IMG/VR virus record: IMGVR_UViG_3300034072_002211
Span: 213,445 to 277,444 of that record
Strand: one strand, 5' to 3'
From: a virus
DNA: 64,000 nt
How positions within the stretch are numbered: position 1 is the first letter of the stretch; every line of letters begins with the position of its first letter. Under the pieces are notes generated by a model. The model was not told the DNA's origin. It made no database searches and worked only from the letters and a program-made list of their open reading frames with translations. Position numbers and translations under genes: made by a program. Below, piece after piece: positions 1 through 64,000 of this stretch.

Positions 1-86
1 TTCAGCACGAACGTGAGCCGCTTGGCCGTAGCCATGAACTCGATAGGCGCGAGAGGATCACGGCCGGGATAGAGAAGGTGGTCCAT
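1..86 (-). CDS. unknown protein, 5' part only (runs off window)
   Basis: The first 28 codons of a minus-strand gene are visible, starting at ATG 84-86 (MDHLLYPGRD...). The start overlaps the stop of the next upstream gene as TGATG, the coupling seen throughout this genome. Too short to assign a function. Confidence 0.55.
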   Translation of the reverse strand, partial: MDHLLYPGRDPLAPIEFMATAKRLTFVL

Positions 87-280
87 CAGTCGAATAGACA
101 GCAGAAATCAAGGTCTCCGCCGGTCCAGACCAGTAGGCCGAGAACCACGCCGATGATGGCCGGAAGCCAATACCAGAAGCTGGCAGTTCCAAGCGTGACG
201 CTGGCGCTGATGCCGATAGCAATCAGCGAGATCATGATACCGACTACCATACAGAATAGTCCGCCGAGAAACTGTCCCAT
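86..280 (-). CDS. small membrane protein, unknown function
   Basis: 64 residues beginning MGQFLGGLF. Two hydrophobic stretches (about residues 5-30 and 35-53) suggest a two-pass membrane protein with a short polar, cysteine-containing tail. ATG at 278-280 sits 1 nt after the TAA of the oxygenase gene and its TGA overlaps the next ATG, so it lies inside an operon. A longer in-frame reading upstream is only a shadow of the oxygenase. Confidence 0.7.
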   Translation of the reverse strand: MGQFLGGLFCMVVGIMISLIAIGISASVTLGTASFWYWLPAIIGVVLGLLVWTGGDLDFCCLFD

Positions 281-281
281 G

Positions 282-1061
282 TTATGCCCTCTCGAATACG
301 ATATCAGTGCGGATGATGATCTTCTCCTTGTCCCACTCCTGAGAGCCCTGCTGGAAGGGCTCCCCATCGTGAAGCAGCCGATGGTCGAACAATAGCGCAT
401 GACCAGCGCGTGGCTTGTTGGCGAAGATGACTTCGTCATCGTGACCTGCTCGGTCCCAATCACTGAAGTCCATTTCGTCCATACGCTTGCCGACTTGTGG
501 ATCCCTGAGGAAGCGTGTGGCCCCATACTCGTTGGTCGTCAGGTAGATGACCAGGCTCATGAGGGTCCGCTGGGTCTCTGTCTTGGCATAGGTGCCATCA
601 TAGTGGGCGACCAGCTGTCCGCCATCCTCATAGCGGATAAAGCGCATCAGCGGATTGACGCCAATAGGCCGCCAGAGGCTGTGGTTGTCGTGGTCCGTGG
701 GCGTGAATGGGTCACAGACTCGCACGTCGGGAAGGAAGGGCTTGAGGCGCCGCCAGAGGACGTCTGCGAAGGCTTCGTTGAAATTGCTCAGACGGAAGTT
801 GCCGATCTGCTCATAGGGCTTGTTCGCGTAACCGTCCAGTCCTACCGCCTGCCATGCGTTGCGACGGAGCCCGTCGAGCAGAACGCTGACGATGCTCGGT
901 GGGAGCAAGTTGCTCGCTGTGAAAGCCTTGGCACCATTCTCGAGGTCATGAGCCTTGTACGACCACACGGGATCGCAGAGGTAGTCGCCGCCGAAATACC
1001 CAGCAGAGATAATCTTGTTGGCGTAGTCCGAATAGTCGAAAGAGTTGACGAATCCGCTCAT
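282..1061 (-). CDS. 2-oxoglutarate/Fe(II)-dependent oxygenase, prolyl-hydroxylase type
   Basis: 259 residues. An HxD iron motif (H153, D155 in AHYDG), a distal iron histidine near H231 (LLHDGEPF) and a 2-oxoglutarate-binding arginine near R251 (IIIRTD) lie in the order expected of a prolyl-4-hydroxylase-like jelly-roll. Such enzymes hydroxylate protein or small-molecule substrates; the substrate here is unknown. The ATG overlaps the TGA of the NAD synthetase gene (ATGA) and follows GGAGG, so the two are co-translated. A second, AlkB-like oxygenase lies at 38234-38821. Confidence 0.85.
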   Translation of the reverse strand: MSGFVNSFDYSDYANKIISAGYFGGDYLCDPVWSYKAHDLENGAKAFTASNLLPPSIVSVLLDGLRRNAWQAVGLDGYANKPYEQIGNFRLSNFNEAFADVLWRRLKPFLPDVRVCDPFTPTDHDNHSLWRPIGVNPLMRFIRYEDGGQLVAHYDGTYAKTETQRTLMSLVIYLTTNEYGATRFLRDPQVGKRMDEMDFSDWDRAGHDDEVIFANKPRAGHALLFDHRLLHDGEPFQQGSQEWDKEKIIIRTDIVFERA

Positions 1062-2056
1062 GCTGCCCTCCAGGCCGGGTTATCCCAACCACCCTTAACA
1101 CCAGCTTGCATGACGTCAAGATGGACAGCGGGCGACCGCCCCAGATACTTGTGCGCGTTGTAGCGATGCATCCGCTCCAAGTTGCCCACGTATTCGTCAT
1201 ATTGACGATAGTCATCCTCGCTGCCCTTTTCGTCGAGGATTTGATCGACCATGATGCGGGCATTGGTATGCCACTTCATGTGCGTGAACAACTCCACGAA
1301 ATCGTAGGGCGCACCGAAGACGACCTCATCCGTGGTCGCGTCGAACATATCACCCGTGGGCGCACGTTCCAGCACCTCGCGCGGCACGCCGAGGAACTCG
1401 CCGATCGCATAGACCTCGGACTTGAACATATCGCTGATCAGCTGGAGATCGACCATACCGTCGCTGGCCTTGCCGAAATAACCCAGGTAACCACCCTCGC
1501 TGAGGTTGGTCGTGCCGATGACCAGGCCGGGCTGACCCTGACCGGCCAGGACGCTGGTGATGTAATAATAGGTCGGAGTGCGGGCGTAGCTGGTGACCTG
1601 TCCGCGGCACCAGTAATACTTCTCCTCGACCGCCGATCCCAGCACGGCCTCCACGCTGTTGATGATTGCCTCGCTGATCGGGGAGATGTCGATCTCCAGC
1701 GGGTTGACTGCGAATGCCTCGCAGACTTGCTTGGCCAGATTGGCCGCCTTGGTCTGCCCCGTTACGCCGAGGTTGGTGTGATCAGGCATGGTGACTGCCA
1801 CGATACGCTCGATAGGCGAACCCGGTTCCTGCTGAGCCCGTGCGACCAGACCGAGAACCACAGCACTGTCGATGCCGCCGGAAACCGCGACCACTGCGCT
1901 CTTGAGCCCGCTCTGTCTGTAATAGTCGTTGAGCAGCTTGACCTTGGCCTCAACGACTCGCTCTACGTTGAAGCCTCGCTGAAGCCGACACATCTCAAGG
2001 GCCTCCTTGAGTGGCTGAGACATCTGCATGTTCGTTGCGTGATTACGAATTTCCAT
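1058..2056 (-). CDS. nadE: NAD synthetase (NadE-like)
   Basis: 332 residues. The ATP-pyrophosphatase P-loop SGGIDS is at residues 59-64, and the NadE-type block GTTNLSEGGYLGYFGK plus the downstream DLQLISDMFKSEVY stretch are present. The family amidates nicotinic-acid adenine dinucleotide to NAD+. No N-terminal glutaminase domain is seen, so ammonia-dependent synthesis is likely. Start chosen at ATG 2054-2056, preceded by AAGGA that overlaps the TAA of the upstream gene; a longer in-frame reading to 2113 is less likely. With Prs (59358-60284) it points to phage NAD metabolism. Confidence 0.88.
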   Translation of the reverse strand: MEIRNHATNMQMSQPLKEALEMCRLQRGFNVERVVEAKVKLLNDYYRQSGLKSAVVAVSGGIDSAVVLGLVARAQQEPGSPIERIVAVTMPDHTNLGVTGQTKAANLAKQVCEAFAVNPLEIDISPISEAIINSVEAVLGSAVEEKYYWCRGQVTSYARTPTYYYITSVLAGQGQPGLVIGTTNLSEGGYLGYFGKASDGMVDLQLISDMFKSEVYAIGEFLGVPREVLERAPTGDMFDATTDEVVFGAPYDFVELFTHMKWHTNARIMVDQILDEKGSEDDYRQYDEYVGNLERMHRYNAHKYLGRSPAVHLDVMQAGVKGGWDNPAWRAA

Positions 2057-2067
2057 GTTGCTATTCC

Positions 2068-2274
2068 TTAGCAGGTGGACTGGAGGACGACCGAACCATC
2101 TGCCCGTTCGCAAAGGACGACGCTGACCATGTGAGCCTGGCTCTTGCGCGGCTTGAAATGCTCGGTAGCCTTGACCTTGGCCTGGTAAAGCGATGAAGCG
2201 TAGAGCTCAATCTGCTTGCCGTTGAAAAAACCCATGTAACCGCAGTCGCCGGGGGTCTTTTCGTTAATTGTCAT
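2068..2274 (-). CDS. small conserved phage protein, unknown function
   Basis: 68 residues, soluble, with a basic middle (PRKSQAHM) and a strand-rich C-terminus. First gene after a strong promoter (2303-2330), with AGGAGATCGGAC before the ATG. It heads the NadE/oxygenase operon. No domain recognised. Confidence 0.75.
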   Translation of the reverse strand: MTINEKTPGDCGYMGFFNGKQIELYASSLYQAKVKATEHFKPRKSQAHMVSVVLCERADGSVVLQSTC

Positions 2275-2302
2275 GTCCGATCTCCTTTGTGCCTATGTCC
2301 TG

Positions 2303-2330
2303 GTTGTAACACCTAACTTGTGGGCGTCAA
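2303..2330 (-). promoter_or_regulatory. sigma70-like promoter for the nadE operon
   Basis: TTGACG, 16-nt spacer, TACAAC reading left. A typical member of the family of promoters repeated across this window. Confidence 0.8.
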
Positions 2331-2354
2331 CCAGTTTGGAACACAGGATTCAGA

Positions 2355-3125
2355 TTAGCGGCTCAGCTTCATGAGCATTGCGGTGTCTCGGAGGCTGTTG
2401 GGCATCCGCATGATCTTCTTGGTTGCGTTGTTCTCAAGCGGGATGCGGTCCCGCTCACCGGTGTCCACGCTCTCGATGACCACGCGGCGTTCGTCCGCAA
2501 AGCCCTTGACCATACAGATGTCCAGCCCTGCCCCATAGTTCAGGGCCACCACGACCAGATCACCGATTGTGACTTCCTGATCCAAACGGTCGGTGAAAGT
2601 CAGCGGACGCTTCGCTTCATTGATCTGGAAGACACGATCGCCCTGATAGTCGAGCAGAACGCTCAGATTGTTGTCCACCTCATTGCCGAAGAACTCAGGG
2701 TAGATGGTGGCTTCCTTAAACACGATCGGCTTGGTCCCGCTCAGGGTATAAATCCATGCTGCTCGTTTGGACCATGCCCAGCCCTTGTTCTTGTCAAAGT
2801 CCTTGACGAAGAAGCTCAGGGGAGTGCCACCGCCCTTGGTCAGACGCACATCGTTCTTGGGCTCGACCGTTGCCGCGAAGCTTGGACCATAGTCACCAAA
2901 GTTGGAACGCGGACCCTCTACCATTGCGGGAAAGATGCTGCCGCGGAAGATGCCGTTGTTGATCTTGATCCAGACCTCGCCCTTGAGAGTAGCCAGGCGA
3001 TCCAGCAAAGCATCACGCTCTGCGATCTGCTTGACTTCCTTGGCTGTGAGGTTCTGAGTGGGCACGAAGTTAGAACTCACATGCCACCAGTGATCCATGT
3101 TGGTCTGGCGACGAAGCTCAATCAT
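2355..3125 (-). CDS. unknown protein, paralogue of the 38874-39665 product
   Basis: 256 residues, no transmembrane segment. The C-terminal about 85 residues align by eye with those of the 263-residue protein at 38874: a DRxxxEVxxGDL block, then MVxK, a (K/R)RxV strand and a terminal LMxKL. The N-terminal parts are less alike. Start at ATG 3125, overlapping the upstream TGA (ATGA). Function unknown. Confidence 0.75.
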   Translation of the reverse strand: MIELRRQTNMDHWWHVSSNFVPTQNLTAKEVKQIAERDALLDRLATLKGEVWIKINNGIFRGSIFPAMVEGPRSNFGDYGPSFAATVEPKNDVRLTKGGGTPLSFFVKDFDKNKGWAWSKRAAWIYTLSGTKPIVFKEATIYPEFFGNEVDNNLSVLLDYQGDRVFQINEAKRPLTFTDRLDQEVTIGDLVVVALNYGAGLDICMVKGFADERRVVIESVDTGERDRIPLENNATKKIMRMPNSLRDTAMLMKLSR

Positions 3126-3430
3126 ACAAAGAACTCCACATTGGGATACATAGCCCGACGATACGCGATTGCCTCGCCGTTGAGCCAGGGTGCGTGACTG
3201 GTCAACGCGGGAGCCAAATCAGGTCTCCTAAACGCCCGAGCCCAGCTGTATTGGACGTGGGGTTGATCTTCATAGAAGGCGATAAAGCGGCGATCACGCA
3301 CCTGCTTCGAAAACGATTTGGACCAGCTCTTCCTCGCATGGAGGATCACCAGCGGGTGAACGTGTGGACTGGCATTCCGGCGCATCGCTGCGACCAGTCC
3401 CAAGCTTTGCCCTCTTAGCTGTTTCCTCAT
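3122..3430 (-). CDS. unknown protein, possibly +1-frameshift continuation of the upstream gene
   Basis: 102 residues, basic and aromatic-rich (FIAFYEDQPH, SWARAFRR). GGAAG precedes the ATG, but the first 45 codons overlap the upstream gene in another frame. From about residue 30 this frame looks like real protein while the other frame looks random. This could be two overlapping genes, or one protein made by a +1 shift near 3400-3430. Confidence 0.55.
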   Translation of the reverse strand: MRKQLRGQSLGLVAAMRRNASPHVHPLVILHARKSWSKSFSKQVRDRRFIAFYEDQPHVQYSWARAFRRPDLAPALTSHAPWLNGEAIAYRRAMYPNVEFFV

Positions 3431-3770
3431 TGAACTTCCGTAGCATCACTGAGTCCTGTGTCAAACCCAGATAGTTGCGAATTGATTGGTTCCCGGCCAG
3501 AGCCTTCTCCAACTTGCTTGTGGGAAGACAGCTCAGGAACCCGTTGACTTTGGAGCAATATAGGGCGAGGATCTTTGCGTTCTTCCAGCGCACGATCCAC
3601 CATGTCTTGGTATTGGATTTGCGGCCCACATAGTTGCTCTTGTGGCCGTTCTTTATCTGATCACGCAGGGCTAGCCACTCATGGTGTTCCATATTGTGGA
3701 TGCCATATCGTTCACCCAAGCGAGCGCGGAAGTGTCTCCAAGCGCCGCGCTGGGTTTTCTGAAAGTTCAT
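3294..3770 (-). CDS. unknown basic protein overlapping the next gene
   Basis: 158 residues. The first about 124 look protein-like (WWIVRWKNAK, LLxxLxKALAGNQ), whereas the last 35 are proline/serine/charge-rich and appear to be out-of-frame reading of the next gene. AAGGA abuts the ATG. See the frameshift finding. No domain recognised. Confidence 0.6.
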   Translation of the reverse strand: MNFQKTQRGAWRHFRARLGERYGIHNMEHHEWLALRDQIKNGHKSNYVGRKSNTKTWWIVRWKNAKILALYCSKVNGFLSCLPTSKLEKALAGNQSIRNYLGLTQDSVMLRKFNEETAKRAKLGTGRSDAPECQSTRSPAGDPPCEEELVQIVFEAGA

Positions 3771-3843
3771 TCCTTAGCTCTGGTATAACGATATCGCGGA
3801 TCGCTATAAAGCCAAATGCCAAAGTGAGCAATGTGCCGACCAT
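3712..3843 (-). CDS. possible small membrane protein
   Basis: 43 residues (MVGTLLTLAFGFIAIRDIV...) with one hydrophobic segment, preceded by GGGGTG at good spacing. It overlaps the start of the next gene by about 60 nt in another frame, which lowers confidence. Confidence 0.4.
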   Translation of the reverse strand: MVGTLLTLAFGFIAIRDIVIPELRNELSENPARRLETLPRSLG

Positions 3844-3859
3844 GTTTCACCCCAGAAAA

Positions 3860-3889
3860 GTGACAGAACAGGTGTCTTTCCAGTAAACT
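3860..3889 (+). promoter_or_regulatory. promoter for plus-strand exonuclease gene, leaderless
   Basis: GTGACA, 18-nt spacer, TAAACT; the -10 box is 6 nt from ATG 3896, so the mRNA should have almost no leader. Confidence 0.55.
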
Positions 3890-3895
3890 GACATC

Positions 3896-4456
3896 ATGGC
3901 CAACTGGGAATATATTCTGTTCGATCTGGAGTGTAATGGGTTCAAACCTGACAAGATCTGGGTGATCTCGATGGTTGATCTCATTTCACGCGAGAAGGCA
4001 AGCTTCGTCGGTGCTGAGGCCATAGCAGAAGCCATCCTGCGACTGCAAGACGCAAAGCTGCTCGTGGGTCACAATATCAAGACCTTTGATATCAGGGTGA
4101 TTGAGAAGATCATGGAGGGTGCCGTGACGTTCGATCGCAATCGTGTCCTTGATACTCTCCACATGAGCAAGGCGCTTGTGAAGATGGACAATCACAAGCT
4201 TGAGGGCTGGGGTGAACTGCTGGGCAAACCCAAGCTGGACACACCATTCAGCTTCTACAGGTATGACCCCAGGATGGTTCCCTACTGTGAGCGGGACGTG
4301 GAACTCAACTTGGATGTGTTCTTGGCTCTCTGGAGCATCATGGAGCAACGCCACGGAGAGAAGATTCCTCCCAAGTGGCAGATGCTCACTGAGTATAGGC
4401 AAAGCCTGCCTAGCGCGACACCAAGCCCAGACCTCCCTGGATCCGGCCATCTTTGA
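3896..4456 (+). CDS. DEDD-family 3'-5' exonuclease, DNA polymerase A proofreading-domain type
   Basis: 186 residues, plus strand. Exo I motif DLECNG (acidic pair at residues 10 and 12), Exo II motif GHNIKTFD, and Exo III region YCERDVELN give the DEDD order. Between them LDTLHMSKAL and the LEGWGELLGKPK stretch resemble the T7-type polymerase exonuclease domain. No polymerase domain follows, so it is a stand-alone nuclease. There is no clear Shine-Dalgarno; the promoter implies a leaderless start. The 3' end overlaps the convergent gene by about 47 bp. Confidence 0.8.
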   Translation: MANWEYILFDLECNGFKPDKIWVISMVDLISREKASFVGAEAIAEAILRLQDAKLLVGHNIKTFDIRVIEKIMEGAVTFDRNRVLDTLHMSKALVKMDNHKLEGWGELLGKPKLDTPFSFYRYDPRMVPYCERDVELNLDVFLALWSIMEQRHGEKIPPKWQMLTEYRQSLPSATPSPDLPGSGHL

Positions 4457-4808
4457 TGTTGAGGTCCTGGAGGCGCGCATTGCGCCATTTGTTCGCCTGG
4501 TAAGCGCCATCGCATACTTGTAGAACCAGACACCAACCAAATAGTTTACGGCGGGGTTTGAAGCAAGTCGGCAGGGCATCACTGTCACGAGGACTGATAA
4601 GGCTCTGAAGACTCATATTGGTCAGATCCTGTAGTGTGACATCACACCATTCAGAGCCTTTGAACACCCACCGAGGACTCACGTATCCTTTTACTACTTC
4701 AATCCGCATTTCCATTTGCAGGACGATCAACGGATCTCGGAACAGACGACCCTGCAGTCTGAAACGAAACTGATCCGTTCGAATACGGCGGATATCGCCC
4801 TCTTGCAT
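4410..4808 (-). CDS. unknown protein
   Basis: 132 residues, basic and hydrophobic, no membrane segment. ATG overlaps the upstream TAA (TAATG). Its C-terminal codons overlap the convergent exonuclease gene. No family recognised. Confidence 0.55.
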   Translation of the reverse strand: MQEGDIRRIRTDQFRFRLQGRLFRDPLIVLQMEMRIEVVKGYVSPRWVFKGSEWCDVTLQDLTNMSLQSLISPRDSDALPTCFKPRRKLFGWCLVLQVCDGAYQANKWRNARLQDLNIKDGRIQGGLGLVSR

Positions 4809-5353
4809 TAGGGAATAATCTCCACAAAGGCCCGCTTCTTCTTGGGACCCAGTTCGTGACGGCCGAGCTCAAGAGGCTTGTCCCAGCCGTTCTTACGTGC
4901 TTGGCTCACGCTGGGGAAGAAGCCCAGATCCACCATCAGGTGGGCCATGAGGGGCTTGTTCTCGGCTTCCATTTCAGACTTGCTGATCTTCTGCGCGGGC
5001 TTTTGTGGATTGCCGTCGGGACCAATGTCCCACCAGCCCATAGCAGCGCCACGCTGGATACCTTCCTCATTGCGCCGCTTCAGATCCTCGAGGAACTCTG
5101 CCTTGGTCTGTCCACCCCAGAACTCCAGGTCATCGTCACGAACAATCGTGAACTCATGATCACCGAAGAAGAATGTGCCACGAAAGCCTTCGCCGGGCAT
5201 GGGAACGTCCACCCCATGAGTTTCGTGGATCTGATGGATCTTGGTCTCGATGAGGTTGCCCATCCACCAGATCTCTTCCTCTTCCTCGCGAACCGTCTGA
5301 ATGGTCTGGAAGCCGGGGCCTATGAAACGGCCAGTTGGGAAAAGAACTTTCAT
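4808..5353 (-). CDS. unknown protein with S4-like C-terminus
   Basis: 181 residues. The C-terminal block (FPSVSQARKNGWD then LGPKKKRAFVEI) resembles short S4-like RNA-binding segments, an inference only. Start at ATG 5353 with AGGAG 8 nt upstream rather than an in-frame TTG at 5389. The upstream promoter would place -10 over that AGGAG, so the gene may be read leaderless or from an upstream transcript. Confidence 0.65.
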   Translation of the reverse strand: MKVLFPTGRFIGPGFQTIQTVREEEEEIWWMGNLIETKIHQIHETHGVDVPMPGEGFRGTFFFGDHEFTIVRDDDLEFWGGQTKAEFLEDLKRRNEEGIQRGAAMGWWDIGPDGNPQKPAQKISKSEMEAENKPLMAHLMVDLGFFPSVSQARKNGWDKPLELGRHELGPKKKRAFVEIIP

Positions 5354-5385
5354 GTCACCGCTCCTAAGCGAGGACTGGTGAGTTG

Positions 5386-5778
5386 TCAACCAGAAACTTC
5401 ATCGCTCACCATAAGTTCCATCAGCTTGGTGCGCTCCTCGGCGGACATCGTGTTGTCACGGACCAACTTGGTCATCCGATCCCAGATGTCGCGCTGGACT
5501 GCCGAGACGCCGTTGACGAACCGACCCTTGTCATCGTGGATGATGGTCTTCCACCACAGGTAGTCGGTCACGGTGAGCTCAAGCCGATAACCGTCGGCGA
5601 GCTTGCCCTTGATCAGCGTGGGCACCTCGATGGAACCAAACTCTTTGGCCGTCTCATCGTCGATGATCTTGACAAGAGCCTGGTAGAACTGAAGGAAGAC
5701 ATCATGCTCCCGTGCTTCGCGTTCACGCGAGCCGGTGATGATGGAAGTAAGCGTCTCGAATGCGCGGAAAGAAATCAT
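5386..5778 (-). CDS. unknown soluble protein
   Basis: 130 residues, mostly helical by composition, rich in acidic and basic pairs (REREAREHD). Own promoter at 5799-5827; AGGAG precedes the ATG. Its TGA stop is embedded in the TTGAC of the next promoter. Confidence 0.7.
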   Translation of the reverse strand: MISFRAFETLTSIITGSREREAREHDVFLQFYQALVKIIDDETAKEFGSIEVPTLIKGKLADGYRLELTVTDYLWWKTIIHDDKGRFVNGVSAVQRDIWDRMTKLVRDNTMSAEERTKLMELMVSDEVSG

Positions 5779-5798
5779 GGTTTGCTCCTTTGAGCCAC

Positions 5799-5827
5799 CA
5801 TATATGCGGTGATTGGTGAGAGATCAA
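5799..5827 (-). promoter_or_regulatory. sigma70-like promoter
   Basis: TTGATC, 17-nt spacer, TATATG; drives the gene at 5386-5778. The TTGA includes the stop codon of the upstream gene. Confidence 0.75.
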
Positions 5828-6117
5828 CTCTCCAGGCTGCGGCGAATGATGTTCTTGCCGGCCTGGCGCTGCTTGCGCTGGGGTTCCTTGACCTGGCTCT
5901 TGCGGTAGATATAATCGTGACCGTTGAGCTTGAAGCCGCCCTCGTTGTCGATGGTCGCAGTCTGGCACTTGTCCATCTGGATGGCACCGTCCTGACCGCG
6001 GAGGATCGCGTCGTCCTTGCGACCGCGCCAGGCCCAAAGACCGGCCGCATCGCGCTGACGGTTGCGGTGAATGGCCTTGATGAGACCAGCGTCACGGTTG
6101 CGGTAGGTGCGAGCCAT
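5824..6117 (-). CDS. small basic protein, unknown
   Basis: 97 residues, strongly basic (RNRDAGLIKAIHRNRQ, KQRQAGKNIIRR), so nucleic-acid binding is possible. AGGAGATCG precedes the ATG. The leader is unusually long (about 85 nt between -10 and ATG) compared with neighbours. Confidence 0.7.
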   Translation of the reverse strand: MARTYRNRDAGLIKAIHRNRQRDAAGLWAWRGRKDDAILRGQDGAIQMDKCQTATIDNEGGFKLNGHDYIYRKSQVKEPQRKQRQAGKNIIRRSLES

Positions 6118-6210
6118 CGTCGATCTCCTAAAAGAGGTTGGGGAATGGCGGATGCTTAACTCAGCTCTTCGAGCCTATTTCAACACCCGGGCTCCACGCC
6201 CCGTATCACC

Positions 6211-6238
6211 TAATTAGCAGAACTGGTGACTCTGTCAA
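6211..6238 (-). promoter_or_regulatory. sigma70-like promoter with CACCAGTT/AACTGGTG-type spacer
   Basis: TTGACA, 16-nt spacer, TAATTA, reading left into the gene at 5824-6117. Confidence 0.75.
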
Positions 6239-6741
6239 CCAGAAAGTTTGTCCAGTTTGTCACAAAGTGTCTGGAAACGTTCTGAGGTCAATTCCCACTC
6301 TTCCCCGGTGGGCTTCAGAGATAGAACGGTGCGGACCGCGTGTTCGCGTTCTTCATCCACGATAGCGCCGCGCTTCTCTTGGATGATGCGCGATGTCTCG
6401 TTCTTCTTGTTATAACCGCTGCGAAGCTCGTCATAGAGCCCCTCGCCTCGCCAGAGGTTGATCATCTCGCGCATCAGCGTCTGATAGATTCCAAGGCGCC
6501 GCCAAGACGGAAGCGTATAGGCTCCTGTGATGTAGACTTTTCGATGGGCTTCGATAGGTGCGAAGATCACCATAGAAATCGGTTGGCCATTATAATAGAT
6601 GGCTGCGAAATGGTATAGTTCGGTGTTGGGCCAGTTGCTGGCCATTCCCCGCCGTGCCATTTCATTCTTATACCAGAGGTTCATCTCCGCGATCTCGGGA
6701 GCATTGCCTATCTGGCTCATTCGGAACATGATTTCACCCAT
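6235..6741 (-). CDS. GNAT-family N-acetyltransferase
   Basis: 168 residues. Central pattern of a GNAT fold: FAAIYYNGQPISMVIF, then an acetyl-CoA-binding LPSWRRLGIYQTLMREMI segment (R/QxxGxG/A-like) and a following helix. Substrate unknown; acetylation of a small molecule or host protein is possible. ATG 6741 lies 6 nt from the -10 box, predicting a leaderless mRNA. Confidence 0.75.
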   Translation of the reverse strand: MGEIMFRMSQIGNAPEIAEMNLWYKNEMARRGMASNWPNTELYHFAAIYYNGQPISMVIFAPIEAHRKVYITGAYTLPSWRRLGIYQTLMREMINLWRGEGLYDELRSGYNKKNETSRIIQEKRGAIVDEEREHAVRTVLSLKPTGEEWELTSERFQTLCDKLDKLSG

Positions 6742-6747
6742 GTGCCT

Positions 6748-6775
6748 ACTCTAACATAGACACATGGGAGGTCAA
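6748..6775 (-). promoter_or_regulatory. promoter predicting a leaderless GNAT mRNA
   Basis: TTGACC, 16-nt spacer, TAGAGT, then 6 nt to ATG. Confidence 0.7.
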
Positions 6776-6779
6776 CACC

Positions 6780-6872
6780 TTACTTGAGTTTGCTGAGTAG
6801 GTCCAGCATGTCCGAGGGGATGGTTTCCTGGACCCGGAAGCGAGACTGAAGGGTTTCACCGATCATGGCCAT
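6780..6872 (-). CDS. very small protein, unknown
   Basis: 30 residues (MAMIGETLQSRFRVQETIPS...) with GAGGAG 6 nt before the ATG. An alternative ATG at 6917 overlaps the upstream stop as ATGA and gives 45 residues but has no clear ribosome site. Confidence 0.5.
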   Translation of the reverse strand: MAMIGETLQSRFRVQETIPSDMLDLLSKLK

Positions 6873-6913
6873 TTGCTGCTCCTCTTTTGTCTTTGGAGCC
6901 AGTTTAACGCACC

Positions 6914-7285
6914 TCATATGGAATCGTTGCGAGTTTTCACCACAAACCTCTCCGGCTCTGAATCTCCCAACTTGACCAGCGCCGCTATGTCAGATGGGAC
7001 GATCACATAAAACTCAACACGTCGGAGCGAATCATCGTCCGATCCTGCCACCCTCATCATAGGACCAACCGGTCTCCATTCAAAGCCCAGAATGGCATTG
7101 TGCTTAAGGAATTCTCCTAACCTAAGTAAGGCAATTCCCGTGGCTCCTCCCTCAACGAGCCAGCGCAAATGCCGGTGCTCTGTCTCCCAGTCGCTCGTGT
7201 CCGTGTAGATGCCGCTGTAACACACTGTAGTCGCACACAAGTGGACCCGCGTGTGACCCTCTGAGAGCTCTGCCAGGGTGCTCAT
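6914..7285 (-). CDS. unknown soluble protein
   Basis: 123 residues. ATG 7285 overlaps the stop of the peptidyl-tRNA hydrolase gene (ATATGA). Mixed alpha/beta composition with a strand-rich C-terminus (VEFYVIVPSD). No family recognised. Confidence 0.65.
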   Translation of the reverse strand: MSTLAELSEGHTRVHLCATTVCYSGIYTDTSDWETEHRHLRWLVEGGATGIALLRLGEFLKHNAILGFEWRPVGPMMRVAGSDDDSLRRVEFYVIVPSDIAALVKLGDSEPERFVVKTRNDSI

Positions 7286-7650
7286 ATCCACGGACGCAGA
7301 CCCTTGAGGATCTCTTCGCGTTCGTTGACGTCAATGGGCCCAATGCCAAGAGCCGTGATCATAGGACGCGGGAACACGGTCTTGCCTGCATCCTTGATCA
7401 GAGCCGTGCCGCACTTTCCCTTGTAGAGACGGCTCAGCTGATGGAGCGTCTCCTCGCTGGCGTGTAGGCAAACCTTGCCCACGATACCAGTGTCGCGATA
7501 GGCTTTGACCTGCTCTGGATGGTTGTCCATTGCGTCGAAGATAGCCTCGGTGAATGCGTGACCGATCTGGGCACCCATCTTTCCGCGGTTACCGCCTGCG
7601 GCTTTCACTGCTTCGTCGCTCACGATACAGTAGAGTTTGATATCAGGCAC
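7282..7650 (-). CDS. peptidyl-tRNA hydrolase, PTH2 (archaeal/eukaryotic-type)
   Basis: 122 residues, full PTH2 length. N-terminal strand with KLYCIVSD, then GKMGAQIGHA, the central GKVCLHASEE strand, and the diagnostic DAGKTVFPRPMITALGIGP block. PTH2 enzymes release tRNA from peptidyl-tRNAs that drop off ribosomes. GTG start overlapping the upstream stop. It fits the translation theme (tRNAs, LysRS, SerRS). Confidence 0.85.
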   Translation of the reverse strand: MPDIKLYCIVSDEAVKAAGGNRGKMGAQIGHAFTEAIFDAMDNHPEQVKAYRDTGIVGKVCLHASEETLHQLSRLYKGKCGTALIKDAGKTVFPRPMITALGIGPIDVNEREEILKGLRPWI

Positions 7651-8023
7651 TGTTCAGTCTTTCCCACATGAGTTCTTGTTTAATACGAGGATTCTTTGCT
7701 CCATAGTAGGCAACGCCTGCCCTAAAGAGCTTGATTTCCAATGCATGCCTGGGTTCTGGATCAAAAGGCCTCATGCCTTTGTCGCAGGCTTGCTTGTAGA
7801 TCTTTGCTAAGTTCCAGAGTTGTCGCATATTGATTCTCTGGTAGATTTTGAGGACTTCAAGCGAAGAGGATAATCGCACCACATCACCCAACTGTAGGGC
7901 GGTGTTCACCGCAAGCTTTTGCTTGGTGACTAGATGATTCTTAAGGGCGAGGAAATGGACCGCTGCTTCGGCTCGCAGGTCCTTGATCTTTTTAGATCGC
8001 TGGTGGGTTTCCTCGAATGTCAC
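7643..8023 (-). CDS. unknown protein, paralogue of the 8258-8536 product
   Basis: 126 residues, helical and basic. Shares with the protein at 8258 an NMRQ-W segment and a C-terminal L-F/Y-R-G-YY-AK pattern. GTG start 5 nt from a -10 box (TACTCT) whose downstream GAGGA could also be a ribosome site. Confidence 0.65.
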   Translation of the reverse strand: MTFEETHQRSKKIKDLRAEAAVHFLALKNHLVTKQKLAVNTALQLGDVVRLSSSLEVLKIYQRINMRQLWNLAKIYKQACDKGMRPFDPEPRHALEIKLFRAGVAYYGAKNPRIKQELMWERLNSA

Positions 8024-8053
8024 TCCTCAGAGTAACAGGAGGTTGATCCTAGA

Positions 8054-8209
8054 TCAACCCTTTAGGATGACGCAAGCTTCCTTGCAGCAGGTGCCGCACT
8101 TGACCGCGCAGCCTAGGAACTGGTAAGCTTGGTGGGGAGATTTCGCGCCGGCCTGCTTGGCCTTAAGGATCTTTCCCTCGTTCAGGTTGTTACAAACACA
8201 GATGACCAT
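8054..8209 (-). CDS. bfd: Bfd-like [2Fe-2S] ferredoxin
   Basis: 51 residues. Four cysteines in the Bfd arrangement: CVC near the N-terminus (C4, C6) and CGTC (C38, C41) after a short helical region, with further C34 and C45. Bacterioferritin-associated ferredoxins reduce and release iron stored in bacterioferritin. The gene has its own promoter (8233-8261) and TGA embedded in the next TTGATC. Other iron-linked genes nearby in the genome: two Fe(II) oxygenases and an iron-permease-like protein. Confidence 0.7.
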   Translation of the reverse strand: MVICVCNNLNEGKILKAKQAGAKSPHQAYQFLGCAVKCGTCCKEACVILKG

Positions 8210-8232
8210 AAACCCTCCACCAGTATCGCACC

Positions 8233-8261
8233 TATTTAAGCGATCAGGTGAGAGTTGTCAA
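8233..8261 (-). promoter_or_regulatory. sigma70-like promoter for the Bfd-like gene
   Basis: TTGACA, 17-nt spacer, TAAATA; TTGA contains the stop codon of the upstream gene. Confidence 0.75.
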
Positions 8262-8536
8262 ATGCGTTGTAGCTTGAGCATCATGGCGCTCGCCATGCCG
8301 TGCTTCTTGGCGTGATAGTAGATCTCGCCTTCTCGATAGAACTGGAGGAGAGGGCTGGGGATAACCTTTGTGGCATCAGCGCCAGCTACGATAAAGGCTT
8401 CAAGAGTTGAAGCCGTTTCCTCCCATGCTTGTCGCATGTTGAGACCTTCGAACCGCCGCTTCCCAGGGCTGATATAGACTTGGCGGGCCTCGTGACAGGC
8501 CCGCTTTGTCCGTTCCCTGAGGTCTTTGAGAGTCAC
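8258..8536 (-). CDS. unknown protein, paralogue of the 7643-8023 product
   Basis: 92 residues. GTG start overlaps the TGA of the upstream gene (GTGA). Shares the NMRQ-W motif and the terminal REGEIYYHAKKHG pattern with the 126-residue protein at 7643. Confidence 0.65.
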   Translation of the reverse strand: MTLKDLRERTKRACHEARQVYISPGKRRFEGLNMRQAWEETASTLEAFIVAGADATKVIPSPLLQFYREGEIYYHAKKHGMASAMMLKLQRI

Positions 8537-8814
8537 GCCTTGCCGAAGGTCTTGTCGAGCAGGCCGGTCAGCACCGCGCGCGGCTCATCGTCGGTCGCGC
8601 CGGTGTCGCTGAACTGGACCATCACATCGACCACAGCCGTTTCCACGGTGTCCCGGTCCATGCCGGCGTTGACGCAGTCGGTGAACTTCTCGTTCAGGCG
8701 GAATGCCGCACGAGCGAGCCGCGTTTCGGATTTGCGGTCGGCAGCAACGAGCTCCCAGTCATCCGCCGAGAGGTTCGGGTTCTCGATTTTCGTGCTTGCG
8801 GTCAGTGCGGGCAT
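8533..8814 (-). CDS. unknown small acidic protein
   Basis: 93 residues, helical, acidic. Promoter TTGACG-16-TAACCA at 8843-8870, AGGGGAG before the ATG. No domain recognised. Confidence 0.7.
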   Translation of the reverse strand: MPALTASTKIENPNLSADDWELVAADRKSETRLARAAFRLNEKFTDCVNAGMDRDTVETAVVDVMVQFSDTGATDDEPRAVLTGLLDKTFGKA

Positions 8815-8832
8815 TTTGTGTCTCCCCTCGGG

Positions 8833-9126
8833 TTATGCGGTTTGGTTAGCAGGTTGTGACTTTGCGTCAACCGCTTCGTTGAGAACAGCGCGGAACTTCA
8901 TGAAGTCCTCGCCGATGTTGTCACCGAGCAACCCCTTAGCGATCTCCGCCAAGTTGCTGCCCTGAACGTTGGGAGCAAGAGTGAGCACCTTGCTCATGCG
9001 GCCCCACTGGATCGGCGCAACGCTGGCAAAGTGACCCCGATATTTGAGGTAGCCGAGGACGCTGGGGTCCAGTTGCTCCCTGAGGGCCCACTCGAACCAC
9101 TCGTTGAAGTCTGCTTCGATACGCAT
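8833..9126 (-). CDS. unknown protein resembling a MoxR-ATPase C-terminus
   Basis: 97 residues starting MRIEADFNEWF with GGGAGG upstream. The stretch WALREQLDPSVLGYLKYRG followed by QWGRMSKVL resembles the lid region of MoxR-type AAA+ ATPases, but no Walker motifs are present; it may be a stand-alone remnant. Inference only. Confidence 0.6.
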   Translation of the reverse strand: MRIEADFNEWFEWALREQLDPSVLGYLKYRGHFASVAPIQWGRMSKVLTLAPNVQGSNLAEIAKGLLGDNIGEDFMKFRAVLNEAVDAKSQPANQTA

Positions 9127-9136
9127 GGAGCCTCCC

Positions 9137-9598
9137 TTATTCCGAAACCCAGCCGCCGGCCACAAAGCGCGTCTTCGTTGCCTTTGCTGCCTGGGCGGCC
9201 TCGATCTTCTTGACCTTCTCGGCTGCGCGGTCACGGCGCGCCGTCAGGGTGCGGATAACGCTGGGAGCCTTCTTCTCGCGCTGCGCTGCCCAGAGGATGT
9301 TACCGGCCTCACGGACCTTCTCGCGCGCTGCGAGCAGTGGCTTCGTTTCGCGAATGACCTTGACCTGGGCCAAGTAGCCGTCATTCTTTTCCTTGTTCTC
9401 GAGGAACTTCTCGAAATCTTCGACCGAGTTGAACACGGTGTTGACGAAACGCAGGCTACCCAGCATCCCGTAGGAGCCGCTGTAGGAGTGGCCGTTCTCA
9501 TAACGGTCCTGCTCGGCGCGCTTGTCGAAGTCCTTGCGGGCCTGCTCGACCGTCTTGATCGAGTCCTTGAAGCCGATGATCTGGAGGTTAGCGCCCAT
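9137..9598 (-). CDS. unknown protein with basic coiled-coil tail
   Basis: 153 residues. N-terminal half contains a GHSYSGSYGMLGSL turn-rich motif; residues 80-140 are Lys/Ala/Glu-rich and likely helical. AGGAGATCGG before ATG; promoter at 9632-9659. Confidence 0.7.
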   Translation of the reverse strand: MGANLQIIGFKDSIKTVEQARKDFDKRAEQDRYENGHSYSGSYGMLGSLRFVNTVFNSVEDFEKFLENKEKNDGYLAQVKVIRETKPLLAAREKVREAGNILWAAQREKKAPSVIRTLTARRDRAAEKVKKIEAAQAAKATKTRFVAGGWVSE

Positions 9599-9631
9599 TT
9601 CCGATCTCCTGTCTGCGTTTCCGTATCACCA

Positions 9632-9659
9632 GTTCTATAGCAAACTGGTGAGCAGTCAA
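9632..9659 (-). promoter_or_regulatory. sigma70-like promoter with perfect 8-9 bp inverted repeat
   Basis: TTGACT, 16-nt spacer, TAGAAC. The spacer and -10 form CACCAGTTT...AACTGGTG (9628-9651), the clearest copy of the palindrome repeated in many promoters here. Confidence 0.8.
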
Positions 9660-9670
9660 CCAGAATCTGG

Positions 9671-9955
9671 TTAGGCGGCCAACTTTTCTGGGGCGAAGAT
9701 CATCCATTCAGGGGATCTGACCATTTCACCCTTGATGGGCTCGAACACGATTTCCCGCAGCACGTCGTCGAAGCGCACATTGAAGCGCCGATCCTTGCTG
9801 TCGCTGTCCCTGATGATCTCGAGGGTTTTGCGGGCGCGTTCGATGTTGGCGAGGTTGCGCGCATTGAGACGCAATTCGATCCCACAGGAGCCGTAGACGA
9901 GAGCCAGATTGGACTCGAGAAAATAGATGTCACCTGCGGCGGTGCTAACGTCCAT
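9671..9955 (-). CDS. unknown small protein
   Basis: 94 residues, strand-rich. ATG 9955 with AGGAGATCGG; promoter TTGACA-16-TAAATT at 9982-10009. No family recognised. Confidence 0.7.
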   Translation of the reverse strand: MDVSTAAGDIYFLESNLALVYGSCGIELRLNARNLANIERARKTLEIIRDSDSKDRRFNVRFDDVLREIVFEPIKGEMVRSPEWMIFAPEKLAA

Positions 9956-10016
9956 TGCCGATCTCCTAGTTATTGCCCACCAATTTAATACAAAGAGGTG
10001 AGGTGTCAACCAGAAA

Positions 10017-10256
10017 TCAATCCTCTATGGGACGAAGCGCGTTGGCTTGTTCGGCGAGGTTCTCAGCGCCCCGCTGGGTCCAGAGAGCAAGCTTGAGCAG
10101 CTTGTCGAACGGTTCCCCGCCCATGCTGTCTATGACGCCGGGCGGCATGTCTCGCAAGCGCGCAAGCACCGAGCCATCAGGCTCAAGGAACAGGTCGATT
10201 GATGCCGCGAACTTACCCTGCGGTTGAGGAAATTGAATGATTTTTGCCACGCTCAC
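10017..10256 (-). CDS. unknown small protein
   Basis: 79 residues, GTG start, overlapping the 3' end of the next upstream gene by 44 nt in another frame. Contains IIQFPQPQGK, a short motif common at N-termini of phage proteins of unknown role. TGA falls in a TTGAT sequence. Confidence 0.55.
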   Translation of the reverse strand: MSVAKIIQFPQPQGKFAASIDLFLEPDGSVLARLRDMPPGVIDSMGGEPFDKLLKLALWTQRGAENLAEQANALRPIED

Positions 10257-10506
10257 GTGCCTTCTGATCTTCTTCGACTGCGATCACGATAGCGTGGTAG
10301 AGAAACTTCTCCAAGCCCTCGCGTGGAGCATCTTGGAAGCCAGTGCTGATCGCGTCTTTGACTTCCTGCGGGATACCATCCTCGCCGAACTTGGCGCCCT
10401 TTGCGACCCAAGCCCCATAGTCGATCTGAGCGATAGCAGCTTCGATCAGCTCACTGTCAGGCTTGTCTCGGAAGCCCTCGAGGAGAGGATGGTCTCGGTA
10501 GTTCAC
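10213..10506 (-). CDS. unknown small protein
   Basis: 97 residues, GTG start overlapping the upstream TGA (GTGA). Acidic N-terminal half, helical. The last 14 codons overlap the next gene. Confidence 0.6.
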   Translation of the reverse strand: MNYRDHPLLEGFRDKPDSELIEAAIAQIDYGAWVAKGAKFGEDGIPQEVKDAISTGFQDAPREGLEKFLYHAIVIAVEEDQKARERGKNHSISSTAG

Positions 10507-10775
10507 TCTTCTTCCTCGTCCTCGTCGTCAGCATCGACGCTGAACTCGATATCGCGGTTGAGGTCCTCGAGCTGCTGGTGGATGTCGCCCGCTGCCGAGA
10601 ACTCCCGATCATGCTCCGAGGATTCACCCTCAAACTCAAGGTCGCGCATTTCACCCGAGACGCCGCCGCTGCCGCACATATCGTAGCCGGCCTCGTTCAT
10701 GATCTTCTCGATCGCGTCTTCCAGGACTTCGTCGGGTTCCTGTCCTTCGGTGAGCGGATACTGGATCAGAATCAT
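10503..10775 (-). CDS. unknown acidic protein
   Basis: 90 residues ending in a run of Asp/Glu. AAAGGAGG before the ATG and promoter TTGACG-16-TATCCA at 10798-10825. The acidic tail could mimic nucleic acid, but nothing else supports that. Confidence 0.65.
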   Translation of the reverse strand: MILIQYPLTEGQEPDEVLEDAIEKIMNEAGYDMCGSGGVSGEMRDLEFEGESSEHDREFSAAGDIHQQLEDLNRDIEFSVDADDEDEEEE

Positions 10776-10831
10776 TGGTGCCTCCTTTGTTAAACTCTGG
10801 ATAGCACCAATGTTCTAAGCGTCAACCGCTA

Positions 10832-11464
10832 TCAGACTAGATCCCAGTCGGGATCCTTGACGTCCTGACGGGCATCGAAACGTGCGAACATGGCGCGCAT
10901 GTCCTCGTAGAGCTTGGGATCGCCCTTGGTGAAGCCGACCCACTGCTCCTTCTTCTCCTGGACCCACTTGACCGCGAAGCCAGGATCCTGCGCGACGATG
11001 CTGGGCATGTTGGACTTCATATCCGCCAGCTTGACCGTCTGCTGCTCAGGTTCAGCGAGCCAGGAATGCTCCTTGTCCATGTTCTTTCGGAACTTGCGGT
11101 TGCCATCCTCGGGCTTCGAGACGTCAGTGACCTGATAGACGCCGGCGACGACCTTCTGGGCCACTTCGCTGCCGAATTCTGCGAATGCCGCACCCACATC
11201 GCTGAGCGTCTTGTGAGTGTCCTCGACCACATCGTGGCAGATGGCGACTGCCACCGTGATCGCATCACCGTGGATCGACCGTGCGACCATCTTGGCCACC
11301 TGGATCGGGTGAACCATGTAGGGCGCCTTGCTATACTTGCGGCGCTGCCCACCCAGCACAGGGTCAGGCTTCAGCGCATGGTTCTCATGCGCGTCTGTGG
11401 CGAACTCGATTGCCCGCAGGACAATCGGATCCTTCATCACGTCATAGGTTGCTTCTTCTGTCAT
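10832..11464 (-). CDS. HD-domain hydrolase, SpoT/MESH1-like (possible alarmone hydrolase)
   Basis: 210 residues. The order FATDAHENH, then YMVHPIQVAKMV, then AICHDVVEDT, then VKLADMKSN matches the metal-binding HD core of SpoT/MESH1 small alarmone hydrolases, which cleave (p)ppGpp. No synthetase domain is present. In a phage this could blunt the stringent response (inference). Promoter at 11471-11498 predicts a leaderless mRNA. It is followed by a second HD protein gene upstream. Confidence 0.75.
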   Translation of the reverse strand: MTEEATYDVMKDPIVLRAIEFATDAHENHALKPDPVLGGQRRKYSKAPYMVHPIQVAKMVARSIHGDAITVAVAICHDVVEDTHKTLSDVGAAFAEFGSEVAQKVVAGVYQVTDVSKPEDGNRKFRKNMDKEHSWLAEPEQQTVKLADMKSNMPSIVAQDPGFAVKWVQEKKEQWVGFTKGDPKLYEDMRAMFARFDARQDVKDPDWDLV

Positions 11465-11470
11465 ACCCGT

Positions 11471-11498
11471 GCTCTAACACAGGCAAACCAGAAGTCAA
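11471..11498 (-). promoter_or_regulatory. promoter predicting a leaderless HD-hydrolase mRNA
   Basis: TTGACT, 16-nt spacer, TAGAGC, 6 nt to ATG. Confidence 0.7.
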
Positions 11499-11504
11499 CA
11501 CCAA

Positions 11505-12167
11505 TTAGATTGTGACGAGGATACGCTCGGGATCAGTCTCGAGGATGGTGCGTTCCAGATCCAAGTTCGCACGGGCATGATGAACCAGCGCCTTGGCCTG
11601 GTGCGTGTAGAACATCGTGTCCGGGTCTACCGTGCTCAGGAAGTGTAGACGACCCGTCAAGTAGGCGTCACGTCCAAAGCTATGGTATTCACGCCAGATG
11701 TTGCGCGCATACTCAAGATAATGTTCGTCCGGACAAAGGAAGATGCTCATGTCCGCGTCGCTCATGATCCTGAAGCTGAGCGTAGCATTCTCCTCGACCT
11801 TGTGCTTGGCCGTCATGCGGATCAGCTCTGCGACTTCTTTGACCTTGAGGCTCTTGTGTCGGTGGAGACTGCGGGTCATCGCGTAGGTTTCCCACACGAT
11901 TGCGCTCTCTTCCTCGTTGAGCTTGCTCTTCACATTGTAGATGACGTCATGGTAGATCAGCGCCAGAATAACAAGCGGCTGAAATCCATAATGTCGGCGC
12001 ACGAACAGGCACGTTTCGTAGATGTGCTGCCACGTATGATAGTGGCGATCGGGACCCTTGTAGATGGTCCTGATACGCTTGAATTCACGCCAGTCAGGCC
12101 AAAGGCCTAGCGCACGGTGCGCTAGGAACCATTCCTTGGCAAGAAAGATGTCGTGTTTCAGGCTCAT
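11505..12167 (-). CDS. predicted metal-dependent HD phosphohydrolase (COG4339-like)
   Basis: 220 residues. RHYHTWQHI, then LALIYHDVIYN (HD pair), then SDADMSIF and a second EYHSFG region follow the pattern of the COG4339 family of predicted HD phosphohydrolases. Substrate unknown. -10 box 6 nt from ATG predicts a leaderless mRNA; no Shine-Dalgarno is visible. Confidence 0.75.
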   Translation of the reverse strand: MSLKHDIFLAKEWFLAHRALGLWPDWREFKRIRTIYKGPDRHYHTWQHIYETCLFVRRHYGFQPLVILALIYHDVIYNVKSKLNEEESAIVWETYAMTRSLHRHKSLKVKEVAELIRMTAKHKVEENATLSFRIMSDADMSIFLCPDEHYLEYARNIWREYHSFGRDAYLTGRLHFLSTVDPDTMFYTHQAKALVHHARANLDLERTILETDPERILVTI

Positions 12168-12173
12168 TACATC

Positions 12174-12201
12174 ATCGTAAAGCTTTTTGTCTAAGCGTCA
12201 A
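12174..12201 (-). promoter_or_regulatory. promoter predicting a leaderless mRNA
   Basis: TTGACG, 16-nt spacer, TACGAT, 6 nt to ATG 12167; it overlaps the end of the lysyl-tRNA synthetase gene. Confidence 0.7.
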
Positions 12202-13879
12202 CCTGTTCGTATTGACGTAACAGCGCAATGGTGTTTCTGAGCCCGTAAGCCACTGTGAAAGCACCGAAACGTGGCCCATCGCTTGAACCCAAGAGACATT
12301 CGTAGAGAGCTTGGAACCATGACCGCAACGGCTCAAACTCATGCTTCTTGCCGACCTCATAGACCTGATACTGATAATGCTCGGCGGTCATGTTTTCGAG
12401 CATCAGAGAGAAACGGGTCGCAAGCTCACTGAATGCTGCCCGCTCCTTCTCGGTGGGTTCTCGGCGAGAACGCTCAAACAGCCCCTTGTCGGTTGCGTAG
12501 GCGATGACCTTGGGAGCCATTTCCCGCGCATAAGCCGCGGTCGCGTCGGCGAACTCACGACCCTGCATCAAGTAAGCGAGCAGGTTCTCTGGCTGCTTGG
12601 CCTGAGCCACAACAGCCAAGTTGAGCATGAGTCCATGGGAGATGTCAGAGCTCAGTGGCTCAGGCAATTCCACGCGGAAGTGCCACGTGGCGTCATCGGG
12701 CGTCGTCTCAGCCTTCTGCCGCAACTTGACATACTGGTCTTCCAGCTGGGGCACGATCTCTCTGTAGAGCTTCTTTGCCGCGCGTGGGTTCTGAAACATG
12801 AACAGCATCAGGGAGCCAGTCGACCCATAGGTCAACCACTGCTCGACCGTAAAGCCGTTGCCCTTGCTCTTGCTGATCTTTGCGCCGTTTTCGTCCAGGA
12901 ACAGTTCATAGGTCAGGTTGAGCGGAGGGGTTCCGCCGAGGATCCGACAGATCTGGTTGGAAGCCTTGACGCTGTCAATGAGGTCCTTGCCAGACATCTC
13001 ATAGTCCACGTCAAAGTAGACCCAGCGCATCGCCCAGTCGACCTTCCACTGAAGCTTGGCATTGCCGTTGTGGCTCATCTGGCCACAGTGCTCACCGTCG
13101 TCCGTGACCCAGCCGATGTATCCACGTGCGCCAGTTGCCTCGGCCTTGACCTGCAGAACAGGGCCCTTGCCACACCAACGCGGCATAAACGGACTGTAGG
13201 TCGCCTTGCGATCATCCCCCAGCGTGGCGAGCATGATCTCCTGAATCTTGTCGAAGTTGTCCCAGACGCGGTTCAGCATCTCGTTGAACTTGCCGGACTT
13301 GTAATAGCGCGAGGAGCTCACAAAGCTCACAGTGCTGCGGTCGGGCGATGCTCCCACTTGGCCGCCATTGTAGTCCTTGAGGATGCGATCCACAAACTCG
13401 CAGAGCTTGTCGTTGTTGGCTTCGGCAAAGGTCATGGGATCAACCATGACTTGCGTGACACCCGGATCGTTGGAATAGGGCGAAGGAACCTCACTGAGCG
13501 GCAGGCCCAGATACTCGTTCATCCACTCGGGCATGTCGTCAGGGACCTTACGCATTGCGTCATAGTCATCCGAGAACATGATCAGACGGGTCTTGTAGGC
13601 GTTCTGCGTGAGCTCATTGAAAGCGCGCATCACCCAGAGGGTGCGGACCACCTCACCAAAGGTGCCGATATGCGGAGCGCCCGAGGGACCATAGCCGGTC
13701 TCAAAGGTCACCACATCACCAGGCTTCTTGCCCTTCTTCTCGATATGAGCGAGAAGGCTGCGGGCCTCCTGGAAGGGCCAAGACTTTGCCTGGTCGAAAA
13801 TGGTAGCCTCCTTTGCCTGCTCTGCTTTGATGGCACGGATCCGCTCGATGAGGGCTTCCTCTTCCCAGCGGTTCATCAT
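12191..13879 (-). CDS. lysK: lysine--tRNA ligase, class I
   Basis: 562 residues. Class I synthetase signatures: HIGH-like GPSGAPHIGTFGEV near residue 68 and KMSKS-like KISKSKGNG near residue 340. Class I LysRS is typical of archaea and many alphaproteobacteria, so the gene may have come from the host lineage. Start set at ATG 13879, 6 nt after AAAGGAGG; an ATG at 13885 abuts that site. Promoter TTGACT-16-TAGTCT at 13900-13927. A tRNA-Lys(CUU) lies at 56574-56649. Confidence 0.9.
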   Translation of the reverse strand: MMNRWEEEALIERIRAIKAEQAKEATIFDQAKSWPFQEARSLLAHIEKKGKKPGDVVTFETGYGPSGAPHIGTFGEVVRTLWVMRAFNELTQNAYKTRLIMFSDDYDAMRKVPDDMPEWMNEYLGLPLSEVPSPYSNDPGVTQVMVDPMTFAEANNDKLCEFVDRILKDYNGGQVGASPDRSTVSFVSSSRYYKSGKFNEMLNRVWDNFDKIQEIMLATLGDDRKATYSPFMPRWCGKGPVLQVKAEATGARGYIGWVTDDGEHCGQMSHNGNAKLQWKVDWAMRWVYFDVDYEMSGKDLIDSVKASNQICRILGGTPPLNLTYELFLDENGAKISKSKGNGFTVEQWLTYGSTGSLMLFMFQNPRAAKKLYREIVPQLEDQYVKLRQKAETTPDDATWHFRVELPEPLSSDISHGLMLNLAVVAQAKQPENLLAYLMQGREFADATAAYAREMAPKVIAYATDKGLFERSRREPTEKERAAFSELATRFSLMLENMTAEHYQYQVYEVGKKHEFEPLRSWFQALYECLLGSSDGPRFGAFTVAYGLRNTIALLRQYEQVDA

Positions 13880-13931
13880 AGCCATCCTCCTTTGGGGCTA
13901 GACTACAGCCTAGCCCCACGGAGTCAACCAA

Positions 13932-14357
13932 TTAGAAGATCTCGCCGGCGAAGATGCTGCGCGGGTTCGTGGGGTTGGGCTTGGGCTCTTCCCACTTCGT
14001 GAAGGGAAGGTGGACTCCGCGCTCCTTGAGGTAAACGCAGAAGTCGAAATCACAGTATTGCGGATAGAGCCGCTTGTTGGGAACCAGCTCGTCGAGCGAC
14101 TCGATACCGTCGCCTGAAACGTCCGCCTTGCGGATGCTCGTTTCCGGCTTGTCCAGGTTGTTCCGGTAGACGTAGATGTAGATGTGACCGTAGTGGTCCT
14201 GGAAGACGTGGTGCGTCTCACGGTCGCAGGTGTAACCGTAAAGGAGCGTCTTGGGATCGCGAGTCGCGTTCGATGTGTAGTCCTTGGCCTGGAGATAGAT
14301 GGCCGTGCGGACCGTTTCCTCATGCCGCGTCAGCGCCTCGAGCTGCTTCTGATCCAT
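13932..14357 (-). CDS. unknown protein
   Basis: 141 residues, Tyr- and His-rich (YGYTCDRETHHVFQDHYGH). Promoter TTGACG-16-TATCAC at 14391-14418, AGGAGATCG before ATG. No family recognised. Confidence 0.7.
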   Translation of the reverse strand: MDQKQLEALTRHEETVRTAIYLQAKDYTSNATRDPKTLLYGYTCDRETHHVFQDHYGHIYIYVYRNNLDKPETSIRKADVSGDGIESLDELVPNKRLYPQYCDFDFCVYLKERGVHLPFTKWEEPKPNPTNPRSIFAGEIF

Positions 14358-14414
14358 TTTCGATCTCCTGTTTTCGTTTCCGATAACCAGGTGATAGCAG
14401 AAACTGGTGAGGCG

Positions 14415-14870
14415 TCAACCTAAAACCTGAACTCTTTTCTTGCCCCGCTTCATGCGCTTCTTGAGCACCTTGTTGACCAGCTCATGGTCAGGCTTTTGGC
14501 GCAGCGCCTTGGGGTCGAGGTTCAGGTCAGGCCACTTGTCCACCTTGCGCTCCATCTGTCGAGCGGTGCGCTTCAAATAGCCACGAGCCACGATGATGGT
14601 GCGATTATATTCCGCAATGCTCTTATAGTTGCGGCGAACATTCTCGGGATCGGGCTTTGCGTTGGGGAAACGAAGCCGCCTTTCCTCTGACTGATGAGTG
14701 TAGGTGCGATCCTTCTCCAAGCGGTCAAAATACCGCTTCATGGAAAAGTGCTCAGCAAGCTTCTGCATCATGGCCATGACCTTGGCCTGAGCATTCTCAA
14801 CGCCAGCTTCGTTTAGCGCCTCGATGATCAGAAGTGGATTGCAGTAAATCTGGTGTAGCGTGGGGCGCAT
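14415..14870 (-). CDS. unknown basic protein
   Basis: 151 residues, strongly basic C-terminus (KKRMKRGKKR), helical. ATG overlaps the upstream TAA (TAATG); its TGA lies within the TTGACG of the next promoter. Nucleic-acid binding is plausible but unproven. Confidence 0.65.
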   Translation of the reverse strand: MRPTLHQIYCNPLLIIEALNEAGVENAQAKVMAMMQKLAEHFSMKRYFDRLEKDRTYTHQSEERRLRFPNAKPDPENVRRNYKSIAEYNRTIIVARGYLKRTARQMERKVDKWPDLNLDPKALRQKPDHELVNKVLKKRMKRGKKRVQVLG

Positions 14871-15166
14871 TACTCAACTCGGGTCAGGATGCCAAAGACA
14901 TTCTTTCGAGGAGTCCACCCATTCACATGACCATGGTTGTTGGAGATCTGATATTGATCAGGCCTCACACCGGTCACGAGATGTAGGTATTGAGCACCGC
15001 GCACCTTACAGAGCACGATGTCACCCTTCTGTGGATCTCGATCTAGTGGTGCGATAGTGCAGAGTTGGCCTGACGAGATCCTTCCCGTCATGCTATTGCC
15101 CTTGGGCCGACACTGGACCGTCTTGCCTTCTTGAAGTTCTTTGATAAGATGTGTGGCCCAACTCAT
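14870..15166 (-). CDS. S24/LexA-like peptidase-domain protein
   Basis: 98 residues. KGNSMTGRISSGQ resembles the catalytic-serine loop of the S24/signal-peptidase fold, followed by KGDIVLCKVRG and the QISNNHGHVNGW strand. The lysine partner is not certain. No DNA-binding domain, so not a complete repressor. Predicted leaderless from promoter 15173-15201. Confidence 0.65.
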   Translation of the reverse strand: MSWATHLIKELQEGKTVQCRPKGNSMTGRISSGQLCTIAPLDRDPQKGDIVLCKVRGAQYLHLVTGVRPDQYQISNNHGHVNGWTPRKNVFGILTRVE

Positions 15167-15172
15167 AGATCC

Positions 15173-15201
15173 ACGTTACAGATCCTTGTCTGTCTTGTCA
15201 A
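15173..15201 (-). promoter_or_regulatory. promoter predicting a leaderless S24-like mRNA
   Basis: TTGACA, 17-nt spacer, TAACGT, 6 nt to ATG. Confidence 0.7.
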
Positions 15202-15247
15202 CTTTGGATCGGGAGACATCTTTGGCTCTCACCTGTAATCCTTTTTA

Positions 15248-15277
15248 TTGAGGAACCGTAACCAGATTCTGTATAAA
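15248..15277 (+). promoter_or_regulatory. promoter for the plus-strand tail-fibre operon
   Basis: TTGAGG, 18-nt spacer, TATAAA, 29 nt before the first ATG. Differs from the minus-strand consensus in its -35, consistent with a different timing. Confidence 0.55.
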
Positions 15278-15306
15278 GGTGGTTAGATATCACAGACGGA
15301 AACCAT

Positions 15307-16239
15307 ATGCTCGTTGCACCAAAGCAACTCGACACTAGCAAAGACATAAAGATGAAAGGAGGAAAGATCCTCCTGGTTTCTGGTGATGTCTTGACCCCTA
15401 GTCTAAGCTTCACGGATGATCCGTCGACTGGCTTCTACAAAACGTCGTCTGTTGCTTTGGGATATGCTTATCAAGGGAACAGCATTCTAAGCATTGGAAC
15501 CAACGGGGTCACCAGTGGTTCGTTCAGCGGCTCACTGAGTGGTAATGCTTCCACTTCAACCAAGTTGGCCACTCCTCGGACCCTAACTTGGTCTGGTGAT
15601 GCGAGTGGATCACTGACCTTCGATGGTTCAGCAAATGCTACCGCTACCCTTACTTTGGCTAATTCTGGCGTGGCCGCTGGCACATATTCTACCGTCACTG
15701 TAGATGCTAAGGGACGGGTCACTGGCGGCTCAAAGTCTGCCTATCGTTCCTCAATTTTATTTGCTGGTAACTTCTTCTCTCCCAACAATACAGATTGGGT
15801 TTGTCCCAATCTGGCTCCTGCTAGTGCGGATCCGGCCTCTCCTTCTTTGAACGTGAGAGCATTTGATGACACCATGGAGACAGGTGTTGGATTCTACCAA
15901 TATATCCCACCACTGGCTACCACGCTGACGTTGGTCATCAAGGCTCGTCCTACAACCAATCCTAGTAGTTCTACCAAGTCAGTTATGCGCCTCTATCATA
16001 GAGCAATTCCGGATGGCACGGCCATGCCAGCGTGGTCTGCTCCTATTCAGCTAACTGACTTGAGCTTCCCGTCTGGCGTGAATTATTATAAGACCTTCAC
16101 CCAGACAATATCATTGGCTTCAGGCGGATGGGCCCCAGGGAACACCTATTTGTTTGAACTAACTCGTTTTGGCAGTTCAACAGCTGATACTTTGCTGGGA
16201 GATCTTTTGATCATTGAAGTTCAGGCTATTTGGTCATGA
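15307..16239 (+). CDS. tail-fibre protein
   Basis: 310 residues. Residues 30-130 are Ser/Thr/Gly-rich and include a SGVAAGTYSTVTVDAKGRV repeat unit typical of phage tail fibres; the C-terminal half is strand-rich. First gene of a four-gene plus-strand operon. Base composition is visibly AT-richer than the flanking minus-strand genes, suggesting exchange of this module. Confidence 0.8.
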   Translation: MLVAPKQLDTSKDIKMKGGKILLVSGDVLTPSLSFTDDPSTGFYKTSSVALGYAYQGNSILSIGTNGVTSGSFSGSLSGNASTSTKLATPRTLTWSGDASGSLTFDGSANATATLTLANSGVAAGTYSTVTVDAKGRVTGGSKSAYRSSILFAGNFFSPNNTDWVCPNLAPASADPASPSLNVRAFDDTMETGVGFYQYIPPLATTLTLVIKARPTTNPSSSTKSVMRLYHRAIPDGTAMPAWSAPIQLTDLSFPSGVNYYKTFTQTISLASGGWAPGNTYLFELTRFGSSTADTLLGDLLIIEVQAIWS

Positions 16240-16940
16240 CGGTTCTTTTCAATGGCAGCAATCAATATCTAACTCTGGATACCTCTAGTATTCTAGACTT
16301 GAGAGATTTCACGCTGACTTGTTGGATTAATCAAGCCACTGTCACATCGAGCACTAGGGTTGTTTTTGCCAGCAATTCAGCAGAAAACAACTATCAAGCG
16401 CCAATAGCTTTTTACATCCAGAACGGTCGACTAGGCCTCCAGATTACCAGGACTAGAACTATCCTTTGGTTTTGGACTATTACAGAAACGGATACTCTTC
16501 TGGGTAATGCTACGATCCCTGTGAATCACTGGACCCATGTTGCTGCGTCATATGACGGTAATACGATGAGAGTTTTCGTAGATGGTGTGCCTGACGGAAG
16601 TCTGGTATCTGGTTACCAGCCAATAACAGGCAACATCAATGCTACCGTGGGGGCAGACTTGACAGGGTCTTCTTCGGCGCAGGGTTTTTGGAGTGGCCAG
16701 CTGGCTGACTTCCGTCTTTATAATCGAGAGCTACATCCTGGGGAGATCAAGACCATTGCCACTTTGGGTGGGGCTGATGAGATCCTCTATGGACTCCGGG
16801 GACGCTGGGGAATGAATGAAGGGGTAGCTAACTCTACGGTGTCTTCTGGCGTTCTAGATTACAGTATCAACAGAAACAAGGCAAACGCAAGAAACAATCC
16901 CAAGTTTCTTCCTGGTGTCTACGCGAATGGTGAGGACTAA
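16236..16940 (+). CDS. LamG/concanavalin-like tail protein
   Basis: 234 residues. LDLRDFTLTCWI, HWTHVAASYDGNTMRVFVDG and GFWSGQLADFRLYNREL are the landmarks of a LamG-like jelly-roll, which often binds glycans on phage tips. ATG overlaps the TGA of the preceding fibre gene (ATGA). Likely part of the receptor-binding apparatus. Confidence 0.8.
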   Translation: MTVLFNGSNQYLTLDTSSILDLRDFTLTCWINQATVTSSTRVVFASNSAENNYQAPIAFYIQNGRLGLQITRTRTILWFWTITETDTLLGNATIPVNHWTHVAASYDGNTMRVFVDGVPDGSLVSGYQPITGNINATVGADLTGSSSAQGFWSGQLADFRLYNRELHPGEIKTIATLGGADEILYGLRGRWGMNEGVANSTVSSGVLDYSINRNKANARNNPKFLPGVYANGED

Positions 16941-17518
16941 TGGCTGCAGTATTCAACCGAACGACAAAACAATACCTGATATCAGTTAACACTCCAGATT
17001 ATAGCCCAAGTGAGTGGTTGATTAACCCTGACATCACTCCAGTTCGAGGCCATGATCCTCGAGTCTGGGTCATCAATCCGGATGACACTTTGCGGCTCAT
17101 GACCGATGCTGAAATGGATGCTGAGTTCCTAGAGGGATATAAGCTCACATGGTCTAACAAGGTCAATGAACACCGGGAACGAGTTATTGGTAATGGTATG
17201 TGGTATATGGGTTATCTCTTTGATACTGATAATACTGCTCGAGACAATATCGTGGCAACAGTGAGCGCAATCAATGCGGGCATGGTGTTGCCTCCTGATT
17301 TTGTGTGGCGTGATGGATCAAATCACAACGTGCCTATGACTGCCCAGCAGGTAACAACTATGGGTATTATGATGCTAGGTTACATCAATCAGATTTATGC
17401 TCATTCCTGGACTCTGAAGGCTCAGATCTCTGCTTGCGCTACTCGTGCGGAAGTCAGGGCTATTGACGTCACACTGGGCTGGCCTTCCAACAACGTAGAC
17501 GGTTCGCAACCTACTTGA
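16940..17518 (+). CDS. tail-fibre-associated protein, DUF4376-like C-terminus
   Basis: 192 residues; ATG overlaps the TAA of the LamG gene (TAATG). The C-terminal part (VPMTAQQVTTMG ... LKAQISACATRAEV ... IDVTLGWP) resembles the DUF4376 segment found at the ends of phage fibre or fibre-assembly proteins. Exact role unknown. Confidence 0.65.
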   Translation: MAAVFNRTTKQYLISVNTPDYSPSEWLINPDITPVRGHDPRVWVINPDDTLRLMTDAEMDAEFLEGYKLTWSNKVNEHRERVIGNGMWYMGYLFDTDNTARDNIVATVSAINAGMVLPPDFVWRDGSNHNVPMTAQQVTTMGIMMLGYINQIYAHSWTLKAQISACATRAEVRAIDVTLGWPSNNVDGSQPT

Positions 17519-17557
17519 CTGTCAATAAATATGGCTGGATCCTAATGGAGAACAGCC

Positions 17558-18094
17558 ATGGCGTATGTCGTTTTTCGTTTTGTAAAACCAAACAGCTTGA
17601 CTGGAAAGTTGATCTGCTGGAGACTGGGAGAACCATGGAGTCATGTTGTGGTCCTCTTCGATGAAGCCGCGTTTAGCTCTGAAATTCCAAAGGTTGTAGA
17701 AAGGCCACTGATCCATAAATCAGTAGCAATGCCACCCCGCGAAGGGAGAGATGTTATCCTTGAAGTCACTACTTCCGATTATGAAAAGATGAAAGATTGG
17801 TGTGAGTCCCAGCTTGGAAAGACCTACGACTTTGCAAGCATTCTCGGATGGCTTTTTGGATGGTCTTGGCTACAATGTCGCAAGAACACCTATTGTTTTG
17901 AATATGTGAGAGAATGTCTAGAGCACATGGGTTGGCTCAAGCCCAATGACGCTTTGATCAAAGGCAATCGTCTAATTCAAGACATTGAAGCTCTTATTGA
18001 AACCCATGTGACCTCACAGGCCCAATCTCAGATTATGGGCATTGGCTCAACTGTTGATACCCGTGACGATGATCAGACAGACAAGGCAGGATAA
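17558..18094 (+). CDS. permuted papain-like (YiiX/NlpC-type) cysteine hydrolase
   Basis: 178 residues. A histidine in PWSHVVVLFDEA and a cysteine in NTYCFEYVRECLE fit the permuted His...Cys order of YiiX-like amidases; LGKTYDFASILGW lies between them. These enzymes act on peptidoglycan or lipids. Last gene of the tail operon, GGAG before ATG, followed by the convergent hairpin at 18144. Confidence 0.7.
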   Translation: MAYVVFRFVKPNSLTGKLICWRLGEPWSHVVVLFDEAAFSSEIPKVVERPLIHKSVAMPPREGRDVILEVTTSDYEKMKDWCESQLGKTYDFASILGWLFGWSWLQCRKNTYCFEYVRECLEHMGWLKPNDALIKGNRLIQDIEALIETHVTSQAQSQIMGIGSTVDTRDDDQTDKAG

Positions 18095-18143
18095 GAGAAA
18101 CAGCTTCTCCCATCCCGCCAGTTTTTCTATGGGCTCAGGAAGT

Positions 18144-18176
18144 CTCATGCTGCGAAGTTTTGCGACGCAGCATGAG
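18144..18176. terminator. convergent bidirectional hairpin
   Basis: 11-bp inverted repeat CTCATGCTGCG / CGCAGCATGAG with an 11-nt loop between the plus-strand tail operon and the minus-strand gene at 18183. No long T-run. Confidence 0.65.
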
Positions 18177-18182
18177 GTCCAG

Positions 18183-18455
18183 TCAAATGGTTATTGTGAT
18201 GTCCCGCTTGATGGGATCTTTGACCATGTATGAGACGGAGTGAATCTCGATCTCCCGATGGAAGTTCTCTTCCAAGCGGTGGAGATTCTCTTGCGCCATC
18301 TCACATGCCAGCGACGTGGTAACGCCGCCGCGGGTGCGAATGCCCTTGTAGCTGGATCCCTTGGTCACAGTCTTGGTCCAGCGACCCAGCCGAAAGTTCC
18401 AGACTTCGTTGTTCCTGACGTCAATGACGACGTAGCGGGGAATAGGCTGGGTCAT
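18183..18455 (-). CDS. unknown small protein
   Basis: 90 residues, strand-rich N-terminus (YVVIDVRNNEVWNF). Starts immediately after the TGA of the upstream gene. No family recognised. Confidence 0.65.
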   Translation of the reverse strand: MTQPIPRYVVIDVRNNEVWNFRLGRWTKTVTKGSSYKGIRTRGGVTTSLACEMAQENLHRLEENFHREIEIHSVSYMVKDPIKRDITITI

Positions 18456-18869
18456 TCAGGCCTCCGCGCTCTCAGATGCGCTCTCAGGGAGCATGGGCTT
18501 GTGGACGAGTGCGACATACACGAACTTGATATAGGGACTCTCGAGGGCCCGCAGGGCTTCAGCGAGTCCTTCGAAGCGGTCCAGCTGATCTGCTTCGTCG
18601 ACGATCACGATGCCGCCATTGTTGAGCTCGATCTGGACCGCTTCCTTGCCGCTGTCCAGGCAGGCCAGTCGAATATCCGTCACGGGGAAGGGATACTTGG
18701 CTTCCTTGCTGGTTTCTTCGAGGCGCGCGGTGGTATAGGTGACCACGCCGTTACCGACCGAACGATTGATGAACACCGAGGTCTCGTCGCCGTAGAGTAG
18801 CGCCAAGAGAGCCTGGTCGATAGCTTCGAAGCGCGAGTCCTGATATCCGGTTGCGTCAACGAGCAGCAT
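18456..18869 (-). CDS. unknown protein
   Basis: 137 residues from ATG 18869 (AGGAGATCGGAAAT upstream). Contains GGIVIVDEADQLDRF, which looks like a Walker B segment, but no P-loop is present, so ATPase activity is unlikely. Promoter TTGACA-16-TAGGAC at 18899-18926 carries the CACCAGTTT palindrome. Confidence 0.7.
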   Translation of the reverse strand: MLLVDATGYQDSRFEAIDQALLALLYGDETSVFINRSVGNGVVTYTTARLEETSKEAKYPFPVTDIRLACLDSGKEAVQIELNNGGIVIVDEADQLDRFEGLAEALRALESPYIKFVYVALVHKPMLPESASESAEA

Positions 18870-18932
18870 ATTTCCGATCTCCTGTTGTTGTGCCACCAGT
18901 CCTAGCAGAAACTGGTGGCATGTCAACACCAA

Positions 18933-19451
18933 TTAATATTCGCGGTCGCTGTCTGCGATCACATCCGAGGCCCAAATGCGAGCACGGTAGATGCCGGCCT
19001 TGCGGGTGGGGTTCGTGAACGTGATCCGGTCGGCCGCAGAGTAGCGACGGCCCGCGGGCAAGCTGATTACCACGCGATGGTTGAAACGGCTCACGTAGTC
19101 GCACGAGCTGAGCGGCTGGCCCAGCGTGTCGCAGCGGTAGAGCTCGCCGTTGAGCTGGAAGGTTTGGATAAATTCACGGCTCTTGTTCTCGAACGTCCAG
19201 TTCATGTCGAACATAGGGCTGAACTCTGCGGGGCGATCGCCGCTCATTTCGTTGAGGATCGGTTCATCGACCGAGAACTCGTATTGGCTCTCAGGAAGAG
19301 TCGATTGGCTGATTACCTTGTCCCAGAGGAACATGGCCAGGCTCACGCCGATAATGAGAACCATGAGGAGCCGGAAAGTCCGGAACATCGACAGGATTCC
19401 AACAATAGCGCCGACCGCGATGGGCGTCGCCCAATCCGACTTGTGTGCCAT
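18933..19451 (-). CDS. membrane-anchored protein, unknown
   Basis: 172 residues. Two hydrophobic segments near residues 9-25 and 27-45 followed by a soluble region with two cysteines, probably periplasmic. Promoter TTGACG-16-TAAGGT at 19487-19514. Confidence 0.7.
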   Translation of the reverse strand: MAHKSDWATPIAVGAIVGILSMFRTFRLLMVLIIGVSLAMFLWDKVISQSTLPESQYEFSVDEPILNEMSGDRPAEFSPMFDMNWTFENKSREFIQTFQLNGELYRCDTLGQPLSSCDYVSRFNHRVVISLPAGRRYSAADRITFTNPTRKAGIYRARIWASDVIADSDREY

Positions 19452-19527
19452 GACCGATCTCCTCTGTTGTCACCTCCAATAAACTGACCTTAACACCAGT
19501 TTGGGAGACGTCAACCAGGATTTCGAC

Positions 19528-19902
19528 TTAGAGGAGTTTGAAGGAAACTGTGATAAAGAGATCAGCAGATCCCTGGATCTGTAGATCTGAGCCGATGCTG
19601 TTCTTCGCAAGAGCATTCGCAAAGTGTAGGAGGTGCGACAGTGGCATACCCGAACCCGTGTCGATCTTGACCTCACAATCATCCCCGTCGATGTAGACAG
19701 GATAATTGTCCCAAAGCTCAACGCCAGTCTGGCGAGCAATGAGCTGAATGTTCTTTTCAATGCCACGCTCACGAGTCCAGCGGGCTTCCTCTTCGGCATC
19801 ACGAGCATCATCGGCATCCTGCTGTTCACGCTCAGCCACGATCTGTTCGATCATTTCCTCTGCGATTCCTGCGAGCTTTAGCATCCTGCGATAATCCGTC
19901 AT
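19528..19902 (-). CDS. unknown protein
   Basis: 124 residues; N-terminal helix rich in acidic residues, C-terminal strands (DCEVKIDTGSG). Promoter TTGACT-16-TAGAAG at 19926-19953. No family recognised. Confidence 0.65.
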   Translation of the reverse strand: MTDYRRMLKLAGIAEEMIEQIVAEREQQDADDARDAEEEARWTRERGIEKNIQLIARQTGVELWDNYPVYIDGDDCEVKIDTGSGMPLSHLLHFANALAKNSIGSDLQIQGSADLFITVSFKLL

Positions 19903-19973
19903 AGTGTTGTCCTTGTCACCAGTTTCTTCTACTTATCTGGCTACTAGAGTCAACACCAGTTTTGGATTTTAGT

Positions 19974-20006
19974 CAAAAAGAAAGCGGGCCGTTTCCAGCC
20001 CGCTTT
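19974..20006 (-). terminator. Rho-independent terminator
   Basis: 9-bp stem AAAGCGGGC / GCCCGCTTT followed on the minus strand by CTTTTT, just downstream of the gene at 20034. Confidence 0.85.
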
Positions 20007-20033
20007 CCCTTACCCCTCTAGGGTATGTAGCGA

Positions 20034-20387
20034 TTACTCGCTCTTTTCGGCGACCGTGACCTCGGCACCTTCGACGGCCAGCTTGTCGTCGGCCGACGCT
20101 TCACCGGTGGTCAGGGCGAACCAGCCATACTTGTCGGCGCGCAGGCCGAACTGAGCGGTCGCGCCGAGGATGCCGGCCGCGCCCAGCTTCTCGAGCTGCT
20201 TGTCGGTGATCTCGACCTGGACGCCATTCTTGCCCTTGGTCTGGAGCTCGCTCAGGACGTGAGGGCCGGCCTTGCGGTCGGTCGGACGAACCATCAGGGT
20301 CCCGTCCTTGACGTCCATACGAAGCTTGGCGCCGTTGCGCCCGTGAATTGCCGAAGTTGCCTGGGTGTTGAAAGTCAGAATACGCAT
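20034..20387 (-). CDS. unknown protein, paralogue of the 23394-23687 product
   Basis: 117 residues. Shares RPT(D/E)RKA and LRADKYGWFALT with the 97-residue protein at 23394. Both are single-gene units with a structured leader and a strong hairpin terminator, suggesting high expression. Promoter TTGACG-16-TAAATG at 20437-20464. Start at ATG 20387. Confidence 0.75.
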   Translation of the reverse strand: MRILTFNTQATSAIHGRNGAKLRMDVKDGTLMVRPTDRKAGPHVLSELQTKGKNGVQVEITDKQLEKLGAAGILGATAQFGLRADKYGWFALTTGEASADDKLAVEGAEVTVAEKSE

Positions 20388-20643
20388 TTCGATCTCCGTG
20401 TTACACAACATAGCCGCCGCCGTGCTGTTGTGGACACATTTAGCGGTCCTGTCCTAAACGTCAACACCTCTGGAAAGGATTTATCGAAGTTTTTCAAACA
20501 GGTGTCACCAAAGTCAAGCAAAAATTGCTGTTTCCTGCGGCAAATGTGCTACTTCATAGGTAGCAAGAAAGGACCAAAAAGTTGGCTCTGGTGGACAGCC
20601 TATTGAACCAAAGGTAAGTGGATTATGTAGCCAGGACCTAAGT

Positions 20644-21084
20644 TTAGGCGGGCTGGAGGGCGCAGTGCTCTGGCCACGGTAGAACGCGGTAGCCTTCCTC
20701 GAAGTCACCGACGCGGAAGATGTTGCTGTTGGGAAACGGTCCGCGGGAATTGCCGTAGACATCCACGAACTCCGTGCGATAGAACGAATCCTCGCTGGGA
20801 ATCTGGCACTCGAAATCACTGTAGATGATCAGAGTGTCGTGATGCGAAATGAAGCGATTGTCCATCCACCGGAACACCTCCATGAGGTCGGTGCCGCCGA
20901 AGACATTCTGAAACAGAGCTTCATGGCCCGCCGCCTTGACATCACGCCAGCGCCGTGGCTTGCTGACTTCTGTGCCAAACATGATGATCATATCATCATC
21001 CTTGGCGTAGGTCCTGAGCGCGCAAAAGACCTTCTGCCTGACCACGTAGAAGCTGCCACTGTTGTCGATCGCATGGATTCTCAT
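20644..21084 (-). CDS. von Willebrand factor A-like (MIDAS) protein
   Basis: 146 residues. DNSGSF at residues 7-12 gives the DxSxS metal site, GGTDL supplies the threonine, and IIYSDFEC the later aspartate, as in VWA-2/DUF2201-type domains. Such proteins often pair with AAA+ ATPases; one is at 35924. Role here unknown. ATG overlaps the upstream TGA. Confidence 0.7.
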   Translation of the reverse strand: MRIHAIDNSGSFYVVRQKVFCALRTYAKDDDMIIMFGTEVSKPRRWRDVKAAGHEALFQNVFGGTDLMEVFRWMDNRFISHHDTLIIYSDFECQIPSEDSFYRTEFVDVYGNSRGPFPNSNIFRVGDFEEGYRVLPWPEHCALQPA

Positions 21085-21311
21085 CGACTATACTCCAGTG
21101 ACTTGTCGGCTATCCACAGGACCAATCGGTCCCATTCAAAGGACTTGTTCGGGCGATAGCGATCCACCCATGTCTTGTCGATGGTCACTTGGTCCACTGC
21201 CCTGCTGAGCAGCTGGTTGTCCGTGGGATCTATGACAGAACCCCAAGGAACCATAAAGCTGTAGACTTTCTCTTCGCCAAGAAAGACCTCTACTGGAAAG
21301 CGGACGCTCAC
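21081..21311 (-). CDS. unknown small protein
   Basis: 76 residues from GTG 21311 with AGGAGATCGAT upstream; promoter TTGACA-16-TAACTC at 21337-21364. Co-transcribed with the VWA-like gene. Confidence 0.65.
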   Translation of the reverse strand: MSVRFPVEVFLGEEKVYSFMVPWGSVIDPTDNQLLSRAVDQVTIDKTWVDRYRPNKSFEWDRLVLWIADKSLEYSR

Positions 21312-21360
21312 ATCGATCTCCTTCTAATACTACCCAGAGTTAGCACTAGAAGGAAATCTG

Positions 21361-21846
21361 TCAACTAGGATGTGCTTCAGCTTCTCCATTACCCTGCGCC
21401 TTGGGTTCGAGGTCAGGGCGAGTCACACCCTCGTCGAAACGCTTCTTGACCAGATAGGCATGGACCCCGGCGGCCATGATGTGCTGTTCACCCGGAGCGA
21501 GATTCACGGCGCCTTCCCTGAGCTGTTCCTGGCAGCGTGGATCATAGTAAGGAAGCGGAATGTCGTCGGAGGTCCCACGACCCTCTTCCTGCATATCGAA
21601 CCCGTCATCGAGTATCACGTAGGTAGCATTGACTTCATCATCGCCCGGATGGGCGAGAGCCATCCCTACCTTACACCCCATATTGGCGGGATTCCAGTCG
21701 CCGTTGAGGGCTTCGTCAATCGCAGCGCGCAGAGCCAGAAGACCCTTGCGCCCGCCGATGATATAGGCATTGTGGTGGTAACGCTGCTGGGGAAAGACCG
21801 CCAGGAGACGATCTTCAGCACCCTCGTAGAATTCTTCCTTGTCCAT
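21361..21846 (-). CDS. unknown soluble protein
   Basis: 161 residues from ATG 21846 (GAGG 6 nt upstream). Contains IIGGRKGLLALRAAIDEAL, a glycine-loop/helix motif seen in many phage proteins of unknown role. Longer in-frame reading upstream runs into the non-coding RNA region. Confidence 0.65.
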   Translation of the reverse strand: MDKEEFYEGAEDRLLAVFPQQRYHHNAYIIGGRKGLLALRAAIDEALNGDWNPANMGCKVGMALAHPGDDEVNATYVILDDGFDMQEEGRGTSDDIPLPYYDPRCQEQLREGAVNLAPGEQHIMAAGVHAYLVKKRFDEGVTRPDLEPKAQGNGEAEAHPS

Positions 21847-21859
21847 AATGCCTCGAATA

Positions 21860-21888
21860 TTGATCTGGTATCCAAGTCCGTATATAAC
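21860..21888 (+). promoter_or_regulatory. plus-strand promoter for the 21.9-22.3 kb RNA
   Basis: TTGATC, exactly 17 nt, TATAAC, pointing away from all neighbouring genes. Confidence 0.6.
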
Positions 21889-21894
21889 GAGAAC

Positions 21895-22310
21895 AGTTGG
21901 GCAGCAATGCCTAACTTGACTAGCTTCCCTGCTCAGTGGGTCCCTCACTTCCTGGGGTTACGCGGAAGAGCTGGGTGCCGGGAATGACGGAGGCGCAGTA
22001 GGGTTGGCCGACTACACTGGAGCCAAGGGACTGCGGGGAACCTGACAGAACCGTGGGAATACGAGAGCCCGCCCGATAGGGGCTTCTGTGGTTGCTGGAC
22101 CACGTAAAACTTGGAACCAGCGCGGGGTAATCCGCCGAGGGCAACGCACCCTCAAGAGCCGGGCAATGGTCTAGTCAACCGTGCGCCCGGCTCAATACCC
22201 TCGCTAAATAGGAATGGAGGAGACGCCTAATGGGTATGGGCATTCTCGCATATGGGCAGGCGTAACCAGCGAGAAATGGGAAGCGGGTTCAAATCCCCGC
22301 CCCTCCACTA
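21895..22310 (+). ncRNA. plus-strand structured RNA with tRNA-like 3' end
   Basis: No credible gene lies in this approximately 415-nt stretch. Its last 96 nt read GGAGGAG ... T-arm (GCGGG TTCAAAT) ... CCTCC ACTA, a tRNA-like acceptor and T-arm. Between them ACGCCT/AGGCGT and TTCTCGC/GCGAGAA interleave as a possible pseudoknot, and a tiny reading frame (MGMGILAYGQA) lies inside with GGAGGAG upstream. Upstream hairpin GAGCCGGGC / GCCCGGCTC. Could be tmRNA-like, a degenerate tRNA, or a regulatory RNA; T-stem pairing is imperfect. Confidence 0.4.
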
Positions 22311-22646
22311 TACCGAGAAGTCCTCGGTCGGCACATAGCCACTGCCAGGCGATTCCTGTGCCACAGTAATCATCACCAGCGGATCACGATCCACGGGCTG
22401 ACCCATGCGCTCAGGCAGCGCAAGGGACCACGTGATGTCCTTGATCCGATACTGCGAACCGTTGAGGAACACATAGGATCCCTCGGCAGGCAGGGTGACC
22501 AGCATTGTGTCGCCCATGATGTGCCAGCGATCCACGTCCTTGGGATCGAGACGCTCGCCCTTCTCCATGGCCTTCTCGACTTCCTGCTGGACTTCGAGAT
22601 AGTTCTTTTCGCGCCGGAAGATGACTCCCGTGAAAGCCTCGATCAC
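22308..22646 (-). CDS. unknown protein
   Basis: 112 residues, GTG start overlapping the upstream TGA (GTGA). N-terminal helix with many Glu/Lys, strand-rich C-terminus. No family recognised. Confidence 0.65.
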   Translation of the reverse strand: MIEAFTGVIFRREKNYLEVQQEVEKAMEKGERLDPKDVDRWHIMGDTMLVTLPAEGSYVFLNGSQYRIKDITWSLALPERMGQPVDRDPLVMITVAQESPGSGYVPTEDFSV

Positions 22647-22843
22647 GACGCGAAGTCCGGATCCAGAACGCTCGGAGCCTCGCGACTGGCATCGAACCCC
22701 ATGCGGTAGTCCGCTGTGCCAGTTTCATATTTGGTATAGAGTTCCATGTGACCCTGACCGTAAAAGCGCGTTCCATCGCGCAGTCCGGTCTGGTATTCAG
22801 CCTGATTGGTAGGCTGGGCGATCTGGGCGAGAAGCTGTGTCAT
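22643..22843 (-). CDS. unknown small protein
   Basis: 66 residues. A weak promoter (TTGACG-17-CATCAT) puts -10 6 nt from ATG, so a leaderless start is possible. Tyr/Gly-rich. Confidence 0.6.
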   Translation of the reverse strand: MTQLLAQIAQPTNQAEYQTGLRDGTRFYGQGHMELYTKYETGTADYRMGFDASREAPSVLDPDFAS

Positions 22844-22874
22844 ACGCTTATGATGTTTCCTTTATTGGAGTTCG

Positions 22875-23204
22875 TCAAGCGACCAAGCGAATGTCCGCTC
22901 GGTTCTCGGTAATGCGCTCGCCGCGGACATTGCCGCGCCAGAGGGAAGCGCAACCCCAGATCTCGAAAGTGTCCCAGTGGCCTTCCTTGGGATCGCTGTT
23001 GCGGCGGTTCAGGCCAGAATTCTGCATCTGCTGGATCTTGGCAAAAGCAATCCGGAAAAGATCGTCGTCCTTGACGAAGCGCGGATCAGCAGCAGGAAAG
23101 GAGAAGTGGCCTACCTGCTCACCCTTGAGGAAGAGTCGGACCACGTGCGGTGGGAGACTGGGCCCACGACCGATGTTGCGAAAAACGGGATAATCATGTG
23201 CCAT
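22875..23204 (-). CDS. unknown protein
   Basis: 109 residues, basic. Promoter TTGACT-16-TAGAAC at 23271-23298. No domain recognised. Confidence 0.65.
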   Translation of the reverse strand: MAHDYPVFRNIGRGPSLPPHVVRLFLKGEQVGHFSFPAADPRFVKDDDLFRIAFAKIQQMQNSGLNRRNSDPKEGHWDTFEIWGCASLWRGNVRGERITENRADIRLVA

Positions 23205-23340
23205 ATTGTCCTCCTACCGGGCACCAGCGCATTGTGCTTCTGGTTTCTGCCCCGCTGTCTACTTCACCTGGTTCTATATTCAGGCTGTTAACAGTCAATC
23301 GCTGAGTAGGGTTAATGTAATTCTTTTCTTCCAGAGACTG

Positions 23341-23366
23341 GAACGGCGCCCCGCAGGGCGCCGTTC
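23341..23366 (-). terminator. strong GC hairpin downstream of 23394 gene
   Basis: 10-bp stem GAACGGCGCC / GGCGCCGTTC, loop CCGCAG; no T-run. Confidence 0.65.
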
Positions 23367-23393
23367 TCTATCGGCCTAGCCGACGATCGAGCG

Positions 23394-23687
23394 TTACGCG
23401 CTGATCTTGACCGAGGCGCCGCGGCCCTTGTGGTCGGGGGTCAGGGCGAACCAGCCATACTTGTCGGCGCGCAGGCCGTAGTTGCCGGCCGGATGCTCCA
23501 TGCCCTCGATCGAGACCTTGCCGCCGACGACGTCGACGAGCTGCTCGTCCTTCTTGAGGTTGACGCGCGCCTTGCGCTCGGTCGGGCGGATGAACATGAT
23601 GCCGTCGCGAACCTGGGCACGAATCTTGGAAGCACCCGAGAAACGGTCGAGACCACGGGCTGCGGTATTCAGCGTGAGAGTTGCCAT
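23394..23687 (-). CDS. unknown protein, paralogue of the 20034-20387 product
   Basis: 97 residues with RPTERKA and LRADKYGWFALT shared with the protein at 20034. Leader of about 88 nt contains a GCTGTTCA / TGAACAGC pairing. Promoter TTGACG-16-TATGTT at 23781-23808. Single-gene unit with terminator. Confidence 0.75.
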   Translation of the reverse strand: MATLTLNTAARGLDRFSGASKIRAQVRDGIMFIRPTERKARVNLKKDEQLVDVVGGKVSIEGMEHPAGNYGLRADKYGWFALTPDHKGRGASVKISA

Positions 23688-23976
23688 TGTCGATCTACCT
23701 TCTATTGCTGTTCACTTCGAAGGACGTTAGTTGCCTACCGCCCTGGGTTGTGAACAGCGGGATTGCCGTCCACAGCTCAGAACATAAGTATGCGAAACCA
23801 AACGTCAACCGTAAAAACACGCTTTTCTGCGGTTTTCTCCTTGGAATTGGGTGTGTCAAGCACTTTTTCCGCAGATTTGCGTGGTTTATGACACCAAAAA
23901 AATTCACATTTTTCTTGTCCTATACAACAGATGTAGTACGCTGTCCTTTGTATTTGAGCTGGTTGAAAGCAGGTTA

Positions 23977-24495
23977 ATGACCAAAGATCGATCCGAATCG
24001 GACAGCACTTCTCCAGTGAAACCAACCCTTCCGGGTCTCATGGGGAATTACTCAGACGAGGAACTCAACGCTCATGTGGTAAAGCACGCCAAGTATTTTA
24101 CGGTGGTGCAGGTTACCCGAGGTGGGTTCGTGGGTGGCGGTAAGAACTATGATCGCCATCAAGTCGACACGCTCGAGGATGCCCGAGCAAAGGCCAAAGA
24201 GCTCTATGATACAGATCCCTCAAAGCGCGGCATTCTGATCTATGCGGTCGCCGACTTCGCAGGAGCGAATGGTTTCAGCCGACCGGTGGAGAACTATCCA
24301 CCGACCACGTATATGACAAAGGGCGACAAGGCCAAGCTTGAGAAGAAGCAGAAAGCCGAAGCTCGTCAGCGACTGCGCGATGCGCGAATGAACCTCGGGG
24401 AAGGACGCATCAACAAGCGCCCAGCGAAGCCCGCTGAGATGTCAGACGATGAGTTTATGAACAACCCCGAGCCCATGGTGCGGGTGGAGCCTTAG
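23977..24495 (+). CDS. unknown protein, plus strand
   Basis: 172 residues; basic C-terminal third (KLEKKQKAEARQRLRDAR). Plus-strand promoter TTGTCC-16-TACGCT lies about 40 nt upstream and AGG precedes the ATG. Isolated plus-strand gene convergent with 24492. Function unknown. Confidence 0.65.
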   Translation: MTKDRSESDSTSPVKPTLPGLMGNYSDEELNAHVVKHAKYFTVVQVTRGGFVGGGKNYDRHQVDTLEDARAKAKELYDTDPSKRGILIYAVADFAGANGFSRPVENYPPTTYMTKGDKAKLEKKQKAEARQRLRDARMNLGEGRINKRPAKPAEMSDDEFMNNPEPMVRVEP

Positions 24496-24866
24496 GGCTT
24501 AGAGAGCTTCTTAGCCGTGTCGTAATCGCGCTTCAGCTTGAGCATTGCCTGCGTATCCTCCGCCGTGAGCTTACCCTCGCGGTCGAGTTCCATACACTGG
24601 TGCTCAGCATCCTGCCAACGAGTGTGGAGAGCATGGAGGAGAGTTTCTTCCTCCGTGGGCTGAGCTTCAAGCTTGAGCCCAGAGCTACAAATAACTTCAT
24701 ACCAAGGAACGCCTTTGAGCTCCTCGCCCAAGAGTCCCTGGTCGATGATGTGCTGGAAACCCTTGTCCAAGCGCATATCTGCAGCCGCTCCAAGCTGCTT
24801 GAGCGTGAACGCCTTGTCACCAATGTAGATGAACAGATGATCCAACAGTGGGTCGCGCTTTGCCAT
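24492..24866 (-). CDS. unknown protein
   Basis: 124 residues, helical (EEETLLHALHTRWQDAEHQ). AGGTGA before ATG. Its end overlaps the convergent gene by 4 nt. Confidence 0.65.
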   Translation of the reverse strand: MAKRDPLLDHLFIYIGDKAFTLKQLGAAADMRLDKGFQHIIDQGLLGEELKGVPWYEVICSSGLKLEAQPTEEETLLHALHTRWQDAEHQCMELDREGKLTAEDTQAMLKLKRDYDTAKKLSKP

Positions 24867-24914
24867 GATTCACCTAAATTGACTGATAAGCCATATTGAG
24901 CATACCGTTCTGGT

Positions 24915-25247
24915 ATGTCAAATGAGAACAGCCTCACCAGTATTTACGTCATTGGACCTGAGGGTGGTCCCTACAAGATTGGTTATGCCCAGGACCCCAA
25001 GGCTCGTCTGAGCAATCTACAGGTGGGGCAGGCTGTTGAGCTCAAGCTTCACTATGAGGAAGCCACGGAGACAGCGACCGCCAAGGTTATTGAAAAGCTG
25101 ATCCACAAGCAGATAGCCCATAAGCGAGTGCGTGGCGAATGGTTTGATGTTTCGCTTGAGGAAGCCATAGGTGAGGTCAGGTTCGCATTCATCCGTTGGG
25201 AGGACGAACCGAACCTGACCTTTAGGTATAAGAGGAAGTTGCTTTAG
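24915..25247 (+). CDS. GIY-YIG-like nuclease domain protein (T5orf172/MUG113 type)
   Basis: 110 residues. IYVIGPEGGPYKIGYAQDPKAR is the GIY-YIG-type core strand pair with the catalytic arginine, and GEWFDV near residue 80 supplies the usual C-terminal E/W block. T5orf172-type domains occur in phages; DNA cleavage specificity is unknown. Divergent from 24492. Confidence 0.75.
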   Translation: MSNENSLTSIYVIGPEGGPYKIGYAQDPKARLSNLQVGQAVELKLHYEEATETATAKVIEKLIHKQIAHKRVRGEWFDVSLEEAIGEVRFAFIRWEDEPNLTFRYKRKLL

Positions 25248-25696
25248 GCGCTGAGCAGCGCCTTCACAACACCGCTGGCCTTGCCCTTGTCGAGCGAGGT
25301 GCCGAACGTCGCAGCCAGGTGCGCCATGACGCCGCCCATCTGCTTCATGTTGCGCTCCGGCAGAGTTGCGATGAAGCTCTCGGCCTCGCCGCGAATCTCA
25401 TCCTCGCTGGCCATCTGCGGCAGCAGACCCTCGAGGATCTCGAGCTCGCGCAGGCTGTCGGCGTGGTCGGGCTTGTGGCTCAGGGTGTCCTGGACCTGCT
25501 TGATGCCCTTCTGGATGGCGCGCAGAGCGTCCTCGTCGTCGGCCTTGACCGTCGACAGATCCTGCTTGGCCTTGACCGCGCGCTCCTTGGCGTTTGCGGT
25601 CGCTGCGCTCTGAACACTCAGGAGGGCACCGGCCAGCGGGTCACGCGACTTCCGCAGTTCGAGGGTTTTCGCGTTCAACTCGGCGAGCACACTCAC
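25244..25696 (-). CDS. GatB/YqeY-like protein
   Basis: 150 residues, the usual YqeY length. C-terminal motif MKQMGGVMAHLAATFG...DKGKASGVVKALL matches the GatB/YqeY helical domain, which in GatB binds tRNA. It may bind tRNA or an aminoacyl-tRNA. GTG start overlapping the upstream TGA. Confidence 0.75.
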   Translation of the reverse strand: MSVLAELNAKTLELRKSRDPLAGALLSVQSAATANAKERAVKAKQDLSTVKADDEDALRAIQKGIKQVQDTLSHKPDHADSLRELEILEGLLPQMASEDEIRGEAESFIATLPERNMKQMGGVMAHLAATFGTSLDKGKASGVVKALLSA

Positions 25697-26172
25697 AAGG
25701 ATTCTCCCTTCACATATCCGACGCTAACCTTGACGTCCAGTCCCTCATAGCAGGTTCTGAGTCGTTCGCAAGCGGAGTCTACCCTATCTCGACGCCTGAA
25801 TTGCTTGGCCAGTTTGAGCTCATCCACAAGCTTGGGCGACTTGCGTCCGGTGAGCTCGTTCTTGATCGTCTTCTCAGGGCGCGGCCTTGGCTTCATATAG
25901 GTGGGAACCGTGCCTTTGCGATGATCTCGCGCTGAACGATTACCACGGCGCCAAGAATTTGAAAAGTATCCATCCCGGTAGAGCCGGGCATTGTAGCCCG
26001 GCTTCTTGGAACCGTCCTTGTTGAAGAAACCCAGGAAGGGCTCTTCATTGGAGACCTCGACCTCTATGGTTTCGGCGACTTCGCCCGCATAAAAGCGATG
26101 CCCTACCTGGATGTAGAAGTAGGAACCCCTTGGTAGCTTTTCATCGCTGCGAAGGACTGGTAATTGTGACAT
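25693..26172 (-). CDS. unknown basic protein
   Basis: 159 residues. A strand-rich N-terminal half followed by a very basic middle (WRRGNRSARDHRKG). Predicted leaderless from promoter 26179-26207. No family recognised. Confidence 0.65.
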   Translation of the reverse strand: MSQLPVLRSDEKLPRGSYFYIQVGHRFYAGEVAETIEVEVSNEEPFLGFFNKDGSKKPGYNARLYRDGYFSNSWRRGNRSARDHRKGTVPTYMKPRPRPEKTIKNELTGRKSPKLVDELKLAKQFRRRDRVDSACERLRTCYEGLDVKVSVGYVKGESL

Positions 26173-26178
26173 GGCGCC

Positions 26179-26207
26179 AGCTTAGAACACTGGCGCCAAT
26201 ATGTCAA
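26179..26207 (-). promoter_or_regulatory. promoter predicting a leaderless mRNA
   Basis: TTGACA, 17-nt spacer, TAAGCT, 6 nt to ATG 26172. GGCGCCA repeats flank the -10 (inverted TGGCGCC / GGCGCCA), a possible operator. Confidence 0.7.
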
Positions 26208-26416
26208 ATCAGGGCCCAGGGCGTTCCGTTCTCATCACGGATGCGGGGAAGAGATCGGTCCCAGATCTTTTCCGCATAGACCGTTGCGTAGGGGTCGCCG
26301 AGGTCGATCAGTAATTCGAGGTGCTGGGTTTCAGGATCTTTGCTGGCCTGCCACTGATAACCAGCGACGATGACCCAAGCAATGAACGTGAGCCAGATAC
26401 CAAACGCTATCAACAT
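26204..26416 (-). CDS. small single-pass membrane protein
   Basis: 70 residues from ATG 26416 (AAGGGGAAG upstream). MLIAFGIWLTFIAWVIVAG is a clear membrane segment with a soluble acidic tail. A promoter (TTGACA-17-TAATCT) lies inside the end of the upstream gene. Confidence 0.65.
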   Translation of the reverse strand: MLIAFGIWLTFIAWVIVAGYQWQASKDPETQHLELLIDLGDPYATVYAEKIWDRSLPRIRDENGTPWALI

Positions 26417-26471
26417 AGACTTCCCCTTTTTACCTTCGATAAAATCTAGATATAGCACAACGCCTTGCTAA

Positions 26472-26780
26472 TCAAGACTCCAGATTATCGACATAAGTGA
26501 GCTTTGTCAACAACATATCCCGGCCACAATCCAACCAGCATTGAAGCATAGCCATGAAATCCTTAGAGAGAAGGATCTTCACGACCTCATCTCCTACGAC
26601 GTCCTCGTTGTCGTTGGCCGCTTTGCGCGCGAAGAGTATGTCCTCGAACAGCTCGTTATAGCTCTTGCCCGCTAATCTCAGGGCCGCAAGCTCACGAGCC
26701 TCATCGCTGAGTGCTTGAAAATCCTTGAAGCTGTCGCGGGCTCTCTGGGGTTCTCCCGCGGACCAACCAAAGGGAAACAT
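26472..26780 (-). CDS. unknown protein, tandem paralogue of 26780-27118
   Basis: 102 residues. Shares GEP...SFK-FQ-L near the N-terminus and a C..DCG-ML--KL C-terminus with the next protein. ATG overlaps the upstream TGA (TGATG). Confidence 0.65.
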   Translation of the reverse strand: MFPFGWSAGEPQRARDSFKDFQALSDEARELAALRLAGKSYNELFEDILFARKAANDNEDVVGDEVVKILLSKDFMAMLQCWLDCGRDMLLTKLTYVDNLES

Positions 26781-27118
26781 CAGTAATCCTCATGCCATGC
26801 AAGCTTTGCGGCCAGCATATTACACCCGTGATCCACATAGCAGCGAACCATCTGACAACGCACAGGACTATCAATGAAGCGCGATAGTCTCAATGAGAGC
26901 TCACCAATGCTAAGAGTCTGGTCCACATCGTAGCGATTGACCATGAATTGGGTGGCGGTAGTCTCGTCGGGCCAACGGCCGCCCTCCACCCAAGCATCCT
27001 GTTGCTTGGTCACATAGACCAGAGCCCTCCGAACTAGGTCCGGAAGGTCCTGGAATACTTTGAAGGACTCACCACGCGGTTCACCCACTTGTGAGATGAA
27101 GCCGCTGACGCAAGGCAT
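26780..27118 (-). CDS. unknown protein, tandem paralogue of 26472-26780
   Basis: 112 residues. GEPRGESFKVFQDL and YVDHGCNMLAAKL correspond to segments in the downstream paralogue. ATG overlaps the TAA of the 2H phosphoesterase gene. Tandem duplication and divergence. Confidence 0.65.
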   Translation of the reverse strand: MPCVSGFISQVGEPRGESFKVFQDLPDLVRRALVYVTKQQDAWVEGGRWPDETTATQFMVNRYDVDQTLSIGELSLRLSRFIDSPVRCQMVRCYVDHGCNMLAAKLAWHEDY

Positions 27119-27669
27119 TACTTGCCATACCAGTGAGGGGTGCGGAGCCGCGGGTCGAACTGGCCAACCCAATGGTCCCTGAACTTTGCCACCGTCAAGT
27201 GGAGACCAAAGTTGTAGGGCAGGTTGAACTCTTCGGCGCGGAGATCAAGAAGCCAGGGGCACTTGACGTCCACAAAGAAGAACTCACCCTTGGCGCACTG
27301 AACATGCGGGCTGTAGAGGAAATCAACCTCACGGCCCTGATACTTGCCCCACAGGGCCTGCCGGTGGTGCTTGGGCACATTGCGGAGATCACCCTCGCCG
27401 CGCAAGATGCTGATGTGCGCGTCGTAGCTGGGCTGAAGAACACCGTGGCCCTCAACGCCAGTCATGTTGATGAGCTCACGGTCGATGAACCAGCGGAACA
27501 GCCGCGTGATCTCGCGGTCCACTTCCAGAACCAACCAACCTGTGGTGTTGCTCTTGTTGGCCCGCTTGGGATCATAGACCAAGCGACCCCGTGACTTGAG
27601 CCAGCCGGGCTCGCTCATCATGAGCTTGGGGCGCTGAATCTCGCGCCGAGCGGGAGAAAGAATCGTCAT
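27118..27669 (-). CDS. 2H phosphoesterase / LigT-like RNA end-processing enzyme
   Basis: 183 residues. Two HxT/S motifs, H85-I-S87 (YDAHISILRG) and H157-L-T159 (GLHLTVAK), about 70 residues apart as in the 2H superfamily (2'-5' RNA ligase, cyclic phosphodiesterase). These act on RNA ends or cyclic oligonucleotides. Two possible roles by inference: cleaving host cyclic-nucleotide signals, or processing tRNA ends. Promoter TTGACT-16-TAAACA at 27676-27703. Confidence 0.78.
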   Translation of the reverse strand: MTILSPARREIQRPKLMMSEPGWLKSRGRLVYDPKRANKSNTTGWLVLEVDREITRLFRWFIDRELINMTGVEGHGVLQPSYDAHISILRGEGDLRNVPKHHRQALWGKYQGREVDFLYSPHVQCAKGEFFFVDVKCPWLLDLRAEEFNLPYNFGLHLTVAKFRDHWVGQFDPRLRTPHWYGK

Positions 27670-27705
27670 GTCACCTGTTTAGCACAGGACTGGTGTGAGT
27701 CAACC

Positions 27706-27739
27706 AAAGAAAAAGGAGAGCGGGACAAGCCCGCTCTCC
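27706..27739 (-). terminator. Rho-independent terminator
   Basis: 10-bp stem GGAGAGCGGG / CCCGCTCTCC followed by TTTTTCTTT on the minus strand; ends the single-gene unit at 27765. Confidence 0.85.
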
Positions 27740-27764
27740 ACCCTGGTGCGACCCTCAGGGTAAC

Positions 27765-28139
27765 TTATGCGGCTTCGACAAACTTGCGCTTGCCATGATC
27801 CCAGTCGTAGGACTTGCCGCCCATACGGAGCGCCACGAGCGCCTCGAGGTTGATGTTGCGGAACGCGCCCTTCTCGAGCTCATCCTCGCTCTTGCCGGCG
27901 TTGTGAGGCGCCTTGGGATCCAGCTTCTGCATATCGAACACAGTGAGCAGGTTGTGCTTCGCGGGATCGTAGCTCTGACCGACTCCCTTGACACCCTTCT
28001 TCACGCCCCGGCGGCAGTTCATCGTGCGGAGGCTGGGCTCACCGGGCTTTGCGGTGCGCTTGACGAAGTCCACGGTGAAGAGCTGACCGCCCTTGGTGTT
28101 CTCGAGGAACTGATCCAGCGTCATTTCGGCGCGTGCCAT
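27765..28139 (-). CDS. unknown basic protein
   Basis: 124 residues, many Lys/Arg (NCRRGVKKGVKGVG). Own promoter TTGACA-17-TATTTG (28169-28197) and terminator, like the paralogue pair at 20 and 23 kb, suggesting strong single-gene expression. Confidence 0.7.
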   Translation of the reverse strand: MARAEMTLDQFLENTKGGQLFTVDFVKRTAKPGEPSLRTMNCRRGVKKGVKGVGQSYDPAKHNLLTVFDMQKLDPKAPHNAGKSEDELEKGAFRNINLEALVALRMGGKSYDWDHGKRKFVEAA

Positions 28140-28206
28140 TGTGCGATCTCCCTAAAGTTGATACAGATCAAATAACAGGGAAATCGCACCTTGTCAACCG
28201 CGCATC

Positions 28207-28632
28207 TTACTTCGATCTGCGAGCAGCCTTGCGAGCCGCTGCTCTTGCCCCTGCTCCCTTGATCATCGCTGCGGGCCGCTGAGCCCTCAAGAGGCGGGAA
28301 ATGCGAGGAGTTGTGCCTGACGTGCTTGTTTCCTTGGGAGGCATTGAGACGTGCTCTGCGCCCTCGGGATTGATCCGCTTGATGCGGTCGGAACCCTTGG
28401 GAGCAATGGTGAGCTCATGGTCACAAGCCTTCAGCATAGCTCGCACGGTAGCAAGCTGCGGGAACATCGTTTCCCTGTAGAGCCACTTGCTGATCGTCTG
28501 TGGGGTTGGACCCCCGCGTTCATGAACCCGCTTGAAGGAGTGGCCCGAGTTGAGGACCACCGCCACACAGTCGTCCCTCAGATCCTCGAGGTCCGTCAAA
28601 GGTTCACGCTTCATTGGTACTTTTCGTGCCAC
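28207..28632 (-). CDS. helix-turn-helix DNA-binding protein
   Basis: 141 residues from GTG 28632 (AGGAGATCGACC upstream). RVHERGGPTPQTISKWLYRE resembles an XRE-type HTH; the C-terminus is a basic Arg/Ala tail (RAAARKAARRSK). Probable transcription regulator. Co-transcribed with the ParB-like and RHH genes. Confidence 0.7.
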   Translation of the reverse strand: MARKVPMKREPLTDLEDLRDDCVAVVLNSGHSFKRVHERGGPTPQTISKWLYRETMFPQLATVRAMLKACDHELTIAPKGSDRIKRINPEGAEHVSMPPKETSTSGTTPRISRLLRAQRPAAMIKGAGARAAARKAARRSK

Positions 28633-28643
28633 CGGTCGATCTC

Positions 28644-29978
28644 CTAGAGTTGCGGCAATTCCCACTTGACCTTGATCGTGCCGCCCTTTGTGGGCTTACG
28701 CTTGCGGAAAGCAAGGAAGCCCCTAAAGAGCAATTCGATCTTCTGTTCCCTCACAATACCACTGAGGTCCATCAGCTTCTCGCGAGTAATGTAGGCCGCG
28801 CTGTCAGCTGCGATGTTCACGCCAGTGATGACCTGCTCCAGGAATTCCTTGGCGTCCTTCTCGTCCACCTTCATGAATTCATAATAGCAGAATCCCACCA
28901 CACTCGGCGGAGCGAGACGCTTGGCCTTGTTTCCAAACTTGTAGGGAAACTGAGCGGCTTCGTCGATCAACCGATCGTCTTTGGCCCGCTCATAAACATC
29001 TGGTCCCGAGATGCGATTGAGGTTCGCAAATCCTCGTCCCTCGTTGCGCTCATAAGAGAGCACAAAGCGGCTGATAGCTGCCATCGTGGTGGGCTGAGTG
29101 AATCCATCTGCGCTCAACTGATCGTGTGGACCACGGTTGGCACCAGTGTCCACGGTCTTGCGCGTTTGCCGCTCAACACCAAAGACGAACAGCACGGGAA
29201 TGCCAATGCCAGTTTCGAGGACCGCATAGCTGCGATGCTGGCCATTGTTCATCAGCCCTTCCTTGCTGATGATGATCGTCTCGCCGTTGAACTCCCAGCG
29301 GTTGTTCGCAATGTCGTCCACATATTGAGCCAACTTTGCGATGCGGATCGGCCGGTTGCCCTCATTGTTGTCGATGAGCACCTGAGCCAGAGCCGGCGTG
29401 AGAATTGCCTGCTCAGTGTGGACTTGCCGATTGCCCATCTTGACGCGAGTGTTGAACCACGCCGTTGCGACCTCGGGATCGTTGAGGTCTCCTGCGTCAG
29501 CAGTCTGTTCCTCGAGAATGTCTTCCTGGAAGTGGGTGGCGGGGAAGTGATGCTCAGGATCAGCTTCTCGCTTCAACGCTTCCACATCCATGAACGCGTC
29601 GGTCACATTGTCGGGAAGATCTCCCTTGAATGCGATCCGATTGTGCTCAGGATCATATTCACCCATGAGCTTTTGCGCCGTCATCTCTGTCTCTGGCGTC
29701 TTGATGCCAGAGAGATGATGCTCGCCCAGGCTTGATGCCCAGGCAAAATTACCCCGCACCGCATGGCTAAGCTTGACGCCCTCTTGCCCCAGCTGAGCGG
29801 TCAGGACACCCGACTGCTGACTGAGCCGGACCTTCTGGTAATCCTCAGGAACGTGCTCGAGGAACTCTTTGCTAACGCCCAGGCTCCAGACCAGTCGGGG
29901 CGTTGCTTTGCTGCCCATTCGCAATGCGCTCAAGCGCATGTCAACTGGGATTGTTCGTTCTGCCGTGATGCTAGTCAC
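28644..29978 (-). CDS. large ParB-like (partition/nuclease fold) phage protein
   Basis: 444 residues. Residues about 195-290 (NRWEFNGETIIISKEGLM, NNGQHRSYAVLE, RKTVDTGANRGPHDQL) match ParB-like phage proteins with an NGQHR core. N-terminal 170 residues and the C-terminal third have no recognised domain. GTG start overlapping the RHH gene stop. DNA binding is likely; nuclease activity unproven. Confidence 0.65.
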   Translation of the reverse strand: MTSITAERTIPVDMRLSALRMGSKATPRLVWSLGVSKEFLEHVPEDYQKVRLSQQSGVLTAQLGQEGVKLSHAVRGNFAWASSLGEHHLSGIKTPETEMTAQKLMGEYDPEHNRIAFKGDLPDNVTDAFMDVEALKREADPEHHFPATHFQEDILEEQTADAGDLNDPEVATAWFNTRVKMGNRQVHTEQAILTPALAQVLIDNNEGNRPIRIAKLAQYVDDIANNRWEFNGETIIISKEGLMNNGQHRSYAVLETGIGIPVLFVFGVERQTRKTVDTGANRGPHDQLSADGFTQPTTMAAISRFVLSYERNEGRGFANLNRISGPDVYERAKDDRLIDEAAQFPYKFGNKAKRLAPPSVVGFCYYEFMKVDEKDAKEFLEQVITGVNIAADSAAYITREKLMDLSGIVREQKIELLFRGFLAFRKRKPTKGGTIKVKWELPQL

Positions 29979-30219
29979 GAGTCTTCTCCGATCTCACAAA
30001 TGCGACCATGCGGTCGGTAAAAGACTTCTCCACGGATTCACGCTCCGTGGTGAAGTGTTCAAGGGCTTCAGCGAGGTTGGGGTTCAGTTCTGGGTCAAAG
30101 AAAAGCAGAATTGCTCGACTTGCCAGAACTTGCTTCGTCATCCCCGTTCGCTTGCTCACCACATCGAGGGCACTACTGGCCTCTCTGGTGATGGCTACAC
30201 TGGTATGGGTTGACGTCAT
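29971..30219 (-). CDS. ribbon-helix-helix regulator
   Basis: 82 residues. TSVAITREASSALDVVSKR then TGMTKQVLASRAILLFF is a ribbon-helix-helix pattern (CopG/Arc type). It heads a three-gene unit with the ParB-like and HTH genes. A TATAGAGCTGCTATA inverted repeat about 30 nt upstream could be its operator. Confidence 0.7.
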   Translation of the reverse strand: MTSTHTSVAITREASSALDVVSKRTGMTKQVLASRAILLFFDPELNPNLAEALEHFTTERESVEKSFTDRMVAFVRSEKTRD

Positions 30220-30274
30220 GTGGGCCTCTCGTTTGGCCCACAGAACTTATAGAGCTGCTATAACGTGTCAATAG

Positions 30275-30712
30275 TCAAGCTATAGACGAAATCTCGCGCT
30301 CCAAAATGTCATCAGCAACTGAGAAAAGTTGTGCTTTTTGAACGAGTTGTAGAGCTATCGGTGTGGAACGGGTAGGATGATTGAGTTCAAGACTGATGAG
30401 GCAGGTCCTATAACTGAACAAGTCAGTAGCCTCAACATTACCGAGGTTTATCAGCAAATGAAAGTGCCTGAACTCGGCTTTGCGAGCCTCAAGAACATCC
30501 TTGAACCGCTGTATAAACCACGGTCCACCAGCCCTCGCGATCATGCCTTTGTCAGCAAAGAAGCGACCCTTGGGCTCATGCTTCATGAGTTCAAAACCCA
30601 ACATGGGTGTGGTGAGGCAGATGCTTGTGTGATTGTTGGAGAACCTGCCCAGGAACTCCTGTCCCCTGAATATGCGGGCAGTATCAACGACGTTAGGAAC
30701 TAGCTTGCTCAT
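30275..30712 (-). CDS. unknown protein
   Basis: 145 residues, basic. A promoter-like TTGACT lies near 30812 and the leader contains an 11-bp GC hairpin (GACGGGGAGGA / TCCTCCCCGTC, 30731-30766), which may act as an attenuator. No family recognised. Confidence 0.6.
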   Translation of the reverse strand: MSKLVPNVVDTARIFRGQEFLGRFSNNHTSICLTTPMLGFELMKHEPKGRFFADKGMIARAGGPWFIQRFKDVLEARKAEFRHFHLLINLGNVEATDLFSYRTCLISLELNHPTRSTPIALQLVQKAQLFSVADDILEREISSIA

Positions 30713-30980
30713 GCGCCTAAGCTACAGATAATGACGGGGAGGACAAGCCTGAGCCTCTCCTCCCCGTCACCGTTAGCCTGTTTACCTAGCACGTCTATGT
30801 CGGGTCGCAAGTCAACATAGACGCTACTATCCCGCACTCCTCTGCGCCAGGCCAAGAAACTCTAGAGCCCCCGACGCTGGCCTGTTCGTTCACTGTGGCA
30901 AACGACACCCTCAACAGGCCACAAGGACACCGTAGAGCAAGATCCACAGATTTCAAGCGGTAATTGGCGAAATGCTTTGG

Positions 30981-31475
30981 TTATTGCGACGAGTCGTGCA
31001 CTTTGGCAGATGAGTGTGTGATAATTGCGACACACGTGAGCACAAAGCCCAGGGGCAAAAACGACCACAATCCGACTCGGACAGCAAGGCTTCCTACCGC
31101 CTCGAGGTCTCGGAAAGTCAGATAGCCGGCCATGTGGAACACGAACGCGACAATGAATGCCACGAACACTAGCGCCACTGGAATCAGCAGAGCACCCAGC
31201 CAGGCTTCGCCGATCTTGCCCATGAGAGTCGTGGGAGCCGGCGGTGCCTGTTCGAGCACCTTCCAGCCCAACTTCGACGCGGCTTCATCGGCGTAGCGGT
31301 CAGCTGATACCTTGTTGCTTGTGAAATATGTGAGGCGCACGTGGACCCCTTCAGGGGTCTCTAAGTGGCTTTCATAGGACTCTGGCTGCTCCGGCGCGCT
31401 GGGCGTCGGAATGAACATCGTGGTCATCTGAGGCCCGTTGGGCCCTTGCGTCACGCCGAAAGCAATCTGTGTCAT
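30981..31475 (-). CDS. two-pass membrane protein
   Basis: 164 residues; soluble N-terminal 90 residues and two membrane segments near 93-115 and 133-155. Predicted leaderless (TTGACA-16-TATCTT, 7 nt to ATG). Between it and 30712 is about 260 nt of non-coding DNA with a GGCCTGTT/AACAGGCC pairing. Confidence 0.65.
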   Translation of the reverse strand: MTQIAFGVTQGPNGPQMTTMFIPTPSAPEQPESYESHLETPEGVHVRLTYFTSNKVSADRYADEAASKLGWKVLEQAPPAPTTLMGKIGEAWLGALLIPVALVFVAFIVAFVFHMAGYLTFRDLEAVGSLAVRVGLWSFLPLGFVLTCVAIITHSSAKVHDSSQ

Positions 31476-31510
31476 GTGCCCAAAGATAAACCCTGGGCTC
31501 AGAATGTCAA

Positions 31511-31810
31511 CTACATGAAGGTGACACGGAGGTAGGTTGTTTCTTCGGCACGTCTCGGACCCTGATCTACCACGGGACCCGTGATAGTCTCGAGGTAAGC
31601 GAACTCATAGGTGCCGTCCTTGTCCTTGACGGTAGAGAAGAGAAGCTCACGCATCTGCTTCTTGTTGAGTTCGTTGTCGATGATCATGCGGAAGATTCGC
31701 CTACCGTCGTGATCCACAAAGTGGGCGACATTGACATAGATGCCTAGCTTCTCAGCCACGGCTTCAGTGAGGAGGTGACCAACGGGATAGTCACGCGCGT
31801 CTAGGTGCAT
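31511..31810 (-). CDS. unknown protein
   Basis: 99 residues, alpha/beta composition; GAGG before ATG. A GTAGGAGAG / CTCTCCTAC hairpin (31820-31843) separates it from the helicase gene. Confidence 0.65.
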   Translation of the reverse strand: MHLDARDYPVGHLLTEAVAEKLGIYVNVAHFVDHDGRRIFRMIIDNELNKKQMRELLFSTVKDKDGTYEFAYLETITGPVVDQGPRRAEETTYLRVTFM

Positions 31811-31850
31811 AGAGACCTCGTAGGAGAGGGGTTGCTCTCCTACTTAGTCC

Positions 31851-33383
31851 TCATGCGGCGTAACTGACCTGCCCTTCCCAGTTGCCAACATACTTGTTAC
31901 CAACCCGCTTCTTGCTGGTCTCGTAAACTGCCAGGACGTCCGGAAGGATGCTGTAGAGGACATTGATCTGTCCGTCCTGGAAGATCTGCTTACCCGTCTG
32001 CCGGTTGACCATTGCGTGAAGGCTGGGGTTGTCAATGGCCATGCGAATCTTGGGAGCCATGACCTCGAACTCCTTAGCGCCCATCCCGAACCATTCAAAG
32101 ACCATAGTGGAGATCGTAGCGTTGACCATCACGCCGTGGCCCTTACGGCAAAGTGGGCAGGTGCTGTTCTGCTTGATGTTGTAAACGTGACCGCAAGGAT
32201 CGGAGCAGCGAGTCCAGACGTTGTCCTGCTTTGCGTAGGTCTTTGCGCTGATCTCACGGTCCTCGCCCTCGAGGACCAAGCCCTTGGCCGCGCGGGGCCA
32301 CTCGATGGCTTCCACGTAGCCATGCTCCTTGAGGTTGCCCTCGAAGTCGTAGATAAAGCCTTCGGGCTTGCCCTCACACTTGCGAAGCACTCGGCCGCAC
32401 ATTTGCTGGTAGAACGCAATGTTGCCGACCTTGCGAGTGAGGAAGCAGAACTTGGCCAGCTTCTCGTCAAAGCCCTCGCAAAGAGCGTCAACGCTGATCA
32501 GCACCTCAGTCTCGCCCCGGTGGAAGCGCGCGAAGATTTCCTCACGGACCTTAGCAGCCTGACGGGGCACATAGTCGACATCACCAACCACACCCTTGCC
32601 TGCCGTGACCACCTCGCACTTGATGCCCTCACCCAGGAACTGCGCTTCCAGCATCTTGCTATGGTTGGTGTCGTCGGTGAAAACAATCGTGCGCTTGTTG
32701 GAATGACCAGCAGTGGCGAGCAGCCAGGTCTTCGCCACGTGGGCACCGGGGGTTTCAAAGTAGCGGGGACGGGCAAGATCACCGCGCGCGATCAGCTCGC
32801 TCATTGTGGCCGCGATCACAATGCGATCACCATACCATTCCTCGAGGCTCTCACCCGGATCGTTCTTCTCACGGTAAGGAGTTGCGGTGAAGCCGACCAC
32901 CTTTGCGTTGGGCCAGTTCTTGCGAATCTTCTGGAACTCAGCAGCCGTTGCCTTGTGGGCTTCGTCGAAGAGGATCATTGTGGGAACAAACGAGGGGTCA
33001 AAATAGAGATCGTTCGTGACGTTGATGTCCAGGGTGTTGGTCATCGTCTTGGGGAGAGTCACAAGCAGGTTGCGCTTATAATCACACACAAGCGGATGGC
33101 TTTCTGCGCCAACGAGGTAGCTCTCAATTTTGTCGTGGAGGGCGGAGGTCTCAACTCCAAAGCCATGCTCCATGGTTGCGACCGTCTGGCCCAGGAGGAC
33201 CTGAAGGTTCACAATAACCAGCACCCGGCCGCCGCGCTGAATTTCCTCATGCGCGACATCGCCCATGACCACAGTCTTGCCATAGCCCGTTGGAGCCACC
33301 ACCAGAGCAGACGGATTTTTCTCTAGCAAGCTAAACACTTGCTTAGTTACGTTGCGCTGTTCCTCGCGGGGCTTGATTCGCAT
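31851..33383 (-). CDS. SF2 DEAH-box helicase
   Basis: 510 residues. Motif I PTGYGKT (31-37), motif II FDEAHKAT, motif III FTATPYRE, motif VI QMCGRVLRK. A C-terminal region with two cysteine pairs (CSDPCGHVY, STCPLCRKG) may bind zinc. Resembles Rad25/RecG-like phage helicases used in DNA repair or replication. Promoter TTGACT-17-TATACA at 33419-33447. Confidence 0.88.
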   Translation of the reverse strand: MRIKPREEQRNVTKQVFSLLEKNPSALVVAPTGYGKTVVMGDVAHEEIQRGGRVLVIVNLQVLLGQTVATMEHGFGVETSALHDKIESYLVGAESHPLVCDYKRNLLVTLPKTMTNTLDINVTNDLYFDPSFVPTMILFDEAHKATAAEFQKIRKNWPNAKVVGFTATPYREKNDPGESLEEWYGDRIVIAATMSELIARGDLARPRYFETPGAHVAKTWLLATAGHSNKRTIVFTDDTNHSKMLEAQFLGEGIKCEVVTAGKGVVGDVDYVPRQAAKVREEIFARFHRGETEVLISVDALCEGFDEKLAKFCFLTRKVGNIAFYQQMCGRVLRKCEGKPEGFIYDFEGNLKEHGYVEAIEWPRAAKGLVLEGEDREISAKTYAKQDNVWTRCSDPCGHVYNIKQNSTCPLCRKGHGVMVNATISTMVFEWFGMGAKEFEVMAPKIRMAIDNPSLHAMVNRQTGKQIFQDGQINVLYSILPDVLAVYETSKKRVGNKYVGNWEGQVSYAA

Positions 33384-33469
33384 TTGTTGACTCCGGTTAT
33401 ATCCGATCTCTTGCCACCTGTATAAAGAGGTGAGGCAAGCGAGTCAACTCTGGTTTTCACCTTTTTTTG

Positions 33470-33755
33470 CTCGATCTAGATTCACCGGTGACTCTATCCC
33501 AGCCGAGCCACACCATCCTCCACGAGATCCCGAACCAACCGGGGTACCGCTTCATCGGACCTCACCGCGCCAGACTACTTTGCTTGGGTCTCGAGCCCCG
33601 CCCGTTTCATCTCAGTGAATCGATCTCTGCTGGAGGGGGTCCTCATTCCCTCACCGAACGGAAGCACCCATGAAAGCAGGATAGGCCGTAGCTAAAGCCG
33701 CCGTTCAAAGCACCAAGAACCTGCGGGCTTTCCCCACCTGTTCCTCAGCAGTTAT
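33470..33755 (-). ncRNA. candidate structured RNA, distal part of non-coding block
   Basis: No reading frame of protein-like composition exists on either strand. An internal promoter at 33760-33789 reads left. The RNA contains GC-rich pairings and ends before the helicase promoter at 33447. Confidence 0.45.
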
Positions 33756-33759
33756 GGTG

Positions 33760-33789
33760 ATGTTAAGGTGAAACTGCGGTGCTTGTCAA
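33760..33789 (-). promoter_or_regulatory. internal promoter of the non-coding block
   Basis: TTGACA, 18-nt spacer, TAACAT; the spacer contains GCAGTTTCACC, akin to the repeated palindrome. Confidence 0.6.
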
Positions 33790-33799
33790 GCTGCCAAAC

Positions 33800-34252
33800 A
33801 GAAAAGTTTTGGGTTGCAAGACCGGTTTCCCCTCAATCCCGGCACCGCCCCGTCCCAGGGCCTCACTGATGCGTCCTTGTTGTCGGGCTCAGGCTTTGTC
33901 ATCATCCCATTTGGCCTAACACGGAAAGCCCTAAGGCTATACCGATGCCGCTGGGCGTCTTCCTTCCATCTCGCCAGACCACTCATTAGAAAAACACCTG
34001 AGCAGTCCCAACGGGGTACGATCCCGTTGCACAACTTGCAACCCAAAACTCCCGATTCAATGTCTGGCGTCCACACTACCAGCACCGGCTTGACAGGGCT
34101 ATTCAAGAACCCCTGGGGACTCCATCCCCTTGCCTAAAGCACCATAGGTGAGCACACACTCAACAGGGAATTGAACCCCGCGCCGCTTGAGGATCTGCTT
34201 CCACGTCCGGCCGGACCGCTTCCACAGGGCCACGGCCCCATCATCGAATCGT
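33800..34252 (-). ncRNA. candidate large structured RNA
   Basis: About 450 nt without protein-like frames, transcribed left from promoter 34257-34285. Includes GTCCGGCCGGAC, a GGGGCCGTGGCCC hairpin and a GGGGTTCAATTCCC element like a tRNA T-arm but lacking a matching acceptor. Reading frames of 106-107 residues on both strands have unconvincing composition. Could be part of the same kind of giant phage RNA as at 48.7-50 kb. Confidence 0.5.
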
Positions 34253-34256
34253 CCTC

Positions 34257-34285
34257 TTTCTAAAAGAAAGCCGCGTTCAAGTCAA
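34257..34285 (-). promoter_or_regulatory. promoter for non-coding RNA, overlapping a terminator
   Basis: TTGACT, 17-nt spacer, TAGAAA, with no coding region downstream. Confidence 0.7.
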
Positions 34286-34313
34286 GAAGGGTGGCTAGAA
34301 GCCACCCTTCTTG
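34283..34313 (-). terminator. terminator of the SIMPL-like gene
   Basis: 13-bp stem CAAGAAGGGTGGC / GCCACCCTTCTTG, loop TAGAA. The -35 of the non-coding RNA promoter overlaps its distal arm. Confidence 0.8.
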
Positions 34314-34316
34314 ATA

Positions 34317-34913
34317 TCAGCCGACCTTGACGGTGAGCTGGGCTTCGAGGTAAATCTTCTCGCTATGGCCGAGCGAGACGCCATCGGAACCACCGCCCTT
34401 GGACGTGCTCTCCAGCATCATTGCGGATGCTGCATAGCTGGCACCACGCGCGTTGCTCATGATGTCGCGAGCGATTGCCTCACCGAACTCGATGCGCGTC
34501 ACAGTGCCGCTCAGCTTCTCGGCTTCGGCCTTGGCCTTCTCGATGAGTGCAACACGGAGATCGCTCTCGGCCTTGCGCTTCTCATGGAGCGGGATGCTGG
34601 CGTCGATGTTGTTGATTGCGATGGTCAGCTTGCCCTGCTCGCTCAGCTGGTCGCACTTCAGTGCCAGCTGGTCGTTCTGCGTGGCGTCGATGCGGGTCGA
34701 AGCCTGAACACGGAACGTGAAGCCATCGGGCTGGTAGGTGAAGTTGCTGAAAGCCCAGCTGACTTCCGGGAAGAGCTTCTTGGCCAGTTCGAGGGCCGCA
34801 GCTTCGAGGGCCGGACGATCCTGGCCATTGACGACGCCCTGGATCCAGGCGCTGATCTTCACGGTGGTATTGGTGATCGTGACCTCGTCGGTCATGTTGA
34901 ATTTGATCTTCAT
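34317..34913 (-). CDS. SIMPL-domain-like (DUF541) protein
   Basis: 198 residues from ATG 34913 (CGGGAG upstream). The RVALIEKAKAEAEKLSG region with repeated Ala/Lys heptads and the strand TRIEFGEA resemble SIMPL/DUF541 domains. No signal peptide. Role unknown. Confidence 0.6.
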   Translation of the reverse strand: MKIKFNMTDEVTITNTTVKISAWIQGVVNGQDRPALEAAALELAKKLFPEVSWAFSNFTYQPDGFTFRVQASTRIDATQNDQLALKCDQLSEQGKLTIAINNIDASIPLHEKRKAESDLRVALIEKAKAEAEKLSGTVTRIEFGEAIARDIMSNARGASYAASAMMLESTSKGGGSDGVSLGHSEKIYLEAQLTVKVG

Positions 34914-34976
34914 GGATTGCTCCCGCGCGTGATTGCGACTTCGTCTATGCGCGAGCTCATGCCGAAAAGTCAAGGA

Positions 34977-35000
34977 AATGGCGGCGTTTCCGCCGCCATT
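34977..35000 (-). terminator. hairpin terminator after the spanin pair
   Basis: 10-bp stem AATGGCGGCG / CGCCGCCATT downstream of the lipoprotein gene. Confidence 0.75.
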
Positions 35001-35006
35001 ACCGTC

Positions 35007-35303
35007 TTACTTTTTGATCTTGCCGCCGCAACCAATGATGCCAGCTTCCAGGGCAATGATGTATGCCTGTTGCTGAGCAATGGTTTCCCTCATAGCAGCC
35101 GTCTGTTCTTCCAAGGGCTTACCCTGCTCCATGGAATCCAGTTTGACCTTTGCGCGTTCGATTTCGACCGTGCAGAGAACTGGGACGGGAATGTTCTGAG
35201 TTACGACTTCGGTGTTCTTTGGTGGATTAGGGAGCCTTATGTCTTCCTTCTGACCACAAGCTGCCAAGGACATCAGGACAGCGATAGCTAGAATCTTCTT
35301 CAC
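35007..35303 (-). CDS. outer-membrane spanin lipoprotein (Rz1-like)
   Basis: 98 residues from GTG 35303 with GGAGG upstream. Signal peptide MKKILAIAVLMSLAAC with a lipobox cysteine at residue 16. The start overlaps the stop of the membrane-anchored i-spanin gene, the classic Rz/Rz1-type arrangement. Spanins fuse inner and outer membranes in the last step of lysis. Confidence 0.78.
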   Translation of the reverse strand: MKKILAIAVLMSLAACGQKEDIRLPNPPKNTEVVTQNIPVPVLCTVEIERAKVKLDSMEQGKPLEEQTAAMRETIAQQQAYIIALEAGIIGCGGKIKK

Positions 35304-35830
35304 TTTGCTTTCCTCCAATCCTTGATGAACTCGTCGTTCGTAGCCTGCTCACGATCAATACGTTCCTGTGCGGGCTTTGTGTGATCGTTGGCGCGACCAT
35401 AATCGCGACCCAGCTGCTCGAACTTTGCTTTGTCCTTCTCAGCCCTGCGACCCGCAGCTTGTGCGTTTGCGAGGGCACGATCAGCGGCCTTCTTCAGATC
35501 TGCCACTGCTTCGTTGGACCTCTTGATTGAGGTCTGGTGGTTCTTCTTCTCGGTGTCAAGGGCCTGAACGTATTCCTTGAGGATCTTATCCTGGCCCTTG
35601 ATGAAGAGGATCTTCTCTTCAACAATCTTGCGCGTTTCTACGAGCTCCTGGTTTGTGCCGTAAGCATACCAACCAGCGTAGATGAGAGCGAGGGACAGGA
35701 CGATCGTCAGAAACTGGAATGGCTTAGCAACGGCAAACTTGAAGATGCCCTTGATAACGTCCCAGGCAAAGCCCAGAAGCATCTTACCAAATCCCAGACC
35801 CTTGAGCAGAATGCTTAGAGCAATGCCCAT
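35300..35830 (-). CDS. inner-membrane spanin (Rz-like)
   Basis: 176 residues. N-terminal membrane segment near 40-58 (FLTIVLSLALIYAGWYAYG) followed by a long Lys/Glu/Ala coiled-coil region ending in a charged tail. Directly upstream of the lipoprotein gene. The usual TTGAC promoter is absent; a TAAATAG...CTATTTA inverted repeat lies just upstream, suggesting different (late) control. Confidence 0.75.
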   Translation of the reverse strand: MGIALSILLKGLGFGKMLLGFAWDVIKGIFKFAVAKPFQFLTIVLSLALIYAGWYAYGTNQELVETRKIVEEKILFIKGQDKILKEYVQALDTEKKNHQTSIKRSNEAVADLKKAADRALANAQAAGRRAEKDKAKFEQLGRDYGRANDHTKPAQERIDREQATNDEFIKDWRKAK

Positions 35831-35885
35831 GGTGATCTCCTAAATAGAGGTGTGTAGTGTGTCCCCTATTTACCGAGAAGTCATG

Positions 35886-35914
35886 GAAATGGGGAGAGGT
35901 TTCCCTCTCCCCAC
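35886..35914 (-). terminator. terminator of the AAA+ gene
   Basis: 10-bp stem TGGGGAGAGG / CCTCTCCCCA. Confidence 0.8.
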
Positions 35915-35923
35915 CTTTAACGA

Positions 35924-37639
35924 TTAGCGGCCAGTGTCGCCGGCCTGCTCCTCGTTCGTGAAGTTGCTCGTGCGAGCAATCACGTTGTCGACCAGCGCGT
36001 TGTCGACCTGGTTGCCCTTGGCGCGGGCCAGCTTGATCGCCAGCTTGATCACGTTCTTGATCTGGCGACCGTTGAGGTCGTGCTCTGCGAGCTTGTCCAG
36101 ATCCAGGCCAGTGACGCCAGCCGCCGAGGTCAGGTTGGTCCAGATCGCACGGCGTTTGTCCACCGTCGCGTCGCCGAAGCGCAGACCAATGCTGATACGC
36201 GAGTAGAACGCCTTGTCGATGTTCTTCACGCGGTTGGTGGTCAGGAACAGAACACCCTGGTGGTATTCCAGCAAGCGCAGGAACACGCCGACCATTGCGT
36301 TGCGGACGATGTCCTTCTCGTCGCGCTCCTCGAGGAAGATGTCTGCCTCGTCGAGCAGCAGAACCGCATTCCAGACCGTAGCAACGTCCAGGATCTCGCG
36401 CAGAGTATCCTCGAGCGAGTCTGGCGAAGTGCCCAGCTCACCGACCGAGATGCTGTAGAGCGGACGCTGAAGCTCTTCCGCGATTGCTTCCGCGGTCAGC
36501 GTCTTACCCTGACCCGGCGGGCCATGGAGCAGGAAGATCGAGCCGCCGCCCTTGCCGTCGATGAGATCCGAGAAGTCGCCACCCTCGTCCTGGACGATAG
36601 CCTTGACGAGCTCCTTGTCCTCCTCAGGGAGAACCAGCTTCTCGAACGCATCAGTGCGGAACGCGATGTCCGAGAGGCCCGATACCGCCATGCGACCCCA
36701 CTGCTTCGCCGACAGGCTGAAGCCGTAGAGGTATGGGTAGGTGCGCCACAGCTGGTCCTCAGGGATCAGCATATCGGTCTTCTTGTTGCCGCGGTCCTCA
36801 CGGTCACGGTCGAGACCCGACGCACTCTGCTCGCTCGAGAACTGGTTGTTGTCCACCTGCGAGAAGCTGCTCACGTCCAGCATGGCACGACCGTCCGCGC
36901 GGAACCGGCGGTTCGACCACCACGAACTGCGGGTCAGCTGGCCCTTATACTGGATATAGTGGGCGCCGGTCGCATACTCGCGGAACTTCTGGCCGCGGAG
37001 CGTCAGCTCAGCCTTTTCCTCTTCGGAGACCGGACGCACGGGCAGCGCGTTGATCTTCTGGAGGCCAGCATAGTAGCCCAGCTGAGTCTCGTAGGTGCCG
37101 TCCTGGATCGAACCGAAGACGTTGCTGATCACCTTCATCTGGATCTTGTAATAGACCCCGAAGAAGCTCTTGACCAGGCGGATGCTCTCGATGACGCCGC
37201 CGAGCGTCTCGCCGTCGTGAAGCGTGGTGACCTCGGTGCCCTTGAGCAGCAGGTAGGGAAGATCGCCGAACTCCACCGAGCCGCGCTCAATCTTCTCGCT
37301 CAGCTGACCCTTAACCTCCTCGATGAACTCATCGAGGATGGTGAGGAACGGCTTATACTTGCTGGCCGCGCTCTCGGTGTCGACGCCGTAGTTGTTGAAC
37401 TCCTGCGCGATCTGGTCGCGGTAGGGCATCAGCTCACTGACGGGGAAGACGTAAGAGAAGCGACGAGCCTCGTGGTAGCCCAGGACGTCGCCCAGCACCT
37501 CGAGGATCTGATACTTCACATCGTCCGGACCGTGGCTGCAATCCAGATAAACGGTGCCACCTGCTTCGAGGCGGTGAATCGGTGCGAGCTTCGGCTTCTT
37601 AGCCGTCTTCGTCTTAGCAGTGGTTGCCTGTGCCGTCAT
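35924..37639 (-). CDS. AAA+ ATPase
   Basis: 571 residues from ATG 37639. Walker A GPPGQGKT, Walker B LLLDEADIF, then LFLTTNR (sensor 1) and a C-terminal helical lid. The first about 330 residues are a family-specific N-domain. Could remodel protein or nucleic acid and might pair with the VWA-like protein at 20644. Single-gene unit with terminator; an 11-bp palindrome spans its promoter/leader. Confidence 0.82.
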   Translation of the reverse strand: MTAQATTAKTKTAKKPKLAPIHRLEAGGTVYLDCSHGPDDVKYQILEVLGDVLGYHEARRFSYVFPVSELMPYRDQIAQEFNNYGVDTESAASKYKPFLTILDEFIEEVKGQLSEKIERGSVEFGDLPYLLLKGTEVTTLHDGETLGGVIESIRLVKSFFGVYYKIQMKVISNVFGSIQDGTYETQLGYYAGLQKINALPVRPVSEEEKAELTLRGQKFREYATGAHYIQYKGQLTRSSWWSNRRFRADGRAMLDVSSFSQVDNNQFSSEQSASGLDRDREDRGNKKTDMLIPEDQLWRTYPYLYGFSLSAKQWGRMAVSGLSDIAFRTDAFEKLVLPEEDKELVKAIVQDEGGDFSDLIDGKGGGSIFLLHGPPGQGKTLTAEAIAEELQRPLYSISVGELGTSPDSLEDTLREILDVATVWNAVLLLDEADIFLEERDEKDIVRNAMVGVFLRLLEYHQGVLFLTTNRVKNIDKAFYSRISIGLRFGDATVDKRRAIWTNLTSAAGVTGLDLDKLAEHDLNGRQIKNVIKLAIKLARAKGNQVDNALVDNVIARTSNFTNEEQAGDTGR

Positions 37640-37689
37640 TAGGTGTTCCCGTATGTTGCCCCACCGCATTAGCGGGTCGGGAACACCTT
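37640..37689. promoter_or_regulatory. palindromic operator/leader of the AAA+ gene
   Basis: AGGTGTTCCCG and CGGGAACACCT are perfect 11-bp inverted repeats flanking a GTGACA-17-TAATGC promoter and the start codon, so a repressor site or 5' hairpin is likely. Unique in the window. Confidence 0.6.
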
Positions 37690-37714
37690 GTCACTATCTC
37701 AGGTGAGATATTTT

Positions 37715-38167
37715 TTACCGAGCCATCACCGCTCCGACACCGCATTCCTCGGAAGCCCAATACGAAGCCTGGCGCTCGAACGTCACCGGATTGAGGAAGC
37801 GGGAAATGAAAGCCCGGCTGGGATCGACCACGCGACCTTCTTCGCCGAGGTTTTCCTCGAGGGCCACTGCCATCTCAATAGCATCGACGACGCTGGGGAA
37901 AACGAACGCCGGATCATTGAACGGGTCAACGTCCTTGCCCTGGGTCGAGTAGAGGAAACGGTCGCTGGCCTTCATGATGTGGCCGCCGACCGGACCTTCG
38001 ACCAGGAGATGCCAACCGGCGGGACGATCGCGGAACGCGCCTCGCTTGCAGATCTTGATGTTCTTGCCGAAGCGCAGTTCAGAGACGTTCTGCGCGAAGC
38101 GGCGGATTATCGAGCCTTCGACGAAGCTCTTGAGCATTGCTTCGTCCGCGTTGTCATTTGCTGCCAT
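37715..38167 (-). CDS. unknown protein
   Basis: 150 residues from ATG 38167 (AGGAGATCGGAC). Mixed composition, C-terminal Cys-Gly-Val. Promoter 38200-38227. No family recognised. Confidence 0.7.
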   Translation of the reverse strand: MAANDNADEAMLKSFVEGSIIRRFAQNVSELRFGKNIKICKRGAFRDRPAGWHLLVEGPVGGHIMKASDRFLYSTQGKDVDPFNDPAFVFPSVVDAIEMAVALEENLGEEGRVVDPSRAFISRFLNPVTFERQASYWASEECGVGAVMAR

Positions 38168-38199
38168 GTCCGATCTCCTTGTGTGTTTCCGTGTCACCA

Positions 38200-38227
38200 G
38201 TCCTACACGAAACTGGTGACACGTCAA
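38200..38227 (-). promoter_or_regulatory. sigma70-like promoter with CACCAGTTT palindrome
   Basis: TTGACG, 16-nt spacer, TAGGAC; GTCACCAGTTT / ACTGGTGAC flank the -10. Confidence 0.8.
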
Positions 38228-38233
38228 CCACTT

Positions 38234-38821
38234 TTAGATCAGACTCCTAAAGGTCAGGCTGATCCTCGACTTGGTCTGGAAGCCGGCCTTGGGGATGCGG
38301 TGCTGATGCGTGGCCTGGAACCCAGCGGGCATCAGGCAGAGCGAACCCTGTTCGAGCGGCAGATCCACGACTTCGCCGTAGGTCATCTTGCCATCGACCA
38401 CACCCAGCTTCTCGCGGAACTGAATGCTCCGCGGCGTATCGACACCTTCGCCGCCATAGAGGGTCACGATAGCAATGGGCCGCTCGTGATTGATGCCAGG
38501 GTCGTCATCCTCGTGCCAGCCTAGCCAGTCGTGCGCGTCCTCATAGCCGTTGAGGAAGCAACCCTCGAAGTCGACCAGCACCTCGGGATGGTTGATGAGA
38601 GCCAGCGCGCATTCGTCGATGGCGTGATGCGAATTCTGGCTGTGGTAGGTCCGGAGGCCAGCACCGCGACCGTAGGAATAATCCCGGCCGAAGATGTTGG
38701 TCCAGTATTCCCGACGAGGAGCATCGCCGCGCCGTTCCCAGCTGAGCCCATTCCAGAGCTCACTGAACATTTCGCCCGCACGATCGGCGCTGACGAAATT
38801 GGGAATATAGATTGCGCTCAT
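38234..38821 (-). CDS. AlkB-like 2-oxoglutarate/Fe(II) dioxygenase
   Basis: 195 residues, typical of stand-alone AlkB. WHEDDD gives the HxD site (H103, D105), a distal histidine lies in THQHRIPK (172/174), and RISLTFR gives the AlkB RxxxxxR pair (R186, R192). AlkB enzymes remove N-alkyl damage from DNA or RNA; a phage could use one for genome repair. Promoter TTGACG-16-TATCAG at 38843-38870. Confidence 0.85.
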   Translation of the reverse strand: MSAIYIPNFVSADRAGEMFSELWNGLSWERRGDAPRREYWTNIFGRDYSYGRGAGLRTYHSQNSHHAIDECALALINHPEVLVDFEGCFLNGYEDAHDWLGWHEDDDPGINHERPIAIVTLYGGEGVDTPRSIQFREKLGVVDGKMTYGEVVDLPLEQGSLCLMPAGFQATHQHRIPKAGFQTKSRISLTFRSLI

Positions 38822-38873
38822 GTCGATCTCCTTTCTAGCCTGCTGATAGCACCAGAAAGGAGAACGTCAACCG

Positions 38874-39665
38874 TTAGAGCGTTTTGAGCTTCTCGACCAT
38901 GAGCACGGCCTTGAGGTCATCACTGAGCAGCAAGACCTGATCATCACGAACGTTCGTGATGCTGGCTTCCTCTGTGGAGCCAATGTGCTTGAGCTTGACC
39001 GTCCGCTTGTCCGAGATGCTGGTGATCTTGCCCACCATGAGCATTCCCGATGAGCCACGACCGATGATCGCGAGGTCGCCCTTTTTGACCTCTCGATTGT
39101 AACGATCCTTGATCGTTGGTTCGACCTTGGCTACTGGTCCCTTGTGGAGGAATGTTGGTCCATTGTAGCCGATGAGTAGCACGGGCCGCGCACTCTTCAT
39201 GCTGGCCGTCCGGCAGTTGAATTCCAGGACCACTTTGCCGTCGATCTCACACTGGATCATCTCATAGTCGCTGACCTTGGGCTGGTAGGTGTTCGAGGCC
39301 AGAAAGAGTGATCCGCGAAGCCGCCAGGTCGATCGACCCCAGTTATCCTCATGGATGATCTCGACCTTGCCGGGATCTTTCTCTTGGCGGAGGCGGTTGT
39401 TCTCGATGTTGATCTTGAAGGTTGGAAGCTTGACCACCCGTGCGATGCTGCCTGCGAGCTTTCCCGCAGTGAACTTCACATACATGCTCTTGGTGCCCGC
39501 AATACAGGCTTCCACCTCGCTGCGGATGGCTTGAAGCTTTGCCTGCAGCTCTTCCGCAAGTGCTTTCGCGGCGTCTCGGCTCAGGTCACGCCCATTATAG
39601 GGCACGTTGGTGTTCGACCACGTTTTGCCGTCGCCGAAGGCGTCTGTCCAGAGTATCTCGTTCAT
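38874..39665 (-). CDS. unknown protein, paralogue of the 2355-3125 product
   Basis: 263 residues. Shares a C-terminal domain with the protein at 2355 (DRYNREVKKGDL, KRTVKL, LMVEKLKTL). Predicted leaderless from promoter 39672-39699. Function unknown. Confidence 0.7.
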   Translation of the reverse strand: MNEILWTDAFGDGKTWSNTNVPYNGRDLSRDAAKALAEELQAKLQAIRSEVEACIAGTKSMYVKFTAGKLAGSIARVVKLPTFKINIENNRLRQEKDPGKVEIIHEDNWGRSTWRLRGSLFLASNTYQPKVSDYEMIQCEIDGKVVLEFNCRTASMKSARPVLLIGYNGPTFLHKGPVAKVEPTIKDRYNREVKKGDLAIIGRGSSGMLMVGKITSISDKRTVKLKHIGSTEEASITNVRDDQVLLLSDDLKAVLMVEKLKTL

Positions 39666-39671
39666 GTGTCC

Positions 39672-39699
39672 TGAGTAACACAGGATGGATACCTGTCAA
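39672..39699 (-). promoter_or_regulatory. promoter predicting a leaderless mRNA
   Basis: TTGACA, 16-nt spacer, TACTCA, 6 nt to ATG 39665. Confidence 0.7.
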
Positions 39700-39700
39700 G

Positions 39701-39796
39701 TGGTAGGGGTGGAGGGATTCGAACCCTCGTCGTCGCCTAATCTGGGCTCTCGCAAGGTATAAGCTTGCCCGCTCTTGACCGCTGAGCTACACCCCC
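39701..39796 (-). tRNA. tRNA with UAU anticodon and long variable arm
   Basis: Acceptor GGGGGTG/CACCCCT, D-arm GCTC...GAGC, T-arm GGGTTCGAATCCC, encoded CCA. Anticodon stem GCAAG/CTTGC with loop CTTATAC reads UAU (Ile AUA), but about 23 nt of variable region with a GCC/GGC stem are class-II-like, an odd combination. Confidence 0.75.
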
Positions 39797-39799
39797 ATG

Positions 39800-40108
39800 T
39801 CAGAATATGTAGATAGCTTGCTCGGCTATCTCATACCATACGGGCTTGAGCTCATCTATGATCGCGTCTACCTGAAACTGGTGGACTTCGGTGGGGACGT
39901 TCTTTGACATGGCGTCGCGCAGTTCTTCTGCCATGAGTTCTAGTGCCCTGAATGGCCACTTCTTCTCAACCCACAATGGCATCACGTGGCAGACCATGCC
40001 AACCACAATAGCATCAAGTGCTTGATCTGGGGTGAGAAGCTGTTGAGCGCGTTGCTCAACAGTTAGGGCCTTTGGCTCAGGAAGTCGGAACTCTAGGATC
40101 TTCGCCAT
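39800..40108 (-). CDS. unknown protein
   Basis: 102 residues; MAKILEFRLPEPKAL start, helical remainder. Followed 3' by a class-II-like tRNA gene. No family recognised. Confidence 0.65.
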   Translation of the reverse strand: MAKILEFRLPEPKALTVEQRAQQLLTPDQALDAIVVGMVCHVMPLWVEKKWPFRALELMAEELRDAMSKNVPTEVHQFQVDAIIDELKPVWYEIAEQAIYIF

Positions 40109-40189
40109 ACAGACTATTTAGTCGGGCGTTAACCTAGAGGAGCCTTAGACTCGTATGCTTTCCTTTAGCATGTGACTTCCTTCAAAACT

Positions 40190-40268
40190 TGGTGGCCGTT
40201 GTGGGGCTCGAACCCACAACTCTCAGGGGTTTAGAATCCCCGGCTCTGCCAGCTTGAGCTAAACGGCC
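40190..40268 (-). tRNA. tRNA with probable CUA (amber) anticodon
   Basis: Acceptor GGCCGTT/AACGGCC, D-arm GCTC...GAGC, T-arm GTGGG/CCCAC, encoded CCA. Anticodon stem GGGG/CCCC with 31A-39C mismatch; the 7-nt loop TTCTAAA reads CUA. The same A31-C39 mismatch occurs in the Ser(CGA) and Thr(CGU) tRNAs here. A register shift would give UCU (Arg) but with two mismatches. Own promoter at 40277-40305. Confidence 0.7.
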
Positions 40269-40276
40269 ATGCTCTC

Positions 40277-40305
40277 TTTGTAAGCGCAGAGGGCCGTATT
40301 GTCAA
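40277..40305 (-). promoter_or_regulatory. promoter of the CUA tRNA
   Basis: TTGACA, 17-nt spacer, TACAAA, 9 nt before the tRNA. Confidence 0.75.
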
Positions 40306-40308
40306 CCG

Positions 40309-40608
40309 TTAGTCAGCAGAGATTGGCTTCTCAGGCGTGAAATGATCGATACCTACAAAGACCGTGAAGTCGCGAGCCTTGAGGTATTCTTCCACCTGCT
40401 CTGGCTTCCTGAACCTCCTGACGTCGTCTCGGGAGAACCAAGCAATGTAGGCACCATTGCGGAAGAGAACTTCCATGGTGTGATGTCCTGAAGCATCAGT
40501 GAAATGAGCGGAATCACCCTGCTCGTTAGCATGATCCCAATTGGGAACAGTGCGACCGAGGATCATGGGATCACCCATTGCTTCGTTGACGATTTCATTC
40601 CACTTCAT
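40309..40608 (-). CDS. unknown protein
   Basis: 99 residues; AGGAGG-type site before ATG. Contains a strand-turn AHFTDASGHHTMEVLF pattern. No family recognised. Confidence 0.65.
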   Translation of the reverse strand: MKWNEIVNEAMGDPMILGRTVPNWDHANEQGDSAHFTDASGHHTMEVLFRNGAYIAWFSRDDVRRFRKPEQVEEYLKARDFTVFVGIDHFTPEKPISAD

Positions 40609-40632
40609 ATCAAACCTCCTTGGATCCGATAT

Positions 40633-41175
40633 TTAGCGGTTGTAGCCGCCCCTATTGGGGAAGGAGAGTCCTGGAATCATGATAATCGTGGCATCATACC
40701 AGTCGGTCACGGCCTTCAGCAGTTCGCCGTTGGCGCCAATGACCTCATCCAGGTATTGAGTCATGAGCCGGTTGGGACACATTGCTGGGCTGAGCAGCTT
40801 GACCTTGGCCAGAGCATCCTTGGGGCTCATACCGTGAAGCACCAGCACCGCAATAGCGATTGCCGTGCTGCGGCTCTTTCCCGCTGAACAGTGAATCAGC
40901 ACCTTGCTGTCATCGTTCAACTCCCAGCTCTTTACCTCGTCGATGATGTCCTGCATGTCTTTCTTGGTCGGTGGGACCAAGTCAGCGTATTCCTCAGGAT
41001 CGTCATCCTCGACGTCATGGAAGTTGTAGATCGCGTGGTTGTTGTGTTGGCGGTCAATGGTCGTCGCAGGCCAGTTGGGTCCCGCGTCATTGATAACGCT
41101 GATGATGTGGGTCGGCCAGTCCTGAGCAATCAGGGTCTTGGCTTTGTGGATTCCGAGGACTTTGAGTTCAAACAT
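40633..41175 (-). CDS. dual-specificity/tyrosine phosphatase-like protein
   Basis: 180 residues. The P-loop HCSAGKSRS gives the CX5R signature (C96, R102); an aspartate-rich HDVEDDDP loop about 40 residues earlier may supply the general acid. Could dephosphorylate host proteins or nucleotide-like substrates. Confidence 0.8.
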   Translation of the reverse strand: MFELKVLGIHKAKTLIAQDWPTHIISVINDAGPNWPATTIDRQHNNHAIYNFHDVEDDDPEEYADLVPPTKKDMQDIIDEVKSWELNDDSKVLIHCSAGKSRSTAIAIAVLVLHGMSPKDALAKVKLLSPAMCPNRLMTQYLDEVIGANGELLKAVTDWYDATIIMIPGLSFPNRGGYNR

Positions 41176-41215
41176 ATCGATCTCTAGGATGAGCGTTAAC
41201 CCATCCTAGCACGGA

Positions 41216-41578
41216 TTACTCCGCAGGGCTAACGAGACAAATCTGCTTCGCGTAAGCCATGGCGCCAATGGCGGTGTCCCAATCCTTGTTGCTACGCTCG
41301 TAGGCATAGTCCATCAGCTTCTTATGCATGATGTAAGGATTGGAGTCGGCAGTTGCGATAGCATAAAATGCATCGCCAGTTGCCCAAGAAGCTTCACAGC
41401 CCGAGAGCTTGACCACAAAGGTCTTGCCACTGGCGCTGATTGGAGCCTTGTCACCTTCGAGCTTGCCCACAGTGACGGTGATCATCTTCACATGGGCTGG
41501 TGGGGTCACCTGTGCCATCGCAGGCGCAGCGACCAGAGCAGTGAGCGCAGCAAGGGCGCCCAGAACCATCTTCAGCAT
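41216..41578 (-). CDS. secreted/periplasmic protein
   Basis: 120 residues. N-terminal signal peptide (MLKMVLGALAALTALVAAPAMA, probable cleavage after AMA) and a soluble domain with two cysteines. GGAGGAATACC before ATG. Confidence 0.7.
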   Translation of the reverse strand: MLKMVLGALAALTALVAAPAMAQVTPPAHVKMITVTVGKLEGDKAPISASGKTFVVKLSGCEASWATGDAFYAIATADSNPYIMHKKLMDYAYERSNKDWDTAIGAMAYAKQICLVSPAE

Positions 41579-41659
41579 ATGGTATTCCTCCAGGCGTCAA
41601 CGCCCTGTGCGTTTATTCGCCTTTCACCACTTTACTGAATCTAGTTGTTAAGCGTCTAT

Positions 41660-42082
41660 TTAGATTTCCACCATGTTGCCGTCTTCATCGAACGTGAAGT
41701 GACGGAACGTAATATTGGTCGCCGCGTCGCCGAAGATGCTCTTGATCTCCCGCTCCAGATCGCCGAGGAAGTTGTCCGAGAGGCCAGACATGCGATCCTC
41801 ATTGTCGTCGTGGACGGCACCCAGTTCTTGGGCGAGGCGTGTGAGATCACCCGGCCGGGGATCGAAGGCATCAGGAGCAAAGCCCTGGAAGTTGCTCTCC
41901 TCTCGGAACTCGCGCTTCCGGCTGGGTTCACCAGCGTTGATGTTCTTCATCACGTGATAGTGGAGAAGCTCGCGCCAGTCCCGCTGGGGTGCTTCTGCCC
42001 GACGGGCTTCCTGCTCGCGTAGGAGGAAGAGGGGATCACCGGCCACCGGGCTTTCGACGATTTCGTAAGTGACCTTCCGCAT
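41660..42082 (-). CDS. unknown protein
   Basis: 140 residues, acidic and hydrophilic with an FREESNFQGFAPDAF segment. Promoter TTGACA-16-TACTTT at 42107-42134. Confidence 0.65.
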   Translation of the reverse strand: MRKVTYEIVESPVAGDPLFLLREQEARRAEAPQRDWRELLHYHVMKNINAGEPSRKREFREESNFQGFAPDAFDPRPGDLTRLAQELGAVHDDNEDRMSGLSDNFLGDLEREIKSIFGDAATNITFRHFTFDEDGNMVEI

Positions 42083-42130
42083 ACTGCCTCCTACCGTTGT
42101 GTCACCAAAGTAACACCAAACAGGTGAGTG

Positions 42131-42415
42131 TCAATAGCTCAGGTAGTTGAAATCCTCGATGAGAATCATTTTGTTGGTGAGCATGAACTCCAGGGCTTCC
42201 TTGATGGTGCCGCACCGCGCACCGGTGGTCAGGAGGTTGTGGCGGTCGATGATATCGCCCATGGCCTCGCAATAGTCGTTGCTCGACTGATAGCCCTGTT
42301 CAGCCTCGTCCATCTGTTGCTGGTTGAGGACCCAATAGGTAATGTCCTCACCACACCCGCTGGCCTCGACTGCGATATAGCCGGCCTGAAAGCCAGCGGG
42401 GATGGGGTCGGTCAT
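42131..42415 (-). CDS. unknown small protein
   Basis: 94 residues beginning MTDPIPAGF; ATG overlaps the TGA of the 27-residue upstream gene (TGATG). Confidence 0.65.
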   Translation of the reverse strand: MTDPIPAGFQAGYIAVEASGCGEDITYWVLNQQQMDEAEQGYQSSNDYCEAMGDIIDRHNLLTTGARCGTIKEALEFMLTNKMILIEDFNYLSY

Positions 42416-42498
42416 CAGAAGATCCAAGCGCCCAGGATGAACGCGCCGACGGCGGTTGCGATGGGATGCTCGGAAACGAAACGCTGAACCTTGTCCAT
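42415..42498 (-). CDS. 27-residue membrane peptide
   Basis: MDKVQRFVSEHPIATAVGAF... ends in a hydrophobic C-terminal segment. AAGGAGAATACC precedes the ATG. Too small to assign. Confidence 0.55.
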   Translation of the reverse strand: MDKVQRFVSEHPIATAVGAFILGAWIF

Positions 42499-42586
42499 GG
42501 TATTCTCCTTGAATGGTTAGCAAAATGCCAATCAGTCAAGGCGATGACTAGGACAGTTTCCCATCCTAGTCAATACCTGTTTGGGC

Positions 42587-43000
42587 TTACTTGCCGCGGG
42601 CTGCGATGATGCGCTCCTTGGCCATCTCGCTGAAGCGGATCTTTTCGCCGGTCGCGACCTCTTCCATGAGGTAGGGGAACTTGCGGGCTTTGGTGTTGAA
42701 GCCGATCAGCTTGTATTGCTTGCCGCGCGACGTGATGACCGCGCCGAAGTCCCGCGGTTCCAGGCCGTAGCTGCGAGCGTAAAGCTCGAAGGTCGTGCGG
42801 ATTTTGTCCTCGACGCCCTGCTCGCCGCCGACCACGAACTGAAGCTTCAGCTGGAGCGCCGAACCATCGCGGTAATACTGCCAGCGACCTTCCTGCTTGA
42901 CACCGAGACCGAGTTCAGCGGCGTAGGCCATCAGCTTTTCCATCGCGCCATCGACGATGGTCTGGCCGTTGCGCGCGTTGATGCTGGTCACCTTGGTCAT
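42587..43000 (-). CDS. unknown protein
   Basis: 137 residues, alpha/beta; AGGAGATCGGAAAC before ATG; promoter TTGACC-16-TATCAC at 43036-43063. Confidence 0.65.
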   Translation of the reverse strand: MTKVTSINARNGQTIVDGAMEKLMAYAAELGLGVKQEGRWQYYRDGSALQLKLQFVVGGEQGVEDKIRTTFELYARSYGLEPRDFGAVITSRGKQYKLIGFNTKARKFPYLMEEVATGEKIRFSEMAKERIIAARGK

Positions 43001-43071
43001 GTTTCCGATCTCCTGTTTGCGTTTCCGATAAACAGGTGATAGCAGGAATCAGGATAGGGTCAACCAGAAAA

Positions 43072-43569
43072 TCACCTGATTGTTTGAAGCGCCGCCTGGT
43101 AGATCGCAAAGCGGTGAGCATCCAAGCGTTCCTCTGCCTCGCTGCGGCTCAGCACCACAGGAGCCAGACACTCGTCATTCTCCACGTAGGGCTTGGAACT
43201 CATGACGTCGCCGGTATAGAACTGCTGGAACGAAATGGGCCAAGGATAGCGATAGCCCTCAGGCGCAGGAGCCTCGCAAGTCTGGATCAAATAACCCAGT
43301 GCCTTGATGTGACTAACCCAGTAGCCAGTCTCCTCCACGGTTTCCCGATGAGCAGCCGCGCAGCTGGACTCACCTGGATCAATGTGCCCGCCAGGAAACT
43401 CCAGTCCGCGACGACGGTTCTGCGCCATGACCACACTACCATCGGCCATCAGCGGGACCATGAACGCGGTCGGCGTTAGGTCCAGAGGTGTCAGAGCTGA
43501 GTCCTTGAGGAACTCAACATGGTTAGGCTGTGGAAGGTAGAGAACGTCGCTTTTGCTGTAGAGTTTCAT
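43072..43569 (-). CDS. Nudix hydrolase
   Basis: 165 residues. Nudix box at residues 61-83: G61-x5-E67-x7-R75-E76-x2-E79-E80-x-G82. Hydrolyses a nucleoside-diphosphate-linked compound; substrate not deducible. Downstream of the iron-permease-like gene. Confidence 0.85.
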   Translation of the reverse strand: MKLYSKSDVLYLPQPNHVEFLKDSALTPLDLTPTAFMVPLMADGSVVMAQNRRRGLEFPGGHIDPGESSCAAAHRETVEETGYWVSHIKALGYLIQTCEAPAPEGYRYPWPISFQQFYTGDVMSSKPYVENDECLAPVVLSRSEAEERLDAHRFAIYQAALQTIR

Positions 43570-43578
43570 GCGTTCAGT

Positions 43579-43935
43579 TTACGCAGAATGCCTCTTCGCG
43601 TCTAGTTCATACTCGAGAGTCATGATGCGCTCATTCATCTTACGCTGGACCTGCAGGAGAGCTCGCTGGTTTTGGCGGACTTCCCTGAGGATTTCCTTCA
43701 TCTCTTCAGTGTCACGGTTCTGGGTGTTCTGGAGCAGGAAGACCATCAGGAACGTGGCAATGGTGGTGCCAGTGTTGATGATCAGTTGCCAGGTCTGGCT
43801 GAAGCCTGCGAAAGGACCCCAAGCTGCCCAGAGGAACACCGAACTCAATGCTAGGACAAACGCCACGGGTTTACCAAGACTGTCAGCAATCCACTCAGAA
43901 AAGAGGTCGAACTTGCTTCGTAGAATCTTGTTCAT
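43579..43935 (-). CDS. low-affinity iron permease-like membrane protein
   Basis: 118 residues from ATG 43935. WQLIINTGTTIATFLMVFLLQNTQNRD matches the core of PF04120 low-affinity iron permease-like proteins; one or two membrane spans and a helical tail. Family function in bacteria is uncertain. Confidence 0.75.
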   Translation of the reverse strand: MNKILRSKFDLFSEWIADSLGKPVAFVLALSSVFLWAAWGPFAGFSQTWQLIINTGTTIATFLMVFLLQNTQNRDTEEMKEILREVRQNQRALLQVQRKMNERIMTLEYELDAKRHSA

Positions 43936-44011
43936 TGGCGTCACTCCCGCGACTAAGCTGGTGTCATAGGACTCCTGAGGTTGATGGAACTTTGCGAGCC
44001 GAAGCCGCTGA

Positions 44012-45013
44012 TTATTTAGTGGAAAGTTGCTTTTCCCACAGATAAGCGGTCGTGATGATATGCTGGAGATCATCATGCTCCGGCGTCCAGCCAACTATGT
44101 GGCGGATCTCACGAGTGTCAGCAACGAGAATTGCGGGATCACCATCTCTGCGAGGACCTTCGGTGATCTCAAAGTGCTTGATCTTCTGTGCGGTCTCCAG
44201 AACTTCCCTGACACTGAAGCCACGACCATAACCCACGTTGGCTGTGATCGTCCGCCCGTCCGCAATGTAGTGGAGGACATCAACGTGCGCCTGGGCTAGA
44301 TCCGAGACGTGGATGTAGTCACGAATGCAGGAGCCGTCAGGCGTGGGATAGTCTGTCCCTGCGATGCTCAACGAGCGGCGTTTTTCTCCGACCATAGCCT
44401 CGCATGCCAGCTTGATCAGATGGGTGCTCTTGGGGCTTATTTGCCCCGTGCGACCCTTGGGATCGGCCCCTGCGACGTTGAAATATCGCAGGATGCCATA
44501 GTCAATCCCATAAGCCGTGTGACACGCCTGGATCAGCTTTTCGACAGCCAGCTTGCTATCACCATATGGGTTGATGGGCAGGAGGTCATCATGCTCACGG
44601 AGAGGACGGATCAGCGTATTCTCGTCGCCACCATAGGGATCACCATAAACGGCTGCGGTGCTGCTGAAGACCAGCTTGGTTAGTCCTGTGCCTACCATGG
44701 CGTTGATGAGATTGTGGCTGGCAACCACATTGTTCTTCCAATAGACCAACGGCTGCTCCACGGACTCCGGAACCACAATGCTGCCTGCGAAGTGCATGAC
44801 GGCCTCAATGCCATTGTCCTCGAGGTAGGTCTTGAGGTCCAAGGGATCAACGAAGCGGAGGTCGGTGATCCAGAGAGGCACATCGCTGGGAATGAGTCGC
44901 TGATGGCCGGTGCTCAGATCGTCTAGGACAAAGGGCTCATGCCCAGCATCCAAGAGGGCATAGACCACGTGGCTTCCAATGTAGCCACAACCACCAGTGA
45001 CAAGAACTCTCAT
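44012..45013 (-). CDS. galE: UDP-glucose 4-epimerase-like (GalE) extended SDR
   Basis: 333 residues. N-terminal TGGCGYIGSH NAD-binding loop, a later SSTAAVYGDP segment and the catalytic NPYGDSKL (YxxxK). Interconverts UDP-sugars; could modify host surface sugars or supply phage glycosylation. AAGGAG before ATG. Confidence 0.85.
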   Translation of the reverse strand: MRVLVTGGCGYIGSHVVYALLDAGHEPFVLDDLSTGHQRLIPSDVPLWITDLRFVDPLDLKTYLEDNGIEAVMHFAGSIVVPESVEQPLVYWKNNVVASHNLINAMVGTGLTKLVFSSTAAVYGDPYGGDENTLIRPLREHDDLLPINPYGDSKLAVEKLIQACHTAYGIDYGILRYFNVAGADPKGRTGQISPKSTHLIKLACEAMVGEKRRSLSIAGTDYPTPDGSCIRDYIHVSDLAQAHVDVLHYIADGRTITANVGYGRGFSVREVLETAQKIKHFEITEGPRRDGDPAILVADTREIRHIVGWTPEHDDLQHIITTAYLWEKQLSTK

Positions 45014-45022
45014 GCGCGCTCC

Positions 45023-45310
45023 TTAATAGCGCGACATCTCATCCTCGAGTTCGCGCATCTCTGACATCTTGTCATAGAGCACATTGCCCACGTTGTCGAC
45101 TATCTTTCCCACACAATCGCCGTAGACGTCGAAGAGATCCTCGGCAAAGGTCTCAGCAGAGGGGAAGGGATCGCCTGACGTGCGCCAGCCCCGATCCATA
45201 ACGCTGTCGTAGGTGGGGAACTTGTGCTCCTCCACGGTGCGAGTTTCGTGGTTCCAGACAGTCACGTGGTAACCGTTGAAACTCAGCTTGTCATAGAGCG
45301 CGTTGGCCAT
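45023..45310 (-). CDS. unknown protein
   Basis: 95 residues, acidic and aromatic. ATG overlaps the TAA of the upstream gene (TAATG). Confidence 0.65.
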   Translation of the reverse strand: MANALYDKLSFNGYHVTVWNHETRTVEEHKFPTYDSVMDRGWRTSGDPFPSAETFAEDLFDVYGDCVGKIVDNVGNVLYDKMSEMRELEDEMSRY

Positions 45311-45687
45311 TAGTCGTGCCGCTCGATGACACGGTGTTTCTTCAGCAGGTCCAGGTCAGCCACTTCGGCGCCCTTGGCCTGCCGGTCTTCTGCGCGGTTG
45401 GTCGCATAGTAGAAGAACGCCTGTTCGTTCTCGACGAGGATGACCTCTCCCCGCTCCAGCGCAGCCTGGATCAGCTTGCCGTCCTCGGGGTCGCTTTCCT
45501 TGCCGGTGGAGATGCTCTTGCCGTAACTGTCCAGCTGACCCTCGGGGTTGAGGTAGAGGAAGCCCGCACGGACGACCTTGTGAGGGCCGCCCACGTAGTG
45601 TCCGAGGGTGGAATGTTCCACGCCCGTGTATTTGCTGACCAGCGCGAATGTGCCGTCCTCGGTGATCACGTATTTGGTGTAGCTCAC
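45310..45687 (-). CDS. unknown protein
   Basis: 125 residues from GTG 45687, whose GTGA overlaps the TGA of the zinc-ribbon-like gene. Mixed composition. Confidence 0.65.
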   Translation of the reverse strand: MSYTKYVITEDGTFALVSKYTGVEHSTLGHYVGGPHKVVRAGFLYLNPEGQLDSYGKSISTGKESDPEDGKLIQAALERGEVILVENEQAFFYYATNRAEDRQAKGAEVADLDLLKKHRVIERHD

Positions 45688-45815
45688 GAACGGTCTTCCT
45701 TGATCCAGGTCTTACATTCCCGGCAATGCCAGTGGTAAGCCTTGGGTTCCACGAAAAGGTCGAGGGTGTTGTGCTGACCGAGCCAGCACAACACCTTTCG
45801 GATCCATTCACGCAT
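45684..45815 (-). CDS. small zinc-ribbon-like protein (DUF1660-like)
   Basis: 43 residues with a CWLGQH segment and a C-terminal HWHCREC pair, like DUF1660 prophage proteins. Overlaps both neighbouring genes by a few nt, as expected in an operon. Confidence 0.55.
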   Translation of the reverse strand: MREWIRKVLCWLGQHNTLDLFVEPKAYHWHCRECKTWIKEDRS

Positions 45816-46503
45816 AGTAGAAGCTGCCAGCGTAGTTGTTGCCGCCGGTGCGGATCGAGAGAATCGAGGCCAGCCCGATCGAGCGCACGATGATCTGGTT
45901 CTCGGCCTTCAGACCGCCCTGGATGTTGGCGCCCTCCTTGAGCTCCTTCTTCTCGAAGCCCTGGATGTCGTCCTCGGCGATCGGCTGACCGTCCAGGAAG
46001 TATTCGACCTCGCCGGCGCGCAGGAAGATCGTGTCCAGGTAATAGTCGGCGTGGACGTTGCCCTTCTTCACGTGCTGGATGAACGGGCTGTTGGGGATGC
46101 GCTCACCCCACTTGCGAGCCGACACTTCGAACCGCTCCTCGGCCGCTTCCTTGCGCTCGGCCTCGCCGGCGATCAGCGCCGCTTCGATCTTCTCCGAAAG
46201 CGCGTCGAGTTCGTCGGCGCTCAGGATGTCGACCAGCAGGCCCTTGCCCTCGTTGGCCTTCGCGGTCGCCTCAGCGAGAAGCTCGCCCGCGATTGCGTTG
46301 CGGACCATGTTCTGGTAGGTGTTGGTGTTCTTGTTCTGGGCGATCAGGACGGTCGAACCGGTCACGCGCTTGGTCACACGACCCTGCATCGGGTTGCCCT
46401 TGCCACCCTTCAGCGGAACCACCGTCTCCATGTCGAGACCGATGAAGCTGACGCCGCGGAGTGCTGCGAGGACCGTCTTCACGTTGTGCATCTGGGTAGC
46501 CAT
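45808..46503 (-). CDS. unknown protein
   Basis: 231 residues; central Ala/Glu coiled-coil-like region and a C-terminal strand with LDGQPIAEDDIQG. Promoter TTGACG-16-TAGAAA at 46538-46565 and AGGAGATCG before ATG. Confidence 0.7.
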   Translation of the reverse strand: MATQMHNVKTVLAALRGVSFIGLDMETVVPLKGGKGNPMQGRVTKRVTGSTVLIAQNKNTNTYQNMVRNAIAGELLAEATAKANEGKGLLVDILSADELDALSEKIEAALIAGEAERKEAAEERFEVSARKWGERIPNSPFIQHVKKGNVHADYYLDTIFLRAGEVEYFLDGQPIAEDDIQGFEKKELKEGANIQGGLKAENQIIVRSIGLASILSIRTGGNNYAGSFYYA

Positions 46504-46561
46504 CTTTTCGATCTCCTTTGTGTTTGCCTATGTCCTCTTTCTATACAGAATAGGTGAGGCG

Positions 46562-46792
46562 TCAACCAGAATTCTTAGGTCTGGTGAAGATTTTGGCAAG
46601 AAAGTTTTTGGGACAGTCGGGGTGACGCATCACGTTGTAGCCGTAACGACCGCCGAACTTCTGCTTCACGTAGCGACGGGCGAGGCGCTTGGTCATCAGG
46701 CCAGATGCGGCCTCAATACCATTGTCAACGTAATACCAGCCACCCTTCAGGGGGTTACGATAGTGCTGGTGATCAGCAATCCGTTTCGACAC
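46562..46792 (-). CDS. small basic protein
   Basis: 76 residues from GTG 46792 (CAGGAGGCTAGA upstream); strongly basic (KRLARRYVKQKFGGRYGYN), possibly nucleic-acid binding. Promoter TTGACG-16-TATGCT at 46819-46846. Confidence 0.65.
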   Translation of the reverse strand: MSKRIADHQHYRNPLKGGWYYVDNGIEAASGLMTKRLARRYVKQKFGGRYGYNVMRHPDCPKNFLAKIFTRPKNSG

Positions 46793-46852
46793 TCTAGCCT
46801 CCTGTTTTACTGCGGCGCAGCATAAACCTAAAGGAGGTATCGTCAACCGATA

Positions 46853-46927
46853 TGGTGACCCCAACGGGACTCGAACCCGTGCTGCCGACGTGAAAGGCCG
46901 GTGTCCTAACCGCTAGACGATGGGGCC
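46853..46927 (-). tRNA. tRNA-Glu(UUC)
   Basis: Acceptor GGCCCCA/TGGGGTC, anticodon loop CTTTCAC (UUC), T-arm GGGTTCGAGTCCC, encoded CCA. Confidence 0.92.
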
Positions 46928-46936
46928 ACTTGACTC

Positions 46937-46965
46937 ACATTATGTGACGCGGACCTTATCGTCAA
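46937..46965 (-). promoter_or_regulatory. tRNA-Glu promoter inside the serS 3' end
   Basis: TTGACG, 17-nt spacer, TAATGT, 9 nt before the tRNA. Confidence 0.75.
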
Positions 46966-48262
46966 GATATCGCTGACCCATATCCAACTCACTTAGGTAG
47001 TGGCAGTTGAGCATATAGGGGCGAAGAACCTCTGGAATCATGACGTCATCGGTCGTCTGGTAATTCTCCAGAACCGCAACCAAAGTGCGACCAACCGCCA
47101 AGCCAGAGCCATTTAGCGTGTGGGCGTAGAACGTCTCGCCATTGACCTTATAGCGGGTGTTCATACGACGCGCTTGGAAGTCGCCGCAGTTCGAGACGCT
47201 GCTGATCTCGCGGTAGGTGTTCTGGCCAGGAAGCCAGACCTCGATGTCGTAGGTCTTCTGTGCGCTGAACCCCATGTCGCCCGCGCACAATAGCATCGTG
47301 CGATAGGTCAGGTCCAACTTGGCCAGGATCTGCTCCGCGGCGTTGAGCATATAGTCATGCTCATGAGCACTCTGCGAAGGCTCACAGACAGTCACGAGTT
47401 CGACCTTTTGGAACTGATGCTGTCGGATAAGCCCGCGCGTGTCTCGGCCCGCAGAGCCCGCCTCTGAGCGATAGCAATCGGTGAGAGCCACGTAGCGATG
47501 CCGCCCACCCAAAAGGATCTGATCCGCATGAATGTTAGTCAGGCTGACTTCAGCCGTGGGGATCAGGAACTGAGTGGGTTCACTTGCTCCATCCTCATCA
47601 GCAATACCAAAGAGATCCTCTTTGAACTTGGGCAGTTGCCCCGTTCCGTAAAGAGCTTCCTCGTTGACGATGGTGGGAGGGATGACCTCACGGTAGCCGC
47701 GCTTGATCTGTTCATCCAGCATGAACTGTCCGAGAGCACGATGTAGTCGAGCCACCGGACCCTGAAGCATTGAGAAGCGCGAGCCGCTGATCTTTGCCGC
47801 CGCGTCAAAACCCAGATCGACTTGATCCAGTTCATAATGCGGTGTGCCATCCCTTGCGCCGACCTTGCCCCAGCGACGGACTTCCACGTTACTGGTCTCG
47901 TCCGTGCCATCTGGCACATCAGCCGCAGGCACGTTGGGACACATGATCAGGAATGCCTCGAGCATCTCTTCAGCGTGAGTTGCCTGAGCAGCCCACATTG
48001 TTTCATTTTGCTTGAGAAGCTTCACCAACTCCTTGAGGGCGTCAGCTGAAGCAGTATTACCCTCCTTCATGGCTTTGCCAATTTCCTGACTCTTGGCCTT
48101 GATTAGGCTGCGAGTGTCCTGAAGCCTCGTGAGCGCATCGCTACGGCGGCTTGCGAACTGCTGGATCTTGTCGATGTGGGGATCGTGCCCGCGGCGCTTC
48201 ATAGCAGCCACGAACTCATCCGGCTTAGCCAGGATGCCCTTGACGTCAAAGTGATACTTCAT
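46940..48262 (-). CDS. serS: serine--tRNA ligase
   Basis: 440 residues, full length. N-terminal coiled-coil tRNA-binding arm (residues about 30-105), class II motif 2 region YRSEAGSAGRDTRGLIRQHQFQKVE and motif 3 GSGLAVGRTLVAVLENYQ. Predicted leaderless or nearly so (weak TTGACT-17-CAAGCT, 6 nt to ATG). Two tRNA-Ser genes lie at 58.5-58.7 kb. Confidence 0.92.
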   Translation of the reverse strand: MKYHFDVKGILAKPDEFVAAMKRRGHDPHIDKIQQFASRRSDALTRLQDTRSLIKAKSQEIGKAMKEGNTASADALKELVKLLKQNETMWAAQATHAEEMLEAFLIMCPNVPAADVPDGTDETSNVEVRRWGKVGARDGTPHYELDQVDLGFDAAAKISGSRFSMLQGPVARLHRALGQFMLDEQIKRGYREVIPPTIVNEEALYGTGQLPKFKEDLFGIADEDGASEPTQFLIPTAEVSLTNIHADQILLGGRHRYVALTDCYRSEAGSAGRDTRGLIRQHQFQKVELVTVCEPSQSAHEHDYMLNAAEQILAKLDLTYRTMLLCAGDMGFSAQKTYDIEVWLPGQNTYREISSVSNCGDFQARRMNTRYKVNGETFYAHTLNGSGLAVGRTLVAVLENYQTTDDVMIPEVLRPYMLNCHYLSELDMGQRYLDDKVRVT

Positions 48263-48309
48263 AGTGCCAGCTTGCTTCCAAATTGGAATAGAGTCAACCA
48301 TTCATGGCG

Positions 48310-48335
48310 AAGCCCCGGAGCGTCCTCCGGGGCTT
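48310..48335 (-). terminator. hairpin terminator
   Basis: 11-bp stem AAGCCCCGGAG / CTCCGGGGCTT downstream of the gene at 48340. Confidence 0.75.
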
Positions 48336-48339
48336 GCTC

Positions 48340-48576
48340 TTACTTCACGAAGTTGGGCTGACCTTCCTTCACGGTCCAAGTAAGCTGGATCCAACCCGCT
48401 GGAATGTAGTGCGACTTACCGTCGGCGCTGAAGATCCGATGACCTCCCGAGTCGCTGACGCTGAGCTGCTCGGGGTTCTGAATCTTCACGAAACCCTTGC
48501 TGCCGAAGTTGTAGACGCGTTCAGCCTCGCTGCTGATATCAGTGAACTTGAGGCCGCTTTCATTCTTGAATGCCAT
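48340..48576 (-). CDS. unknown protein
   Basis: 78 residues, strand-rich, Gly/Ser turns. Single-gene unit between a promoter near 48630 and the hairpin at 48310. Confidence 0.65.
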   Translation of the reverse strand: MAFKNESGLKFTDISSEAERVYNFGSKGFVKIQNPEQLSVSDSGGHRIFSADGKSHYIPAGWIQLTWTVKEGQPNFVK

Positions 48577-48656
48577 AGTAATCTCCTATTCTAGTAATCC
48601 CGTAGGACACCAGAGTTTAACAGAATAGGAGACTGTGGGTCAGTATTCATGGCGAA

Positions 48657-48682
48657 ACCCAGACCGTTTCTGGTCTGGGTCT
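48657..48682 (-). terminator. terminator of the 48.7-49.96 kb RNA
   Basis: 9-bp stem ACCCAGACC / GGTCTGGGT followed by TTCG; the 3' boundary of the structured RNA. Confidence 0.65.
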
Positions 48683-49962
48683 CATAATGTGGTCACCCTG
48701 AGAATGTCGGGTGACCGTCCCGGTCTCTGCGGATTATTCCCTGGATCCTACTCCAGGTATTCCCGCTCACTCCATCACCCTTGCGGGTGTAACCGGTCGT
48801 GCCGCCGTTTTTAACGTCAGGCAGTAGACGTGTCACCATATGCTTTTCGACAGTTTCCACCACACCTGCCTTCGGGGCAGTTAAGGCTTGCGGGCCCTAT
48901 ATGGCTTTCTCTATCAACAACGTCTGGATTGGGTACCAGCTCGCCGCCCTAGTTAGCTTGCGCCCCAGGGATTAGGCACTTTCGAGGTTTCCCTCATACA
49001 CATGGCCGAGTCAGGCTTTCCGTTTTTGACAGCAATGTCCAATATGCTATTACCTGCTAGGAGGTAACCCAGAGAGAAGTGCTGACTCAGTAGTTCCAAG
49101 GCCTTTTGAACCTCAGAATGCTACACTCCTCGTATCGTTCGGCTTGCGGGCCTACTAAATCGGTTTACAGGACTTGTCTGGCTTTTTACACCAACCAAAC
49201 CCTTTGACCTGCCATGAGCCCTAGGCGCGACCCTCGGACAACATGACTACCTCTTGCCACTCGATAGTAAACCTGTTTGAGTAGAGGACGCTGGGGTTAC
49301 AAGGCCCCATTCACCGGCCGCTCGTCGCCACCGGGATTATCGTGCTTTCGCACGGCAGTCGTTCTCAGGTCGTCCTACCTACTGCCACTGCTCCTTGGGA
49401 GAGCTTGACAGTCCCTCTTTTGGAGGGCAGGTGAGGATGCGTGTATTGATCCGAACCGAAGCCCGGACGGCTGGGGATGGGTCCCTTCACCACTTACTTG
49501 GGTTACCCCAAGCTACCACCACACGCGGTAATCTCTTGAAACTTTCGAGTCTCCAACTTAACACCGAAGTGTTTCGCCGTCAACTAAAAAGTTTCCGATC
49601 GATCCCTCTGCGGCGCCACACTCCCCTCGACCAGCTATCTCTGCTTCACTTAGACTGAGGATCCTTTCGGAAACCCCAGGCCTTGTTCTGCTCCTGCTGA
49701 CCTTCGAGGTGTGTAGCACCGCGTTGGTCTCATCGTTCTATGTTCAACCAGTGTCTGCGTCAACAACAAAAATGCCATCCCGCAAACTTTTTTCTCCTCC
49801 AGGAGAAAACCAGGGTCCATAGACGTTTTGGGCCCCCAAGAGAGTTGAATCTCCTGGGGACCCATCGTGGGAGTTTCCTCCTACGTCCCTCTGCGTCTGC
49901 TCCGGTTCGAGTGTCTGGCTCACGAAGTCCAGCTGACCTTACCTTAGCGTCTGCGTTGGTTC
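48657..49962 (-). ncRNA. approximately 1.3-kb structured non-coding RNA
   Basis: No protein-like reading frames. A promoter at 49967-49996 reads in and a terminator hairpin ends it. On the minus strand many stems close on standard RNA tetraloops: CACCC-GCAA-GGGTG, GTGC-GAAA-GCAC, AACAC-UUCG-GTGTT, and a UUCG stem in TCCGGGCTTCGGTTCGGA. UAUGG/CCUAA-type segments suggest tertiary contacts. Size and its place upstream of phage tRNAs recall GOLLD/ROOL ornate RNAs, but no consensus comparison was possible. Confidence 0.65.
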
Positions 49963-49966
49963 ATAA

Positions 49967-49996
49967 CATCTAGCTTTGCGACCCACAGGACGTCAA
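49967..49996 (-). promoter_or_regulatory. promoter of the giant RNA
   Basis: TTGACG with 17-18 nt to CTAGAT/TAGATG, pointing into non-coding sequence. Confidence 0.6.
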
Positions 49997-50041
49997 CAAC
50001 CCTTTTTCAAAGAACTGTGGACAACTCTGTGAGAGATGCCA

Positions 50042-50069
50042 TGGGCCCGACACCGAAGTGCCGAGCCCA
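50042..50069 (-). terminator. UUCG hairpin, likely terminator or RNA end
   Basis: Stem TGGGCtCGGCAC / GTGCCGAGCCCA closed by cUUCGg on the minus strand, between the two RNA blocks. Confidence 0.55.
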
Positions 50070-50104
50070 CGAAATGTAATGTGCTTGCCTGTGAAAAACA
50101 AGCT

Positions 50105-50287
50105 TTACACTGGTGTGTTCACCGAGCCGAGATCAACAGAACGCTGAGGCGCTTGGCCAATGGAACCGTTGTCTTGTGTGGTAGTGGCAGGCGAAGCAAT
50201 GGCGCCGTTGTCGCCGAACAGGAATTTGAATGGTCGGAACAAAAGCTTGCCTTGACCGGACAGCTTGTGGAGCGAGAGTCTAATCAT
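50105..50287 (-). CDS. possible 60-residue protein
   Basis: MIRLSLHKLSGQGKLLFRPF... then a Thr/Asp/Gly-rich tail. Composition is protein-like but there is no ribosome-binding site, and it may be part of the structured RNA. Confidence 0.35.
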   Translation of the reverse strand: MIRLSLHKLSGQGKLLFRPFKFLFGDNGAIASPATTTQDNGSIGQAPQRSVDLGSVNTPV

Positions 50288-50830
50288 GCTACTATTTATG
50301 CTGATAGGTTTAGAGCTCCTGGAGCCGAAACCCCAGGAGCTCAACCAGTTGACCGAAGTCTCTTGGTATTAGAGTAGGTTTCCAGCATAGGTCCAAAGAC
50401 CACTAAGTTGGTTCCTTGCTCTAACGTCGGTTTAGGGGATAGCTAACCGAAATCAACTATCCCCAACCGACAACAAGCCGAAGCCTGCTGTGGTCTCTGT
50501 GCCAGTGTCTGGAGGTTAGCCGAAGCCACACCATCGCAGTCTTTACACAAAGCCGGTTCTGGGACCCTAGTAGGCCGAAGCTTTCCAGGGTCCCAACCGA
50601 GCAAACCGAAGTTTGCTGGCTTTTGTGTAGGGTTCTGCTGTTGCTATGATCGGGCCCGAAAGCCGTCTCAGGGAGTTCAGCAGTCCTTTCACAAAACTCG
50701 GGTTTAGACCAGCTGGGTGTTCATCCGAAGATTACTAGCGCCAGCTGGTCAACCGATGAAAACCGAAGTCTTCATGGTCTCGAAAGTGTTTTGCCGCTGA
50801 GAACAAAACCGAAGTTCTGCGTCATCATTA
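50288..50830 (-). ncRNA. four-module RNA with repeated cUUCGg hairpins
   Basis: The sequence CCGAA recurs about ten times; on the minus strand most copies are UUCG tetraloops. Four modules share one plan: a short UUCG hairpin, then CGGUU, a longer stem-loop (GGGACCCU/AGGGUCCC, GGGGAUAG/CUAUCCCC, GACCAGCUGG/CCAGCUGGUC, AGCUCCUGG/CCAGGAGCU), then AACCG. At least two modules are further closed by long-range pairing, e.g. CTACACAAAAGCC with GGCTTTGTGTAAAG and CAGAGACCAC with GTGGTCTTTG. Stem sequences differ while pairing is kept. Confidence 0.7.
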
Positions 50831-50933
50831 GCATCTGCGCTTCCGATGCTCGCTATGTATGTGACCCGTCCGTGCCGCGCAAGAACTTTTTACAGGACAA
50901 TTACGATTTTGTGTGAATAAGATTGTGGATAAC

Positions 50934-51284
50934 TTAGGACGGATCCGTGAAGACCCAGCCTGACTGGCTTGCTCTCTCGACGAGCATTTCGGAGAATCGC
51001 TCCATGACCTCATCTCCGTCCATGTTACAAGGCCAGTGGGCATCAGCATATTCCAGCCCGATAGCATCCATGAGATAGCCGCGCTCATATGTGTCGAGCG
51101 AGGGCGGACCCCATTTGAGAATCAGCGAGCCGCTATAGCCGGTAATGAGAAGACGCATCAGCCGAGGATGCTTCATAATGATCGCTGCGAGCAACGCTCG
51201 ATTGGGCGCGATCAATCCACGCTCTTTGAGGGTGTTGTCACACACCTCCAGGTGCTGGGCGCTCAACGTGGATAATCGCGGCAT
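50934..51284 (-). CDS. unknown protein
   Basis: 116 residues with a helical, hydrophobic middle (LLAAIIMKHPRLMRLLITGY). Promoter TTGACA-16-TACCAC at 51316-51343. Confidence 0.65.
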   Translation of the reverse strand: MPRLSTLSAQHLEVCDNTLKERGLIAPNRALLAAIIMKHPRLMRLLITGYSGSLILKWGPPSLDTYERGYLMDAIGLEYADAHWPCNMDGDEVMERFSEMLVERASQSGWVFTDPS

Positions 51285-51354
51285 CCCTGTTACCTTTTCC
51301 AGTTATTCACAGTTTGTGGTAACATAGGTGGAGAGGCTGTCAACCAGGAATGTC

Positions 51355-51602
51355 GTCCGGGGCAGGTTGCCCTACCGGCGGCATGGACGGCCATCCTTCC
51401 ACCCCCTCGCGGGCCGGACGTGCTCCCCCGCCGACCCGGGTCGCAAGCGTAATCGGCGGGTTAGATGCTATCTGCTAGAAACCACCGCAACAAAATATGC
51501 GTAAAACCACGTAGCGCGCTCGCAAGGAAACGACCCCGACTTTTTTATCGTCGGGGTCGCCTCTGCAATGGTTCGTTGCTATCTCAGGGAGGTCGGATAG
51601 CA
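51355..51602 (-). ncRNA. candidate small structured RNA
   Basis: Transcribed from promoter 51609-51637 with no reading frame. Contains GACCCCGAC / GTCGGGGTC hairpin with an A-rich loop, a CCCGCCGA / TCGGCGGG hairpin and CGTCCGG/CCGGACG closing pair. Confidence 0.45.
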
Positions 51603-51608
51603 GAAGTG

Positions 51609-51637
51609 CTATTAAGCGTGACGCGCTTTAGCGTCAA
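51609..51637 (-). promoter_or_regulatory. promoter for the 51.4-51.6 kb RNA
   Basis: TTGACG, 17-nt spacer, TAATAG. Confidence 0.7.
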
Positions 51638-51641
51638 GCGT

Positions 51642-52061
51642 TCACTTCTTGAAATCTGTCCCCGTCCGGCACCCGCGCTGGCCGCCCTTACCGTCAGGGC
51701 GAGGAATGAACACCAGTGCCATGCCGGTCTTATATGAGGAGTCTTCCTTTTCGAGGAACTCACAGCCCGTGGCCTTGTCCCTGTAGATGTAGACTCCGGC
51801 GTCTGCCTCGGACCCCACGACCTCGAAAGGATAGCTGGCTCGTTCTGCTGCTTCGTCAGCCGCCTGCTGGTTCATCATATCCGATGAACTCTGGTCGAGC
51901 TCTTCCTCGGTCATGTTGCCCGTCGGTGACTGGGCGTTGCCCAGCAGCTCTACCTCTTCCTGAGGCAAGAGGGTAGCTTGATCGATCGGCTGGACCGGGT
52001 CGGGTTGCTTGTTACAAGCCGCCAGAGCTACCAGGCCAGCGAGAACAACGATCTTCTTCAT
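51642..52061 (-). CDS. lipoprotein
   Basis: 139 residues. Signal peptide with lipobox (MKKIVVLAGLVALAAC, cysteine at residue 16) and a C-terminal domain with GVYIYRDKATGCEFLEKE, DUF6440-like. Probably outer-membrane anchored; role unknown. Confidence 0.75.
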   Translation of the reverse strand: MKKIVVLAGLVALAACNKQPDPVQPIDQATLLPQEEVELLGNAQSPTGNMTEEELDQSSSDMMNQQAADEAAERASYPFEVVGSEADAGVYIYRDKATGCEFLEKEDSSYKTGMALVFIPRPDGKGGQRGCRTGTDFKK

Positions 52062-52070
52062 GGATCCTCC

Positions 52071-52433
52071 TTAGCCCCGCGGAACAGAGAACGTGATCTC
52101 CAGGCGGGTGCTGGGATCCTCGCAATAGGCTTCATAGTAGGTCTCGGTGTCCACGTAGGACATCACAGCCTCGCCAGCTTCCAAGACGAGCTTGATGCCC
52201 ATGAGCTTCTTCATGTCTTCGCGGTTGAGCGTCGACACGGTGAAGGTCACCTGCGAGGTGCCTACTGACGATGTTTGGATGTAGAGTTCGAGGCGTTCCG
52301 AGAGGTAACGCTTCTGCGCTTCAGCTTGAGTTTGCGGGCGGCGCAGATACATGGAACCGTTGGGCTTCTTAGCCTGCTCCTCGGTCCACTTCGCAAGCCA
52401 CTCCACGGTGGCCTTTGCCATATTGATTTTCAT
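52071..52433 (-). CDS. unknown protein
   Basis: 120 residues from ATG 52433 (AAGGAGGCGTTG). Strand-rich C-terminus (VTFTVSTLNREDM). Promoter TTGACA-16-TAGATC at 52455-52482. Confidence 0.65.
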   Translation of the reverse strand: MKINMAKATVEWLAKWTEEQAKKPNGSMYLRRPQTQAEAQKRYLSERLELYIQTSSVGTSQVTFTVSTLNREDMKKLMGIKLVLEAGEAVMSYVDTETYYEAYCEDPSTRLEITFSVPRG

Positions 52434-52486
52434 CAACGCCTCCTTTCGCACCTGGATCTAACACCAGGTGAGGAGGTGTCAACCGC

Positions 52487-52861
52487 TTATACGAAGCGAG
52501 CCCGCTGAAGCAGCAAGGCCGTGAGTTCGGCCATATTGGCCACGCCCATCTTGCGATAGATTTTGCTGATGTGGACACGAACAGTGGATATCTGGGTGCC
52601 AGTTGCCTCGCTGATCTTGTCAGCGGTGTTACCATCCACAAGCAGGTTCAAGACCCGATACTCGGCAGGGCTGAGCTTGAATTCACCTTTGACCCACTCC
52701 AGGTCATATGGCTTATCGAAAACAACCAGGACCTCTTTGAGTAGGTCTTTGGTTTCGCGGTCAGGTGCCACCTTTATGAAGGAGGCAACTCTGTCTCGGA
52801 TCCCTGCCATATGCGGAACCTCAGCCGGAGCCATCGATGCCATTTCAACCTTCATGATCAT
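52487..52861 (-). CDS. LuxR/GerE-type transcriptional regulator
   Basis: 125 residues. C-terminal LSPAEYRVLNLLVDGNTADKISEATGTQISTVRVHISKIYRKMGV is a typical LuxR HTH; the short N-terminus lacks a receiver or ligand domain. Promoter TTGACA-17 with AATATG. Confidence 0.78.
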   Translation of the reverse strand: MIMKVEMASMAPAEVPHMAGIRDRVASFIKVAPDRETKDLLKEVLVVFDKPYDLEWVKGEFKLSPAEYRVLNLLVDGNTADKISEATGTQISTVRVHISKIYRKMGVANMAELTALLLQRARFV

Positions 52862-52938
52862 TATCAATTGTTCATATTGAACAGTTTGGTCACCTTGTCA
52901 AACAGAATTTCAATTTAATCCGTTAGTTTGACGCAGAA

Positions 52939-53958
52939 TTACCAATTACAAGCGATTGCCCATCGCCTGTCATGCAGGATTTTGTTAAGGTCGTGACCAA
53001 AGTCCAGTGCGGTTGCTTCCATTCTCTTGGCTTCTTCTCCTGTCGCAACTCGCCCAGCACTTGCCATAGCCCGGTGACAAAAGCCGATTATCTCACTGTG
53101 ACGCTTGACGAATTCCTCGATTCTGAACTTGGCCCACCATTGCTCGCTATGGAAATATCGCTCAGGGATCCAAGTAGAGATATAAACCGTTGTGGCCCCT
53201 GGCTTGCCATTGAACTCAGAGGACGTTAGCGATTCATATGGCGACTGCTCTACCTTGGTTTCCTTGATGCCATCGACGAATCTGGCATTGTGGAAACCCC
53301 AACCATGCTGATTGACATGCGTTTCTGTGAAGCTCATCTTGGCCAATAGAGCGCCGCCAGAGAAGGGAATGAGCATATTGTGGCCCAGCTCATCGCCCAG
53401 ATAGTGGTGGGCGAGAGCAAACGTATTGGCGTATTGAAGCCACTCTTCGATGTTTTCCGAGAGGTAGCGCAGTGGTTCTCTGTTCACGAGACCACGTTGG
53501 ATCATGCGGTAGAGGGTGTGTTCGTTGACCACCACAAAGCTGCTGAGCCAATCAGCGACGATCTTCTTTCGTCCTACCGTGACATTGGCATGCTTGAGAT
53601 CTAGGTAGTTCTCGCGCCGCTCAGCGATCTCGGGATTGTTGGGCTCGGTCATTGCCATGAGCACATGATCCCAGAAGAACATGGAATCTTGGATGGTGCT
53701 CGGACCATCCTCTTCGATGCGAACTTTTCCCGACGTGACTCCGAAACCGTTCAGCTTGTCTTGTAGCTGCGAAACCAGCTTACGTCGGGTGAGCTTTTGT
53801 TTGGTTTCGCCCAGCGAGCCCCTGGAATAATAGCCGCCACCCGGTGGGCGAATCAGATCTGCGAATGTCTTCTCGATGCGCTCAGGGCGCTTTTTACCAA
53901 GAAGACGCAGTTCCTCTTTGACGAGGCCCCACGCCAACTTGTCATACTCTTCGCGCAC
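52939..53958 (-). CDS. unknown large protein
   Basis: 339 residues from GTG 53958 (AGGAGATCGAACG). Contains an HHYLGDELGHN motif and aromatic-rich segments; no family recognised. Promoter TTGACA-16-TAAAGC at 53983-54010. Confidence 0.7.
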   Translation of the reverse strand: MREEYDKLAWGLVKEELRLLGKKRPERIEKTFADLIRPPGGGYYSRGSLGETKQKLTRRKLVSQLQDKLNGFGVTSGKVRIEEDGPSTIQDSMFFWDHVLMAMTEPNNPEIAERRENYLDLKHANVTVGRKKIVADWLSSFVVVNEHTLYRMIQRGLVNREPLRYLSENIEEWLQYANTFALAHHYLGDELGHNMLIPFSGGALLAKMSFTETHVNQHGWGFHNARFVDGIKETKVEQSPYESLTSSEFNGKPGATTVYISTWIPERYFHSEQWWAKFRIEEFVKRHSEIIGFCHRAMASAGRVATGEEAKRMEATALDFGHDLNKILHDRRWAIACNW

Positions 53959-54010
53959 CGTTCGATCTCCAATTGCGCTAAAGCTTTAGCACCAAGGAGA
54001 CCCCTGTCAA

Positions 54011-54868
54011 TCAGAACGAGAACGTCTTACCGATCATCCTGGATGCGAGGATTGCCATGCGCTCGTTGACGAGATCCTCGAGACTGGCAAGCATCTCATC
54101 CAAGCGTTCCAACGGAACCTTGCGCTTGGTGAGATCCTGATCAGCACCATAACCCCAGTCCATCTGAACCGCGGGATGGCGCTTAAAGTTCTTGGTGTGG
54201 CCGAGTTCCTCGATACCAGACTCCGACCACTTCTTCAGTCGGAAGCGACCAGTGTGGAGAAACTGCGCGAAGGCTTCAGCGAAAATGTCCAGCTCATTGG
54301 AGATCAGCTTGTCCCGCGCACTCTTCATCGTGAAAAGCCAGTTGGCCATGAAGCCAATGGTATAGCGGTTACCATCGAAGCAAGTGAAGGAACCGTCCTT
54401 GATATATTTGGCGCGGATGCTACCCTGATAGTGAACACCATAGGCCTCAGTCCAGACATCATCCAGGCCGGCGAACAACTCGAATTCAGGACCTTGGTTG
54501 CGAGGGAAGGTGGAATCAAAGGTGCCCACGGCATCCCCCGTGGCCATTGCGTGACTGAGCCGATGAAACATGATCCATGAGGTCATGGGGATCCAGTTCT
54601 TCTCAGTGGTCACGTTGTTACAGAGGACCAGATTGACCTTGTCCTCGTGAACAGGCTGCTCGGAAACCAGTGCCCTCATGTCCCTGAGAGCCCCTACGAG
54701 AACCGTGACGTTGAAGGGGTAAACAGAGCGCTCGAGGTTGCGACGAACCTTCTTCATGGCCTTCTGTGAGTCAAAGAACTCGAAGTCGCCGGGATGCCAG
54801 TTACCACCGGGGCGGCTACGTGCGCGCTCCTTGGGATCAATGATCTTAACTGACAAGCAGGACTTCAA
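54011..54868 (-). CDS. unknown large protein
   Basis: 285 residues from TTG 54868 (AGGAGATCGACT). MFHRLSHAM contains HxxxH, but no zinc-protease third ligand is clear. Promoter TTGACA-16-TAGAGC at 54893-54920. Possibly related in role to the neighbouring 339-residue protein. Confidence 0.65.
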   Translation of the reverse strand: MKSCLSVKIIDPKERARSRPGGNWHPGDFEFFDSQKAMKKVRRNLERSVYPFNVTVLVGALRDMRALVSEQPVHEDKVNLVLCNNVTTEKNWIPMTSWIMFHRLSHAMATGDAVGTFDSTFPRNQGPEFELFAGLDDVWTEAYGVHYQGSIRAKYIKDGSFTCFDGNRYTIGFMANWLFTMKSARDKLISNELDIFAEAFAQFLHTGRFRLKKWSESGIEELGHTKNFKRHPAVQMDWGYGADQDLTKRKVPLERLDEMLASLEDLVNERMAILASRMIGKTFSF

Positions 54869-54963
54869 AGTCGATCTCCTCTGGTTTCCTACGCTCTAAC
54901 ACCAGTTTGGTGTTTGTCAACCAGACACGGAGAAGCCCGGCCGTTTCCGACCGGGCTTCTTAG

Positions 54964-55037
54964 CATCGGGGGATGGACTCGAACCACCGCCTAGCGCAGC
55001 TTCACGCCGCACCGCTCTACCACTGAGCTACCCCGAT
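54964..55037 (-). tRNA. tRNA with non-canonical anticodon arm
   Basis: Acceptor ATCGGGG/CCCCGAT, D-arm GCTC...GAGC and T-arm GGTGG/CCATC are normal. The anticodon arm is GTGCGGC/GCTGCGC closing on GTGAA, so the 7-nt loop register is ambiguous (GUG, UGA or GAA). No encoded CCA. Confidence 0.65.
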
Positions 55038-55124
55038 ATATTCGGGTAGGGAACTTGCTGTCTTCCGACTCTGGGTCCCTACCCTAGAAAGTGCGTCGCT
55101 AGGCTTGCACAATCTCTGTGTCTG

Positions 55125-55153
55125 TTGATAGAGGGTTCTGGACCATCCGTCAA
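55125..55153 (-). promoter_or_regulatory. promoter for the 54.96-kb tRNA
   Basis: TTGACG, 17-nt spacer, TATCAA; about 85-nt leader to the tRNA. Confidence 0.65.
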
Positions 55154-55162
55154 CAACTATTT

Positions 55163-55852
55163 TCAGTCGTCGTTCGAAACGCCGACAAAGCGCAGGATGA
55201 AGAGGAACATATTCAGGAAGTCGAGGTAGAGGTTCAGAGCCCCCATGACCACGATACGTCCCTGAGTGTCACCGTCCAGGCGGGGCGTGTAGGCTTCCTT
55301 GAGCGTCTGCGTGTCCCACGCGGTCAGACCGGCGAAGATCAGGATACCCGCAATGCCGATGAACAGGTTCAGACCCGTGCTGGGAATGAAGATGTTCAGG
55401 ATCATGAGCGCCAGCAGACCGAACAGCGCGAACACCAGGAACGCACCGATGGGGCCGAGGTTACGCCGGGTCGTATAGCCGTAAAGCGAACAGCCTGCGA
55501 AGCCCACCGCGCTAGCCAGGAAGGCCATGAGGATGGAACCGCCGGTGTAGCGGCTCAGGATCACCGACAGACCGAGGCCCTCGATGACCACGAACGACCA
55601 GTAGAGAGTGTGGAGGGTGGCCAGCTTCATGCGCTCGACACCGAGGCTCATTGCGAGCACCAGACCAAGCGGCGAGAGCGCCACCAGCCAGAACAGGAGA
55701 CCACCCTGCTTGAGGGTATCGACCAGGCCGCTCGCAGTGGCGAACCACGCCGCGCCGGCGCTGACCAGGAGACCCGTGAGCATCAGATTGTAGATGCTCG
55801 TCATATAGTTGCGAAGACCCTGGTCATAGGTCTCGCCGCGAGTGAGTTCCAT
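55163..55852 (-). CDS. BAX inhibitor-1-like (TMBIM) membrane protein
   Basis: 229 residues with about seven membrane segments; N-terminal YDQGLRNYMTSIYNLM and C-terminal AWDTQTLKEAY...GALNLYLDFLNMF are Bax1-I family landmarks. Family members regulate ion leak or host cell death. Promoter TTGACA-17-TATCAT at 55886-55914. Confidence 0.85.
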   Translation of the reverse strand: MELTRGETYDQGLRNYMTSIYNLMLTGLLVSAGAAWFATASGLVDTLKQGGLLFWLVALSPLGLVLAMSLGVERMKLATLHTLYWSFVVIEGLGLSVILSRYTGGSILMAFLASAVGFAGCSLYGYTTRRNLGPIGAFLVFALFGLLALMILNIFIPSTGLNLFIGIAGILIFAGLTAWDTQTLKEAYTPRLDGDTQGRIVVMGALNLYLDFLNMFLFILRFVGVSNDD

Positions 55853-55910
55853 TTAGTGATTTACCTCCATAAGAACCATGTTGCCATGATAATGGAGGTT
55901 CACCTAACTG

Positions 55911-56294
55911 TCAACCTAGGTTGTTGAGCACCACGATAGCGGCCACGATCCAAGCGCCGTAGATCCAGTTGTTCCACTTCAACCGGCGTTCAATCCGGCT
56001 CCACTCGTTCAGGGAGTTCTGACAACGCTGGCTGTGGTCTAGGTCCTCGCCGCCTTTGATCGTATATTTGCCAGTTGCGCTATTGTAGCTCATGCTGAAC
56101 GATGGACGGCTGAAATGCTTGCGAGAATTCTCACGCGCGGCATTCTCACCATCGGTGTCGTAGCAGATGTTCATCATGATACGCATACCAAAATACATGA
56201 TCGTGCCGATACAGGCAAAGATCAGAACTTCTTGGCGGTCCATACCTTGGAGCCAACCCAGGGCTCCGACGAAGAGGAGGAAGATCACATACAT
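55911..56294 (-). CDS. multi-pass membrane protein
   Basis: 127 residues from ATG 56294; membrane segments near residues 2-15, 24-42 and 105-122 with a central soluble loop. Its ribosome site overlaps the tRNA-like element at 56313. Confidence 0.6.
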   Translation of the reverse strand: MYVIFLLFVGALGWLQGMDRQEVLIFACIGTIMYFGMRIMMNICYDTDGENAARENSRKHFSRPSFSMSYNSATGKYTIKGGEDLDHSQRCQNSLNEWSRIERRLKWNNWIYGAWIVAAIVVLNNLG

Positions 56295-56312
56295 CGATCT
56301 GGGATGAGTGCG

Positions 56313-56454
56313 ACGGGCAAGAGATCGTCTATGGATAGGAGCCTGCTGCTCTACCACCTGAGCTACCCGATCCAGCTTGCGGCCTTGACGGGGTGGGGAT
56401 CGAACCCACGACCTTCTGGTTAGTTAACCCACGGACTACGGCCCGTCGCACTCA
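56313..56454 (-). tRNA. permuted tRNA-like element (copy R0)
   Basis: 14-bp perfect closing stem TGAGTGCGACGGGC / GCCCGTCGCACTCA. Inside, the 3' half comes first (T-arm GTGGG/CCCAC), then the D-arm half (GCTCAGGTGGTAGAGC). Motif CGT-N9-GTTAAC after the left stem and CTTGC before the right stem match the other R copies. Acceptor pairing is imperfect (TGACGGG with two insertions), so this copy may be decayed. Confidence 0.5.
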
Positions 56455-56505
56455 CTATATGGCAGAACGGACGGCTTGTTGTCAAGCCGTCCGTTGAATG
56501 GACTC

Positions 56506-56568
56506 GAGAGCAAGTTGGTTAGCCTGGGGGTTCATCTTCAAAAGGATAACCCAAGCCATTCGGCTCTC
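56506..56568 (-). ncRNA. 63-nt R element without tRNA halves (copy R1)
   Basis: Closing stem GAGAGC / GCTCTC, then CGA-N-GGGTTATC and an AACTTGC 3' motif, as in the permuted-tRNA copies; the interior is only a short hairpin. Same length as R4 at 62226. Confidence 0.5.
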
Positions 56569-56573
56569 AAGTT

Positions 56574-56649
<76 letters not shown>

Positions 56650-56660
56650 GTTGTGCCACC

Positions 56661-56689
56661 CTCTTAGACGAGGGCTGGTGGGGCGTCAA
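56661..56689 (-). promoter_or_regulatory. tRNA-Lys promoter
   Basis: TTGACG, 17-nt spacer, TAAGAG. Confidence 0.7.
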
Positions 56690-56702
56690 CCGTTTTTCTT
56701 TG

Positions 56703-56785
56703 TAGGGGCGGAGAGATTCGAACTCTCAAAAACCACCGATTTTAAGCCGGCAGGGTGTTCCGGTTTCCCACTAGGTCACGCCCCC
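56703..56785 (-). tRNA. tRNA-Leu(UAA)
   Basis: Acceptor GGGGGCG/CGCCCCT, anticodon loop CTTAAAA in stem GCCGG/TCGGT, T-arm GAGAG/CTCTC. Variable arm short for a class II tRNA; CCA not encoded. Confidence 0.8.
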
Positions 56786-56788
56786 ATG

Positions 56789-57049
56789 TCAGTTAATGCA
56801 GAACCGCTTGGTTAAGCCGCGGTCCTCGAGGATCTCGACTTTGACGCCGCGATCCCGCATTCCCTGGATCATCCTGTCGAACTCATCGAACCGCTCCGAA
56901 ACAGCACGAGCCTTGAAGCAGTTGGGGCTCTCAGAATAAATTACCACGGGATGCAACTTCCTGCTTTGTTGTGCGTTCGTCAGCCCAATACGTGGTTTCA
57001 CGTAGTCGCGCAAGTCACTCGGATGAATTCTTTGGTTGTGCTTCCGCAA
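56789..57049 (-). CDS. unknown protein, start uncertain
   Basis: 86 residues from TTG 57049 overlapping the upstream gene by 35 nt; a GTG about 15 codons later (KPRIGLTNAQQ) is an alternative. Basic, no family. Confidence 0.5.
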   Translation of the reverse strand: MRKHNQRIHPSDLRDYVKPRIGLTNAQQSRKLHPVVIYSESPNCFKARAVSERFDEFDRMIQGMRDRGVKVEILEDRGLTKRFCIN

Positions 57050-57536
57050 TGACTTTGAGGAGCGCCTCTTCCATTAGCTGATTGAGCGTGATATCTCGAG
57101 CATGGGCCTGCTTGAACAGTTCAAGAAGAACATCATCTTCTAGATCCAACGGAATCTGGACCCGCTTATCGAAGTCCTCGTTCTTGAGCATCGCAACGCC
57201 CTTTTCCAGCAGGTCTTCAACAAGTTCCAGATCCACGTAGCTGAAGCCTTCCCAGGCTTCATCCTTGGCTACGTTGCGGCTCTCTGCTTCGTTGAAGATC
57301 GCATCCTTGTAATCAGGATTGATCCAACGGTAGGCATAGTCATGCTCAGAATCCAACTCGGTGGTCGCAGTGAGCTCGATGACTTCCTGAGTCTCGCGGT
57401 TGAAGACAATCTTCATAGCCGCAAAACCATTCACATAGCCAAGCACCTGGCCATTCTCATAAGAGCGCCACTGGTGCTCCCAAGCATCGTTGATCCGATA
57501 CTCGACGGCTTCCATGAACTGCTGAAGGATGCTCAC
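57015..57536 (-). CDS. phage protein with RHH-like C-terminus
   Basis: 173 residues from GTG 57536 (GAGG upstream). The C-terminal LDLEDDVLLELFKQAHARD then ITLNQLMEEALLKVIAE resembles a ribbon-helix-helix; the N-terminal half is unassigned. Promoter TTGACT-17-TAGTGA at 57573-57601. A DNA-binding regulator is likely. Confidence 0.65.
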   Translation of the reverse strand: MSILQQFMEAVEYRINDAWEHQWRSYENGQVLGYVNGFAAMKIVFNRETQEVIELTATTELDSEHDYAYRWINPDYKDAIFNEAESRNVAKDEAWEGFSYVDLELVEDLLEKGVAMLKNEDFDKRVQIPLDLEDDVLLELFKQAHARDITLNQLMEEALLKVIAEAQPKNSSE

Positions 57537-57544
57537 ACTAGACC

Positions 57545-58501
57545 TCACTCTTGGGTTCGATCTAGTCCGCTCTCACTAGACTGCCGCTCACCAGAAGTCA
57601 ACCTACTTTCTGCGAATGCGATATACTGGTCATCTACGTCAAAGCCCAAGTAGCTGAGACCCTCAGCTTGAGCAGCTACCGCACTCGTTCCAGTGCCAAT
57701 GAAAGGGTCCAAGAGGGTGCCTGAGACACCCGAGAACTTGATAGCGCGTCTGACTAGCTCAACAGGAAAAGTTGCCGGATGAGTGCCCCTCTGGGCGCCA
57801 CGATCAGCAATCGTTTCGTATGGGATATACCACACGTTTCCTGGGCAATGAAGGTCCTCTACGGGCTTGGCCTTTGCGAGCTTGCGCGCGAGTGCGTCCT
57901 CGAGTTCTTGCTTCTCAGCGGGGCTCGCTGACGCATCAAAGGCGCGCTTGTTCTCGAAGCCCATCTTCTTGATCAGCTTGCCGCGCCAACGAGAACTCTT
58001 ATCCAAGTTGCCCTTGTCTGCGTAGGGAACGCCAATCGCCGTCTTCTGACATGGGACGTTGCCAGTCTTCGTGAAGTGGAAGAGATGCTCCCACGTGGGG
58101 TTCGCGAACCGCTGACTGTTGATGGGCTTATAATGACCCAACTGGACATCGTCGATCGCAATACTCTTGACCCACGTGAAGTTGTTCTGGAGGATCATGT
58201 GCTTGCGCGCAACATTCGCGACATCCATGCCCACCCATGGGTCCACGTTGCTGTAACCCATATTGAGGAAGAAGTGCCCCTCGGGTTTCAACACACGAGC
58301 AATCTGCCCAAAGATATCAGAGAGCCAAGCCAAATAGGCTTCACGTGGTTGATTGTCCTCGTAGGCACCATACTTGATATCGAGGTTATAGGGCGGGCTG
58401 GTCACGCAAATGTCAATGGACTCTACGTCGAGTGCCTTCATGCCCGCGAGGCAGTCCTGGTGGATGATCTTGTTCACCAGATAATTATGCCTAGAAGTCA
58501 T
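57545..58501 (-). CDS. site-specific DNA methyltransferase, beta-class (N4-cytosine/N6-adenine)
   Basis: 318 residues. Motif IV TSPPYNL comes before motif I DPFIGTGTSAVAA, the beta-class order used by CcrM-like enzymes. Probably modifies phage DNA against host restriction or affects host methylation signals. ATG 58501 directly follows a tRNA terminator; no Shine-Dalgarno, so translation start is inferred from the N-terminus MTSRHNYLVNK. Confidence 0.85.
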   Translation of the reverse strand: MTSRHNYLVNKIIHQDCLAGMKALDVESIDICVTSPPYNLDIKYGAYEDNQPREAYLAWLSDIFGQIARVLKPEGHFFLNMGYSNVDPWVGMDVANVARKHMILQNNFTWVKSIAIDDVQLGHYKPINSQRFANPTWEHLFHFTKTGNVPCQKTAIGVPYADKGNLDKSSRWRGKLIKKMGFENKRAFDASASPAEKQELEDALARKLAKAKPVEDLHCPGNVWYIPYETIADRGAQRGTHPATFPVELVRRAIKFSGVSGTLLDPFIGTGTSAVAAQAEGLSYLGFDVDDQYIAFAESRLTSGERQSSESGLDRTQE

Positions 58502-58533
58502 GGAAAAAGCGGCACCAGCCGAAGCCAGTGCCA
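58502..58533 (-). terminator. Rho-independent terminator of the tRNA-Ser transcript
   Basis: Stem GGCACtGGC / GCtGGTGCC closed by UUCG, followed by GCTTTTTCC. Ends the Ser tRNA transcript just before the methyltransferase. Confidence 0.8.
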
Positions 58534-58535
58534 CT

Positions 58536-58623
58536 TGGAGGATAGCGGGGAACTCGAATCCCAGTCCCTTGCGGGACCCAACCCGTTTCCAGCGGGTGCC
58601 GCACCCCGTGCGGTTCACTATCC
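58536..58623 (-). tRNA. tRNA-Ser(GGA)
   Basis: Acceptor GGATAGT/GCTATCC, anticodon loop CTGGAAA, long variable arm with GTCCCGCAAGGGAC, encoded CCA. Confidence 0.88.
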
Positions 58624-58624
58624 A

Positions 58625-58715
58625 TGGAGGAAGGCTGCGGTCTCGATCCGCAAGCGGCTCATCACCGCTCCAACTGGTTTCGAATCAGTGCCAGGCCCCG
58701 CCTGGTTAACCTTCC
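58625..58715 (-). tRNA. tRNA-Ser(CGA)
   Basis: Acceptor GGAAGGT/GCCTTCC, loop TTCGAAA with A31-C39 mismatch, class II variable arm, CCA. One nt from the Ser(GGA) gene. Confidence 0.82.
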
Positions 58716-58720
58716 ATGTA

Positions 58721-58852
58721 TTTGCGAGCAAGTTAAGGACTGGATGTTTTCGGTGCTACCACTACACTACAGGCCAGTTTCCCGACCTGCTGGGACTCGA
58801 ACCCAGCCTCGCTTTTTTCAAGAAAGATAACCCAAACCATTCGGCTCGCAAA
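58721..58852 (-). tRNA. circularly permuted tRNA (copy R2)
   Basis: 9-bp closing stem TTTGCGAGC / GCTCGCAAA. Order on the minus strand: CGA-N-GGGTTATC, T-arm CTGGG/CCCAG, acceptor 3' CAGGTCG, 6 nt, acceptor 5' TGGCCTG, D-arm GTGT...GCAC, AACTTGC. The two acceptor strands pair fully. Isotype not resolved. Confidence 0.6.
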
Positions 58853-58860
58853 TCTATTTA

Positions 58861-59007
58861 GTTGAGGGCAAGTTGCCGCCTGGAATCATTTCCGCCGCGT
58901 TTGCCAATTCCGCCACTCCCCGTCATGTGGTCGGGGAGCCAGGACTCGAACCTGGAAGACCTTAGTCAGCAGTTTCCATCAGATAACCCAAACTGTCGGC
59001 CCTCAAC
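58861..59007 (-). tRNA. circularly permuted tRNA-Leu-like (copy R3)
   Basis: 9-bp closing stem GTTGAGGGC / GCCCTCAAC. T-arm CCAGG/CCTGG, acceptor 3' CTCCCCG plus ACCA, then acceptor 5' CGGGGAG (7/7 pairs) and a Leu-type D-arm GCGGAATTGGCAAACGC. A GAC-UAAG-GUC variable stem and GCGG/CUGC anticodon stem strands are split across the halves. Confidence 0.65.
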
Positions 59008-59012
59008 TATTC

Positions 59013-59246
59013 TTACGCATCAGGATTCTTGTTAGCCTTGATAGCTTCAATCCTAGCATTCATCTGGGTTCGCATCTGAATCTTTTGGATCACAGTTGCT
59101 AGACCCTTGGGCATCTTGACTGTGTCTACATTACGAAGGGCACCAAAGAAGTCCCTTACGTCAGTAGCAAGCTCGTTGTGTTCAGCGCGAAGCTTCTCTA
59201 GCTCAGCACGAGTTTCAGCCAATTCTGCCTTCAAATTTTCATCCAT
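59013..59246 (-). CDS. coiled-coil protein, unknown
   Basis: 77 residues, charged helix over most of its length; ends just before R3. No family. Confidence 0.65.
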   Translation of the reverse strand: MDENLKAELAETRAELEKLRAEHNELATDVRDFFGALRNVDTVKMPKGLATVIQKIQMRTQMNARIEAIKANKNPDA

Positions 59247-59272
59247 CGGGTTTTACCTCTGTTATTGGACGT

Positions 59273-59350
59273 TGGCGCCTCATACGGGATTCGAACCCGT
59301 GATCTCTACCGTGACAGGGTAGCGGGGACTCCAGACTCCCCTAATGAGAC
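59273..59350 (-). tRNA. tRNA-Asp(GUC)
   Basis: Acceptor GTCTCAT/ATGAGGC, anticodon loop CTGTCAC, T-arm GGGTTCGAATCCC, encoded CCA. Confidence 0.9.
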
Positions 59351-59357
59351 GTGGGTG

Positions 59358-60284
59358 TCAGTCGAGCAAGCTGCTGACTGACTGCTCATCCGAGATGCGC
59401 TTGATTGCCTCTGCGAGCAATGGCGCCACGGTGAGCTGCCGGATCTTCTCCGCGCCGTGTTCCAGCGGGATGGTGTCCGTGATGACCAGTTCTTTGAGCG
59501 AACTATTGGCGACTCGTTCCAGAGCCTGCCCACTCAATACACCGTGGGTGCAGTATGCCGAAACGTCGCTTGCGCCAGCCTCTATGAGGGCCTTGGCAGC
59601 ATTGCAGAGCGTTCCCGCGCTGTCCACGATATCGTCGATGAGAATGCAGGACTTGCCCGAAACGTCACCGATGATGTTCATGACCTCCGACACACCGGCC
59701 TTTTCGCGGCGCTTGTCCACAATAGCAAGGGGTGCGTTCTCGAGGCGCTTTGCGAGCGCACGAGCCCGAACCACACCGCCAACGTCTGGGCTTACAACAC
59801 AAAGGTTGTCAATGACCATGCGGGCACGAATGTCTGCCGCGATCACTGGAGCAGCCGCGAGGTTGTCCGTGGGAATATCGAAGAAGCCCTGGATCTGACC
59901 AGCGTGGAGGTCGAGAGCCAACACACGATCCGCACCAGCAGCCGTGATCAAGTTGGCGACCAGCTTCGCGCTAATCGGCGTCCGAGGACCAGGCTTACGG
60001 TCTTGTCGAGCGTAGCCATAATAGGGAGTAACTGCCGTGATCCTGCGAGCCGAAGCGCGCTTGAGCGCATCGACGAGAACCAGGAGTTCCATGAGGTTGT
60101 CGTTGACCGGATTGCAGGTGCTCTGGAGGATGAATACATCCTCACCGCGCACGTTCTCCTTGATCTCCACGAAGATCTCTTCGTCTGCGAACCGACGAAC
60201 ACGGGCGTCAACGAGTGGAACCTCGAGATAGTCCGAGATGTTCTTTGCCAACTCTAGGTTGGCATTTCCGGCCAGCAGCTTCAT
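59358..60284 (-). CDS. prs: ribose-phosphate pyrophosphokinase-like (Prs)
   Basis: 308 residues from ATG 60284 (GGAG upstream). PRPP-binding DDIVDSAGT and the flexible-loop region CVVSPDVGG are present. Prs makes PRPP from ribose-5-phosphate and ATP for nucleotide and NAD synthesis. Some phages use Prs-like enzymes (Adps) in NAD-salvage pathways that counter host defence; NadE at 1058 makes that idea worth testing. Confidence 0.85.
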
Positions 60285-60308
60285 CGTCAACTCCCTATTT
60301 GGAAGTTC

Positions 60309-60337
60309 TTTCTAGCAGCTGGTGTCCGGCTTATCAA
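60309..60337 (-). promoter_or_regulatory. prs promoter
   Basis: TTGATA, 17-nt spacer, TAGAAA, overlapping the 3' end of R5. Confidence 0.7.
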
Positions 60338-60339
60338 TA

Positions 60340-60482
60340 TTCAACGGGCAAGTTGCGAAAAGGATGTTTTTCGGCGTCCTAACCACTAGACGAACCCCGC
60401 ATAGATTTTGGAGCGGGGTATGGGATTCGAACCCATGTAACCGGCGTGATAAGCGATAACCCTCATCAGTCGGCCCGTTGAA
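60340..60482 (-). tRNA. circularly permuted tRNA (copy R5)
   Basis: 10-bp closing stem TTCAACGGGC / GCCCGTTGAA. T-arm ATGGG/CCCAT, acceptor 3' ACCCCGC plus TCCA, 8 nt, acceptor 5' GCGGGGT (perfect 7 bp), D-arm GTCTAGTGGTTAGGAC as in Glu/Asp tRNAs, then CCGAAAAACATCC and CGCAACTTGC. Motif CGA-CTGATGA-GGGTTATC after the left stem. Confidence 0.65.
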
Positions 60483-60484
60483 AC

Positions 60485-60673
60485 TTAGGCGGATTCCAGA
60501 CTGGTTTCTGGAATGCCGAGCATCTTCAATCCCACGTAGAAATTGTCGGTCTTTTCGATGACCTCAATGTCCCAGTGGGTATAGCGTTCGGTGTAGTGAC
60601 GTTGCGCGATGATCCGGCAAAGTGGTTTGCCATGTTGGCTTTTGAACCGCACTTCCTGATCTTCGCTAAACAT
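60485..60673 (-). CDS. small protein, unknown
   Basis: 62 residues from ATG 60673 (GGAG upstream); promoter TTGACA-17-TATAAA at 60693-60721. Confidence 0.65.
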   Translation of the reverse strand: MFSEDQEVRFKSQHGKPLCRIIAQRHYTERYTHWDIEVIEKTDNFYVGLKMLGIPETSLESA

Positions 60674-60692
60674 CAGCAACTCCTTTGTGGCC

Positions 60693-60721
60693 TTTATAGC
60701 CAGGAGGTTCACCGTTGTCAA
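60693..60721 (-). promoter_or_regulatory. promoter for the 60485 gene
   Basis: TTGACA, 17-nt spacer, TATAAA, a near-consensus promoter. Confidence 0.8.
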
Positions 60722-60723
60722 TG

Positions 60724-60791
60724 CGCTCCAGAGAGGATTCGAACCTCCAAAGGCCGCTTTAGGAGAGCAGCGTCCATCCATTGGCTGAAGC
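60724..60791 (-). tRNA. tRNA-Arg(CCU)
   Basis: Acceptor GCTTCAG/CTGGAGC, stem GCTGC/GCGGC with inner pair leaving loop CTCCTAA, T-arm GGAGG/CCTCT. Confidence 0.8.
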
Positions 60792-60792
60792 A

Positions 60793-60869
60793 TGGCGTTC
60801 CCGAGACGACTCGAACGTCCGACCTTTACCTTCGCAGGGTAACGCTCTATCCAACTGAGCTACGGGAAC
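60793..60869 (-). tRNA. tRNA-Arg(GCG)
   Basis: Acceptor GTTCCCG/CGGGAAC, loop CTGCGAA, encoded CCA; 1 nt from the preceding tRNA. Confidence 0.88.
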
Positions 60870-60876
60870 ATGGAAG

Positions 60877-60988
60877 ACGACGAGCAAGTGGCGAAAGCCG
60901 ATTGCCCCCAAGGGCGCTTTCCCATAGGGTATATGGTGGGAAAGAGAGGAGTCGAACCTATGATAACGAATTTCAGTCGGCTCGTCGT
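60877..60988 (-). tRNA. circularly permuted tRNA (copy R6)
   Basis: 9-bp closing stem ACGACGAGC / GCTCGTCGT. T-loop TTCGACT, acceptor 3' CTTTCCC plus ACCA, 10 nt, acceptor 5' GGGAAAG (7/7), D-arm half; motifs CGA-CTGAAATTC-GTTATC and CACTTGC. Confidence 0.6.
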
Positions 60989-60989
60989 T

Positions 60990-61064
60990 TGTGGAGAATA
61001 TGGGAATCGAACCCATCGCAGCGATGGTGCGAGCATCGCCTGTGTAACACCCAGCACATTCCCC
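60990..61064 (-). tRNA. tRNA-Ala(CGC)
   Basis: Acceptor GGGGAAT/ATTCTCC, stem GCGATG/CATCGC with loop CTCGCAC, T-arm ATGGG/CCCAT. Confidence 0.85.
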
Positions 61065-61228
61065 AGGAGAGTCAAGACCCAAGGCCGGCTTCCGCACTTC
61101 CGGCACCAACATGGAATCCGGCGTTCAGTGGCCGGCCCATCAGCCCAACAAGTCAATCACTAGCCTATGGGGCGAGGGGCCTAGAAACCCAGCCTTCTCC
61201 ACATATTCGGTCATGACCCCATGGGTCT
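61065..61228 (-). other. non-coding spacer in tRNA cluster
   Basis: About 165 nt without gene. Holds a GGCCGGC/GCCGGCC-rich hairpin near 61080-61140; nothing else recognised. Confidence 0.5.
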
Positions 61229-61302
61229 TGGTGCTTCCACTGAGAATCGAACTCAGGTTTACGGGTTACGAATCCGTTGTCCTACCACTGAACGATAGAA
61301 GC
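61229..61302 (-). tRNA. tRNA-Thr(CGU)
   Basis: Acceptor GCTTCTA/TGGAAGC, loop TTCGTAA with A31-C39 mismatch, encoded CCA. Confidence 0.85.
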
Positions 61303-61303
61303 A

Positions 61304-61379
61304 TGGTGCCGGTGAAAGGACTCGAACCCTCAACCTTCTCCTTACAAGGGAGTTGCACTACCAATTGTGCTACACCGGC
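61304..61379 (-). tRNA. tRNA-Thr(UGU)
   Basis: Acceptor GCCGGTG/CACCGGC, loop CTTGTAA, encoded CCA. Confidence 0.9.
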
Positions 61380-61393
61380 AGGTTGTCCAAGGA

Positions 61394-61422
61394 CTCAAAC
61401 AACAGTGCATCCGTGCTGTCAA
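61394..61422 (-). promoter_or_regulatory. weak promoter upstream of tRNA-Thr(UGU)
   Basis: TTGACA, 17-nt spacer, TTTGAG; the -10 is poor. Confidence 0.45.
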
Positions 61423-61427
61423 GTCCT

Positions 61428-61503
61428 TGGTGCTCCCGGTAGGAGTCGAACCTACGACCTACGCCTTCGGAGGGCGGCGCTCTATCCACTGAGCTACGGA
61501 AGC
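61428..61503 (-). tRNA. tRNA-Arg(CCG)
   Basis: Acceptor GCTTCCG/CGGGAGC, loop CTCCGAA, encoded CCA. Confidence 0.9.
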
Positions 61504-61504
61504 A

Positions 61505-61575
61505 TGGAGCCCCTACTAGGATTCGAACCTAGCCTCCAGCGTTCGAAGCGCCGGGTCCTGTCCACAGGCAGAGGC
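61505..61575 (-). tRNA. tRNA-Arg(UCG)
   Basis: Acceptor GCCTCTG/TAGGGGC (wobble pairs), short D-arm, stem CGGCG/CGCTG with loop CTTCGAA, CCA. AACTTGC abuts its 5' end. Confidence 0.82.
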
Positions 61576-61582
61576 AAGTTAG

Positions 61583-61657
61583 TGGTGACCCATACGAGAT
61601 TCGAACTCGTGTTAACGCCGTGAGAGGGCGTCGTCCTGACCACTAGACGAATGGGCC
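61583..61657 (-). tRNA. tRNA-Glu(CUC)
   Basis: Acceptor GGCCCAT/ATGGGTC, loop CTCTCAC, encoded CCA. Confidence 0.9.
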
Positions 61658-61666
61658 GTTAGAGGG

Positions 61667-61936
61667 TTACGCGCTGGGCTTCTTGTCAGCGATTGCCTCA
61701 GTGGTCGCAAAGCGCAACAGGGCAGTCGTGATACCAACGAACGCAAAGATTGGACCATACCACGCATCAGGGATCACACCCTGCATCTGTGGCAAGTAGG
61801 TCTCTGCCGCACCGAAGACAGCAACAGCGCCACCGAACCAAATCGTCTTCGATTTAGCGGTTGCGATGAGCCAGTCCTTGGCGTTGAAGCCAAATGCTTT
61901 GAGCACTTCGAGGGCGGGAGCAACATTGTATGCCAT
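61667..61936 (-). CDS. holin-like membrane protein
   Basis: 89 residues with two membrane spans (WFGGAVAVFGAAETYL and AWYGPIFAFVGITTALL) and a short charged C-terminus, like phage holins. GGAGGATTTCCC before ATG. Sits among tRNAs rather than next to the spanins. Confidence 0.65.
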   Translation of the reverse strand: MAYNVAPALEVLKAFGFNAKDWLIATAKSKTIWFGGAVAVFGAAETYLPQMQGVIPDAWYGPIFAFVGITTALLRFATTEAIADKKPSA

Positions 61937-61963
61937 GGGAAATCCTCCTGGGGTTTCCCATAT

Positions 61964-62146
61964 TTAGCTTGACCAGCGGGTTTCCACTCTTCCCGCACCA
62001 TCGCATGACAGTCCCAACATGAGCTCCGTCCCTCGTCCAAGGAGGGCAGCGACTACAGCACCAGCCCCTATAGCCAATACAGCGTAGGCTTGATCAAGCA
62101 ATTTCACTACCAGTAGGGATCCACATTTCCCTACACCGAAGAGCAC
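61964..62146 (-). CDS. possible small membrane protein
   Basis: 60 residues from a GTG/TTG-type start; hydrophobic AVLAIGAGAVVAALLG span. Overlaps no other gene and lies upstream of the holin-like gene, but its ribosome site is weak. Confidence 0.4.
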   Translation of the reverse strand: MLFGVGKCGSLLVVKLLDQAYAVLAIGAGAVVAALLGRGTELMLGLSCDGAGRVETRWSS

Positions 62147-62225
62147 CCGGTTTCGCTGACCCGACTTTAACCTGCTTTGCTCTTCACTTGCTCCAGGCGG
62201 TCAGTGCCTTGGCAGTAAATTAGAA

Positions 62226-62288
62226 CATGGGCAAGTTGGCAAGCTTGGGGTTCATCAAAGCAGGATAACCCAAGCCATTCGGCCCATG
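62226..62288 (-). ncRNA. 63-nt R element without tRNA halves (copy R4)
   Basis: Closing stem CATGGGC / GCCCATG, then CGA-ATGGC-TTGGGTTATC, a GCTTGGGTT/AACCC-AAGC hairpin and CCAACTTGC. Follows tRNA-fMet within the same transcript. Confidence 0.5.
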
Positions 62289-62291
62289 CGT

Positions 62292-62367
62292 TGGTTGCGG
62301 AGGTCGGATTTGAACCGACGTGCTTCTGGTTATGAGCCAGACGAGATAACCACTCCTCTACCCCGCG
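62292..62367 (-). tRNA. tRNA-fMet(CAU)
   Basis: C1-A72 mismatch typical of initiators, loop CTCATAA, T-arm GTCGG/CCGAC, encoded CCA. The anticodon stem lacks the three G-C pairs of canonical initiators, so initiator function is likely but not certain. Confidence 0.8.
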
Positions 62368-62373
62368 TCAAAA

Positions 62374-62402
62374 CTGTTAGTTGGGCTTGCGCTTTGCGTC
62401 AA
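62374..62402 (-). promoter_or_regulatory. promoter of tRNA-fMet
   Basis: TTGACG, 17-nt spacer, TAACAG. Confidence 0.7.
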
Positions 62403-62409
62403 GACCCTT

Positions 62410-62597
62410 TGTGGAGCCGAGGGGATTCGAACCCCCACAACGCGCTGACCCTAGCATTACCAAGGGCTGGTGTGTAGGTTCAAAGACTCGTCGCGAGCCT
62501 GTAAAAAATATCCCACACCATCTTACGCAGCTCGTCGGATTTTACTCCGAATCGCCCTGTCTTTTGCGACTGCCTGTCCCTCTAGGCGGACGGCCCC
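62410..62597 (-). ncRNA. compact tmRNA-like RNA
   Basis: About 186 nt. tRNA-like ends: acceptor GGGGCCG/CGGCTCC, a D-arm-like GCC...GGC hairpin and T-arm GGGGG/CCCCT; no anticodon arm. Instead, after AGTCGCAAAAGAC a frame from GCA reads AKDRAIRSKIRRAA then TAA, ending in AA as tmRNA tags do; AGTCGCAAA resembles the E. coli tmRNA resume region. UCGGA-GUAAAA-UCCGA and CCCT/AGGG hairpins follow. Shorter than most tmRNAs; an intron-bearing tRNA is the alternative. Confidence 0.5.
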
Positions 62598-62605
62598 ATA
62601 GGTAT

Positions 62606-62681
62606 TGGTGCTAAGGGCGGGAATCGAACCCACTTCCTCCGATTTTCAGCCGGGTGCATTGACCACAGTTGCTTCCTTAGC
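62606..62681 (-). tRNA. tRNA-Phe(GAA)
   Basis: Acceptor GCTAAGG/CCTTAGC, loop CTGAAAA, T-arm GTGGG/CCCGC, encoded CCA. Confidence 0.88.
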
Positions 62682-62682
62682 A

Positions 62683-62758
62683 TGGAGGCCCGAGTGGGAA
62701 TTGAACCCACATAGATCCGCTTTGCAGGCGGTCACAATGTCCACTCTGTCATCGGGCC
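62683..62758 (-). tRNA. tRNA-Cys(GCA)
   Basis: Acceptor GGCCCGA/TCGGGCC, loop CTGCAAA, encoded CCA; 1 nt from tRNA-Phe. About 125 nt of non-coding DNA with a TCTGAC/GTCAGA hairpin precedes it on the transcript. Confidence 0.9.
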
Positions 62759-62883
62759 GTGAAAACTTGCGTCTGACTACCACTACGTCAGAACCGGAGC
62801 GTCCGTCATTTGCAGCGACGAGAGCTACCAAGCACCATACTTTCGCCTGACGTTCATGACCGCCCTGCTAGGTATCAACAAGT

Positions 62884-62957
62884 TGGAGCGGGCGAAGGGA
62901 ATCGAACCCTCACTCTCAGCTTGGAAGGCTGATTCGCTACCATTACAACACGCCCGC
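62884..62957 (-). tRNA. tRNA-Gly(UCC)
   Basis: Acceptor GCGGGCG/CGCCCGC, loop CTTCCAA, encoded CCA. Confidence 0.9.
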
Positions 62958-63060
62958 AAAATGGCTCCCAATGGTCGGCCTTCCTAGGTGCCTTCCATGC
63001 TCCTCGTGCTCGAGATCAGACCATGCAAGCGCGAAGCATTGACAGTGGGTGGAGCCTCTG

Positions 63061-63134
63061 AGCGGGTAAGGGGAATCGAACCCCTCTCTTCACCATGGCA
63101 AGGTGACATAATCAGACCAATATACTATACCCGC
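63061..63134 (-). tRNA. tRNA-Gly(GCC)
   Basis: Acceptor GCGGGTA/TACCCGC, stem TCACC/GGTGA with loop TTGCCAT; CCA not encoded. Confidence 0.88.
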
Positions 63135-63421
63135 ATGTTCAATCTCGAAGATCCGTAGCCGCGATCCTGTTCTATGCTACAATCTACCTCGCCAGGATTT
63201 CTCCTGACGGCCTCGGCATTACCCGATGGAGACTTACTGCCTCCTGGCTGCACCAACCCGTCCCAATAGCAGGGGAATTACCTAGGACTGTTTGGCTTGC
63301 TGGCTTAATCACGGTGGTCTCTTCCCTTGTGTCGGGGTATCACCCCAACTCCCACTCGTTCCCCACGCCAGTCGCGAACTTCCTCAAAGCTTTCGCCCTG
63401 CTGTAGCTCGACCGTCGAGAT
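63135..63421 (-). other. non-coding block, possible structured RNA
   Basis: About 285 nt between tRNAs. Contains GGGG-TGATA-CCCC and CCAGGATTTCTCCTGACGG-type hairpins; no promoter or family recognised. Confidence 0.4.
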
Positions 63422-63495
63422 TGGTACACCCGGAGGGACTCGAACCCCCATGACTCGGTAATCGGCCGAGCGCCTTGCCATTAGACGACAGGTGT
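63422..63495 (-). tRNA. tRNA-Ile(GAU)?, non-canonical loop
   Basis: Acceptor ACACCTG/CGGGTGT, stem CTCGG/CCGAG with loop CCGATTA; GAU register implies C33 in place of the invariant U33. Encoded CCA. Confidence 0.7.
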
Positions 63496-63503
63496 ATGGT
63501 TTC

Positions 63504-63683
63504 AATTCGAGGACTGCGGTCCGGGTGCCCCACCTAGACTCCTCAGGCGACTCTACACTAGCACCGCTTCGTCAGCGGGCCCGGGACGCGACCACCGGCT
63601 CTCCCGAGTTCAAGTCGGGCATGTTGTTCAGCTAACCATGCGAGCAAGGAACAAAGTCCTTGGTGGCATCGCAGCCTCGAATT
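63504..63683 (-). repeat. 180-nt element with 14-bp closing stem
   Basis: AATTCGAGG-CTGCG pairs with CGCAG-T-CCTCGAATT. Interior includes CCCGA-CTTGAAC-TCGGG, an anticodon-arm-like hairpin that would read UGA. No T-loop pair; not an R copy. Confidence 0.45.
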
Positions 63684-63757
63684 GGAGCGGGTAGGGGGAT
63701 TCGAACCCCCGACATTCACGTTGGCAACGTGACGCTCTACCACTGAGCTATACCCGC
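63683..63757 (-). tRNA. tRNA-Gly(GCC), second copy
   Basis: Acceptor GCGGGTA/TACCCGC, D-arm GCTCAGTGGTAGAGC, loop TTGCCAA, encoded CCA. Confidence 0.92.
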
Positions 63758-63766
63758 ATGAGTATC

Positions 63767-63795
63767 ACATTACAGACTTTGGAACAGTCTGTCAA
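63767..63795 (-). promoter_or_regulatory. promoter of tRNA-Gly(GCC)
   Basis: TTGACA, 17-nt spacer, TAATGT. Confidence 0.7.
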
Positions 63796-63797
63796 TA

Positions 63798-63874
63798 TGG
63801 GGTGGCCAACGGGTCACGATCCCGTCCCTTCGGATTCACAGTCCGACATGCTCACCATTAACACAATGGCCACC
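63798..63874 (-). tRNA. tRNA-His(GUG)
   Basis: Acceptor GTGGCCA/TGGCCAC plus G-1 pairing with C73, the His hallmark; loop CTGTGAA; encoded CCA. T-loop ATCGTGA is atypical. Confidence 0.88.
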
Positions 63875-63937
63875 ATAAAGACCAGGCAGTTAGCTTCAAT
63901 GCTCGTTAACGGCGAGTTGCAGCCGTCACCTGGTTTG

Positions 63938-64000
63938 TGGATCACTGGGGAATCGAACCCCATGACGACCGCATTGCAAGTGCAGTCCGCTACCCCATAG
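63938..64000 (-). tRNA. tRNA-Ala(UGC), 5' end beyond window
   Basis: T-arm TGGGG/CCCCA, stem CTGCA/TGCGG with loop CTTGCAA; the acceptor 5' strand and the start of the D-arm lie outside the window. Confidence 0.82.

Follow-up and report, generated by a model that had tools for sequence, protein, structure and literature searches.

The window that we analyzed is a DNA stretch of 64,000 nucleotides, taken from a virus record 277,444 nt in length, where it occupies positions 213445-277444. Its 21 tRNA genes all lie on the minus strand, the closest at a distance of 1.7 kb from the GOLLD RNA gene described below, so that the tRNA-rich phage surroundings proposed by an earlier sequence-only reading were recovered. 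One of these tRNA genes (40190-40268, minus strand), called tRNA-Pyl by ARAGORN, has the anticodon CTA and would read amber codons; TAG ends five of the 88 minus-strand ORFs of at least 100 aa, and a comparison of ORF coverage does not favor recoding through an amber-reading tRNA. The sequence-only reading had placed a single giant structured RNA of 1.3 kb at 48657-49962. A structured, non-coding region on the minus strand, which is the sense strand of the locus, is indeed present there, but it consists most likely of a GOLLD RNA of ~0.9 kb together with one or two separate structured elements rather than of one RNA. The remainder of the interval and the 0.9 kb past its end hold further conserved structured elements for which Rfam provides no match. 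In the order of the minus strand, the features are:

50912-50932, minus strand: paired DnaA-box-like 9-mers, TTATCCACA-ATC-TTATTCACA, directly upstream of block A
50854-50882, minus strand: promoter-like element of block A, TTGCGC-N17-TACATA, spaced by 17 nt and lying 6 nt ahead of the conserved start in five of five phages
50847-50307, minus strand: block A, a tandem array of four modules (ACCA-hairpin 1-UGGUUG-hairpin 2-CUAAACC) with hairpins between the units
50701-50778, 50555-50620, 50429-50494 and 50307-50367, minus strand: the units of block A
49770-49990, minus strand: conserved structured segment with the motif AGGTCAGNTGGACTTCGTGAGCCA, kept in the window and in the related records L002 and L003
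49763-49735, minus strand: promoter-like element P1, TTGACG-N17-TAGAAC, at the same place and with 17-nt spacing in six genomes
49590-49729, minus strand: P1 element, a structured segment of ~140 nt with a long helix, between P1 and P2
49583-49555, minus strand: promoter-like element P2, TTGACG-N17-TAAGTT, at the same place and with 17-nt spacing in six genomes, matching the distance seen in L255
49134-49548, minus strand: GOLLD 5' domain of ~415 nt with a predicted start, supported by covariation in five phages and by homology to other GOLLD 5' domains
48695-49133, minus strand: GOLLD 3' domain, RF02032 positions 1-416 (cmscan, 143.7 bits, E=2.2e-39)
48682-48652, minus strand: 3' hairpin, probable 3' end of the RNA or processing site, lacking a U-run, conserved in five to six phages that show compensatory changes
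46940-48301, minus strand: phage seryl-tRNA synthetase (SerRS) gene

As had been read from the letters, no credible gene lies in 48657-49962, and hairpins abound on the minus strand of this interval. Judged against mononucleotide shuffles, the one-stranded GNRA and UUCG loops were confirmed as well: hairpins of at least 4 bp closed by GNRA loops number six on the minus strand and one on the plus strand (shuffled mean 1.1), and those with UUCG loops two and none (shuffled mean 0.06). UUCG loops are much denser just beyond the interval, where positions 50300-50855 hold eight on the minus strand and none on the plus strand (shuffled mean 0.04). The folding z-score of 49548-48645 on the minus strand is -6.2.

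In a permissive cmscan search, the match to the GOLLD family (RF02032) spans all 416 positions of the model, and its score lies 6 bits under the Rfam gathering score of 150, a curation threshold of the database and not a biological feature. When all Rfam families were scanned at their gathering thresholds, only tRNAs were reported. Among the 98 consensus pairs of RF02032, 87 are standard pairs in the window, nine are non-standard and two are gapped; in 37 of the 87 standard pairs, both bases depart from the Rfam consensus. Within 48200-51500, the Rfam models for ROOL and OLE returned nothing up to E=10, and neither these nor other Rfam families account for the identity of the RNA. The previous guess of a GOLLD/ROOL-type RNA was thus correct and can be narrowed to GOLLD, while the accompanying suggestion of a new class was wrong for the RNA in the interval: this RNA belongs to a known family, as a new member that scores below the Rfam cut-off. 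A candidate new RNA class, block A, adjoins it and lies outside the interval.

Four related phage records contain GOLLD orthologs; one is a 40-kb fragment, and the others measure 436-465 kb. Three of the four orthologs score above the Rfam cut-off. Two of them, L002 (462-kb record; 171.1 bits) and L003 (465-kb record; 149.6 bits), were found by searching IMG/VR for the neighboring SerRS, and the other two, L052/L063 (436-kb record; 164.1 bits) and L060/L064 (40-kb fragment; 163.5 bits), by a DNA pattern. A pattern from the 5' domain yielded a sixth relative, L312, in an IMG/VR record of 416,714 nt (148.8 bits); its GOLLD lies, oddly for a phage record, between two histidine-kinase-type ORFs (L312:1-3810), with PAS/HisKA on one side and HATPase/response regulator on the other. 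As comparators, a general GOLLD pattern provided 28 more GOLLD-bearing viral records among 31, plus six bacterial loci. The DNA patterns TTCAAAAG...AGCACTTC and AGACCAACGCGGTGC gave mostly chance-level matches, and a blastn search of the INPHARED phages with the region gave none. Weak full-length GOLLD matches were seen in two giant phage records, L065 (G003:55034-55420, minus strand; 30.9 bits) and L278 (G057:167864-168218, plus strand; 40.2 bits), and are possibly divergent or decayed GOLLDs; G057 also holds a strong one.

In the window, the SerRS gene follows closely downstream of the GOLLD gene with a 78-aa frame between them, an arrangement shared by L002 and L003. A close SerRS was detected neither in G046 nor beside the GOLLD in G053; hence, the linkage of GOLLD and SerRS holds in three of five phages. 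The SerRS of the window is 41-47% identical to those of Brevundimonas jumbo phages, and a search of three Brevundimonas phages that encode a related SerRS detected no GOLLD.

Upstream of the RF02032 match, an alignment of five phages yielded a consensus structure for the 5' domain with 136 pairs, in which 95.2% of the cells are paired. Since this structure was derived from the same alignment, the percentage is favored, and the stronger evidence comes from changes on both sides of a pair. These occur in 49 pairs, compared with 22.9 +/- 3.0 in shuffled alignments and 5-10 when the pairing partners were slid, and G-U cells outnumber A-C cells by 112 to 19. A test for conserved stems by covariation was accordingly strongly positive. 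The presence of a covarying domain of ~415 nt 5' of the RF02032 match indicates a GOLLD RNA of ~0.9 kb.

We infer all transcript starts and ends at this locus from the DNA and its conservation. The 5' domain of the window is recognizable in the GOLLDs of L255, L258, L261 and L264; among these four, homology reaches 370-400 nt upstream of the 3' domain, to a point near P2. In L255, a TTGACG-N17-TATACT element would put the start 412 nt ahead of the 3' domain. Taken together with the matching position of P2, whose form across six genomes is TTGAC(A/G)-N17-TA(N)4, the homology limit and the L255 start suggest that the GOLLD RNA most likely starts near 49548 and ends at ~48652. The promoter that had been proposed to give a start at ~49962 did not hold up, as the promoter-like site near 49996 is not kept in the relatives; a consensus scan of 48657-49962 listed neither a promoter nor a terminator on the minus strand. 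Regarding the proposed terminator, the 3' hairpin is conserved and covaries, but without a U-run it is not a canonical intrinsic terminator. It is followed by TTYNCCATG, which is kept in the relatives. Hairpins at 48300-48335 and 48645-48682 (minus strand), 345 bp apart, both precede TTCGCCATGAAT, a motif whose copy at the GOLLD gene is the conserved TTYNCCATG and which is possibly a terminator or processing signal of the phage.

Upstream of P2, the ~140-nt P1 element shows both-side changes in eight of its 40 predicted pairs among three sequences and is reduced in L063/L064; it is probably a separate small RNA. T5orf172 is a nuclease domain of the GIY-YIG type seen in homing endonucleases. 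In L063 and L064, a homing-endonuclease-like ORF that carries this domain and is 376-395 aa long (L063:2161-3291 and L064:2109-3296, minus strand) stands in place of the conserved segment at 49770-49990 and lies between block A and the GOLLD gene. The window has between block A and GOLLD a 60-aa open frame (50105-50287, minus strand) with no Pfam match and no evident counterpart in the relatives.

These elements might instead form one long RNA of ~1.1 kb, if transcribed from P1, or of up to 2.2 kb, if transcribed from the block A promoter, with the P1 element and block A as 5' extensions of GOLLD. P1 matches the promoter consensus better than P2, whose second hexamer (TAAGTT) is a poor match, which makes a ~1.1-kb transcript conceivable; moreover, the elements all share one strand, keep their order in every phage that has them, and are not separated by a strong terminator. 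However, the GOLLD 5' homology of other phages ends near P2, each element has a promoter-like site of its own, L312 lacks block A but has both GOLLD and the P1 element, and open frames separate block A from GOLLD, namely the homing-endonuclease-like ORF in two phages and the 60-aa frame in the window. We consider a long RNA rather unlikely on these grounds. The 5' homology limit and the separate upstream promoter-like sites likewise led us to reject a single 1.3-kb RNA as the best reading, and block A is most likely transcribed separately from the ~0.9-kb GOLLD RNA.

Block A comprises four units each in the window, in L002 and in L003; L063 and L064 have three apiece. While the sequences of the units diverge, hairpin 2 retains its ten pairs in every one of the 18 units from the five phages, and nine of the ten vary with both-side changes; the 18 units are kin by tandem duplication and descent and are not 18 independent cases. 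An 18-pair model of the module leaves 94.6% of the cells paired, compared with 68.8 +/- 1.8 in shuffles, and reaches a covariation score of 0.744 (0.248 shuffled; at most 0.206 slid), values obtained with an alignment that was fitted to the structure being scored. G-U cells number 24 and A-C cells two, a count that fits a minus-strand RNA and not a DNA palindrome and is partly biased by RNA-based model building; for hairpin 2 as defined by the anchors alone, the numbers are five and zero. In both block A and the GOLLD 5' domain, G-U is far above A-C, which points to a minus-strand RNA. The folding z-scores of block A are -8.9 on the minus strand and -5.9 on the plus strand. A CRISPR-like or plain sequence repeat was rejected: the mean column identity of the units is 51%, and a repeat search found no such family. 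Searches with Rfam 15 returned for block A only chance-level matches in the window, far under the gathering scores; in L063/L064, the sole match other than GOLLD was Histone3 with 25 bits (gathering score 34). No blastn match of block A was found in the INPHARED phages, nor any mention of it in a literature search conducted mostly outside subscription papers, so that an earlier description is possible.

The module model R1 was built from ten units, and the eight others were found by R1 at 29-52 bits. It detects the array once per genome in five related records, and only upstream of GOLLD. No match was obtained in 12 other GOLLD-bearing virus records (the GOLLD match of G003 being weak), in 37 other loci, other GOLLD loci included, or in the three Brevundimonas phages with a related SerRS; a thirteenth GOLLD-bearing record, G081, gave one borderline single match (E=0.0067). 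Block A is absent from L311/L312. Block A may also occur beyond the virus records and loci scanned.

Directly upstream of block A, the DnaA-box-like pair (TWATNCACA-NNN-TTATNCACA) occurs exactly once per genome in five of five related phages and gave no match in three other giant phage records; because this pattern was written after viewing the five sites, the information lies in its uniqueness. On this account, block A might not be an RNA gene but act as DNA, for example as a replication origin of the phage that combines DnaA boxes with hairpins. Yet its pairing tolerates G-U and not A-C, between which a DNA palindrome would not distinguish, and its UUCG loops are confined to one strand. A DnaA C-terminal domain, and with it a phage-encoded DnaA, was not found in the five related phage records, and sampled GC skew shows no switch at block A; an origin at this site is therefore possible, with the boxes as its sole support. 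All in all, we judge the DNA-element reading to be quite improbable. That the interval codes for protein, its structure being incidental, has next to no probability: it overlaps with a few frames of 71-87 aa that are open in a mechanical sense, but a check for coding function found none, the open frames of the relatives differ in place, strand and length, the alignment gaps have many lengths, and the strong compensatory change effectively refutes coding.

RF02032 homology, a covarying 5' domain, a conserved promoter-like element and the setting in a tRNA-rich phage make us highly confident that this giant phage encodes a GOLLD-family RNA of ~0.9 kb at 49548-48652 on the minus strand. Cryo-EM of another GOLLD, the 833-nt env-38, has revealed a two-domain RNA of which fourteen copies close into an RNA-only cage, a homo-14-mer (PMC12286853). 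By analogy, the RNA of the window would adopt a two-domain fold, and fourteen copies of it would assemble into a hollow RNA-only cage made in lytic growth (PMC12286853). Such cages have been suggested to enclose tRNAs, ribosomes or other molecules (PMC12286853), and the GOLLD of a Lactobacillus brevis prophage was, as cited in PMC7567579, dispensable for phage production. It is conceivable, although on the doubtful side, that during infection the cage serves to hold or sequester components of translation, such as phage tRNAs or ribosomes.

In block A, the constant ACCA, UGGUUG and CUAAACC junctions, present in three or four copies on freely varying stems, would offer a protein or another RNA several copies of one binding site and hence suggest a multivalent scaffold or sponge. 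We think it reasonably probable that block A represents a new class of structured phage RNA: an array of modules with its own promoter, located behind the only paired DnaA-box-like sites and tied to the GOLLD cage RNA, perhaps as its partner, cargo or multivalent decoy. A lineage of giant phages with GOLLD and the P1 element, and mostly also with block A, offers a concrete partner hypothesis for GOLLD function, and the R1 model with its 18 copies and the six related GOLLDs form a comparative set for it. The match in the window furthermore illustrates that the Rfam gathering cut-off misses true GOLLDs of giant phages.

Like the GOLLDs already described (RF02032; PMC12286853), the RNA of the window has a complete 3' domain and a separate 5' domain of ~415 nt, totals ~0.9 kb compared with 833 nt in the solved molecule, and resides in a phage genome rich in tRNAs, the family being typical of phages and prophages and often located near tRNA genes. 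Further traits by which the family is recognized are kissing loops between the molecules and an expression that increases in lytic growth. It differs in scoring just under the Rfam gathering cut-off, in lying close upstream of a SerRS gene in three phages, and in having the P1 element upstream of it, together with block A in five phages. ROOL is likewise a large structured phage RNA found near tRNAs and also forms a cage (PMC12286853); the absence of any Rfam ROOL match up to E=10 in the region sets the RNA of the window apart from it. For block A, the closest likeness is one of architecture, without an evident common motif or homology: as in CsrB-type sponge RNAs, several hairpin modules repeat one constant signature. 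CsrB is a sponge RNA with repeated binding hairpins; unlike in such sponges, the module of block A consists of two adjacent hairpins joined by UGGUUG and CUAAACC junctions.

Follow-up and report, generated by a model that had tools for sequence, protein, structure and literature searches.

A conserved RNA of tandem folded units lies upstream of GOLLD in six phage records

Large phage RNAs and the setting of the locus

Cryo-EM has shown that GOLLD assembles into an RNA-only cage as a 14-mer; ROOL also forms an RNA-only cage, as an 8-mer, and the function of both is unknown (PMC12286853). Large long non-coding RNAs (lncRNAs) of phages can be very abundant during infection (PMC7567579), and phage K encodes two of them (PMC9241854). 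Here, a conserved folded RNA family is described, referred to as the unit RNA, which consists of three to four units in tandem, connected by linker stems that covary, and is present in six phage records. In all six, GOLLD follows directly downstream on the same strand, and the unit RNA is distinct from the conserved core of GOLLD.

Like GOLLD (RF02032), the unit RNA is large, ornate, phage-encoded, located near tRNA genes, and of unknown function. It differs from GOLLD in lacking a covariance-model match, and each of the two RNAs has its own promoter-like boxes; moreover, GOLLD has not been described as being built of tandem equivalent units. ROOL, another large ornate RNA, is found in phages and prophages, often near tRNAs. 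However, neither ROOL nor GOLLD matched the unit RNA (50288–50848) in Rfam scans up to E = 5, and the same was true for the homologue in record L041. Sponge RNAs of the CsrB/RsmZ type also carry multiple copies of one hairpin site per RNA, with a copy number that varies between relatives. CsrB-type sites carry GGA in their hairpin loops. In contrast, this motif is absent from the hairpin 1 loops of all 20 units analyzed here, which with two exceptions are of the UUCG, UUAG, or GNRA type, and the conserved letters are located in the junction strands. The lncRNAs of phage K and ICP1 (PMC9241854, PMC7567579) are likewise large non-coding phage RNAs of unknown role; those RNAs are abundant and, unlike the unit RNA, have been characterized by transcription and location.

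The analyzed stretch of DNA (the window, 64,000 nt) forms the final 64 kb of a virus record with a length of 277,444 bases, a 277-kb jumbo phage. It contains 21 predicted tRNAs and encodes seryl- and lysyl-tRNA synthetases, an NAD synthase, a PRPP synthetase, and a DNA methylase. Single-protein searches placed Rhizobium and Sinorhizobium phages among the nearest annotated phages, which makes an alphaproteobacterial host plausible, albeit not demonstrated. A tRNA with a CUA anticodon, labeled tRNA-Pyl by ARAGORN, is located at 40190–40268 (minus strand) and is a possible amber suppressor; similar calls were obtained in two other records (L043 and L045).

The unit RNA, whose sense is that of the minus strand, lies in a gap of approximately 2.35 kb without convincing genes (48577–50933), flanked by minus-strand ORFs of 116 and 78 amino acids. 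The upstream 116-aa gene is linked to the unit RNA in five of the six phages. The predicted fold of its product (pLDDT 85) gave no informative structural match. A distant relative of this gene occurs in record L054, in which the unit RNA was not found. In L013 (6398–7183) and in the L041 homologue, a serine/glycine-rich protein with a C-terminal PEP-CTERM-like tail is encoded directly upstream of the unit RNA, and a similar tail was seen upstream of the unit RNA in L046.

At gathering thresholds, Rfam detected only tRNAs in the window. The GOLLD RNA, which the preliminary description had missed, was recognized just below the gathering score of 150 bits, with a match of 143.7 bits (E 2e-39, 49133–48695, minus strand) covering all 416 positions. 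The matched part is the conserved 3' domain, and close homologues reach 149–171 bits. Directly after the window GOLLD follows a compensated hairpin, and homologous GOLLDs occur in several phages of 400–500 kb.

Units, junction strands, and linkers

A purpose-written descriptor (GGTT, a perfect hairpin of at least 8 bp, 1–2 nt, and AACC) was applied to both strands of the window. Exactly four matches were obtained, all in the unit region and on the minus strand (Table 1), and only one match in total was found on both strands of 20 dinucleotide shuffles. The stretch with the four homologous units covers 50,306–50,848, with core-to-core distances of 156, 130, and 122 nt. Thus, the four homologous units spaced about 125–150 nt, which had been proposed from sequence alone, were confirmed, at spacings of 122–156 nt and on the minus strand. 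The fold z-score of the 551-nt region was −10.0 for the minus strand versus −5.3 for the plus strand.

Table 1. Positions of the unit RNA, its parts, and the neighboring GOLLD RNA in the window
Feature	Positions	Strand	Evidence
Promoter-like boxes of the unit RNA: TTGCGC (50877–50882), 17 nt, TACATA (50854–50859)	50854–50882	−	Conserved in 6/6
5' domain with closing helix P0 (AUCGGAAG pairing with CUUUCGAG); probable RNA start near 50848	50776–50848	−	P0 with 7–9 canonical pairs
Unit M1: ACC, hairpin 1 (UUCG), GGUU, hairpin 2, UA, AACC	50700–50779	−	Descriptor, energies, hairpin 2 pairing
Linker domain L1: outer helix UUUUGUG/CACAAAA, inner helix CUGCUG/CAGCAG, conserved AACUCCCUG loop, UUCG hairpin	50618–50704	−	Covariation, model R1
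Unit M2	50554–50621	−	Descriptor, energies, hairpin 2 pairing
Linker domain L2, weakly homologous to L1; closing helix CUUUGUGU/GCACAGAG	50492–50558	−	R1 25.4 bits, E 0.0035–0.0037
Unit M3	50428–50495	−	Descriptor, energies, hairpin 2 pairing
Linker domain L3, closed by UUAGAG/CUCUAA	50369–50424	−	Kept closing helix
Unit M4	50306–50368	−	Descriptor, energies, hairpin 2 pairing
Probable 3' domain of the unit RNA transcript, with unresolved boundary	49770–50305	−	28-nt block, compensated hairpin
Promoter-like boxes of GOLLD: TTGACG (49758–49763), 17 nt, TAGAAC (49735–49740)	49735–49763	−	Conserved in 6/6
GOLLD RNA (context, not part of the unit RNA)	48654–49730	−	Rfam-matched 3' domain 48695–49133, conserved hairpin 48654–48683

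The many perfect inverted repeats in the region would also fit a DNA-level element, such as replication or recombination hairpins, or repeats arising by chance. This explanation is all but excluded. The single descriptor match in the shuffled sequences rules out chance repeats, and a DNA element is contradicted by the tolerance of G-U pairs in the helices, the presence of UUCG loops on one strand only, the far stronger fold z-score of that one strand, and the conserved promoter-like boxes preceding the unit RNA.

Across 20 units from the six phages, the consensus is xCC – hairpin 1 – (U)GGUU – hairpin 2 – U(A) – AACC. The junction strands are near-invariant (5' ACC or GCC and GGUU in 20/20 units, AACC in 19/20), while the stems vary with full compensation. 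The first ten pairs of hairpin 2 are 100% canonical over the 20 units, versus a mean of 60% and a maximum of 78% when the 3' arms were swapped between units (5000 swaps). For the four units of the window, the corresponding values are 100% and 50%. These pairs were counted on anchored arms, because MAFFT misaligned hairpin 2 between units with short and long loops. The hairpin 1 loops are mainly UUCG, but UUAG and GNRA-type loops also occur, and neither of the two exceptions contains GGA. The figures for hairpin 1 rest on a parse in which M4 of the window was set wrongly; those for hairpin 2 are free of this error.

The GGUU strand can pair either with the 5' xCC, which extends hairpin 1, or with the 3' AACC, which extends hairpin 2, and the two options are mutually exclusive. 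According to nearest-neighbor energies, the two states differ by 0.2–2.7 kcal/mol in all 20 units, and in full-length ensembles the preferred side varies by unit. The dual pairing, and perhaps bistability, of GGUU is a prediction from these energies; one side may instead be single-stranded or engaged in tertiary contacts.

The linker helices form between the 3' flank of a unit and the 5' flank of the unit that follows. The outer L1 helix is replaced by UUUACC/GGUGAA in L046, and CUAUUG/CAGUAG occurs as a variant of the inner helix. In L1, 98.7% of cells pair and 5 of the 13 pairs change on both sides, a result reached in none of 500 shuffles; pairing was lost when the partner was slid by 1–3 columns. 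The closing helices of L2 and L3 are also kept among relatives (for L3, the L013 arm was entered without one bulged G). Helix P0 is formed in all six phages, with changes that are mostly one-sided. Because a covariance model of L1 (R1) gave weak matches on other linkers (E 8e-4 to 8e-3), the linkers may themselves be repeats, with L2 and L3 related only weakly to L1.

Several claims of the preliminary description can be judged from these data. Stems that differ in sequence and still pair were confirmed. The UUCG hairpin is typical but not essential, and the CGGUU/AACCG core proved to be three-sided, as the conservation of the ACC/GCC strand 5' of hairpin 1 equals that of the downstream AACC. 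The additional closing helices held only in part: a helix within M2 is present in the window, but it is not the conserved solution, and the comparison favors helices between units over the helices within units that the window alone had suggested. The 5' end of the originally proposed interval (50288–50830) was corrected, since the RNA probably starts near 50848; it may extend to approximately 49770. Covariation no better than random was checked for and is not the case, either for the linker (0/500 shuffles) or for hairpin 2 (at most 78% in 5000 swaps). The reading as a functional structured RNA of an unrecognized family is therefore supported by covariation, hairpin 2 pairing, and the lack of an Rfam match, with transcription being inferred. 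It should be considered that the covariation counts come from six related sequences and were not corrected for phylogeny.

Distribution of the unit RNA and its boundary with GOLLD

Besides the window, five other records (40–465 kb) contain the unit RNA. The numbers of scored units per phage are 4, 4, 4, 3, 3, and 2, with a third, degenerate unit in L046. The 116-aa gene led to the 462-kb record L013, which is colinear over the whole stretch: its units match at 76.5% over 179 nt (E 3e-26), and its GOLLD scores 171.1 bits. A GOLLD pattern led to six further GOLLD-bearing records, among which L041, L042, L044, and L046 carry the unit RNA. With model R1, all six phages were recovered (E 1.6e-13 to 2.2e-21), whereas the remaining 16 records searched, Sinorhizobium phage Phosso among them, yielded no significant match. 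The 20 strong matches of the unit model R2 are the training units, and all others were marginal. As both models were built from the same sequences, they show absence elsewhere and are not independent proof of homology.

No Rfam 15 family reached its gathering score for the unit RNA, and sub-threshold matches were noise (e.g., microRNA models, E 1.4–4.5). Pattern and similarity scans of IMG/VR, INPHARED, and the GTDB-species collection revealed no further unit-RNA locus, and blastn of the whole stretch against INPHARED gave no match. When genomes from 84,980 bacterial and archaeal species were scanned with one pattern, two matches were returned, both of them false; a scan with a pattern containing GAAAGKGMCTAAT returned none. 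Since the scans of the collections relied on exact patterns, relatives that have diverged may have been missed. Several candidates were rejected: matches of the GAGACCAACGCGGTGC pattern beyond the L013 contig were unrelated, L048, L050, and the genome_contigs matches L055 and L056 were ruled out as coding or chance, and L068–L088 were mainly one repeated prophage sequence without units. The downstream 78-aa gene, used as a lead, gave eight loci, with a single record showing even a weak GOLLD. No paper describing the unit RNA was found in the literature searched.

The unit region was first favored as a 5' domain of GOLLD; this was dropped on the basis of the conserved promoter-like boxes and the intervening ORFs. 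In all six phages, the first unit domain is preceded by a TTG box, 17 nt, a TA-rich second box, and then ATCGGAAGCG, and the GOLLD core by a TTGA box, 17 nt, a TA-rich second box, and then AGACCAA, with a T-run upstream. The GOLLD boxes read TTGACG-N17-TATAAG in most phages. Because both box pairs fall below the scanner's strict E. coli sigma-70 consensus, their status as promoters is inferred from conservation alone. An ORF of 376–509 amino acids is located between the two RNAs in three of the six phages (L042, L044, and L046), and no ORF is present there in the remaining three. The intervening ORFs of L042 and L044 (376 and 395 amino acids) share a C-terminal T5orf172 domain (GIY-YIG-like) and have divergent N-terminal parts; the L046 ORF (2744–4273, minus strand) encodes a PAS-HisKA-HATPase-receiver hybrid kinase with a LOV-like GRNCRFLQ motif.

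Since both RNAs have promoter-like boxes in all six phages and an unrelated ORF separates them in three, the unit RNA is probably not the 5' domain of GOLLD, with the reservation that transcript data are lacking. The rival view, a single GOLLD transcript of about 2.2 kb with an extended 5' domain, is supported by colinearity on the same strand, the absence of an ORF between the RNAs in three phages, and the failure to find an intrinsic terminator between them on the minus strand. Apart from the boxes directly before the GOLLD core and the intervening ORFs, it is opposed by Phosso, which has a complete GOLLD of about 0.9 kb (186.6 bits) without the unit RNA, and we regard it as unlikely. The 5' domain of the Phosso GOLLD aligns to approximately 49545–49134 of the window; the unit RNA lies further upstream. 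GOLLD without the unit RNA also occurs in G024 and G026.

Two further GOLLD loci deserve mention. In Phosso, a tRNA (L028 5109–5180) is situated inside the variable GOLLD linker, and neither the tRNA nor GOLLD is included in the annotation of that stretch. A 499-kb phage (L012, reverse strand; G001:C1:55034-55420) has a very divergent GOLLD-like match of 30.9 bits. The surrounding gene-poor stretch of approximately 1.7 kb contains several UUCG hairpins, and no match to it was obtained with either unit model.

The three phages without an intervening ORF share a near-invariant 28-nt block (49911–49938) and a hairpin (49830–49863) in which 13–15 bp are kept with changed sequence and full compensation. 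Neither was seen in the three phages with an ORF at this position. This structured gap region probably represents the 3' domain of the unit RNA.

Possible roles of the unit RNA

Because related giant phages keep the shape of the unit RNA while changing its letters, it probably works as an RNA, although this function is inferred. Transcription from its own promoter and action in trans are likewise inferred, without transcript data; action in trans is argued from the lack of a conserved downstream gene, which may be GOLLD, a T5orf172 ORF, or a sensor-kinase ORF. A cis-regulatory leader, in which riboswitch- or attenuator-like tandem units control the next gene, would agree with the ORF following the units in three phages and with the resemblance of tandem units with mutually exclusive helices to tandem-switch logic. 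However, the other phages have a different gene after the units or none at all, we saw neither a conserved terminator nor sequestration of a ribosome site in association with the units, and no Rfam riboswitch matched. This explanation is considered very unlikely.

Our leading proposal, which falls slightly short of even confidence and for which no partner has been identified, is a trans-acting and perhaps bistable multivalent platform of three to four equivalent sites, which is expressed next to GOLLD. In each unit (ACC – hairpin 1 – GGUU – hairpin 2 – UAAACC), the same docking site would be present once, so a single RNA may gather or titrate three to four copies of one partner, which could be a phage protein, a host protein, or a contact with GOLLD that is made repeatedly. 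The hairpins are read as interchangeable spacers because their sequence drifts while the stems are kept, and the near-invariant junction strands would be the recognition element. As GGUU can pair to either side, binding may fix one of two states that are almost equal in predicted energy. The differing unit number (4, 4, 4, 3, 3, and 2 plus one degenerate) fits a titrating array. Against the platform, the fold of the upstream 116-aa gene product resembles nothing informative, and a distant relative of this gene exists without the unit RNA.

Alternatively, the units may drive an RNA-only assembly, by homo-oligomerization or co-assembly with GOLLD, with GGUU/AACC strands being swapped between molecules. 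This remains possible. It is favored by the position next to GOLLD in all six phages, the large, ornate, and phage-encoded nature of the RNA, the two equivalent partners of GGUU, which would permit easy intermolecular exchange, and the RNA-only cages formed by GOLLD and ROOL (PMC12286853). It is opposed by hairpin 1 loops that are mostly stable UUCG, UUAG, or GNRA loops rather than kissing-loop sequences, by single-chain tandem repeats unlike the described GOLLD and ROOL chains, and by the occurrence of GOLLD without the unit RNA (Phosso, G024, and G026).

A bolder reading, which can only be put forward as a possibility, is that the unit RNA is another giant RNA belonging to the GOLLD world, whose units contain a three-strand exchange core (ACC/GGUU/AACC). 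If true, it would be a multi-state or self-assembling device that acts together with the GOLLD cage, or upon it, while a jumbo phage infects its host. Atomic structures of GOLLD and ROOL exist, their function is not known, and phage RNAs of this large, ornate kind can reach high abundance. With its countable equivalent units, an additional RNA in the GOLLD cassette that is conserved independently provides a tractable experimental handle.
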